A stretch of DNA of 31,052 nucleotides. It comes from a virus. The notes under the pieces were generated by a model, which saw nothing but the letters and a program-made list of their open reading frames with translations, was not told the origin of the DNA and did not search any database. Below are positions 1 through 31,052 of the stretch, in pieces; position 1 is the stretch's first letter, and every line of letters starts with the position of its first letter. The position numbers and the translations under genes are program-made. The DNA lies in the IMG/VR virus record IMGVR_UViG_3300035171_000033, positions 1-31,052 of that record; one strand, written 5' to 3'.

Positions 1-2
1 TC

Positions 3-1010
3 CGCACAGCCCGCAACACAACCGGGTACCGCACCCCGGCGTTGCCGAAGCCGAAGCCGCTCACGAACCCGTACTCGGCGCAGGCGTCGAAGAACACGAC
101 GGGGATGCCGCTCACAGCGCCGGGTGGCGGCCCGACCGTCACGCCGTACGTGCCGCAGACAGCGCCGGTTGTCGCGACCGTCCAGAAGCCGCCCGCCGGG
201 ACCGCGCCTCCGGCCGCCCCCGGCGACACGCAGTCGGTGTTCGACCTGTCAACCGACCCGATCGTGCAGAAGATCCGTGCGCTCAACACACAGCAGTACG
301 GCGCAGCGGTCGCGCAAACCGACGCCGCCCGGAAACAGACGCTGATCAACGCAGGATTCGGCGACCTTGCCCGCGCCGCGCAGTTCGGCGGCCTCGACAA
401 CGCCGTCACCGGCGACCAGGCCACCGCGCTAGCGGCTGAGGCGAACCCGTATTCGATCGCGAAGCAGCTGTCTCTCGCCCACGACACCGCCCAGCACGGC
501 ATCGACCAGAACACCAACCTGCAGAACCTGTTTTACAGCTCTGCGCGTGGCAACCAGTTGGGCGACGAGGCCCACGCGTATCTGGGCAACGTGTCGTCGG
601 CCGAAGGACAGGTCAGGCAGCAGCTCACCGACTTGGTGTCGGGGCTGTTGTCGGAGCGGAACCGTGAGCAGTCGGCCGAGGCTGACGCGTTGTCGACGGC
701 TTCGGCTAACGCGATCCAGGCGGCGCTCGCGTCCGGCCAGATTTTCGCGGGCTATGACGCGAACGGCAACCCGGTCTTCAAGAACCCTGCCGCAGCTACG
801 GCAGGCGCCGCGGCGGGTGGCGACGCGGCGGCGCCCGGGTCTGTTTTCGCTCCACCGGCGTTCGGGCCTGACGGCGGGTACGCGCCCGCCGGCACGGCGG
901 TCGCGCCGAACATGATGCAGGCGCCAGGCGGCGGCGTGTATCAGTCTGCCGGCGGCAAGGTCGCGTTCCAGTCGAAGGCCGGCAAGTACGGCAACAGAGT
1001 CCTCTACTAG
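3..1010 (+). CDS. Virion/ejection protein, 5' end cut by window
   Basis: The reading frame is open from the first bases of the window, so the true start probably lies upstream. An internal TTG at 42 has no convincing ribosome binding site. The N-terminal part is Pro/Ala/Thr-rich and low complexity. Residues roughly 65-230 (counted from 42) look helical and Ala/Gln-rich, and the C-terminal quarter is Gly/Ala/Pro-rich. No enzyme motif is visible. It sits 14 bp before another Pro-rich structural gene and the giant polyvalent protein, so a role as a minor virion or internal (ejected) protein is inferred from position and composition only. Function unrecognised. Confidence 0.7.
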   Translation, partial: RTARNTTGYRTPALPKPKPLTNPYSAQASKNTTGMPLTAPGGGPTVTPYVPQTAPVVATVQKPPAGTAPPAAPGDTQSVFDLSTDPIVQKIRALNTQQYGAAVAQTDAARKQTLINAGFGDLARAAQFGGLDNAVTGDQATALAAEANPYSIAKQLSLAHDTAQHGIDQNTNLQNLFYSSARGNQLGDEAHAYLGNVSSAEGQVRQQLTDLVSGLLSERNREQSAEADALSTASANAIQAALASGQIFAGYDANGNPVFKNPAAATAGAAAGGDAAAPGSVFAPPAFGPDGGYAPAGTAVAPNMMQAPGGGVYQSAGGKVAFQSKAGKYGNRVLY

Positions 1011-1024
1011 AGGGAGCCTTTTCT

Positions 1025-2857
1025 ATGGGAAGAACGATCGGGCTGGCGCCGTACAAGCCGGGACCTTACGCGCCGAAGCCGGGGCCGCTTGCGCCCACAC
1101 CCGGCCCGGTAGCGCCGAAACGTGCGGCGACCGCTCCGAAGCCGAAACCGTTGACGCCGCCGAACCTTGTCGGTGTGAACGGCCCCGGACGCACGGCGGG
1201 CGCAGGCGGCCCAGGCGCGGCAACGGCCCCGCGCGGTCCCGCGTCGAACACCGCTCAAGACCGCGTGTCCGCGATGCAGACGTTCCTCCGCAACAAAGGC
1301 TACGACATCGCCGTCGACGGCATCCAGGGTCCATTGACGGCCGCTGCCGCCGCCGACTGGCGCACGCATCGCGACCCGCACGGTTGGAACACCGCCCACG
1401 GCGGAGCGCCCTCCGCGGCCGTCCCTGGTGGGGCGCCACCAGCAACCGCTGTTGTGCCGCCGAAGAAGACACCGCCGAAGAAGACGGCGCCCGTGCGCAC
1501 GGTTGCCGCAGCACCAGCCGCGGCAACCGTCGCGCCAGGCCCGTCGCTCGAGGAGCAGACCCAGGCGATCGTCGACTCGATCCTGAACCCGCTATTGGCG
1601 AACGTCAGGTCAACCCAGGACGCCCGCGCGAACGCCGGTCAGCAGGCGATCGGCGGGTACACGTCGAACGCGATGAAGCAGCTCGCCGGCATCAACTTCC
1701 AGGCCCCCTACCAGGGGGCCGCGTCGGGCGCGAACGCCGTCAACGACGCCGAGCTCTCACTGTTGCAGGGGCAAGGCGGAGGCTTGGCTTCCCAGGTCGG
1801 TGCGAAGCTGATGGCCGCCGGCCAGGACGCCGCCCCGGTTACCGGGCAGATCAACGCCGACACGGCAGGGGCGGCAGGGGCCGGGTACGCGTCCGGCGGC
1901 TCAACCGTGCAGCAACTCCTGTCGGAAGGCGCGGCCGCCGGCACGTACGGAAAGAAGCTGCCCGGCATCGAGGCGCTGGCGGGCTCCCAGGCGACGAAGG
2001 GATTTCAGGGTCAAGTCGCGGCGGACACGGTCAAGCAGATCGGCGACATCACGGCGACAGCGCCGCAGCTGATCCAGTCAACGCTCGCGAACCTGCAGAC
2101 AAAGCAGTCGCAGGACACATCGTTGAAGATCAACGCGATCCTCGCTTCGGGGTACGACCCGAACACCGGCACGCTGACACCGGCGGCACGGACGGCGCTC
2201 GCGAGTCTCGTCGGCACCGACCCGTCCGCGCTCGCTGGGGGGTCAGCGTCGACAGTCGCGAGCGCGGCTACCGCCGCCGCGGCCGCCGGGAAAATCTCAC
2301 CGTCGGTGTCGAAGATCCTCGGGTACGCCGCGACCGCGGACGGCTCGCCGATCGTCACGAAAACCGGCCAGATCATCCCTGTGACGAAAACCGGTGAGCA
2401 GGGCGCCCCGAAAGCCCCCACAGGGTCGCAGCTGTCGAAAATGGTCGACGGGTGGTTCGACGGGAAAACCACGACGCAGCACACCCCCGTCCTCAACCAG
2501 GACGGCACCCCCGTAACTGACGCGAACGGCGCCCCGATCTACCGCACCACCGACGGACCACAAACCGGCCGCCTCGACTACTTCCAGGCGCTGCGGCGGC
2601 TGAAAGCGCTGAACGTCACCGATGTTCAGGCGCGGCAGCTGCTGAACACCCGGTATGCGCGCGGGCAGCGCGGCCGCGGCTGGCTCACGAACGACGAACA
2701 GGCGGCGCTCGCGGCGGCGCATCTGCCTGCGAAAGCGACGCGGTACAAGTCCGTGGCGTACCTCACGCCGCAGCAGGCTGCGGCGTTGCAGAAGGCCGGG
2801 AAACTCCCTGCGGGCCAGACGGTCGGCGACAAGTACGTGATCGACGAGGGGTACTAG
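1025..2857 (+). CDS. Virion protein with N-terminal peptidoglycan-binding-like motif
   Basis: 610 residues. The ATG at 1025 is preceded by an AGAGGGAG ribosome binding site. Residues 8-45 are built of repeated APKPGP-type segments, an extended Pro/Lys linker. Residues about 78-115 resemble a PG_binding_1 fold: an MQTFLRNKGY helix, then AVDGIQGPLTAAA, the usual VDGxxGxxT signature. The rest is a long Ala/Gly/Gln-rich helical region, and the C-terminus (about 520-610) is more ordered and mixed in composition. It lies between two other virion-like genes. A virion-associated protein that contacts peptidoglycan at entry is plausible. The domain match is by eye, and the long body is of unknown function. 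Confidence 0.72.
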   Translation: MGRTIGLAPYKPGPYAPKPGPLAPTPGPVAPKRAATAPKPKPLTPPNLVGVNGPGRTAGAGGPGAATAPRGPASNTAQDRVSAMQTFLRNKGYDIAVDGIQGPLTAAAAADWRTHRDPHGWNTAHGGAPSAAVPGGAPPATAVVPPKKTPPKKTAPVRTVAAAPAAATVAPGPSLEEQTQAIVDSILNPLLANVRSTQDARANAGQQAIGGYTSNAMKQLAGINFQAPYQGAASGANAVNDAELSLLQGQGGGLASQVGAKLMAAGQDAAPVTGQINADTAGAAGAGYASGGSTVQQLLSEGAAAGTYGKKLPGIEALAGSQATKGFQGQVAADTVKQIGDITATAPQLIQSTLANLQTKQSQDTSLKINAILASGYDPNTGTLTPAARTALASLVGTDPSALAGGSASTVASAATAAAAAGKISPSVSKILGYAATADGSPIVTKTGQIIPVTKTGEQGAPKAPTGSQLSKMVDGWFDGKTTTQHTPVLNQDGTPVTDANGAPIYRTTDGPQTGRLDYFQALRRLKALNVTDVQARQLLNTRYARGQRGRGWLTNDEQAALAAAHLPAKATRYKSVAYLTPQQAAALQKAGKLPAGQTVGDKYVIDEGY

Positions 2858-2859
2858 CC

Positions 2860-5800
2860 GTGGCCGATCCGGGGCTTGACGCGATCGTGAGGCAACGCCA
2901 GCGCAGCAAGCACGTTGGCGAGCTCGCGTCCGGCGGCGTCTCGACGTCTCACGGCGCGATCGTCGTCGGCGCACCCCGACACCACGGCGGCGGCATTTTC
3001 GGCGCAATCGGCCACGTCATCGGGCAGACAGGATCTGATCTGTACCACGCCGCCGTCAACACCCCCGCCGGACTGGTCTACCTCGGCAAAGGATTGGCGA
3101 CGCACCCGTTGCGTACCGGTGAGCAGGTCGTCCAGTCAACCGTCGACGACTTGAAGCACCCGTTGCGGCATCCCGGGTACACGCTGCTGGACGTCCTCGG
3201 GATCGCAGGCGGTGTCGCCGGCGTCGCGACGAGGGCCGGGGCGACAGCGGCGGCGCTCGAGCGGGGCGCGTCCGCGGGCGAGATCGCGCGTGCGGCGTTG
3301 ACGCGTGGGGTTCCGGCGGCGAGGGAGCTTCGTAGCGGCGGGCTGACGGTGAAGGTGCCAGCGTCGAAGGCGCCGCTGACGCGGTTGGCGCAGAAGGGTA
3401 CGGACACGCTGCTGCACCGTGCCGCCGAGAAGAACCCCGCTGGCCGTGGAGCGCGCGTGCTCGACCGTAAAATCGGGAAGGCCGTCACCGAGCAAGGCCG
3501 TGCGCAGGAGGCGATCTTCAAAGGCCCCGGCGCAGCGTTGGTCGCGATCGGCCGCAAACTCAACCCGGCCGAGCAGAAGGCGTTGCAGGTCGTCGCCGAG
3601 GAAGCACCGTTGCACGAGCGGATCACGGCAGCGTCCGCACGCGTGACCGGCGCGAAAGACGCGAAGGCACGCGCCCGGCATCAGGCGGAACTGGATCTGC
3701 TGCACCAGGCGAAGCCGCTCCTCGGAGACGAAAACGGCAAGCCGACGTTCACGGGCAAGACCGCGCCCAAGCTGGCCGGCGTCCTGACGAAGATGCGCGG
3801 CGTCGCCGGCAGCCGCGAAGAACTTCTCAAAAGCCTCGAGCTGCTCACGGACGAGTCGATCCAAGGCCGCAAGACCGACGCGGCAAGGATCGCGATGGGC
3901 GGAGCCGCTAACGTCCCGGCGCCGCCCGGTCCGCACGCCCAGGCTGTCAAGTCGTTCGCCCAGTACCTGCGCAACCACCCGGATAAGGCCGCCGCCGAGT
4001 ACTTCCACCGCCACGGCGACGTCATCGACACGGACCTTGTCCGTAGCCTTTCGACTGACTACGAGCAGAAGCCGCACCTGCGCGCCGCCATGTCGGCGCC
4101 GATGCACGAGTCGGCTTCGGCGTTCGCGAAGGAACTGTACGCGCGGAAGCTCGCGGAGCCGGCAAAACACGGCATCGTCGAGATCACATCCGGCGGCGCC
4201 GGAGCCGGCAAGAGCACCGTACGGCAACTGTTTCAGCGGCCGGCAGACGTTGTCTTGGACACGACGCTAAGCGACCCGCGCACCGCGGCGACGAAGATCG
4301 AGCAGGCGCTGAAATCGGGCCGCCGTGTCGTCGTAACATACGTCTACCGGCCGTCCGCGGAGGCGCTCAGGGCGGCTGTGGCGCGCGCCGCGCACGACAA
4401 GCGGCCCGTGCCGCTCAACTACTTCGCAAAGTCCCACGTCGGCGCGAACCGCACCATCCGTGCGCTCGAGCGCCGCTACAGGAACGATCCGCGCGTCGAC
4501 ATCCGCATCGTCCGCAACGAGGCAGGGAAGTCTCACGAAGCCACGCTCGCTGACATCCCGAAGCTCACGTACAATGAGGTCGCTGATGAAGTCACAGGCA
4601 CCTACCAGCACGAAGTCGCCGCAGGCAACGTCCCGAACGACGTCGCGGCCGGGTTCGATGACGGACGAGGAGTTCAAGGCCCGAAACGACAGCCAGATCG
4701 CGGTGGTCGTCAAGGGCTTGAACGAGCTCGGCCGGCGCAACCCGCCGCGCTAGCAGACTCGTTTGTCGCGTCGCCTGACGCGCTGCGCATTCCTGACGTC
4801 GCGAAGAAGCCGCCGAAGTCAGGGTCGGTCAAGACCGGTTCCGGCGGGATCGTTGGCCGTCCCAGGGAGCCGGGGTCGGTGACGCACCGTTACACCGGCG
4901 CGCTGCGCGAACACGCGCTGCGGCGCCAGGACACCGCGCAGCTGGTCGGAGAATCCGGCATCGAAGCAGGCCGGTACGCCGCCCTCCACCACGTCGTCGA
5001 CATGGCGAAGCAGGCGTCGCGCGCGGAGCCGTTGCGGCCGAACGACCTTGCCGTACGCCTCGACGAGATGGGCAAGAACGAGAAAATGCCTGCGGCGTTG
5101 CGCGCTTATACAGCCGACCCGCACGAGTTCTTCCAGCACGCCACCGCCGCCGAGAAAAACACGGTGTTCGAGCAGCTCCGCTCCCGCCTCGTAATCGACC
5201 CGAAGAAACTCAACCCGGAGCAGGCTGCCGAGTTTCAGCGGCTCCACGACGAGGGCAAGATCGGGTTCGTCCCCCGCGCGATCCTCGGCGACTTCGCGAA
5301 GCCGCAAGCGCCCCTCTCGGCGGTCGCCGGCACAAGGGCGGTGCGGAGCGTGGACGCGATCAACAACGCGTCCAGGTTCGCGATCCTCTACCTGAAGCCC
5401 GCCTACGCGATCCCGAACCTGCTCGGCAATGCCGCCCTGAACATTGTTCAGCAGGGCTTCGCCGCCCCCGCGAACCTTGGCCGGGCGGTCGCGCTGACGT
5501 GGCGGATCGGGCCGGAACTTTCCGCGCGCGTCGACACATTGATGGGCGAAGGGTTTGCGCGGGCGGTGTCCGCGCACGGACAGGGAGCGCTCTCTAAGAC
5601 GGTTGACCGCGCCGCGTCGATATGGTCGAAAGGCGTCGACCAGCCGTTCCGCCGTGCCGCGTTCATCCACGAAGCACGGGCCGCCGGCTACCGCACCCCG
5701 TCCCAGCTCGAGAGGCTCCTCACCGACCCCGCGCTGAACGACGAGCTCGTTCATGTGACAGTCCGCGCGAACCGTGAGATCATCGACTACGCCGCCCTCA

Positions 5801-6435
5801 CACCGGCCGAGCGGGAGATCGTTCGGCGTGTTGTGTTCTTCTACCCGTGGGTGAAGGGCTCCACGAGGTACGCCGCCCACTTCGTGAAGGAGCACCCTGT
5901 CGGCGCGGGTGTCGCCGGGCAGGTTGGCAAGCAGGGGCAGCAGTGGACACAGGACACGCTCGGCCCTGTCCCGTCCTATTTGGAAGGGATTTTCCCGGTT
6001 GGCGACAAGGTGTCGAACCCGGCGTCGGCGGCGATCCTGAACACTCCGGCGCAGGTCGGCGCCGCTATCGCCGGTCTGTTGCACGGCAACGTGTCGGAGG
6101 CTGCGCAGCTGTCGAACTTCGCGTCACCGGCGTTGAATCTCGCGCTATCCGAGATCGCCAGGCGCAACCTTTCGACCGGCGCCGCCTACCCCGGGAAAGC
6201 ATCAGGGCTGGACATCGCGAAGGACACGTTGGTGAACCGGTTGCCGCAGGCGACGTTGCTGCACAACATCGAGGCTGCCGTGTCGGGCAAGGGCGGGTCT
6301 AAGCTGTATCCGCCGTCCGTCATGTCTGCGATCGAGCAGTTCCTTGTCGGGTCGATCGCGCCGCGCAAGGTCAACCGGTCACGGCTCAGGGCGTTGGCGA
6401 TCCAGGAGCTGCGGGCGCAGCAGCACGCCCGCTAG
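2860..6435 (+). CDS. Giant polyvalent-type virion protein with embedded zeta-toxin-like kinase
   Basis: 1191 residues from GTG 2860, with GAGGGG upstream. The N-terminal 100 residues contain Gly/Ala-rich, membrane-active-looking stretches. Residues about 435-600 form a P-loop domain: GGAGAGKST at 445-453 (G445, G450, K451, S452), then VVLDTTLSDP and an Arg-rich helix. This order matches zeta-toxin / nucleoside-kinase-like proteins. The C-terminal 450 residues are a separate conserved-looking region (YLKPAYAIPNLLGNAALN, then VVFFYPWVKGSTRYAAH), as in large phage proteins thought to enter the host with the DNA. Known zeta proteins phosphorylate UDP-GlcNAc or nucleotides; the substrate here is unknown. 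Third-position GC shows a roughly 95-nt switch to the +1 frame at 4658-4753 inside this ORF, so it may be two products or an overlap. Confidence 0.8.
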   Translation: MADPGLDAIVRQRQRSKHVGELASGGVSTSHGAIVVGAPRHHGGGIFGAIGHVIGQTGSDLYHAAVNTPAGLVYLGKGLATHPLRTGEQVVQSTVDDLKHPLRHPGYTLLDVLGIAGGVAGVATRAGATAAALERGASAGEIARAALTRGVPAARELRSGGLTVKVPASKAPLTRLAQKGTDTLLHRAAEKNPAGRGARVLDRKIGKAVTEQGRAQEAIFKGPGAALVAIGRKLNPAEQKALQVVAEEAPLHERITAASARVTGAKDAKARARHQAELDLLHQAKPLLGDENGKPTFTGKTAPKLAGVLTKMRGVAGSREELLKSLELLTDESIQGRKTDAARIAMGGAANVPAPPGPHAQAVKSFAQYLRNHPDKAAAEYFHRHGDVIDTDLVRSLSTDYEQKPHLRAAMSAPMHESASAFAKELYARKLAEPAKHGIVEITSGGAGAGKSTVRQLFQRPADVVLDTTLSDPRTAATKIEQALKSGRRVVVTYVYRPSAEALRAAVARAAHDKRPVPLNYFAKSHVGANRTIRALERRYRNDPRVDIRIVRNEAGKSHEATLADIPKLTYNEVADEVTGTYQHEVAAGNVPNDVAAGFDDGRGVQGPKRQPDRGGRQGLERARPAQPAALADSFVASPDALRIPDVAKKPPKSGSVKTGSGGIVGRPREPGSVTHRYTGALREHALRRQDTAQLVGESGIEAGRYAALHHVVDMAKQASRAEPLRPNDLAVRLDEMGKNEKMPAALRAYTADPHEFFQHATAAEKNTVFEQLRSRLVIDPKKLNPEQAAEFQRLHDEGKIGFVPRAILGDFAKPQAPLSAVAGTRAVRSVDAINNASRFAILYLKPAYAIPNLLGNAALNIVQQGFAAPANLGRAVALTWRIGPELSARVDTLMGEGFARAVSAHGQGALSKTVDRAASIWSKGVDQPFRRAAFIHEARAAGYRTPSQLERLLTDPALNDELVHVTVRANREIIDYAALTPAEREIVRRVVFFYPWVKGSTRYAAHFVKEHPVGAGVAGQVGKQGQQWTQDTLGPVPSYLEGIFPVGDKVSNPASAAILNTPAQVGAAIAGLLHGNVSEAAQLSNFASPALNLALSEIARRNLSTGAAYPGKASGLDIAKDTLVNRLPQATLLHNIEAAVSGKGGSKLYPPSVMSAIEQFLVGSIAPRKVNRSRLRALAIQELRAQQHAR
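4658..4753 (+). CDS. Overlapping +1-frame ORF inside the polyvalent gene
   Basis: 31 codons from ATG 4658 to TAG 4753, in the +1 frame relative to the surrounding gene. Nearly every third base in this frame is G or C (30 of 31 sense codons), while the host frame over the same bases drops to about 40 percent. The peptide is balanced and charged (begins MTDEEFKARND, ends LGRRNPPR), whereas the host-frame peptide here is Gly/Arg/Gln-rich and shadow-like. No clear ribosome binding site precedes the ATG. It could be a small overlapping gene, the tail of a +1-frameshifted 630-residue zeta-domain product, or the trace of two compensating indels. Confidence 0.4.
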   Translation: MTDEEFKARNDSQIAVVVKGLNELGRRNPPR

Positions 6436-6611
6436 CCAACGTATTCGTCGCCGAACCGCCACGCCAACACGCCCATTAGGGCAGGGAACGCGAGCACCAC
6501 GAGCGACCACCAGCCGGCACCGCGGACGAGCGCTGCAACATCGGTGCCCACGGACATCCACACGATCGCGCCGACTAGGCAGGCACCGGCCAGCAGCATC
6601 ACGGCTCTCAC
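6432..6611 (-). CDS. Small two-helix membrane protein on the opposite strand
   Basis: 59 residues read leftward from GTG 6611 to TAG 6432. Its stop overlaps the stop of the polyvalent gene at a shared CTAG. Residues about 4-20 (VMLLAGACLVGAIVW) and 34-51 (WWSLVVLAFPALMGVLAW) are convincing membrane helices, followed by a charged tail RFGDEYVG. Third-position GC is about 80 percent, as expected for a real gene here, and the protein lacks the Arg/Pro-rich look of shadow frames. It fills the gap between virion gene and endolysin almost exactly. No good ribosome binding site is seen; an alternative ATG lies four codons in. A holin, antiholin or membrane regulator is possible but unproven. Confidence 0.45.
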   Translation of the reverse strand: MRAVMLLAGACLVGAIVWMSVGTDVAALVRGAGWWSLVVLAFPALMGVLAWRFGDEYVG

Positions 6612-6625
6612 GACGGAGGAAGTCT

Positions 6626-7633
6626 ATGGCACAGCTCACGCCGGAAGCGCTCCTTCAACAGCTGAAGAACGCCGGGTTCCGCGGCAACGGCCTGCGTACC
6701 GCATGGGCGATCGCGACACGCGAATCCAGCGGCAACCCGCAGGCGTTCAACGGCAACGCCGGCACCGGAGACAAGTCGTACGGGCTGTTCCAGATCAACA
6801 TGCTTGGCGGCCTCGGCCCGGCCCGGCTGAAGCAGTACGGGCTGTCGTCGAACGACCAGCTGTTCGACCCGTCAACGAACGCGAAGGTCGCGTTCCGGAT
6901 GTCGCACGGTGGCACGGATTTCGGCGCGTGGGGATTGGGCCCGAACGCCTATAAGGGCGCGCCTGCCGCCGCTAAAACGCGGTTCGACCAGATCTACCAG
7001 CGATATCCCGGCGACACAGGCACGACGGGTGTTGCTCCGCGTGTGGCGCCGCTCGCGTCGGCCACGTCCGCAGGAGGTTCGGCTATAGCCGTGCCGCAGC
7101 CGCGGTCGTCGCCGTTTGTGCAGGCGCTGCTCAATCAAACATCGAAGATCCTCGGCACCCCAGCTCCGCAACTTCCGGCGTTCTCGGCGCCCAGGCCGCT
7201 CCCGATGGCGCCGCAACCACACCCGGCTGCCGGAGGCCCGACAGCGACGCCTGCCGTCCCGGGCTCAACGGTCGGCGCCAAGATCGCGAAGACCGCGCTC
7301 ACGCAGCTCGGCACCCCGTACCAGTGGGGCGGCCCCGCCAAACTCGGCTCCCGCACGGATTGCTCCGGGTTGTTGCAGGCGTCGGCTGCGGCGAACGGCA
7401 TCAGGATCGGCCGCACCACCTACGAGCAGTGGAAGCAAGGCACCCCCGTCCCGCTGAACCAGCTGCAGCCGGGCGACGCGGTGTTCTCGCACGCCGATAG
7501 CCGCGGGCCGGGCCATGTGTCGATCTACATCGGCAACGGCCAGATCGTGGAGGACCCCCACACCGGGGAGGTCGTGTCGATCTCGGATCTCGCAGGACGT
7601 GCGGGCGTCATCGGCGCCCGCCGCTACGGCTAA
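6626..7633 (+). CDS. Two-domain endolysin: lysozyme-like plus NlpC/P60
   Basis: 335 residues from ATG 6626, with GGAGGA five bases upstream. The N-terminal domain (about 1-125) is lysozyme/transglycosylase-like: E33 in TRESSGNPQAFN is the likely catalytic acid, followed by SYGLFQIN at 51-58. A Pro/Ala-rich linker covers about 130-215. The C-terminal domain (about 218-335) is NlpC/P60 with catalytic C246 in DCSGLL and H297 in GHVSIYIG. It should cut both glycan strands and peptide stems of peptidoglycan. It opens the lysis cassette upstream of a zinc amidase and holin-like genes. Because virion genes precede it, a virion-associated role cannot be excluded. Confidence 0.88.
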   Translation: MAQLTPEALLQQLKNAGFRGNGLRTAWAIATRESSGNPQAFNGNAGTGDKSYGLFQINMLGGLGPARLKQYGLSSNDQLFDPSTNAKVAFRMSHGGTDFGAWGLGPNAYKGAPAAAKTRFDQIYQRYPGDTGTTGVAPRVAPLASATSAGGSAIAVPQPRSSPFVQALLNQTSKILGTPAPQLPAFSAPRPLPMAPQPHPAAGGPTATPAVPGSTVGAKIAKTALTQLGTPYQWGGPAKLGSRTDCSGLLQASAAANGIRIGRTTYEQWKQGTPVPLNQLQPGDAVFSHADSRGPGHVSIYIGNGQIVEDPHTGEVVSISDLAGRAGVIGARRYG

Positions 7634-7659
7634 CCAACCAACTACCGGAGGAACCCTTT

Positions 7660-8241
7660 ATGCGGTACACCAACCTGCCCGCCATCGGGAAAACAGTGCT
7701 GCCAGAACTCACATGGCACCCGACAACCGCGTGCTCGGCACGCGCCCCAGGCAGCACAGTCGAGGACGTGTTCCTGCACCGCTGGGGCGGCGGCACCTTC
7801 GACAGCGTCATCTCCGAATTCATGAACCCCGCCAACCAGGCGTCCGCGCACTTCGTGTATGCCGGCGAGACAGGCAAGGACGCCGGCCGGTGCTACCAGA
7901 TGGTCGCGCTGGCGGACAAGGCGTGGACGGAGGCGGCGTTCAACAGCGAGGGCGTGTCTATCGAGTGCGGCGACGGCATCTGGTTGGGCACCGACCCGGT
8001 CGGGTTCGCGCGCGCCGCGCGCATTACCGGCTGGCTGCTCATGCACGAACGGTTGCCGGCGGCATGGGTTCGCGACCCGCACACCCACCTGAAAGGCTTC
8101 GCACGCCACGCCGACGGCGGCACGGACGGCGGCGGACACACCGCCTGCCCCACCACCGACCTTGACCTGTGGCACCAGTTCGTCGCCCGGGTGAAGGCCG
8201 AGGTCGCGCACGGCGGCTACCGCGAGAAGTGGGCGCGGTAA
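7660..8241 (+). CDS. N-acetylmuramoyl-L-alanine amidase (Amidase_2-like)
   Basis: 193 residues from ATG 7660 with a GGAGG site. It has the Amidase_2/PGRP layout: first zinc ligand H40 in FLHRWGGGTF, then ASAHFVYAGE and MVALADKAWT (the usual substrate-groove strand and helix), NSEGVSIEC at about 95-103, and a C-terminal ligand cluster with H150/H160 and C163 in GHTACP. The spacing between second His and Cys is longer than usual because of a Gly-rich insert. It is expected to cleave the bond between MurNAc and L-Ala. Two muralytic genes in tandem suggest one host-lysis enzyme and one helper or entry enzyme. It overlaps the next gene by TAA/ATG abutment. Confidence 0.85.
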   Translation: MRYTNLPAIGKTVLPELTWHPTTACSARAPGSTVEDVFLHRWGGGTFDSVISEFMNPANQASAHFVYAGETGKDAGRCYQMVALADKAWTEAAFNSEGVSIECGDGIWLGTDPVGFARAARITGWLLMHERLPAAWVRDPHTHLKGFARHADGGTDGGGHTACPTTDLDLWHQFVARVKAEVAHGGYREKWAR

Positions 8242-8547
8242 ATGAGCGAGCCGCTCGAGGTGAGGGTCGCGGTGATTCAGGAACGCGTCGCCGAACTCCG
8301 CGACGATGTCGACCGGCTCACGTCCGACCTCGGCTCGTCGTCGAACCCGTCGTCGGTGCGTGGTCGGCTCCACGTGATTGAGAACTACAACGCCGCGTCG
8401 AAAGCAGCCTCCGCGGCGCTTGACGCTCGGAAGAGCGCCGAAGCCGCGGTAGCGACCCGCCATGACCGCCGGCAGATGTTGTGGCTCGGCGCGTTCAACG
8501 CTGGTGTCGCGGCAGCAGGTGTCCTCGCCGCAATCCTCATCCGTTGA
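8242..8547 (+). CDS. Coiled-coil protein with C-terminal membrane helix, holin-associated
   Basis: 101 residues, with ATG immediately after the amidase stop. Residues about 5-30 (VRVAVIQERVAELRDDVDRL) form a heptad-like coiled coil. The middle is Ala/Ser-rich, and residues about 80-100 (LWLGAFNAGVAAAGVLAAIL) form one membrane helix ending in Arg. This architecture resembles XhlA/haemolysin-type holin partners. Its place between amidase and holin supports a role in lysis timing. No catalytic motif is seen. Confidence 0.75.
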   Translation: MSEPLEVRVAVIQERVAELRDDVDRLTSDLGSSSNPSSVRGRLHVIENYNAASKAASAALDARKSAEAAVATRHDRRQMLWLGAFNAGVAAAGVLAAILIR

Positions 8548-8557
8548 AAGGAACGCC

Positions 8558-8752
8558 ATGTCTCTTTCGCCGTTGTTTCTGAAGCGTGTCGCGTTGTCGT
8601 TCGTCCGGGCGTTCGCAGCGTCGTTGCTGACGTTCGGCGTCGGCCTCGCGAACGCGCCCGAGTGGTCGTTCTCGAAGTCAGCTGCGGTCGCCGCCCTGGT
8701 CGCCGCGGTTACGGCCGGGTTCCGGGCGGTGCAGCACACCCTCGAAGGCTGA
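8558..8752 (+). CDS. Putative holin
   Basis: 64 residues from ATG 8558, preceded by GAAAGGAAC. There are two hydrophobic stretches, about 8-28 (LKRVALSFVRAFAASLLTFG) and 41-58 (SAAVAALVAAVTAGFRA), with a short basic N-terminus. Size, helices and position after the endolysin and amidase fit a small two-helix holin. It shares no recognisable family signature beyond that. Confidence 0.7.
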   Translation: MSLSPLFLKRVALSFVRAFAASLLTFGVGLANAPEWSFSKSAAVAALVAAVTAGFRAVQHTLEG

Positions 8753-8828
8753 CCCCGTCCGATCGCGGCAGCTACCGTGTGGCTGTGCGCTTCTCATCGA
8801 GTACCCGCTCTTCATAGCGCCGCATCGC

Positions 8829-8917
8829 GGCGGGGTACTCAAGTGGTCGAAGAGGCCCGGTTGCTAACCGGGTAGGGCTGAAAAGCCGCGAGAGTTCAAA
8901 TCTCTCCCCCGCCGCCA
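8829..8917 (+). tRNA. tRNA-Ser (GCU anticodon)
   Basis: Acceptor stem GGCGGGG (8829-8835) pairs with CCCCGCC (8907-8913). Anticodon loop TTGCTAA gives anticodon GCU, decoding AGC/AGU. A long variable arm and T-arm GAGAG-TTCAAAT-CTCTC are typical of class II serine tRNAs. The 3' CCA is encoded (8915-8917). Confidence 0.93.
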
Positions 8918-8918
8918 G

Positions 8919-9006
8919 GGATGGTCAAGCCGACAGATGGCGACGGCACCTGTCTCGAAAACAGGCGAGGCGTAAGCCCTTGAGAGTTCGACCCTCTCAC
9001 CATCCG
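8919..9006 (+). tRNA. tRNA-Ser (CGA anticodon)
   Basis: Acceptor GGATGGT (8919-8925) pairs with ACCATCC (8999-9005), discriminator G. Anticodon stem CCTGT/ACAGG holds loop CTCGAAA, anticodon CGA, decoding UCG, a codon used heavily in this window. Long variable arm and T-arm GAGAG-TTCGACC-CTCTC are present. CCA is not encoded, unlike the tRNA that ends two bases upstream. Confidence 0.93.
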
Positions 9007-9078
9007 TAAATGTCGCCACGCCGGGCCTAGACGGCCCGCTCCTCCCGGGCCGCAACCGTCCGGGTCTGCAGGCGACCA

Positions 9079-9134
9079 GCGCCGCCCCGCCCCACGCCCC
9101 TCGCCCGGGCAAGGGAGCGGGGCGGCGCTTCTTC
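9079..9134 (+). terminator. Rho-independent terminator after lysis genes and tRNAs
   Basis: A perfect 12-bp stem, GCGCCGCCCCGC (9079-9090) with its complement at 9117-9128, is followed on the plus strand by TTCTTCTATT. It would end rightward transcription of the lysis and tRNA genes just before the convergent minus-strand membrane gene. The minus-strand side has no U tract, so it is directional. Confidence 0.8.
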
Positions 9135-9460
9135 TATTGCGCAACCTGGCCGAGTCGCACGAGTTGAGAGCCAGCCGCAAGCAACGCGCCCACGGCCAGC
9201 ACCGCGAAGGCGACGGCTAGTGGGTCTCCCCATGAAGCCTTCACCGAGTATGGAACACGAACGATCCTGTGCCTCTGGTAGCGCTGCTCTATCACCTGAT
9301 CGAGCGTCGGCAGCGCCCCTGGCTTGATGTGTACGGGAATAGCCGCGCCTTGCACGTTCCGATACTTCGTCGTCGTGGCGTGATGGAACGCGACGGCTCC
9401 CGCCGCGAATCCGGCCGTGAGTAAGAGAGCGATGATCCCAGCCGCTAGATGCCTGCCCAT
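9134..9460 (-). CDS. Membrane protein of the lysogeny region, possible exclusion factor
   Basis: 108 residues read leftward from ATG 9460, with a strong GGGAGG ribosome binding site. Residues about 5-25 (LAAGIIALLLTAGFAAGAVAF) and 79-100 (DPLAVAFAVLAVGALLAAGS) are membrane helices enclosing a roughly 50-residue, probably extracellular, loop rich in Arg/Gln/Val. It is transcribed in the same direction as the repressor and lies next to it, the usual place for genes expressed in lysogens. Superinfection exclusion or surface conversion is an inference from position and topology; no family is recognised. Confidence 0.72.
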   Translation of the reverse strand: MGRHLAAGIIALLLTAGFAAGAVAFHHATTTKYRNVQGAAIPVHIKPGALPTLDQVIEQRYQRHRIVRVPYSVKASWGDPLAVAFAVLAVGALLAAGSQLVRLGQVAQ

Positions 9461-9485
9461 CAGTCCTCCCTCTCCGTTCTAGACC

Positions 9486-9505
9486 GTTCGGCCTATTGAC
9501 CGAAC
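9486..9505. promoter_or_regulatory. Short inverted repeat upstream of the minus-strand membrane gene
   Basis: GTTCGG (9486-9491) and CCGAAC (9500-9505) form a 6-bp inverted repeat 26 bases before the start of the minus-strand membrane gene. It differs from the main operator sequence. It could be a regulator site or part of the promoter; evidence is weak. Confidence 0.25.
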
Positions 9506-9592
9506 CTATGTTCGTGTGTAGGTTCTCGATCCGGCAGCGGGGAACACCCAAGCCGGCGGGCATGAATCCAATAGAGCACGACACCACGCCGG

Positions 9593-10006
9593 TCAGTCCC
9601 CCACCACTTCCGACAACGCGCGAAGAGCTGCGGCTCTATTGCCGGTGGCTAGAAGCTGAAGTACGTTCAGGATTGGGCCTAGATCCTCCGTCCGCAGCGC
9701 CTGTTCTTCGAGTGATTCAAGGCGGCTCTCGAGAAGATGCAGCGTCAGCCGATCGGCTGACGGAGGAAGAGAGCTCCGGGGAACGCCGAGGGCGCGGGCA
9801 ATCAGATTCGCGTGTCCCTCTGATGCTCGCCCACTCGCGCGAATCGTCCTGAGCGTCTTCTTCCAGCTCTCGGCTTTCTGGTTGGAGCCGCGGAGGCCGG
9901 CGAGACGCTCGTGTAGCTGACGGAGGCTCGTCGGGCGCGAGGTGCCTTCGTTGGCATCGAGCGCCTTCTGAATGGCTGTCTCCCAGGTGTCGTGTTCCTC
10001 TGCCAC
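9593..10006 (-). CDS. Immunity repressor-like HTH protein
   Basis: 137 residues from GTG 10006, read leftward. Residues about 26-80 form a helical DNA-binding region with a Cro/C1-like pattern (LRQLHERLAGL, then KTLRTIRASGR and NLIARALGVPRSSLP). Residues about 80-137 are a Leu-rich helical tail (LHLLESRLESLEEQAL, ILNVLQLLATG) suited to dimerisation. It is divergent from a small Cro-like gene across a 101-bp region holding a palindromic operator, the standard layout of a temperate phage switch. It would repress the early operon and maintain lysogeny. A plus-strand ORF overlapping its C-terminal part (9496-9852) seems less likely. No protease or LexA-type cleavage motif is seen. Confidence 0.75.
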   Translation of the reverse strand: MAEEHDTWETAIQKALDANEGTSRPTSLRQLHERLAGLRGSNQKAESWKKTLRTIRASGRASEGHANLIARALGVPRSSLPPSADRLTLHLLESRLESLEEQALRTEDLGPILNVLQLLATGNRAAALRALSEVVGD

Positions 10007-10043
10007 CGGGGGCAGACTGCCTTTCCGCGTGTGTTTGCGATAG

Positions 10044-10063
10044 GGGGTAATGGTATTTACCCC
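10044..10063. promoter_or_regulatory. Secondary operator-like inverted repeat
   Basis: GGGGTAA (10044-10050) and TTACCCC (10057-10063) form a perfect 7-bp inverted repeat with a 6-bp spacer. Its right arm overlaps the left arm of the main operator, so two regulator dimers could compete or cooperate. It lies on the repressor-gene side. Confidence 0.5.
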
Positions 10064-10093
10064 AGGGGGCTTGACGTAATGCCCCCTGGGGTA
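10058..10093. promoter_or_regulatory. Main palindromic operator of the lysogeny switch
   Basis: A perfect 13-bp inverted repeat, TACCCCAGGGGGC (10058-10070) and its complement (10081-10093), is separated by 10 bases. The spacer contains the -35 box of the rightward promoter and the right arm abuts the -10 box, so binding would block early transcription. The near-symmetrical centre also gives a weak leftward promoter (TTACGT, TAAATA), so one site could control both directions. Confidence 0.75.
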
Positions 10094-10097
10094 TACT
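10071..10097 (+). promoter_or_regulatory. Early rightward promoter, probably leaderless
   Basis: TTGACG (10071-10076) and TATACT (10092-10097) are separated by 15 bases, slightly short of the usual 17. The ATG of the Cro-like gene is at 10108, ten bases after the -10 box, where transcription should begin. No ribosome binding site is present, so the mRNA would be leaderless or almost so, common in Actinobacteria. It would drive the whole early operon. Confidence 0.7.
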
Positions 10098-10107
10098 TTG
10101 TGTCCCT

Positions 10108-10356
10108 ATGGAGTCGGGGACAGCACGCGAGACGTACGCCGCCTGGCTCGCCCGGCAGATGACGGAGCGCGGATTCACGCAGAGGTCGCTAGCGCGCAAG
10201 TGGAATTCCGACGACCCGGAGACGGCGCGTCGGTCGATCAGGCGCTACCTCGACGGGATGGTCCCGATCACGAGGACACGTGAGTCGCTAGCCCGGGCAT
10301 TGGGTGCGCCCGAGTCAGGGCCGCAGAGCGATAGCGAAGACAAGGAGGGCGATTGA
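10108..10356 (+). CDS. Cro-like small HTH regulator
   Basis: 82 residues from ATG 10108, directly downstream of the operator/promoter. Residues about 10-68 form a helix-turn-helix domain (WLARQMTERGFTQRSLARKW, then RSIRRYLDGMVPITRTRE and LARALGAP), similar in layout to the divergent repressor's ALGVP-type helix. The tail is acidic. As first gene of the early operon facing a repressor, it is probably the Cro counterpart that turns down repressor synthesis. An excisionase role is an alternative. Confidence 0.8.
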   Translation: MESGTARETYAAWLARQMTERGFTQRSLARKWNSDDPETARRSIRRYLDGMVPITRTRESLARALGAPESGPQSDSEDKEGD

Positions 10357-10357
10357 C

Positions 10358-10453
10358 ATGCTGGCCGACCTTCGCCTCCGCCTTTTCGAAGTCAGCCGGC
10401 TCGTAGACGAGTTGTCTGCTTCCCGTGAAGAGGTAGCGGCGGTGCGCGCGTGA
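10358..10453 (+). CDS. 31-residue leader peptide/coiled-coil microprotein
   Basis: ATG 10358 follows AAGGAGGG at 10342-10349. The peptide (begins MLADLRLRLFEVSRLV) is amphipathic and helical. Its TGA overlaps the GTG start of the next gene at GTGA (10450-10453), implying translational coupling. Function unknown; it may mainly deliver ribosomes to the downstream gene. Confidence 0.5.
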   Translation: MLADLRLRLFEVSRLVDELSASREEVAAVRA

Positions 10454-10767
10454 CCGAGCGGCAGCTCACCCACGACGAGCGCGTCCTTCGGCTGCTCTCC
10501 GACGGCCACCCCCACACCCACCACGAGCTTTACGGCCTGCACGTCGTCGCGCACTCCCGCGTGGCCTCGTTGCGCCGAAAGGGCTACCGCATCGACGCGT
10601 GGCGCGACGGCGACTTGTACCTGTACCGGCTGGTAGGGACGTCGGAGCAAGCAGAAGTCGAGCCGGTGGAGCAGCTGGTTCCTTCTGCTTGCTCGGACGC
10701 CCCGGCACCCGCCCCGGACACGTCGGTCGGGGCGTCCGTTCAACTCACCTTGGCCGAGGTCGCGTAG
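10450..10767 (+). CDS. Winged-helix-like DNA-binding protein
   Basis: 105 residues from GTG 10450. Residues about 5-60 (THDERVLRLLSDGHPHTHHE, then VVAHSRVASLRRKGYRIDAW) have the pattern of a winged helix with recognition helix and wing, as in small phage helix-turn-helix proteins. The remainder is a Pro/Ala-rich acidic tail. A regulatory role early in the operon is likely. Confidence 0.7.
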   Translation: MTERQLTHDERVLRLLSDGHPHTHHELYGLHVVAHSRVASLRRKGYRIDAWRDGDLYLYRLVGTSEQAEVEPVEQLVPSACSDAPAPAPDTSVGASVQLTLAEVA

Positions 10768-11178
10768 ATGGGAGCGTCTGCTACGCAGCCGCGCGAGAAC
10801 CCGTCCGGGTTCCGCCTCCCGTACACCGACGATGCCGTCGAGTGGCGCGACCGGCAGCCCGTCACCGCGTCGTGCGCTCTGTGCGACTGGACGATGGACG
10901 GGCTGGCCGGGGAGGTGTTGCCGGCGCAGGTTCAGCATCGCGCGGAAGCGCACGGCGTCGTGGTGAAGAAGCGCGCCCGGCGCGGCCGCCCGGCGAAGGC
11001 CCCTGTGCAGCGCGCGATCGAGAAGGCCCACCGTGCCCAGGACGCCGCCGAGCTCGTCCAGGTGCTGGTGCCGCCAACGCAGCCGGTGCGGCTTGACCAT
11101 TGCGGCTTCTGCGGCTCCCCGGTCGTCGGCGGGAACGTGTGCCGGTCCCACGCCGACCTTTTGGAGGCCGGTCTGTGA
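10768..11178 (+). CDS. Zinc-finger protein with two Cys/His clusters
   Basis: 136 residues, with ATG directly abutting the previous TAG. Cluster one is CALCDW plus HRAEAH (a C2H2-like arrangement, about residues 36-60). Cluster two is CGFCG plus CRSH near the C-terminus (about 111-128). Between them lies a basic helix (KKRARRGRPAKAP) typical of DNA or RNA binding. Function unknown. Confidence 0.7.
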   Translation: MGASATQPRENPSGFRLPYTDDAVEWRDRQPVTASCALCDWTMDGLAGEVLPAQVQHRAEAHGVVVKKRARRGRPAKAPVQRAIEKAHRAQDAAELVQVLVPPTQPVRLDHCGFCGSPVVGGNVCRSHADLLEAGL

Positions 11179-11375
11179 CCAGGTTGCTCGCCGATCGTGA
11201 GGAGCGGTACGCGGCCGACCTCGTCGCGGAGTGCGGCGACTGCGGCGACTACGCGCACCCGTCGGCGACTCAGTGCGAGTCGTGCGGCCAAAAGCTTTTC
11301 CCTAGCAATACGACCGCCCGGCAGGGCGCGATCTTGGACGGACACGCACCTGCCGGGCAGGAGGTGGCATCGTAG
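11175..11375 (+). CDS. Small zinc-ribbon protein
   Basis: 66 residues from GTG 11175, overlapping the previous stop (GTGA). CGDCGDY and CESCGQK give a four-cysteine zinc ribbon at about residues 19-42. A short charged helix precedes it and a flexible tail follows. No further function can be assigned. Confidence 0.65.
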   Translation: MTRLLADREERYAADLVAECGDCGDYAHPSATQCESCGQKLFPSNTTARQGAILDGHAPAGQEVAS

Positions 11376-11659
11376 TGAACGCATCGGATTGGGCGCAAGC
11401 CGTCGCCGGCTCTGTGACCGTGACCGCGCTGTTTTATGCGGCGTGGTGGGCTCGCAACGTGGAGCACGCACGGCATGCGCATTGGAAGGCTGTGTGGGCG
11501 TGGCGGTGCGAACGGTCACGGGAGCAGCTTGAGCGCGAACACGCAATCCGTCGGCGGGTACGCGCAGACCTGTTCCCCCGGGTGCTGCTCGCCCACGCCG
11601 ACATTCAGATCCGCACCGCGCCTGTGCCGGTGCGGCTGCTCGAGGCGGTCGCGTCATGA
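11375..11659 (+). CDS. Small membrane-anchored protein
   Basis: 94 residues from GTG 11375, which overlaps the previous TAG by one base, with AGGAGG upstream. One N-terminal membrane helix (about residues 6-26, WAQAVAGSVTVTALFYAAWW) is followed by a strongly basic, Trp/His/Arg-rich cytoplasmic segment. It ends in an ATGA overlap with the next ORF. Unknown function. Confidence 0.65.
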   Translation: MNASDWAQAVAGSVTVTALFYAAWWARNVEHARHAHWKAVWAWRCERSREQLEREHAIRRRVRADLFPRVLLAHADIQIRTAPVPVRLLEAVAS

Positions 11660-11745
11660 CCGCCCCCGTTTGCACCTGCGGCCGCCGCGGCGTCTGTCTC
11701 GCGTGCGTGCTCGCCGACCTCGAGAACGACAGGGAGGCGTCATGA
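11656..11745 (+). CDS. 29-residue four-cysteine microprotein
   Basis: ATG 11656 overlaps the previous TGA, and its own TGA overlaps the next ATG (both ATGA). C6, C8, C14 and C17 within VCTCGRRGVCLAC could bind one zinc ion, and an acidic helix follows. Perfect overlap on both sides supports translation. Probably a coupling ORF or a tiny zinc protein. Confidence 0.55.
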   Translation: MTAPVCTCGRRGVCLACVLADLENDREAS

Positions 11746-12737
11746 GCGGTTTGACGTTCACGCGCGCGACGAAGAAGCAATCGCTCCTGCGGCTCGCGCT
11801 CGAGGGGCCGGCCGGGTACGGCAAGACGTACACGGCGCTGGTGATCGGGACCGGGCTTGCGGGGGCGGAGGGGAAGCGACTCGCGTTCCTCGACACGGAG
11901 TTCGGGTCGGCCGCGAAGTACGCCGACCTGTTCGACTTCGACACGATCTCGCTCAACCCGCCGTTCCACCCCGACCGTGCGGTGGAGGCGATCAAGGCTG
12001 CCGCGGACGGCGGCTACGGCGCGATCGTGTTGGACTCGCTGTCGCACTTCTGGATGGGCGAGGGCGGCACGTTGGATCTGGTCGACGAGGTCGCCCGGAC
12101 GAAGTACAAGAACGACACGCACCGGGCGTGGAAGGACGCCGGCGAGATCCAGCAGCGCTTGACCGACGCGATCCTGAGGGCGCCGATCCATGTGATCGCG
12201 GCTATGCGGACGAAGAAGGACTACGTCCGTGAGGAGGTCGACGGGAAAACGAAGATCCGTGCGGCCGGCACGAAGACGGTTCAGCGCGACGAGTTCGACT
12301 ACGAGTTCGACGTGATCGGCCGGTTCGACACGCCGACGGTGATGGCGATCGTGAAGTCCAGGTACGCCGACCTCCCGCCGGAGACGGTGATCGAGAAGCC
12401 CGGGGCGCCATTCGTGGACGGCCTGATCAGGTTCCTCGGCGAGGGCGAGCCCGTGGCTGAGGCCGCGAAGCAGAAGCTCCTCGACAAGCTGCTGGCCGAC
12501 CTGGCGACGGCGGACCCGTCGCGGGACTGGCCGGACGTGGCGGAGAAGTGGGCGCGGCGCGAGTACGGCCACGGCCGCGAGCTGCTGACGGAGTCGGAGA
12601 TGGCGAAGGCGCTCGCCGAGTTCGGCGCGTTCCTGATCAAGCTCACGAAGCCCGAATCCGAGCCCGCCCCGGCCGACACCGAGGCCGTCGCGGACGACGG
12701 GTCTGCCTTCCGGATCCCGGAAGGCGCGCAGGCGTGA
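11742..12737 (+). CDS. Sak4-like RecA-fold recombination ATPase
   Basis: 331 residues from ATG 11742, coupled to the upstream microprotein. Walker A is GPAGYGKTYTA at about 22-32. FLDTEFGSAAKYAD is a typical RecA/Sak4 second motif, and YGAIVLDSLSHFW at about 91-103 is Walker B. AAMRTKKDY follows as the sensor region. Sak4 proteins anneal single strands in phage recombination and replication. It overlaps a Cas4-like nuclease gene by GTGA, a pairing expected of a phage recombination module. The C-terminal 80 residues are helical and acidic. Confidence 0.85.
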   Translation: MSGLTFTRATKKQSLLRLALEGPAGYGKTYTALVIGTGLAGAEGKRLAFLDTEFGSAAKYADLFDFDTISLNPPFHPDRAVEAIKAAADGGYGAIVLDSLSHFWMGEGGTLDLVDEVARTKYKNDTHRAWKDAGEIQQRLTDAILRAPIHVIAAMRTKKDYVREEVDGKTKIRAAGTKTVQRDEFDYEFDVIGRFDTPTVMAIVKSRYADLPPETVIEKPGAPFVDGLIRFLGEGEPVAEAAKQKLLDKLLADLATADPSRDWPDVAEKWARREYGHGRELLTESEMAKALAEFGAFLIKLTKPESEPAPADTEAVADDGSAFRIPEGAQA

Positions 12738-13582
12738 GCGTTCTCGAGCAGATGCTCGCCGAGCAGGAGGCTCCGGCCGTGTGGCCGGCGCCTCTCGGGG
12801 CTCACCTGTCGGCGTCGCAGCTGACGATGCTCCAGCGCTGCCCGGAGCAGTGGCGCCGCCGGTATCTGTGCGGCGAGGTCGAGCGGCCCGGCGCCGCGAT
12901 GGTGTGGGGAGCGGCTGACCATTACGCGCACGAGCAGAACTTCCGCCAGAAGATCGACAGCCGTGTCGACCTTCCCGTCGACGACGTCAAGGACGCGTTC
13001 GCGGACGGCCTCGACCGCGCGATCGAACGGAACGGTGGCCTCTCCGAGATCGCGTGGGGCGACGACGACCCCGCCGACGTCAAAGACAAGGGCGTGCTCC
13101 TCGTCGAGGCGTACCACCGGCAGGTCTCCCCCACGGTGCAGCCTGTCCAGGTTGAGCAGCGGTTCGAGGCGCGCATCCTCGGCGTCCCCGTCCCGATTGT
13201 CGGCTACATCGACTTGGAGACCGCTACGGCCGGGATCGAACGGAAGACCGCGAAGGCGAAGGTCTCGACGATCAAGCCCGGCTGGCGCATCCAGGGGCTG
13301 CTCTACCAGTCCGTGATCCGCAAGCCCGTCGACTGGCACGTCTCGACGAAGACGAAGACGCCGGGCGTGTGGACGCCCGAGCTCGCGCCCGGACTGCGGT
13401 TGGAGCCGAACCCGGCAATGGTCAACGCGACCGGCCGGCTAGTCCGGAACCTCGCGACGATGCTGCTGGCGTTCTACGACACGTTCGGGCCCGACGATCC
13501 GTGGCCGGGAGCGATCACGCACGACTGGGCGTGCCAGTACTGCGGCTACCGGAAGAACTGCGATTGGTGGGCCGGCCAGTGA
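12734..13582 (+). CDS. Cas4/RecB-like Fe-S exonuclease (PD-(D/E)XK)
   Basis: 282 residues from GTG 12734, overlapping the ATPase stop. It begins with LSASQLTMLQRCPEQWRRRY, the usual RecB/Cas4 opening with a first cysteine. VPIVGYIDLE and GIERKTAKAK supply the Asp and E-x-K nuclease residues. The C-terminus has CQYCGYRKNC, three cysteines that with the first would hold a 4Fe-4S cluster, as in Cas4 and AddB. No CRISPR array is present, so this is a phage recombination nuclease producing single strands for the ATPase next to it. Confidence 0.85.
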   Translation: MSVLEQMLAEQEAPAVWPAPLGAHLSASQLTMLQRCPEQWRRRYLCGEVERPGAAMVWGAADHYAHEQNFRQKIDSRVDLPVDDVKDAFADGLDRAIERNGGLSEIAWGDDDPADVKDKGVLLVEAYHRQVSPTVQPVQVEQRFEARILGVPVPIVGYIDLETATAGIERKTAKAKVSTIKPGWRIQGLLYQSVIRKPVDWHVSTKTKTPGVWTPELAPGLRLEPNPAMVNATGRLVRNLATMLLAFYDTFGPDDPWPGAITHDWACQYCGYRKNCDWWAGQ

Positions 13583-13662
13583 CCTGGGACGCCGCGGAGC
13601 CGTGGGTGCCGCTGCCGCCTGACGAGCCGTACCCCGACTGGACAGCCGAGGACGACCAGTGA
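13579..13662 (+). CDS. 27-residue acidic microprotein
   Basis: GTG 13579 overlaps the nuclease TGA, and its own TGA overlaps the next GTG. The peptide is Pro, Trp and Asp/Glu rich (VPLPPDEPYPDW). Support is from overlap at both ends; function unknown. Confidence 0.45.
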   Translation: MTWDAAEPWVPLPPDEPYPDWTAEDDQ

Positions 13663-13793
13663 CCGCCGTCTTCGGGGGTTACCGGGTCGGGGAGCTGCTT
13701 CTGGTGCTCGTCGACGGCCAGACCAGGTTCGCGCGTGTCGTCGCGACGGACGGCAGCCAGGTGAAGCTCGAGCTGTTCAAGGCGGCGGCGTGA
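13659..13793 (+). CDS. 44-residue beta-rich microprotein
   Basis: GTG 13659 and TGA 13793 overlap both neighbours by four bases. The peptide (GGYRVGELLLVLVDGQTRFA, then VVATDGSQVKLELFK) looks like a small SH3- or KOW-type beta barrel, possibly nucleic-acid or protein binding. Not recognised as a named family. Confidence 0.5.
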   Translation: MTAVFGGYRVGELLLVLVDGQTRFARVVATDGSQVKLELFKAAA

Positions 13794-14227
13794 ACCCTCC
13801 GTTCTCGAAGGAGCAGCAGCTCGCGCACGCCCCGGCCGGCATAGGAATGCCGAAGCATGCCGGCCAGCGCAGGTTCCGTCAGAAGGCGTCGCCGCAGCGG
13901 TGGGCTGAGATCCGTAAGGCGAAGCTCGGCCCCTGCCTGGTCTGCCAGTGGCTGGGGGTCGAGCAGATCCTGGAGTCGTCGCTTCACCACTGCGTAGCCC
14001 GTTCGCTCGGCGGAAGTGATTGCGAGTCGAATTGCGTGTCGGTCTGTGGCGACGGCACCACAGGCCATCACGGGAAGCTCGAGGCGCACGATGTAGAGAC
14101 GTGCCTGGCGTTCGCCGCCGCGTTGCAGCAGTACGACGACGCCGCGTACGCGTACGCCGTAGAGAAGCTGGGCGAGGACGGATTCTTGCGCCGTTACAAG
14201 GTCAAGTTCGCCGAGGCCACGACGTGA
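13790..14227 (+). CDS. HNH endonuclease
   Basis: 145 residues from GTG 13790. CLVC at about residues 44-47, then SSLHHCVARSLGGSDCESN and CGDGTTGHHGKLEAHD give the His-His, Asn and His elements of an HNH beta-beta-alpha metal site with a structural Cys pair. It follows the Sak4- and Cas4-like genes, so a recombination or junction-processing nuclease is more likely than a homing enzyme. It ends in a GTGA overlap. Confidence 0.8.
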   Translation: MNPPFSKEQQLAHAPAGIGMPKHAGQRRFRQKASPQRWAEIRKAKLGPCLVCQWLGVEQILESSLHHCVARSLGGSDCESNCVSVCGDGTTGHHGKLEAHDVETCLAFAAALQQYDDAAYAYAVEKLGEDGFLRRYKVKFAEATT

Positions 14228-14295
14228 TCGGTGTGGCTGCGATTGCGCTTGTCGTGTTGATCGTCTGCACCCCGTTGAAACGGAGAAGGCCGTGA
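14224..14295 (+). CDS. 23-residue single-helix membrane microprotein
   Basis: GTG 14224 overlaps the HNH stop. IGVAAIALVVLIVC is one membrane helix followed by the positive tail PLKRRRP. Overlap on both sides supports it; size and topology resemble small inhibitory or anchoring peptides. Function unknown. Confidence 0.45.
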   Translation: MIGVAAIALVVLIVCTPLKRRRP

Positions 14296-14387
14296 CCGGT
14301 GAGCGCCCTGCGGGCGCACCTGACGGCACCCCGACCACACACATCCAGCGCCATGAGGGCGCGTCAACCGAAAGGAACACCCGATGA
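14292..14387 (+). CDS. 31-residue hydrophilic microprotein / coupling ORF
   Basis: GTG 14292 to TGA 14387, overlapping both neighbours (GTGA, ATGA). It spans two short hairpins (14303-14317 and 14348-14362), and an AAAGGA ribosome site for the next gene lies near its end. It may be only a coupling ORF; the peptide is Thr/Pro/Gly-rich with no motif. Confidence 0.35.
   Translation: MTGERPAGAPDGTPTTHIQRHEGASTERNTR
14303..14317. repeat. Junction hairpin, GCGCCC/GGGCGC
   Basis: A 6-bp perfect stem with loop TGC, followed by ACCTG. It is a member of the recurring hairpin type seen near gene ends in this operon. A second, weaker hairpin, GCGCC/GGCGC, lies at 14348-14362. Confidence 0.45.
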
Positions 14388-14710
14388 AGCGCGACCACTA
14401 CCGGCAGGGCGACATCCTCATCCTGCCCGTCACCGGCATCCCCGACAACACCGTCCCGGTGCAGCGCGAGCAGGGGAAAGCGGTGCTCGCGCACGGCGAG
14501 GTCACCGGCCACCACCACGCCATCGCCGACGACACGGCTGAGCTCGTCACGGCTGAGCAGGCCGCCGAGTTGTACCTGATCGTCCACGGCACAGATCCGG
14601 TCTCGCTCACCCATCAGGAGCACGCAACGATCACCATCGACCCCGGTTCGTATCAGGTGGTTCGGCAGCGCGAGTACACGCCGGAGCGGATCCGCCAGGT
14701 GCAGGACTGA
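14384..14710 (+). CDS. Small His-rich conserved protein paired with DUF6745-like gene
   Basis: 108 residues from ATG 14384, with AAAGGA upstream. Strand-rich pattern: RQGDILILPVTGIP, VLAHGEVTGHHHAI with three adjacent His residues at about 46-48, LYLIVHG, SLTHQEHATITIDPGSYQVV, then RQREYTPE. It resembles a widespread uncharacterised family that I recall next to DUF6745-type repeat proteins; that association is from memory. The His cluster could bind metal. It abuts the repeat protein (TGATG), so the two are probably co-translated partners. Confidence 0.7.
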   Translation: MKRDHYRQGDILILPVTGIPDNTVPVQREQGKAVLAHGEVTGHHHAIADDTAELVTAEQAAELYLIVHGTDPVSLTHQEHATITIDPGSYQVVRQREYTPERIRQVQD

Positions 14711-15828
14711 TGGCGAAGCGAATCGAGAAGCTTTCAAAAGAAGCCGTCGCGCTTATCCCCGTCGTGCGCGACGAGTGGCTAGCGGCCGGGTTGTCGACCG
14801 CCCCGACCGACCGTGCTGCGGCGCTCCGCGGTGTCCACGCAGCCTACGAGGACGCGGGATTACCTCATCCGATCCTAGTCATCTGGCTCCGGTCACCGTT
14901 TGCAGGCGCGATTGGCTCAGCCATGCTGAGCCAATCGCGGGATCAGGTGGGGGCTCAGGTGCGGGCTCAGGTGTGGGCTCAGGTGCGGGCTCAGGTGGGG
15001 GATCAGGTGTGGGCTCAGGTGCGGGCTCAGGTGGGGGATCAGGTGCGGGCTCAGGTGGGGGATCAGGTGTGGGCTCAGGTGGGGGCTCAGGTGCGGGATC
15101 AGGTGCGGGATCAGGTGTGGGCTCAGGTGGGGGCTCAGGTGCGGGATCAGGTGCGGGCTCAGGTGGGGGATCAGGTGCGGGATCAGGTGGGGGATCAGGT
15201 GGGGACCGCGGTTTGGGGACAACACGACGCCGGATGGCTCGCGTTCTATGACTTCTTCGGGCGCGCCTACAAACTCAAGGGGACAAAGCGGCTCGAGGGG
15301 CTGAATGAGGTCGCACGGTCGGCTGGCTGGTGGTGGCCATTTCGGAACGCGGTGATCCTTACCGAGCGGCCGATCAGTCTTGCGCGCGACGATGAGGGAC
15401 GCCTGCACAGCGAGTCAGGCGCGGCGCTTCTCTATTCGGACGGCTGGGGAATCTGGTCGGTTCACGGCGTCCGCGTGTCGCAGCAGACGGTCGACGCGCC
15501 CGAGACGTTGACTGTCGCACAGATCCTTGGTGAAGAGAACGCCGAGGTGCGACGGGTGATGATGGAGCGGTTCGGCGCCGACCGGCTGATGCGGGAAGCG
15601 AACGCAGAGGTCGTCTCACAGGACGACTACGGGAAGCTGTGGCGGCTCCCGGTCGAGGGCGACGAGCCGTTGGTGATGGTTGAGGTTGTGAACTCGACAC
15701 CGGAGCCTTCGGGCGAGTTCAAGGATTATTGGTTGCGTGTGCCGCCCGATGTCGAGTCGGCGCATGGTGCGGTGGCGTGGTCGTTCGGGATGACTGTGAA
15801 GTCGTATCGGCCGGCGGTGGAGACATGA
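14710..15828 (+). CDS. DUF6745-like protein with QV tetrapeptide repeats
   Basis: 372 residues from ATG 14710, overlapping the previous TGA. N-terminus about 1-75: HAAYEDAGLPHPILVIWLRS. Residues about 77-164 are 22 perfect tetrapeptides of the form [R/G/W][D/A]QV. The C-terminal 200 residues hold SAGWWWPF, AEVRRVMMERFG, NSTPEPSG and LRVPPDVESAHGAVAW, the conserved core I associate with DUF6745. The repeats would suit a regular beta-solenoid or amphipathic helix. The biochemical role of the family is unknown to me. DNA encoding the repeats is extraordinarily uniform and abuts a 14-bp hairpin. It overlaps the next gene by ATGA. Confidence 0.75.
   Translation: MAKRIEKLSKEAVALIPVVRDEWLAAGLSTAPTDRAAALRGVHAAYEDAGLPHPILVIWLRSPFAGAIGSAMLSQSRDQVGAQVRAQVWAQVRAQVGDQVWAQVRAQVGDQVRAQVGDQVWAQVGAQVRDQVRDQVWAQVGAQVRDQVRAQVGDQVRDQVGDQVGTAVWGQHDAGWLAFYDFFGRAYKLKGTKRLEGLNEVARSAGWWWPFRNAVILTERPISLARDDEGRLHSESGAALLYSDGWGIWSVHGVRVSQQTVDAPETLTVAQILGEENAEVRRVMMERFGADRLMREANAEVVSQDDYGKLWRLPVEGDEPLVMVEVVNSTPEPSGEFKDYWLRVPPDVESAHGAVAWSFGMTVKSYRPAVET
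14907..14939. repeat. 14-bp perfect hairpin abutting the 12-bp repeat array
   Basis: Arms CGCGATTGGCTCAG (14907-14920) and the exact complement (14926-14939) flank a 5-base loop CCATG. It lies inside the coding sequence and its right arm touches the first repeat unit. The arms share GGCTCAG with the units, so it may derive from the array or promote slippage or recombination at it. Confidence 0.85.
14938..15201 (+). repeat. Tandem array of 22 twelve-base units
   Basis: Each unit is Ngg-gNt-cag-gtg. Across all 22 units only two of twelve positions vary: the first base (C 10, G 8, T 4) and the fifth (A 10, C 12). Both changes alter the amino acid; no silent difference occurs anywhere in 264 bases. 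Every TGG unit carries GCT. The array stays in frame and codes [R/G/W][D/A]QV. Confidence 0.97.
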
Positions 15829-16385
15829 CGGGTCATAAGCCCGGCTGCACAGGGTCGGTGGCGGACGGTATGGGAGGCGGCCCGTGCGACTGTGGCGTGC
15901 TCGACTACGTCGAGATTCGCGCCAGGGCGGAGGTGATGCTCGATCGTTTCGATGAGCACTCGCATGTGAACGTGGGGAGCGCCGCACGGATGGCGCGGGA
16001 TGTGGTGGCGCTCCTCGACACGCTCGCCGCCGTCGGGGAGGAGCCCGGGCTGTTGAAGGAGACGGAGGTGCTGCTCGCCGAGACGGTCATGCGTGCCGAG
16101 CGGGCAGAGAAGGAACGCGACGAAGCGCGCGAGGAGATCGACGAGTGGGTCATGGCGCGTGATGTCTGGCAGCACCGTAATGAGCGGGCGGAGGCTGAGG
16201 TGGTGGCCCTCCGATGCCTTGCAGCACTTCCTCCCTCGTTCGCCGTGGTTGCCAACGCGAACCATGCGAGGACGGCAAACACGAGCGCCGAGATGTCCGG
16301 AGCCCGTCCCGCAACAGAATGTTCGGATTCGGGGGAGGCGAACCCGGCAGACACCGCCGGGATTCGCGCGAGGGACGAAGCGTGA
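15825..16385 (+). CDS. Coiled-coil protein with N-terminal Cys cluster
   Basis: 186 residues from ATG 15825 (ATGA overlap). GCTGS and PCDCG near residues 7-24 form a possible metal site, as in phage proteins that begin with a short Cys-rich knuckle. Residues about 75-135 are a long charged coiled coil (RAERAEKERDEAREEIDEW, NERAEAEVVAL). The tail is low complexity. Unknown function. Confidence 0.65.
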   Translation: MTGHKPGCTGSVADGMGGGPCDCGVLDYVEIRARAEVMLDRFDEHSHVNVGSAARMARDVVALLDTLAAVGEEPGLLKETEVLLAETVMRAERAEKERDEAREEIDEWVMARDVWQHRNERAEAEVVALRCLAALPPSFAVVANANHARTANTSAEMSGARPATECSDSGEANPADTAGIRARDEA

Positions 16386-16723
16386 GCGAGCACAAGCTCA
16401 TCCTGGAAATCGAGGTTCCCGGCTTCTACGTGGACGCCGACGACCTCGCGAACATCGCCGAGTACGGCGACGGTGACGTGTTGGCGGTCGCGCTTGAGGA
16501 GTGGATGCGCGAGGACGTGGGCGTGACGTTCGTGTCGCTGCCGGGCGAGCAGTGCATGAGCAGCGACTTCGAGGTTCACGCCATGAACGGTCGAATCGTC
16601 GGAGCGCGGATCTCGGCGCTCTCTGCCGAGTCCGCTTCCCCGTCCCCGGCGGTGTCGGTGGTAGAGACCGAAGGGGTTGCGCGCTCAGCACAGATCGCTG
16701 AGACGCGCGGAGGGGAGTCCTGA
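16382..16723 (+). CDS. Unknown small protein of the junction-linked array
   Basis: 113 residues from GTG 16382, overlapping the previous stop. The N-terminal 80 residues form an ordered alpha/beta-looking domain (HKLILEIEVPGFYVDADDL, VLAVALEEWMREDVGVTF). The C-terminal 35 residues are Ser/Ala/Pro-rich and begin at a hairpin (16612-16630). Not recognised. It starts GTGAGCG like most genes in this block. Confidence 0.65.
   Translation: MSEHKLILEIEVPGFYVDADDLANIAEYGDGDVLAVALEEWMREDVGVTFVSLPGEQCMSSDFEVHAMNGRIVGARISALSAESASPSPAVSVVETEGVARSAQIAETRGGES
16612..16630. repeat. Junction hairpin, CTCGGC/GCCGAG
   Basis: A 6-bp stem with a 7-base loop, followed by TCCGCTTCCCC. It marks the change from the ordered domain to the low-complexity tail of the overlapping gene, like the other hairpins in this block. 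Confidence 0.4.
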
Positions 16724-16911
16724 TGCCGTACAGCGACCCTGAGAAGAAACGGGAGGCGAACCGCCGCTGGTTCGAGGCTCGCGGCGGCGCGGCGGCAGAG
16801 ATGCGGGCGCGCCGTGCGCGCATGACCGATGAGCAGCGCGAGGCGGAAAGGGCGCGGGATCGCGCTCGTAGAAGGGTGCCCCCGGGGTCGCGCGGAGGTG
16901 AGCAGACGTGA
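16723..16911 (+). CDS. Small basic, Arg-rich protein
   Basis: 62 residues from ATG 16723, which overlaps TGA, with AGGGGAG upstream. The sequence (YSDPEKKREANRRWFEARGG, then charged helix) resembles the basic leading segment of some phage HNH or nucleic-acid-binding proteins, but no catalytic part follows. It ends SRGGEQT, the same seven residues as the gene ending at 17333. DNA binding is plausible. Confidence 0.6.
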   Translation: MPYSDPEKKREANRRWFEARGGAAAEMRARRARMTDEQREAERARDRARRRVPPGSRGGEQT

Positions 16912-16916
16912 GCGCC
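16885..16916 (+). repeat. 32-bp exact junction repeat, copy 1
   Basis: Identical to 17307-17338. It covers the last codons of one gene (GSRGGEQT), the overlapping stop/start GTGA, and the first codons MSA of the next. It contains GGAGGTGAGCAGAC upstream of the GTG, which serves as ribosome site. Identity ends abruptly on both sides. Confidence 0.95.
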
Positions 16917-17108
16917 GCCCGCGAATCGCTGAGAGCGTTCCCTGTTCAATCAGGCATTTTTGCGGGGCACATAGACCCTCGCAGCGGCCAGAGATGCGCG
17001 TGGGCTAACGGCGGCTTGAAGTGCCACGTACCTGAGTGCGAGTTTCCCGAAGAGCGATGTCTCTGCGTGCAGCTGCTGGTGCGGCCGGACGTTCGGCGAG
17101 GTGTCTGA
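16908..17108 (+). CDS. Cys-rich small protein of the array
   Basis: 66 residues from GTG 16908. The C-terminal half has QRCAWANGGLKCHVPECEF and ERCLC, at least five cysteines and a His that could form a zinc site or disulfides. Position and start are set by junction repeat copy 1. Not recognised. Confidence 0.6.
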   Translation: MSAARESLRAFPVQSGIFAGHIDPRSGQRCAWANGGLKCHVPECEFPEERCLCVQLLVRPDVRRGV

Positions 17109-17333
17109 GTGACAGTCACGCAGCTCTCCCTTGACGGGCCGCGGCTGGAGCTTCGCGGCGGCGTCGGGCCAGTGCAGCCGGTCTGGGACGACGTGCGGAT
17201 GTACTCGGTCGAGTGGTATCGCCGGTTCCGTGACTGGCACCACGAGACGTATCCGGACGCCGATTCGGTGACGCGCGACAACCTGGAGATGCTCATTGAT
17301 CGTGCCGGGTCGCGCGGAGGTGAGCAGACGTGA
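17109..17333 (+). CDS. Unknown small protein of the array
   Basis: 74 residues; GTG 17109 directly follows the previous stop. Aromatic and charged middle region (VEWYRRFRDWHHETYPDADS) and a C-terminus GSRGGEQT identical to that of the gene ending at 16911, because both end in the 32-bp junction repeat. No family recognised. Confidence 0.62.
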   Translation: MTVTQLSLDGPRLELRGGVGPVQPVWDDVRMYSVEWYRRFRDWHHETYPDADSVTRDNLEMLIDRAGSRGGEQT

Positions 17334-17338
17334 GCGCC
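17307..17338 (+). repeat. 32-bp exact junction repeat, copy 2
   Basis: Exact copy of 16885-16916, again spanning a gene end, its GTGA stop/start overlap and the next gene's MSA codons. Later junctions at about 17556-17577 and 17771-17791 keep the shortened form AAGGAGCAAACGTGAGCGC. Confidence 0.95.
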
Positions 17339-17572
17339 CGGCAGATGCGTGATCCGTCCTGGGCGGTCGAGCCGCGCGGCGACGGGATCGTGCTCAAGTT
17401 CCGGGTGCATGGCTCGAAGTTCGGGCCGGTCCACGTCGAGATCACGGGCGAGGCGTTGGCGCTCGCCGAGGCGATCGAGGCGGCTGTTGAGGCGATGGAC
17501 GAGGCTGAGCTAGTAACGCGCCGCGTGAGCGGCGCTCCCTCGTCGGGGTCGTGTGCGAAGGAGCAAACGTGA
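17330..17572 (+). CDS. Unknown small protein of the array
   Basis: 80 residues from GTG 17330. Beta strands then helix: GDGIVLKFRVHGSKFGPVHV and ALALAEAIEAAVEAMDEAE. The tail RRVSGAPSSGSCAKEQT starts at a 7-bp hairpin (17518-17535) and looks like a junction-derived extension. Not recognised. Confidence 0.62.
   Translation: MSARQMRDPSWAVEPRGDGIVLKFRVHGSKFGPVHVEITGEALALAEAIEAAVEAMDEAELVTRRVSGAPSSGSCAKEQT
17518..17535. repeat. Junction hairpin, GCGCCGC/GCGGCGC
   Basis: A perfect 7-bp stem with loop GTGA, followed by TCCCTC. The same arms occur at 18007-18025, and both lie about 25-35 bases before a GTGAGC start. Confidence 0.7.
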
Positions 17573-17787
17573 GCGCCGAGATACGGCAGGCTCTCGAATC
17601 GGCCCACTGCGTGGAGGAGTTCTCGGTGATGGTCGCCGGGGCTACTGCCGGAGACGGTTCAGCCGCCGTGATCCTCGGCGTGATTCCGCCGGACGGGAGG
17701 GGTTGGACGTTCCCTCTGCCTGTGTCTGAGGCTCGCCGGGTGGCGGCGCTTCTCGTGGATATAGCGGACAAGAAGGAGCAAACGTGA
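17569..17787 (+). CDS. Unknown small protein of the array
   Basis: 72 residues from GTG 17569, with AAGGAGC as ribosome site. Mixed alpha/beta composition (VEEFSVMVAGATAGDGSAAV, FPLPVSEARRVAALLVDIA). Ends KKEQT, matching the neighbour's AKEQT. Not recognised. Confidence 0.62.
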   Translation: MSAEIRQALESAHCVEEFSVMVAGATAGDGSAAVILGVIPPDGRGWTFPLPVSEARRVAALLVDIADKKEQT

Positions 17788-18053
17788 GCGCGCGCGAGCT
17801 TGGCCCGGTGTGGCAGGAGTACGCCGGCGATGCGTGGGTGTCGACGTGCTTTCGGGAGTCGTCGGCGGTTTTGTGCCCTTTGCCGTACTTCGAGACGATG
17901 GCGTTCCGGCTCGACGGGACGGGCGGATTCTTGTGGCAGTCGGCGGCGGTGTCCGAGCGCGAGGCCCGTCGTCAGCATGAACTTGCGGTGCGGTGGTTCA
18001 GCTCGCGCGCCGCTCTTGGCGGCGCTTCCCCGGTCACGGAGACGAACCAGTGA
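17784..18053 (+). CDS. Unknown small protein of the array
   Basis: 89 residues from GTG 17784. Ordered core with many aromatics (VWQEYAGDAWVSTCFRESS, FRLDGTGGFLWQSAA), then a helix SEREARRQHELAVRWF. The tail GGASPVTETNQ follows the hairpin at 18007-18025. Not recognised. Confidence 0.62.
   Translation: MSARELGPVWQEYAGDAWVSTCFRESSAVLCPLPYFETMAFRLDGTGGFLWQSAAVSEREARRQHELAVRWFSSRAALGGASPVTETNQ
18007..18025. repeat. Junction hairpin, second GCGCCGC/GCGGCGC copy
   Basis: Perfect 7-bp stem identical to that at 17518-17535, loop TCTTG, followed by TTCCCC and then GGAGACGAACCA before GTGAGC. Confidence 0.7.
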
Positions 18054-18304
18054 GCACGCCGGGGAGCGAGCGGAGGTGCGCCGTGGAGATCGAGGGCCGC
18101 GCCTCGGCTAGAGACGGTCGCCTTCGCTGCATCTTCGTGGGTGATCACAAGTCGCCGCACCGGTTCATGGCTCCTGACGCGACGCTCAGATGGTGGCCTG
18201 TCGATGCGGGTGACCCTCCGGCTTGGGAGGACGCTATCGCCACGCCTGCGAGCGATCCTCGCTGGCCGCAGTCCTCGGTTGCGGGCGCGGAGACAACGAC
18301 GTGA
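18050..18304 (+). CDS. Unknown small protein of the array
   Basis: 84 residues from GTG 18050, overlapping the previous stop. Beta-rich first half (CAVEIEGRASARDGRLRCIF) and a Trp/Pro-rich second half (DATLRWWPVDAGDPPAWE). Ends ETTT at the next GTGA. Not recognised. Confidence 0.55.
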   Translation: MSTPGSERRCAVEIEGRASARDGRLRCIFVGDHKSPHRFMAPDATLRWWPVDAGDPPAWEDAIATPASDPRWPQSSVAGAETTT

Positions 18305-18654
18305 ACGCCAGCGGTCAGGCGTCAAACAAGGATTCGGAGGCGGGCTCGACGCTTTCACCGTCGGGTGGGCCGTTGTCGGTTGGACCCCTGCGGCCCTCAC
18401 CGCCTCCGGATGATGAAGGCCGCGCGGCACGGTGGTATCTGTGGGACTACGACCGCTGCCAGGTCGTTCGCGGGCCGTACGCCTGCCCGGAGGCGGCGGG
18501 TGCGGTCAGGACGGAGGTCGAAGGCGACAGGAACCTTTGGGTCGTCGACGGCTCGATGATCGCTGCGTGGCGGCGAGAACTCGACGTGCCACACGAGCAG
18601 TCCCTCGCGCGCCCGCAGGGCACTCCCTCGTCCCTGGAGACGAAACAGCCATGA
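18301..18654 (+). CDS. Unknown small protein of the array
   Basis: 117 residues from GTG 18301. The first 40 residues are Ser/Pro/Gly-rich. Residues about 42-95 are ordered (RWYLWDYDRCQVVRGPYACP, NLWVVDGSMIAAWRREL). The tail QGTPSSLETKQP resembles the GAPSS and ETNQ tails of neighbours. Not recognised. Confidence 0.58.
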   Translation: MNASGQASNKDSEAGSTLSPSGGPLSVGPLRPSPPPDDEGRAARWYLWDYDRCQVVRGPYACPEAAGAVRTEVEGDRNLWVVDGSMIAAWRRELDVPHEQSLARPQGTPSSLETKQP

Positions 18655-18705
18655 GCGGCCAGGGAAGCGCGCCTGCGGCGTGCGCTAACTACGATCGGAG
18701 GAGCA

Positions 18706-18906
18706 ATGACGGTTCGCGGTTGGCTGATCGTGGGTGGGAACGGCGGCGGGTTGCCGCCGCAGGAGTATGTCGGCGAGTACGTCGGGGCGCTGCCGGACGC
18801 TGCGAACTTCAAGGCCGGTCAGTGGCTCTACTGGCGTCCTGTCGCTGCGGTCATCGCGGGAGCCTCCACGCAGATGTCTGTCGTCTGTGTAGACATTCCG
18901 ATCTGA
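18706..18906 (+). CDS. Unknown small protein, strand-rich
   Basis: 66 residues from ATG 18706, with GGAGGAGC upstream. Balanced composition (RGWLIVGGNGGGLPPQEYVG, QWLYWRPVAAVIAGAS) and consistently G/C third positions indicate the true frame. It lies inside a longer out-of-frame ORF (18651-18953) that keeps the overlap chain but looks like a shadow. Not recognised. Confidence 0.6.
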   Translation: MTVRGWLIVGGNGGGLPPQEYVGEYVGALPDAANFKAGQWLYWRPVAAVIAGASTQMSVVCVDIPI

Positions 18907-18911
18907 CCCTC

Positions 18912-18930
18912 ATGCGCCCCTCGGGCGCAT
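18912..18930. repeat. Junction hairpin, ATGCGCCC/GGGCGCAT
   Basis: A perfect 8-bp stem with a 3-base loop in the 43-bp gap between two small genes, followed by CCCAGG. There is no T tract, so it is not a classical terminator. Confidence 0.65.
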
Positions 18931-18949
18931 CCCAGGCGGGTGGGGGCTC

Positions 18950-19210
18950 GTGAACGGCCAGGGGGACAACGCCGCCAAGCAGCGCGCGGTGTTCGTGAAG
19001 CAGCTCGGGGCGAAGCCGGTCTTCGCCGTCGACACCGCCGAGCGCCGCGAGACGCACACGCTCCTCCTGCGCGATCGGAAGGGCGGCGACTGGGACGAAT
19101 GGCCCGCCGACCTGCGGATCCGTGAGTACCCGCGCAATGAGACGGCTAACGCGCGCCTCGTAGGGGCGCCTCCTGACCCGCGCACGGGGCTTCTCGGAGA
19201 CAACCAATGA
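18950..19210 (+). CDS. Unknown small protein of the array
   Basis: 86 residues from GTG 18950. Core FVKQLGAKPVFAVDTAERR, then TLLLRDRKGGDWDEWPADL. The tail GAPPDPRTGLLGDNQ follows a short GCGCC/GGCGC hairpin (19153-19169) and matches the tail style of other array genes. Not recognised. Confidence 0.6.
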   Translation: MNGQGDNAAKQRAVFVKQLGAKPVFAVDTAERRETHTLLLRDRKGGDWDEWPADLRIREYPRNETANARLVGAPPDPRTGLLGDNQ

Positions 19211-19548
19211 GCGGCAGGCGGCACAGCATCTATTTCGTGCAGGAGGCAACGGGCGGCCCGATCAAGATCGGGATGACGACCACGACCATTGAGAAGCGTC
19301 TGAGCTACCTCAGGCGCGAGTACGGAGACTTGTTCTTGCTCGCGGTGATCTCGGACGCTGTCCCGGCTGTCGAGATGCACTTACACGATCGCTTCCATGG
19401 CGGCCACCTTGAGGGCGAATGGTTCGATGAGGAAACTGAAGGCCTCCGGGAGTTCATCGCTGATGTTGGCCGTGGCGAGGTCGGTGACCGCGTCGAGCGG
19501 ATCATCGCAGTGCATACCGCTCATGCCTCCGACACGGAGAGCGCGTGA
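19207..19548 (+). CDS. GIY-YIG / T5orf172-type nuclease-like protein
   Basis: 113 residues from ATG 19207, overlapping the previous TGA. SIYFVQEATGGPIKIGMT is a GIY-YIG-like opening. RLSYLRREYGDLFLLAVI and VEMHLHDRFHGGHLEGEWF give the Arg and the E/H-rich helix typical of the T5orf172 (MUG113) branch. Such proteins occur in phages as small nucleases or DNA-binding factors. It overlaps the integrase start. Confidence 0.75.
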   Translation: MSGRRHSIYFVQEATGGPIKIGMTTTTIEKRLSYLRREYGDLFLLAVISDAVPAVEMHLHDRFHGGHLEGEWFDEETEGLREFIADVGRGEVGDRVERIIAVHTAHASDTESA

Positions 19549-20564
19549 CCGTCGCGACCATCACGCTCGGCGAGGCGTCCCGTATGCTCCGCGATGCCCT
19601 GAAGGACACGAGCTACCGCTCGACTCCCCTGGGGCTCGAAGTCGCGCGCTACATCCGGTGGAAGCGCACTGAATGGGGAGCCGCTAAGGACACGATCCGC
19701 GACTACGAGCCCGCCCTAGCTCGGCTTGCACTTTTCTTCGCCGATCTCGAGCTGCGCGACTTCGAAACCCCGGTAGGTGCTGAACGGCTGCGCGAGTGCT
19801 GGGACCATCACTGGGGAGACAGGTCGGCACGCACACGCGCGAAGATCCTTTCGATCTGGCGCGACTTTTTCGACTGGGCGATACGGGAGAACCGCGGCAT
19901 CCACGGCAACCCTGCCCGTGTGCTCCGGTCACCGAAACGCCGCGGCGTGAAGCGCGAACCGTTCGCCGGCTCGTTCGTCGACCTCGTTGTCGCAGCGCAG
20001 GACTATCTCCCCGACCAGCTCGGCGTCCGCCTGATCTTGCAGTACGGGCTACGGCGTGCCGAGGTGGCCGGGGTCAGGTTCCGCGACTTCGACTTCGAAC
20101 GGCAGCAACTCACGATCGTCGGCAAGGGCGGGAAACCTCGGCAGGTGCCGCTTCCCGACCCTGCGTTCTGGCGTGACCTCGGCGCGGTCGAACTTGATCT
20201 AGGAGGACGTGCGTCGTGCCTTGACAGGTTCCTCGTCGCGCCGCGCCGCAAGGTCGGGATGAAGACGACACATTTCCACCATCACGGCTTCAAACCGAGG
20301 TCTGTGCACACCTGGTGGTACGACCGTCTCGAAGCAGCTGGCCTGTGCGGAGACAAGGAATCCGGGACACGGAAGGGCTTGAACATGCACCGGGGCCGCC
20401 ATACCGTCGCGACGGAGATTCTGCGCGGGTCGGGGAACCTCGTTGCTGCTCAGAAGCTGCTCGGCCACGCTGATCTGTCGACGACGGAGGAGCATTACGC
20501 GTCGTTCGACACCGAGGACGTCGCCACGGTGCTTAGGTCTATCCGGGGCCACGAGGAGCTGTAG
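19545..20564 (+). CDS. int: Tyrosine integrase
   Basis: 339 residues from GTG 19545. An N-terminal core-binding region (about 30-125) with helical SAM-like pattern is followed by the catalytic domain. R170 lies in YGLRRAEV, K in IVGKGGKPRQVPLP, H282/R285 in MHRGRHT, H308 in LLGHADLS, and nucleophile Y318 in EEHYASF. All catalytic residues are present. No obvious AP2-type arm-binding domain stands out. It is the last gene of the early operon and is followed within 36 bases by a tRNA/tmRNA 3'-end-like sequence, its likely attP. Confidence 0.92.
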   Translation: MTVATITLGEASRMLRDALKDTSYRSTPLGLEVARYIRWKRTEWGAAKDTIRDYEPALARLALFFADLELRDFETPVGAERLRECWDHHWGDRSARTRAKILSIWRDFFDWAIRENRGIHGNPARVLRSPKRRGVKREPFAGSFVDLVVAAQDYLPDQLGVRLILQYGLRRAEVAGVRFRDFDFERQQLTIVGKGGKPRQVPLPDPAFWRDLGAVELDLGGRASCLDRFLVAPRRKVGMKTTHFHHHGFKPRSVHTWWYDRLEAAGLCGDKESGTRKGLNMHRGRHTVATEILRGSGNLVAAQKLLGHADLSTTEEHYASFDTEDVATVLRSIRGHEEL

Positions 20565-20599
20565 ATGTTCCCGGCGATTTCGCTTGGTCAAGCCAAAAG

Positions 20600-20624
20600 T
20601 GGAGGCGGCGGGAATCGAACCCGC
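20600..20624 (-). other. attP core: tRNA or tmRNA 3'-end identity
   Basis: Read on the minus strand this is a T-arm GCGGG-TTCGATT-CCCGC followed by the acceptor half CGCCTCC and A, exactly a tRNA or tmRNA 3' end. No matching 5' acceptor half GGAGGCG is found upstream, so this is not a complete gene but the segment that restores the host gene on integration. The preceding 30 bases (to about 20650) may also belong to the core. A tmRNA target is possible from the resemblance of the end to ssrA. Confidence 0.82.
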
Positions 20625-20740
20625 GATTGGTGCCCGCAGCTTTCGCTCAACCATGCGGGTAGAGCCCTTCGAAGCGGCTCCTCGGCTGACTTTGTAACAC
20701 CGGCCGCGCCCCTCTTGTGGCGCTCCCCCATCTTCTCGCT

Positions 20741-20819
20741 TTCGACGGCCGGGCGTTCGAGCGTCGAGCCCGCATCCGTACGGGCTCCCCTCCGCGCTAC
20801 CGGAGGGTCGGCCGTCGAA
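20741..20819 (+). ncRNA. Four-way-junction (cloverleaf) structured element
   Basis: An 11-bp outer stem (20741-20751 with 20809-20819) encloses three directly adjacent hairpins. These are 20752-20765 (5 bp including two G-U pairs, loop TCGA), 20766-20787 (7 bp GAGCCCG/CGGGCTC, loop 8) and 20788-20807 (7 bp CCCTCCG/CGGAGGG, loop 6). Only one base (20808) is unpaired at the junction. The G-U pairs would be A-C mismatches on the other strand, favouring a plus-strand RNA. It is not a tRNA: no TTC loop or normal D-arm. It lies between attP and the Rpf-like gene, so it could be a leader element, a small RNA, or an attP cruciform. Confidence 0.6.
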
Positions 20820-20850
20820 TCTCGTTCGCGCTCGTCCACGGTTGCCCGTG

Positions 20851-21282
20851 ATGCCCGCCCCCGGGCGGAGGAATCGCTGTCTCACAAGGGAGATCGTTCT
20901 GCGGTACCTACTCGCCATAGCGGCGGCGTGCCTGCTCGCGCTGCCCAACCTCGCACGCTCAGGAACCCGTCCGGTGCCGCCGTTCTGGTGGGCGCTCGGG
21001 ACATGCGAGACCGGCCACATCGGCGAACCCGGGGATGGAGCCCCACGCTTCGACTGGGGCCGCTACCACCGGCACCTGGAAGGCACGCTCTACGAGGGCT
21101 TCGTCGGCTTCGCCGCGAGCACTTGGCGACTCTGGGCCGGCCATGTGGGCGTCCGCTACGCGCACGCGTGGCAGGCCCCGCCGATGGTGCAAGTCCGCGT
21201 CGCGCGGTACGGCCTCTCCGTCGGCGGCTATTGGGGATGTCTTCACTCTCACCCGGAGATCTACTCGCTCCCGGGACGGTGA
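20851..21282 (+). CDS. Secreted Rpf-like transglycosylase
   Basis: 143 residues if started at ATG 20851. In-frame TTG 20842 and GTG 20848 are alternatives. An AAGGGAG site at 20886-20892 lies six bases before an in-frame CTG (20899) that would begin exactly at the signal segment LRYLLAIAAACLLALPNLA, so the start is uncertain. After cleavage the protein reads WALGTCETGH (likely catalytic Glu), then YEGFVGFAASTWRLWAG and GGYWGCLHSH, the order seen in resuscitation-promoting-factor domains. Such proteins cut peptidoglycan and wake dormant Actinobacteria. Its place beside attP suggests a lysogen-expressed gene. Confidence 0.65.
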   Translation: MPAPGRRNRCLTREIVLRYLLAIAAACLLALPNLARSGTRPVPPFWWALGTCETGHIGEPGDGAPRFDWGRYHRHLEGTLYEGFVGFAASTWRLWAGHVGVRYAHAWQAPPMVQVRVARYGLSVGGYWGCLHSHPEIYSLPGR

Positions 21283-21302
21283 CCGCTCTTTTTTTTGGGC
21301 GG
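21283..21302 (+). terminator. T8 tract with flanking inverted repeat after Rpf-like gene
   Basis: Eight T residues (21289-21296), the only such run noticed here, directly follow the Rpf-like stop codon and are flanked by CCGCTC and GGGCGG (6 pairs, one G-T). The T run sits in the loop instead of after a stem, so terminator activity is uncertain. The remaining bases to 21379 hold only a weak 22-codon ORF (TTG 21315) that overlaps the next GTG. Confidence 0.35.
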
Positions 21303-21379
21303 GCACCTAGACGATTGAGGGGGCCGCTCGTCGCTGCGCTGTATGGGATGGCTCGGAGCGCCCCGCCGGCGGTGACGGC

Positions 21380-21580
21380 GTGAGCTACGCGACGTTCCTT
21401 GATCGCAAGCGCTCACGGTTCGTCGGTGACGGCTTCGACGGAGACCCGTCCGGGTGGCTTTACCCGTTCCAGCGCGACATCGTCGAGCTCGCATATGCGT
21501 CGCCGGCGCACACGTTCTGGCCGCCCGCGGTGCTGCTGCTGAACGAGCGGGACACCGAACGCGGCGAGGCCGAAGCGTGA
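21380..21580 (+). CDS. Short protein resembling the N-terminus of a phage helicase/methylase
   Basis: 66 residues from GTG 21380. YATFLDRKRSRFVGDGFD and LYPFQRDIVELA look like the opening of large phage SNF2-type helicase or DNA methylase proteins, where FQRDIV is followed by a Walker A loop. Here the sequence changes to SPAHTFWPPAVLLLNERD and stops, so no ATPase part exists. It is either a truncated remnant with an open frame or a stand-alone adaptor. It overlaps the next gene by GTGA. Confidence 0.55.
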   Translation: MSYATFLDRKRSRFVGDGFDGDPSGWLYPFQRDIVELAYASPAHTFWPPAVLLLNERDTERGEAEA

Positions 21581-21789
21581 CCGGGGAACCGACCTACATG
21601 CCGCTGGACGACCGCCACGAGGCCCTCTTCGCCTGCCGGCTGTGCGGGCAGACCGTCGCGGTCGGCCCCCACCACGACCATATCGAGCCGGACGGCTTCG
21701 CGTGCGCACGGTGCCGCACCGAGAAGCCGGGGGCGTCCGATCTGGCCCAGGCGATCGGCAGAGCACGGAAAGCACAGGCCGCGGCATGA
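21577..21789 (+). CDS. Small zinc-finger protein
   Basis: 70 residues from GTG 21577. CRLCGQT, then HHDH and CARCRTEK provide a four-cysteine plus His cluster at about residues 20-48, with a helical Ala/Arg tail. Resembles small phage zinc-binding proteins near replication genes; function unknown. Confidence 0.62.
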   Translation: MTGEPTYMPLDDRHEALFACRLCGQTVAVGPHHDHIEPDGFACARCRTEKPGASDLAQAIGRARKAQAAA

Positions 21790-21845
21790 GCATCAACGTA
21801 CTTCACGCACCCACACGGGCCCGGTTCCGCGGGTGGGGCGAATGA
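21786..21845 (+). CDS. 19-residue coupling ORF
   Basis: ATG 21786 overlaps the previous TGA, and its TGA overlaps the ATG of the nuclease gene. The peptide (INVLHAPTRARFRGWG) has no motif. It is probably important only for translational coupling. Confidence 0.3.
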   Translation: MSINVLHAPTRARFRGWGE

Positions 21846-22171
21846 CCGAGGCCGAGTTGCAGTCCGCGGTGATCGAGACTGCCCGCCTCTTCCACTGGCG
21901 GGTCGCGCACTTCCGCCCCGCGCTCACCGCGAAAGGCTGGCGGACTCCGGTCGAAGGAGACGGCGCCGGCTTCCCCGACCTCGTGCTCGTAAGGCGGCCG
22001 GTGACGCGCCGTGCCAGGCTGATCTTCGCCGAGTTGAAGTCCGCTACTGGGAATCTGTCGGTGGAGCAGCAGCAGTGGCTGGCCGTCCTTGAGCCGGTCG
22101 CGGAGACGTTCCTGTGGCGGCCCGCCCACTGGACTAGCGGTGCGATCGAGGAGGTGCTCAGAGCCGACTGA
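21842..22171 (+). CDS. VRR-NUC nuclease
   Basis: 109 residues from ATG 21842. TEAELQSAVIETARLFHW, then GDGAGFPDLVLV and FAELKS give the E, D and E-x-K residues of the PD-(D/E)XK VRR-NUC family, and QQQWLAVLEPVAE is the usual following helix. Stand-alone phage VRR-NUC proteins act on branched or cruciform DNA. It is the last gene before the replication initiator-like gene. Confidence 0.87.
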   Translation: MTEAELQSAVIETARLFHWRVAHFRPALTAKGWRTPVEGDGAGFPDLVLVRRPVTRRARLIFAELKSATGNLSVEQQQWLAVLEPVAETFLWRPAHWTSGAIEEVLRAD

Positions 22172-22179
22172 TAGTGCGC

Positions 22180-22203
22180 GCGCGCCCCTCGAAGAGGGCG
22201 CGC
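22180..22203 (+). repeat. Hairpin after VRR-NUC gene
   Basis: GCGCGCCCCTC (22180-22190) pairs with GAGGGCGCGC (22194-22203) over ten pairs with one bulged C, loop GAA, followed by TTCCCCC. It matches the hairpin plus TTCCC pattern of the early-operon junctions. Weak or factor-dependent termination is possible. Confidence 0.6.
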
Positions 22204-22241
22204 TTCCCCCACCCTCGACCCCCTTGAAAGGAGCCGCTCCG

Positions 22242-22955
22242 GTGGCATGGCTTGATGATCGGTATTGGTGCCATCCGAAGATCGTGTCGTTGTCCGATGG
22301 TGCGTATCGGGCGAACACGAACGCGATCGCGTATTGCGCGGGGATGGGAACCGGCGGTGTGCTTGATCAGGCGCAGCAGCGGGTTGTCGGGGCGCAGGCG
22401 AAGCACCGCCGTGAGCTGGTGGCGGGCGGCGTGTGGGACGACCTTGGCGGCGGCCGCATCCAGATCCATGACTGGGATGACCACAACAGTTCGAGGGACC
22501 GTCGCAGGGAGTCGGACAGGGAGCGTAAGCGGAGGCAGCGCCAGCGTGACCGCGAGCCATCTGTCACAGCGGAAGTCACACAGGACGTCACGCGTGACAT
22601 CGCCGTGACAGACACCGTGACGGAGGCCGTGACGTCACGCAGACCGGCGCGCGTTGAAGGTAGTGAAGGAAGTGAAAGAACTTCAAGTGCTCTAGATCTT
22701 CAACGCTCTACTAGCTACGAGAGCACCGAATCACACAACGAACCAGACCTGAGCCCGGCACTCCGCAAGCTCGCACTAGCCACCGGCGCACGAACACGAG
22801 ACGACATCCAGAAACTCACCCGCGCCGCACGCTCCCACCGCTCCTCCGAGTCCGACATCCAACACGCCATCGACGCCTGCACCGGACCAGGTGTGCAATC
22901 CCGCCTCGCCGTAGCCCTCGCCGAACTCGTCAAGAGAAGCCGGAAAGCAGCATGA
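22242..22955 (+). CDS. Replication initiator-like protein
   Basis: 237 residues from GTG 22242, with GAAAGGAG eight bases upstream. The N-terminal about 70 residues (WLDDRYWCHPKIVSLSDGAY, then LDQAQQRVVGAQAKHRRELV) match the opening winged-helix domain of phage replication proteins that pair a DNA-binding head with a DnaD-like tail. A highly basic segment (RRRESDRERKRRQRQRDRE) follows, then a repetitive VT region encoded by 12-bp iterons, then a C-terminal helical domain (LRKLALATGARTRDDIQKLT). The likely origin lies inside this gene. It ends in an ATGA overlap with the next gene. Confidence 0.7.
   Translation: MAWLDDRYWCHPKIVSLSDGAYRANTNAIAYCAGMGTGGVLDQAQQRVVGAQAKHRRELVAGGVWDDLGGGRIQIHDWDDHNSSRDRRRESDRERKRRQRQRDREPSVTAEVTQDVTRDIAVTDTVTEAVTSRRPARVEGSEGSERTSSALDLQRSTSYESTESHNEPDLSPALRKLALATGARTRDDIQKLTRAARSHRSSESDIQHAIDACTGPGVQSRLAVALAELVKRSRKAA
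22563..22638. repeat. Iteron array, candidate replication origin
   Basis: GTCAC begins at 22563, 22575 and 22587 (12-bp spacing). GTGAC begins at 22605, 22617 and 22629 (12-bp spacing), so two sets of three face each other around the palindrome GTCACGCGTGAC (22587-22598). GTGACGTCAC closes the array. It is within the initiator-like gene and translates as VTxx repeats. Confidence 0.75.
22651..22750. other. A+T-rich stretch beside iterons, possible unwinding element
   Basis: About half of these bases are A or T, against roughly one third around it. A 9-bp inverted repeat GCGTTGAAG (22651-22659) / CTTCAACGC (22698-22706) and AGTGAAG-type direct repeats lie inside. The layout iterons plus AT-rich stretch inside an initiator gene is that of lambda-type origins. 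Confidence 0.55.
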
Positions 22956-23701
22956 GCATCGCTGATGGCTGCGATAGCGGGTCGCGCGTGCGTGTTCCCG
23001 GCCCGGGTTCGTGCGCGCAAACAGAGGAGCGGCTGGCGGCGATCGTGAGGCTGTTGGAGTCGCGCGACGACCACCTGGAGGTGCTGGCGGCGAGGGCGAC
23101 TCACGCTCTGCCCGGCGCGGGTGTCACCGACGCGTATCTCGTGAAGTCGCCGAAGCCGTACGGGTTGGACGGGCAGGTGCATGAGTGTGCTCGCGATCGT
23201 GACGGTGAGATTGACCGGTTGGCGGCGCAAACGAGGCCGGCGTTCGGGTCGGTTGCGGATGAGATTGGTGAGGCGAACCGTCGTGGGGAGCGGTGGGAGC
23301 GTGTTAGGGCGGCGAAGTGGGCGCGGTTCGACTACGCCGCGTTGGACAGGGCGTTGGAGGAGCTCAGGGCGCACGATCAGGGCGGCTACCGGGTGGTGCA
23401 TGCGGTGTACGTGTATGGGTGGTTGGAGCCGTCTGTGGTGGTGGAGGCGGCGTGCCGGCGGGCGCTCGAGTTCCTCTCGGTGTGGTTGCCGGAACGGCTG
23501 CGGGCGCCGGAGGTGGCGGTGGACCGCGGCGCGTCGTTGGCGGCAAGGGGCCGGTGGGCTGACGCGGTCGCCAGGGGCCGCCGTGACGAGTTGCTTCGCC
23601 GGTGGGTGCGGGTTGAGGGGATGCCGGTGCAGTGGGTCGCGTGGGTGTGTGGGTTGTCGGTGTCGCAGGTGAACCGGATCGTGCGAAAGCAAGCGGCGTG
23701 A
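22952..23701 (+). CDS. HTH protein, possible late regulator
   Basis: 249 residues from ATG 22952 (ATGA overlap). The middle is helical and charged, with many Trp and Arg residues. The last about 30 residues (MPVQWVAWVCGLSVSQVNRI) form a sigma-region-4 or RinA-like helix-turn-helix. It sits between the replication gene and the packaging genes, where phages often keep their late activator. It could instead be a DNA-binding part of the replication complex. Not matched to a named family. Confidence 0.6.
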   Translation: MSIADGCDSGSRVRVPGPGSCAQTEERLAAIVRLLESRDDHLEVLAARATHALPGAGVTDAYLVKSPKPYGLDGQVHECARDRDGEIDRLAAQTRPAFGSVADEIGEANRRGERWERVRAAKWARFDYAALDRALEELRAHDQGGYRVVHAVYVYGWLEPSVVVEAACRRALEFLSVWLPERLRAPEVAVDRGASLAARGRWADAVARGRRDELLRRWVRVEGMPVQWVAWVCGLSVSQVNRIVRKQAA

Positions 23702-23709
23702 CTGGATGC

Positions 23710-23738
23710 TTGATCCGTCCGACCGGGTGTGGCAAACT
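23710..23738 (+). promoter_or_regulatory. Candidate late promoter before packaging genes
   Basis: TTGATC (23710-23715) and CAAACT (23733-23738) are 17 bases apart; the -35 is good, the -10 poor. It lies in the 111-bp gap that separates replication from packaging genes. A weak -10 would fit activation by the preceding helix-turn-helix protein. The gap could also hold cos or pac. Confidence 0.35.
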
Positions 23739-23812
23739 CTCTGCTGGCGCTCCGGGTAATGCCGTTGAGCGCGACAAGCCGTTAGTCGAACTACGCCCTG
23801 AGGCGGTGAGCG

Positions 23813-24004
23813 ATGGCACGCCCCACTTCTGAGCAGCTTTCCGAGCGCGAGTGCGCGTTCACCCGTGCGCTGGCCGCCGGCCACACGTTCGCCGCCGCCG
23901 TGAAAGCCTCAGCTATCGACGAGCGCCACGTCATCCGCCTGTTGGACCGGCCCGACTTCCGCCCTGTCGCCGCCGCCGTGCTGGCCGACACCGTCGCCGC
24001 GTGA
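23813..24004 (+). CDS. Small HTH protein upstream of terminase
   Basis: 63 residues from ATG 23813. SERECAFTRALAAGHTFAAA, then IDERHVIRLLDRPDFRPV resemble the DNA-binding head of small terminase subunits. It lacks an oligomerisation part. Overlaps the next gene by GTGA. It may be a packaging-site recognition factor or regulator. Confidence 0.6.
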   Translation: MARPTSEQLSERECAFTRALAAGHTFAAAVKASAIDERHVIRLLDRPDFRPVAAAVLADTVAA

Positions 24005-24210
24005 CGGACACCATCATGGAAGCCGACGAGCAACCAGCCACCGAGACAGACGCTGTCAACGCATGGCGCACCCTGCAACTGTTAGACGCCGGGTATGCCC
24101 CCCAGCACGCCGACCTCCTCGCCGCACTCCCACACGTCGACCTTGAACAGGCCCGCCGGCTGATCCGCAACGGCTGCGTCGAGGACATCGCAACGAACAT
24201 CCTCGCATGA
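24001..24210 (+). CDS. Small unknown protein upstream of terminase
   Basis: 69 residues from GTG 24001. Acidic N-terminus, then WRTLQLLDAGYAPQHADLLA and LEQARRLIRNGCVEDIATNI, a helical region with a possible helix-turn-helix. Coupled at both ends (GTGA, ATGA). Role unknown, presumably packaging related. Confidence 0.58.
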   Translation: MTDTIMEADEQPATETDAVNAWRTLQLLDAGYAPQHADLLAALPHVDLEQARRLIRNGCVEDIATNILA

Positions 24211-24740
24211 CCGGAAAGCCAGCCCGGACACCACGTCCGCCGCTCACACCAGACCAGATCACCGACAGCCAACGGGAGAAGCTGCTCGCGCTGATCAAGG
24301 CCGAGCCGTACGCAGGACACGCAGACCTTGCCGCCCGCGCCGGCATCCACGGCACCACCGCGCAACGCCGCCAGTTCGTCAAAAACGACCCCGAAACTCA
24401 GGCGGCGATCGCCGAAGCCCGCGGCGCGGCGCTCGACCAGGCAGGCCTGAACGTGCCGCACCTGTTCGTGAAGCTCGCCCGTGTCGTCAACACCGACGAC
24501 CACGCCTCGCAGCTCCGCGCGATCCAGTACGCCCTCACGCTGCAAGGCGTTCACGGCGAAGTCGCAAGGATCGAAGTGACCGGCGCCGACGGCGACCCTG
24601 TGGAGGTCAGCAACACCGATGTCGCAGCCGCAGTCGACCGGTTCACCACCACCATCCGCCGCCTCGCCGACCGTCAGACAGCCGAGCCCGGCGGAACTGT
24701 TCGCGACGCTCCCGCCGGACAAGCAGAACTCGCTCCTTGA
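24207..24740 (+). CDS. Terminase small subunit
   Basis: 177 residues from ATG 24207. Residues about 38-72 (AGHADLAARAGIHGTTAQRR, FVKNDPETQAAIAEAR) form the helix-turn-helix and following helix of small terminases. The centre (LNVPHLFVKLARVVNTDDHA) is helical and suits ring assembly. It overlaps the large subunit ORF by 122 bases. It would bind the packaging site and load the motor. Confidence 0.72.
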   Translation: MTGKPARTPRPPLTPDQITDSQREKLLALIKAEPYAGHADLAARAGIHGTTAQRRQFVKNDPETQAAIAEARGAALDQAGLNVPHLFVKLARVVNTDDHASQLRAIQYALTLQGVHGEVARIEVTGADGDPVEVSNTDVAAAVDRFTTTIRRLADRQTAEPGGTVRDAPAGQAELAP

Positions 24741-26199
24741 GCAGCTAGCCGCCGACGCCGGCGTTTCGGTCGACGATGTCAAAGCCAGGCTTGCGTACAC
24801 GTGGGAAGGATGGCTCGCGAGGCCGTCACAGCTCGAACCTGACGGCGACTGGATCTACTGGCTGCTGAAAGCCGGCCGCGGGTACGGCAAAACCCGGATC
24901 GGCGCCGAATGGATCCGCAAACAAGCTCGCGTCCGTGAGCGGTTGCATCTGATCGCCCCCACCGCGGCCGACGCCCGCGACGTGATGGTCAACGGCGAAT
25001 CCGGCATTATGGCGATCACCCCCAGGGCCGACCGTCCAACCTACTTTCCGTCGAGGCGCCAGCTTGTCTGGCCGAACGGCGCGCAGGCGCTGCTGTTCTC
25101 CGGCGAGGACCCCGACTCTTTGCGCGGGCCGCAGTGCGAAGCGTTGTGGGCCGACGAGATCGCCGCGTGGCAGTACCCGCAAGAAACGTGGGACATGGCT
25201 TTGCTCGGCCTCCGCCTCGGCGACAACCCCCAAGCCTGTGTGACGTCAACGCCGAAACCTATCGGCGTGTACCGCGACCTCGTCAACGACACCGACTGTG
25301 TCGTGACGGGCGGCGCGACGTTCGAGAACCTCGGCAACCTCGGCCCCACCTACCGCACCATCATCGGCCGGTACGACGGCACGAAACTCGGTCGGCAGGA
25401 GCTCCACGCGGAGCTGCTCGAGGACGAGGGCCTCGCCTACCGCTGGTCGGAACGCCTCCACGTCGTCCCGCAGTTCGACATCCCCGACGCGTGGGACAGG
25501 TTCGAGCACATGGACTACGGCCTGTCCGCACCGACAGCGTGGTATCCGGTCGCGTCGGATTTCGACGGCAACCTGATCGTGTTCGACGGCCTGTACGAGC
25601 CTGGGCTGCCGTCGGAGATCGCACCGAAGATCGACCAGCTCCGCGCGACAGGGTGGGAGGCGGTACGTGACAGCGTCCGTGTCGCGAATGTTTGCCATGC
25701 TGACCCGGCGGTGTTCGCGGCCGGGGCCCGCACGAAATGGGGGCGTCCTGCGTCGGTCGCGGACGAGTTCGCCGCCGCGAACATCACGGTTGTCGCAGCG
25801 AACAACGACCGCCGCGCCGGGTTCGTCCGTATCAGCGAACTGTTGAAAGCCGACACGAACCGTCGCTTCCCGTCATGGCATGAGAGGCACGGCGAGCCGG
25901 GCGCCCCGGCGATGTTCATCGTCGACACGCCCGGCACCGCGGAGTTGCGGCAGCAACTCGCCGACGCGCCGTTGGAAGAAGACGGCAAGCCGCTGCCCGG
26001 CGAGGCCGTAGACAGGGATTGGGAGCGGTCGAAGGGCCATGCCCACGCGTCGCTCAGGTACGGGGTGCTGTCGCGACCGTCGGCTTCTGAGGAACCCGAC
26101 CGTCCGCCGTCCACGCCGGACGAGGTGCGCCAGGCGCGGCTCGCGGAGATCCGGAAACGTCGCGAGAAGACGACCGAGCGCGAGTACGCAGACATCTAA
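24619..26199 (+). CDS. terL: Terminase large subunit
   Basis: 526 residues from ATG 24619; no later in-frame ATG gives a complete ATPase. Walker A is KAGRGYGKTR at 84-93, Walker B ALWADE at 175-180, and the coupling motif TSTP at 209-212. The C-terminal RNase H-like nuclease begins at HMDYGLSAPTAWY (D299). Length and motifs fit a full packaging motor with nuclease. The roughly 120-base overlap with the small subunit is unusual but the early codons (PAELFATLPPDKQ) look like a genuine TerL start region. Confidence 0.93.
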   Translation: MSQPQSTGSPPPSAASPTVRQPSPAELFATLPPDKQNSLLEQLAADAGVSVDDVKARLAYTWEGWLARPSQLEPDGDWIYWLLKAGRGYGKTRIGAEWIRKQARVRERLHLIAPTAADARDVMVNGESGIMAITPRADRPTYFPSRRQLVWPNGAQALLFSGEDPDSLRGPQCEALWADEIAAWQYPQETWDMALLGLRLGDNPQACVTSTPKPIGVYRDLVNDTDCVVTGGATFENLGNLGPTYRTIIGRYDGTKLGRQELHAELLEDEGLAYRWSERLHVVPQFDIPDAWDRFEHMDYGLSAPTAWYPVASDFDGNLIVFDGLYEPGLPSEIAPKIDQLRATGWEAVRDSVRVANVCHADPAVFAAGARTKWGRPASVADEFAAANITVVAANNDRRAGFVRISELLKADTNRRFPSWHERHGEPGAPAMFIVDTPGTAELRQQLADAPLEEDGKPLPGEAVDRDWERSKGHAHASLRYGVLSRPSASEEPDRPPSTPDEVRQARLAEIRKRREKTTEREYADI

Positions 26200-26218
26200 G
26201 CAGGAGGAGAACGCCACG

Positions 26219-26569
26219 ATGAACGCCCCGTTGCTTGTCGACGCGCCCTATCTGTTCCCCGGACGGTGCCTGTTCTGCAGCCGCTCAAAAGGCGCGATGG
26301 TCGACACACAGATCGAAGACCCAGGCCTGGGCCGTGTGTACGCCTGTGTCGACGTGTGCGCGCCAACGTTCGCCCGGCTCGCCGGGTGGGCTGACCCGGC
26401 CGTGCTCGCGGACGCGGAAGCGACGGTTCAGGCGTTGCGTGACCAGCTCGCGGACGCCGACCAGGCTGTTGAGCAGGCCGCCGGCGACGCCGCGTCGATC
26501 GCTGAAGCCGCCGCCGCCCGCGCGCTCGAGCTCGCACGTCCCGCCCGCAAGACACCTGCTGCGGCGTGA
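26219..26569 (+). CDS. Zinc-finger and coiled-coil protein between TerL and portal
   Basis: 116 residues from ATG 26219 with an AGGAGG site. CLFCSRS, then ACVDVC give a four-cysteine cluster at about 18-47. A long Ala-rich coiled coil follows (ATVQALRDQLADADQAVEQA). Unknown; perhaps a packaging or assembly cofactor. Confidence 0.7.
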   Translation: MNAPLLVDAPYLFPGRCLFCSRSKGAMVDTQIEDPGLGRVYACVDVCAPTFARLAGWADPAVLADAEATVQALRDQLADADQAVEQAAGDAASIAEAAAARALELARPARKTPAAA

Positions 26570-26793
26570 CGTCGTCGCGGTCGTTGCTGCGTGTCCTTGA
26601 GCGCGAACGGGCCGCGTTCGCGCTGGAGCGCCGGATGCTGCTCGACACGATCTGCCGCCTCGCCGGGCATCCGGCGTCACCGTCGGAGATGGACATGTGG
26701 AAGCACCAGCAGTCCGAGCAGGCCAGCAGGGTTGCGGCTGACGAAGCCGACGACCTTGTCGACTATGACCAGCTGCCGTACGAACACGACTAG
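26566..26793 (+). CDS. Small helical protein
   Basis: 75 residues from GTG 26566, overlapping the previous stop. LLRVLERERAAFALERRMLL is a strong amphipathic helix; the C-terminus is acidic (ADDLVDYDQLPYEHD). Not recognised. Confidence 0.65.
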   Translation: MTSSRSLLRVLERERAAFALERRMLLDTICRLAGHPASPSEMDMWKHQQSEQASRVAADEADDLVDYDQLPYEHD

Positions 26794-26799
26794 CTAGCC

Positions 26800-27069
26800 G
26801 TGGCCTTCGAGGGTGACGCCACCACGAGGTCGGAGCGCGAGCGGTTGTTCGAGGCGATCGACGAAACCTCCGATCCCGACCTCGAGGGGACGGTGCTCGT
26901 CGGGTTCCTCGTCATCGCTGAGTGGCGCGGACCTGATGGCGCGCAGTGGCTGTCGAAGATCAGCGGCGACCACGGACAGACGCTTCCGACGTGGAGGCAA
27001 CGCGGGTACGCAGCAGAGGTGCTGCACGACATGTGGGGCGACCAGCCCGAAGACGAAGAACTCGACTAG
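26800..27069 (+). CDS. Small acidic protein upstream of portal
   Basis: 89 residues from GTG 26800. Helix then strands: SERERLFEAIDETSDP, GTVLVGFLVIAEWRGPDGAQ, and a C-terminal helix ending DQPEDEELD. The strand part resembles a small alpha/beta fold. No family recognised. Confidence 0.65.
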   Translation: MAFEGDATTRSERERLFEAIDETSDPDLEGTVLVGFLVIAEWRGPDGAQWLSKISGDHGQTLPTWRQRGYAAEVLHDMWGDQPEDEELD

Positions 27070-27078
27070 GAGGCGCGG

Positions 27079-29154
27079 GTGGCTGTAGCCGTTATCCAGG
27101 ACGGCCGCGCCGTCCCCTCAGACACTGTCACACGCGTCTGGAAAGACCGCATCGCGGAAGGCAAACGCGACAGGTCACGGTACGAGCCTGTGTGGGCGCA
27201 AGCCCGCGCGTTCGCGGCCGGCAAGCACTGGCTGAAGTGGTCGCGCCGGCAGCGCCGCCTCGTCCTGCCGGCCGACAACCGGTACCGCGACCGCTACTCC
27301 GTTGAGGAGATCGGCCAGTACCGCCTCACCGCCGTCGGCGAGCTCTCACACGACGACATGCGTCCGACCTTGTTGTTCCGGCAGGACCAGATCGACTCCG
27401 AAGAGATCGCGGCGCAGATCAACGACGCGTTGGCGTACGCGTGGGACGAGGAGATCGACGCCGACGAAATCCTGATGGACTTGAAGTTCGCTTTGGTCGA
27501 CCTGGGCACGGCAGCGCTCAGGTGCAGATTCGACCCGACAAGAGGCCCCGTTGTCGGTCATCTGCCCGCCGGCGCCGACGGCGCGCCTGTCACCGACCAG
27601 GCGATGCTCGACCATCTTGAGCGGCACGGCCAGATGCCCGACGGATCGTTGCCGAAGTTCCATGTGGTGCATGAGGGCGCGATCCGGTGGGAACTCGCCG
27701 CACCTGAGAACCTTTTGGTTCCGGCCGGTGTTGAGTATCAGCGCGACTTCCCGTGGGAGATCTGGCAAAGACCGGTCGCGATCGACGCGCTTGTTGAGGA
27801 GTACGGCGACATAGCGGCAGGGTTGAAGGAGGAGTCGCTGTCGGCTTTGCAGATGCTCGGGTCACGCGAGATGTCGGATCAGGCGTCCGACCCTGACACC
27901 GACAACGGCCAGGCCGGAAAACTCTCCCGGCATGTGTTGGTGTACACGTGTTATGAGCGGCCGACCGTTGGTAAGCCGCAAGGCGAAATGGTGGTGTTGG
28001 CCGGCACCGACGAGCTGCGGCCGTTGGAAGCGCCGCGCCCGCTGCCGTATCAGGGGCCTGACGGAACGTGGCGTTCCGGCATCACGTATTTTCATTACAA
28101 CCGGGTGCCGGGCAGGTTTTGGGGCCGCGGCCTTGTTGAGGTGCTGAAGGACCCGCAGCGGATGATCGACCGGCGCCGCACACAGATCTCGGAGACGTTG
28201 GACCGCGGCCAGCCGAAGGTGTTTGTTGAGAAGGGCTCGATCGACGGTGGGGTCACAGGGTCACCGGTCGAGATCATCGAGCTGGAGAAGAACACGGCGG
28301 CACCGGTGTTTCACCAGGGGCTAGCGCCGGGGCCGTGGATGCAGGCCGAGGTTGAGTCGTGCCGCGAAGACCTAGCAAGGGCGTCCGGCATCCAGTCGGT
28401 GACGTTGGGCGAGAACCCCACGAACGTCGGCACGTATTCACAGCTTGCGCTGTTGCGCGAGTCCGATCAGATCAAACGGCTGCCCGGCCTGAAACGGTTC
28501 CAGTCAGGCGTCGGCGAGCTCGTCGAGAACACCGTCTACGACATTCGCCGCTACTGGGGCCACCGCAAACAGATCGTGGTGGCGGGCGAGACGGAAGGGA
28601 TGTTGCAGGCGTCGGTGTTCGACGCGACGAAAACCCCGGTGTTTTTCAAGGTTGAGATCGCGAAGGGAGCCGCGAAGCCGTTGACGCAGGGCGCGAAGCT
28701 GCAGCTGGTCACCGACATCGCGACGTACAGCCTCAACAGCCGGCAGCCGTTGCCGACCCGCTGGTACTACGACTCGCTGCTCGCGGGCGAGCCGATGCCG
28801 CTGCCGGAGGACGAGAAAGACGACCAGGTCGAGAAGGCCCAGACCGAAAACGTGATGTTGGCGCAGGGCCAGCCGGTTGAGGTCGCCTACTACGACCCGG
28901 CGTTGGTTCACATTCCGGAGCATCGCTCGATGCAGATCCAGGCGACGCTGGCGGGACGCCATGACGTCGCAGACCAGGTCGAGTTGCACATCCAGCAGCA
29001 CCTCGCGATGGAGCAGCAGAAAGCCGCGCAGCAGCAGCCGCCGGCGCCCGGTGGGGAGCCGCCCGCGGGCGGCCTGCCGGTTCCGCCGCCTCCTATGCCG
29101 ATGCTGCCGGGCGGCCCTGCCGCAGCACCACCGCCCGCACCCTCCCCCTTCTAG
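27079..29154 (+). CDS. Portal protein, large podovirus-like type
   Basis: 691 residues from GTG 27079 with GGAGG upstream. The N-terminal region (KDRIAEGKRDRSRYEPVWAQ) and QYRLTAVGELSHDDMRPTLL are typical of portals of P22/N4-like length. The stem and clip regions include YFHYNRVPGRFWGRGLVEVL and DLARASGIQSVTLGENPTN, the conserved portal helix-and-loop. The last 50 residues are Pro/Gln/Gly-rich and disordered. It would form the dodecameric DNA gateway. Its size suggests a podovirus-like virion. Confidence 0.85.
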   Translation: MAVAVIQDGRAVPSDTVTRVWKDRIAEGKRDRSRYEPVWAQARAFAAGKHWLKWSRRQRRLVLPADNRYRDRYSVEEIGQYRLTAVGELSHDDMRPTLLFRQDQIDSEEIAAQINDALAYAWDEEIDADEILMDLKFALVDLGTAALRCRFDPTRGPVVGHLPAGADGAPVTDQAMLDHLERHGQMPDGSLPKFHVVHEGAIRWELAAPENLLVPAGVEYQRDFPWEIWQRPVAIDALVEEYGDIAAGLKEESLSALQMLGSREMSDQASDPDTDNGQAGKLSRHVLVYTCYERPTVGKPQGEMVVLAGTDELRPLEAPRPLPYQGPDGTWRSGITYFHYNRVPGRFWGRGLVEVLKDPQRMIDRRRTQISETLDRGQPKVFVEKGSIDGGVTGSPVEIIELEKNTAAPVFHQGLAPGPWMQAEVESCREDLARASGIQSVTLGENPTNVGTYSQLALLRESDQIKRLPGLKRFQSGVGELVENTVYDIRRYWGHRKQIVVAGETEGMLQASVFDATKTPVFFKVEIAKGAAKPLTQGAKLQLVTDIATYSLNSRQPLPTRWYYDSLLAGEPMPLPEDEKDDQVEKAQTENVMLAQGQPVEVAYYDPALVHIPEHRSMQIQATLAGRHDVADQVELHIQQHLAMEQQKAAQQQPPAPGGEPPAGGLPVPPPPMPMLPGGPAAAPPPAPSPF

Positions 29155-29167
29155 CAAAGGAACCCTC

Positions 29168-29656
29168 ATGGCTTTGACGATCAGTCTTGTCCGCGGCCCC
29201 CGCGTCGTCGGCGACCTCCTCTGGGCGGCAGCCGACATCACGTTCGACTCGTCCTACCCGACCGGCGGCGAACCGCTGACGGTCGCCGACCTTTCGTTCG
29301 ACGACCTCGAGCCGTACGCGCAGATGATGCAGCTGATCTGCGGTGCCCGGTCGGGGTACTCGTTCAGTTACGACTTCGCGAACCAGAAGCTGAAGGTGTT
29401 CACAGTCGCGGCGCACACCCACGACCTGTACCTGAAGAACGCCGACGTCGCCGACAGCGCGGGGGCGCGTGTGAACGCCGGCGCGAACCTTCTTGGTGCG
29501 AACACCGGGACAAGCCTGACCGTCACCGGCCAGGCCGCGGGCGCGTCCGCGCACGGCGGCGTTCTCGGTGTTGCCGCGGCGGCGTTGGCGGAGGTCGCGG
29601 ACACCACGAGCCTGTCAACTCTCACCGTCCGGGCGTTGGCCTGGGCCGCCAAGTAA
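29168..29656 (+). CDS. Small virion protein, paralogue A
   Basis: 162 residues from ATG 29168 with AAAGGA upstream. Contains ADITFDSSYPTGGEPLTVADL and YDFANQKLKVF, a strand-rich pattern common in small phage structural proteins of unknown role. The next gene repeats this pattern, so the pair arose by duplication. The C-terminal 60 residues are Ala/Gly/Thr-rich. It may decorate the capsid or be a head-tail component. Confidence 0.72.
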   Translation: MALTISLVRGPRVVGDLLWAAADITFDSSYPTGGEPLTVADLSFDDLEPYAQMMQLICGARSGYSFSYDFANQKLKVFTVAAHTHDLYLKNADVADSAGARVNAGANLLGANTGTSLTVTGQAAGASAHGGVLGVAAAALAEVADTTSLSTLTVRALAWAAK

Positions 29657-29670
29657 GGGAGCCGAACCGC

Positions 29671-30006
29671 ATGGGAATCACTGTTTCGATCACGACACGC
29701 GACGGCCTGGCCGTCGCCACGCCGCTCGGGTACGAAGTCACCGCCGACGTCACGTTCGACACCGACTACGCGTCGTCGGGCGGCGAGGCGTTGGACGCGT
29801 ACGAGGATCTGCTGTTCCCGAAGGAGGCGACGGTCACGCACGCGTCGGCGGAGTTCGACGGAGGTGTCGCGTTCACCGCCGTCTACGACGTCACGAACGC
29901 CAAGCTGAAGGCCTATGTCATCACGACCGGTGTGGAGGCCGCCGCCGGCCTGGACGGCCTGGACGGAACCGTTGTGAAGTTGCGCGCTACGGCCGCGGTG
30001 GTCTAG
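29671..30006 (+). CDS. Small virion protein, paralogue B
   Basis: 111 residues from ATG 29671 with AAGGGAG upstream. ADVTFDTDYASSGGEALDAY and YDVTNAKLKAY align with paralogue A. It lacks the Ala/Gly-rich tail. Role presumably virion decoration or assembly. Confidence 0.72.
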   Translation: MGITVSITTRDGLAVATPLGYEVTADVTFDTDYASSGGEALDAYEDLLFPKEATVTHASAEFDGGVAFTAVYDVTNAKLKAYVITTGVEAAAGLDGLDGTVVKLRATAAVV

Positions 30007-30010
30007 GGCT

Positions 30011-30352
30011 GTGGCGACGAGAGCAAGGCCGCGCATCGAGGCGGCCCAGCCAACAGTCCCGGACGCCGAAGGGTTTCTGGGCGACGAGGTTCTGTCGGTG
30101 CCGACGACGGCCGGCGGCACAGCGTTGGCGTCCGTCCCTGCCGGGGCCCGTCACGTGTACCTGCAAGCGTCGTCGTTCGCGGTGATCTTCCGGCCGAACG
30201 ACACCGGCGTCGGCGGCAACCCCGACTCAACCCACGGCGTCACGATCGCTGCCGGGGCGGGGTTTGACTACACCGGCGACCCGGCGAAGCTGAAGCTCCT
30301 CGGTGTTGGCGGGACGGCGTCGGTGTACGCGATGTACTTCGGAGAGGCCTGA
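30011..30352 (+). CDS. Small beta-rich virion protein
   Basis: 113 residues from GTG 30011. SVPTTAGGTALASVPAGARH, VYLQASSFAVIFRPNDT, DYTGDPAKLKLLGVGGTASV: alternating strands as in small phage capsid or tail decoration proteins. Overlaps the next start (TGATG). Not recognised by family. Confidence 0.65.
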   Translation: MATRARPRIEAAQPTVPDAEGFLGDEVLSVPTTAGGTALASVPAGARHVYLQASSFAVIFRPNDTGVGGNPDSTHGVTIAAGAGFDYTGDPAKLKLLGVGGTASVYAMYFGEA

Positions 30353-30942
30353 TGCGCGCTGATCGTTTGGGCGCGTCGTCGGTGTTCGACCGCACCGGCG
30401 CCGTTGTGGCTGCGGCAGGCGACTACACTGCGGTACAGGTTGGCGCGTTCGCGCTTTCGCAGTACCGCCGTCTGTTCACGGTCGTAGCGCGCGCGGCAGC
30501 AGCGAACATTGTGGGGGCTGCCGTGTACCCGTTCGCTGCCCCGTCTATCGCGGCAGCGGCGTCGGCGAACCTGACGCCCGCGGTGTTTTACCTCGCAGCG
30601 GCAGACCATGCCGTCACGGGCTACACAACGAAGCTTCGTGTGGCGTCCGGGTGTCTCGTCGATGACGTCGCGCCAGGGCAGACGCTCGTCATTGGTCTAT
30701 ATCCCGTCGGGACGCCGTCGGGCGGCGTCGGCGTGTTCAACCCGAACCTCGGCACAGTCGTCACTGGGTCAACGGTGACATGGACAACCCCGGCCGCGAA
30801 CTCGTCGGCAGCAGAACAGGCCACTGCGGACTTCGGGATCCCGGCGGACGGCTGGTACTGCTTCGGCATGTCCGTCGGCGGCGCATTCACCGTCGCATCG
30901 GACGTGGTGCTGCCGGCGCGTCTTGAAGTACGCAACGTCTAG
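30352..30942 (+). CDS. Beta-rich virion protein
   Basis: 196 residues from ATG 30352. Strands dominate, e.g. YRRLFTVVARAAAANIVGAA, LVIGLYPVGTPSGGVGVF, VTWTTPAANSS, GWYCFGMSVGGAFTVASDVV, with a jelly-roll-like repetition of hydrophobic and Gly/Thr segments. It may be a head or tail fibre component. No firm assignment. Confidence 0.65.
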   Translation: MRADRLGASSVFDRTGAVVAAAGDYTAVQVGAFALSQYRRLFTVVARAAAANIVGAAVYPFAAPSIAAAASANLTPAVFYLAAADHAVTGYTTKLRVASGCLVDDVAPGQTLVIGLYPVGTPSGGVGVFNPNLGTVVTGSTVTWTTPAANSSAAEQATADFGIPADGWYCFGMSVGGAFTVASDVVLPARLEVRNV

Positions 30943-30961
30943 CCGACTACACTCGCCCAGG

Positions 30962-31052
30962 ATGGGGCCGCCGCTCGTTCTGATCGCCCAGCCGAACCGA
31001 TCGGGCGGGTCTTTGCTCGCACAGCTGCTGGACGGGCATCCCGAGCTCCACT
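30962..31052 (+). CDS. Sulfotransferase-like protein, 3' end cut by window
   Basis: Only 30 residues are present, from ATG 30962: LVLIAQPNRSGGSLLAQLL, then DGHPEL. This matches the 5'-phosphosulfate-binding loop of PAPS sulfotransferases (RSG, then L-x-x-L-L and HP). The start is close after the previous stop and has no strong ribosome site. A phage copy could modify a carbohydrate or lipid. The rest lies outside the window. Confidence 0.6.
   Translation, partial: MGPPLVLIAQPNRSGGSLLAQLLDGHPELH

Follow-up and report, generated by a model that had tools for sequence, protein, structure and literature searches.

A 79-nucleotide (nt) sequence in a 31-kb virus record, the whole of which (31,052 nt) was analyzed and is referred to here as the window, adopts a compact four-armed fold that is real, statistically unusual, and an orphan. 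The fold lies on the integrase-coding strand, beyond a phage attachment site (attP) that corresponds, by sequence, to the 3' end of host ssrA (tmRNA), an assignment that is new here. From its position, we infer that the fold may act in cis, as an RNA structure in the 3'-terminal part of the integrase transcript, serving as a terminator or processing element in the manner of lambda sib/tI. This is the explanation that we favor, and we do so tentatively.

The architecture of the element (Table 1) matches exactly the pairing in the original prediction, which gave an 11-bp stem around three hairpins (5, 7, and 7 bp) and left a single junction base unpaired. All 11 pairs of the closing stem are Watson-Crick, internal loops are absent from the fold, and its unpaired bases sit in terminal loops, with the exception of the single junction position (20808). 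The accompanying statement that the element is not a tRNA also stands, as no tRNA was detected at the fold.

Table 1. Coordinates of the four-way-junction element, the attachment site, and the neighboring genes (window positions, unless a locus is named)
Feature	Position	Strand	Basis
Tyrosine integrase	19545..20564	+	PF00589, E 2.8e-16; PHROG 1
18-nt direct repeat, left copy; candidate integrase arm site	20567..20584	.	Repeat flanks core; similar pair in L065
attP core, corresponding to the 3' end (T arm, acceptor strand) of host ssrA/tmRNA, read on the minus strand	20597..20625	.	Weak tmRNA match; host-genome motif; integrase homologues abutting ssrA
18-nt direct repeat, right copy; candidate integrase arm site	20630..20647	.	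Repeat flanks core
Four-way-junction element, 79 nt: 11-bp closing stem and three abutting hairpins	20741..20819	+	RNAfold; pair list
Closing stem, 5' arm (pairs with 20809-20819)	20741..20751	+	Exact 11-nt inverted repeat
Hairpin 1: 5 bp including two G-U pairs, loop UCGA	20752..20765	+	
Hairpin 2: 7 bp, 8-nt loop	20766..20787	+	
Hairpin 3: 7 bp, 6-nt loop	20788..20807	+	
Closing stem, 3' arm	20809..20819	+	Exact 11-nt inverted repeat
Shine-Dalgarno-like AAGGGAG, 6 nt before CTG	20886..20892	+	Sequence
Rpf-like (transglycosylase-like) protein, signal-peptide-like start, probable CTG start	20899..21282	+	Homologues; PF06737; fold matches
Cellular Rpf-like leader	L214 1842-1981; L215 1351-1489	- (L214); + (L215)	Two sequences only

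As plus-strand RNA, the element folds at -52.3 kcal/mol in RNAfold, compared with -35.7 +/- 3.4 kcal/mol in dinucleotide shuffles (z -4.9), and none of 200 such shuffles was as stable. The minus-strand RNA of the same region reaches -52.7 kcal/mol (z -4.4), with hairpin 1 shrinking to 2 bp, and DNA parameters give a z of -4.8. The earlier argument that two G-U pairs favor a plus-strand RNA was borne out modestly, in that these pairs break on the minus strand. Within the 273-nt gap that follows the att core, none of 300 shuffles matched the energy of the best 79-nt fold; when the test was repeated on a smaller scale, with a stretch of 260 nt that differs slightly from the gap, 1 of 60 shuffles reached it. 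Between 20565 and 20898, GC content is flat across codon positions and codon scores are poor, indicating that this region is non-coding. When the whole window was dinucleotide shuffled and folded as a single strand, a tight junction of three simple hairpins with an energy of -45 kcal/mol or lower arose in 1 of 120 cases. Further, in other loci totaling ~757 kb, the tight junction that came closest had a weaker energy, -38.7 kcal/mol, and lay inside a coding gene. Folds at 10036 and 10631 of the window have an equal or better GC-corrected stability, but they are hairpins; stability alone is not unique in the window, whereas the compact four-way form is.

The genomic setting is that of a temperate phage. 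The window encodes, on its plus strand, an integrase, a VRR nuclease, a replication initiation protein, a terminase, and a portal protein, and the fold occupies +177 to +255 past the integrase stop codon on the same strand, with the attP core between them. This core gives a weak tmRNA match on the minus strand (Rfam, permissive threshold), and its 29-mer closes the tmRNA genes of genomes titled Thermoleophilia, Gaiellaceae, and Actinomycetota, as well as those of other phyla. Homologous integrases adjoin ssrA in genomes from the class of the Gaiellaceae genome, and in two of these genomes, a second copy of the core, a few kb from the integrase, shows where an integrated element ends on its far side; judging from these second cores (L205, position 4433; L208, position 2773), genomes G087 and G232 contain short elements integrated at ssrA. 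Hence, the phage has a core identical to the ssrA 3' end and an integrase of a family that is located beside host ssrA, both of which are features of ssrA-integrating temperate phages, and the window presents the unintegrated attP. The integrase homologues suggest that the host is probably a Thermoleophilia-type actinobacterium. The core is flanked by direct repeats, and L065 shows a similar pair around its core. A phage tmRNA at the att core was considered and rejected, as the match consists only of the core and a poor 5' part.

Several other features of the window were observed. At 10040-10110, a 13-bp inverted repeat, TACCCCAGGGGGC/GCCCCCTGGGGTA, surrounds TTGACG and is followed by TATACT, and an ATG at 10108, just after this repeat, opens a small possible DNA-binding protein; this site resembles an early promoter and operator with a nearly leaderless message and is a likely lysogeny switch. 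Two adjacent tRNA-Ser genes (GCT and CGA) occupy 8829-9006, a 12-bp unit, GCGGGCTCAGGT, is repeated 22 times in tandem at 14937-15201, within the open reading frame at 14710-15828, and the 1,191-amino-acid protein encoded at 2860-6435 has a Zeta-toxin (PF06414) match in its middle region.

We searched for relatives of the fold and found no homologue in phage records or plasmids. In viral contigs, which were searched with three patterns in all, the outer-stem pattern had 23 matches, none of which adopted the junction described here, and the hairpin patterns had no matches; a covariance model built from the single sequence returned, besides the window itself, only chance-level matches across 86 sources and 399 genomes, although exact patterns detect only close copies, and a one-sequence model is weak, such that a diverged relative could escape. 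L065 and L002, the phages whose integrases are closest and whose att core is the same, have no comparable fold after attP. In both, the next gene appears to start ~45 nt after the core; the non-coding stretch after attP is longer by ~200 nt in the window phage, and the fold is contained in this additional DNA. The fold is also missing from the two far ends of integrated elements that could be read, and an integrase search of genome contigs returned no relatives. A four-way fold at 5020-5102 of L002, which is weaker (-38.7 kcal/mol), was judged to be due to chance; it is antisense to a sigma-like gene and contains many G-U pairs.

The explanation that we favor draws on a precedent in phage lambda, in which sib lies beyond attP, at a similar distance, and is processed by RNase III. 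The expression of lambda int, and with it the level of Int, is controlled by sib as a site distal to int (PMC2951348), and the title of the 1989 study by Plunkett and Echols, as cited in PMC5371410, is in line with this layout and processing. In the window phage, plus-strand transcription from an early operon would pass through the integrase and attP and into the four-way junction, which would either stop the polymerase or be cut by a double-strand RNase, thereby setting the stability of the integrase mRNA. Given that the core corresponds to the ssrA 3' end and that integrase homologues lie against ssrA, the phage DNA beyond the core would move to the other end of the prophage. Integration, which cuts at attP, would itself uncouple the fold from the integrase, because attP lies between them, and integrase messages would be spared in the prophage. 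We infer each of these steps, namely, the transcription of the region, termination or processing at the fold, and the regulatory consequence. Consistent with such a role, the fold is significant and compact, it lies in a non-coding gap, and the order of integrase, attP, and fold is kept on one strand; nearly all of the likely genes from ~10.1 kb onward are on the plus strand, and there is a promoter/operator-like site near 10.1 kb.

Other observations count against a sib-like role. No terminator-like site was found in 19400-22300, and the fold is not followed by a U-run. The gene that comes next shares this strand and could be expressed only from a promoter of its own or after processing, and a scan for sigma-70-type sites found no promoter-like site for it. 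Conservation is also lacking, in that nothing comparable stands after attP in the nearest relatives by integrase. The fold thus shares with sib/tI the feature of a structured element downstream of int, beyond attP, and on the int-coding strand, but it does not have an intrinsic terminator, composed of a hairpin and a U-run; because of this, it is said only to work like sib/tI and is not classed as a member. A stronger version is decidedly doubtful: in it, the fold would define a new RNA class, with a compact four-way junction, and would control the integrase mRNA of a phage that infects uncultured Thermoleophilia and integrates at ssrA, with integration uncoupling the two.

Ranked second, although unlikely, is the possibility that the fold is a 5' leader of the downstream Rpf-like gene, stabilizing its message or modulating its translation, with a riboswitch as the strongest form of this idea. 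The probable identity of the gene agrees with the original prediction, which had placed the element between attP and an Rpf-like gene. Although the window protein itself has no family match, PF06737 matches three of the four aligned proteins, these being the three homologues of the window protein (best E 3.9e-5), and RpfB and RpfC are the top structural matches, albeit weak ones (E 0.4-0.7) from a low-confidence model of the window protein. The homologues are 45-49% identical to it, and clear ones occur in only three genomes among 399 members of the class and 129 members of the order; searches of viral contigs and phages for Rpf-like relatives found none. All three homologues (L214, L215, and L216) also have a CTG at the aligned position, and a CTG start preceded by a Shine-Dalgarno sequence seems common to the phage gene and these genome homologues. 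The fold is on the same strand as the gene, 80 nt before the probable CTG start, and leader control is plausible in this gene family, given that L214 and L215 have a nearly invariant 143-nt leader before the cellular Rpf-like gene that is predicted to mask the Shine-Dalgarno sequence. However, that leader is unrelated to the one in the window. The cellular covariance model has no match in the window, and the local similarity is at p ~0.12, on which grounds a leader common to the window and cellular genes was rejected. In the window, the Shine-Dalgarno sequence is left uncovered, and the only alternative pairing (20789-20795 with 20865-20871) is less favorable by ~8 kcal/mol. With respect to the earlier suggestion of a riboswitch-like element or structured leader, an Rfam scan of the window at the gathering threshold returned only the tRNA at 8829 and no family for the fold, a permissive scan assigned it to none either, and the cellular homologues lack the fold. 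All but one of the unpaired bases sit in hairpin loops, and there is hence no obvious ligand pocket; since, in addition, access to the Shine-Dalgarno sequence is not controlled, a riboswitch is unlikely. The L214/L215 leader, which has no Rfam family, is a better riboswitch-like candidate than the 79-nt fold, though it is known from two sequences only.

Chance, or a decayed and functionless sequence in a GC-rich gap, ranks third and is rather unlikely. No homologue in the collections searched, and hence no covariation, supports the fold, it was picked from a whole window of possibilities, and other strong folds exist in the window, as do weak tight junctions in the coding DNA of relatives. Weighing against chance are the rarity of similar junctions among shuffled single strands, set against a real fold that falls in a non-coding gap, and the failure of gap shuffles to reach its energy. 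A free-standing phage small RNA is improbable. The element is compact and stable, within a non-coding gap, and other actinobacteriophages, such as the cluster A mycobacteriophages (PMC10986025), have non-coding RNAs whose role is unknown, but neither promoter-like nor terminator-like sites were found in the region, and no relative was found. Finally, a DNA element for integration, replication, or packaging, whether a cruciform or a protein-binding palindrome, is very unlikely: the earlier suggestion of a cruciform affecting integration keeps the significance of the fold under DNA parameters and its location ~95 nt beyond the right candidate arm site, but it is weakened by phages and elements that have the same att core and a homologous integrase without the fold, by the dependence of hairpin 1 on two G-T pairs, and by a 57-nt spacer between the outer arms, which makes for a poor cruciform.

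If the sib-like reading is true, phages of an actinobacterial class from which few phages are known would join enterobacterial phages in having integrase controlled, in dependence on integration, by a structured RNA beyond attP, and they would do so with a different RNA architecture. Even without this reading, the site connects the phage with integration at ssrA in a host of the Thermoleophilia type. In this respect, it resembles the ssrA-integrating prophages of Mycobacterium abscessus (PMC8092301) and the Dehalococcoides islands (PMC3146451), which are likewise reported to have a core at the ssrA 3' end and an adjacent tyrosine integrase; the window phage differs in its probable host class, Thermoleophilia, and in having a 79-nt fold interposed between attP and the following gene.

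Among known RNAs, the riboswitches of the SAM-I/SAM-IV clan are also four-way junctions of similar size, but the fold scores only 13.6 of the 38 bits required for SAM-IV, and on the other strand, which we take as a chance match. The ydaO (c-di-AMP) riboswitch (RF00379) of actinobacterial rpf genes likewise precedes an Rpf-like gene; compared with it, the window fold is much smaller, without a conserved core or internal loops, and is unmatched, both at the gathering threshold and at E <= 10. The closest likeness in layout is to lambda sib/tI, which is also a structured RNA downstream of the integrase, beyond attP, on the same strand, at a similar distance, and parted from the gene by integration. 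Whereas lambda sib/tI is a simple processed hairpin region with a U-run terminator, the element described here is a four-way junction and a candidate for termination or RNase III cutting.
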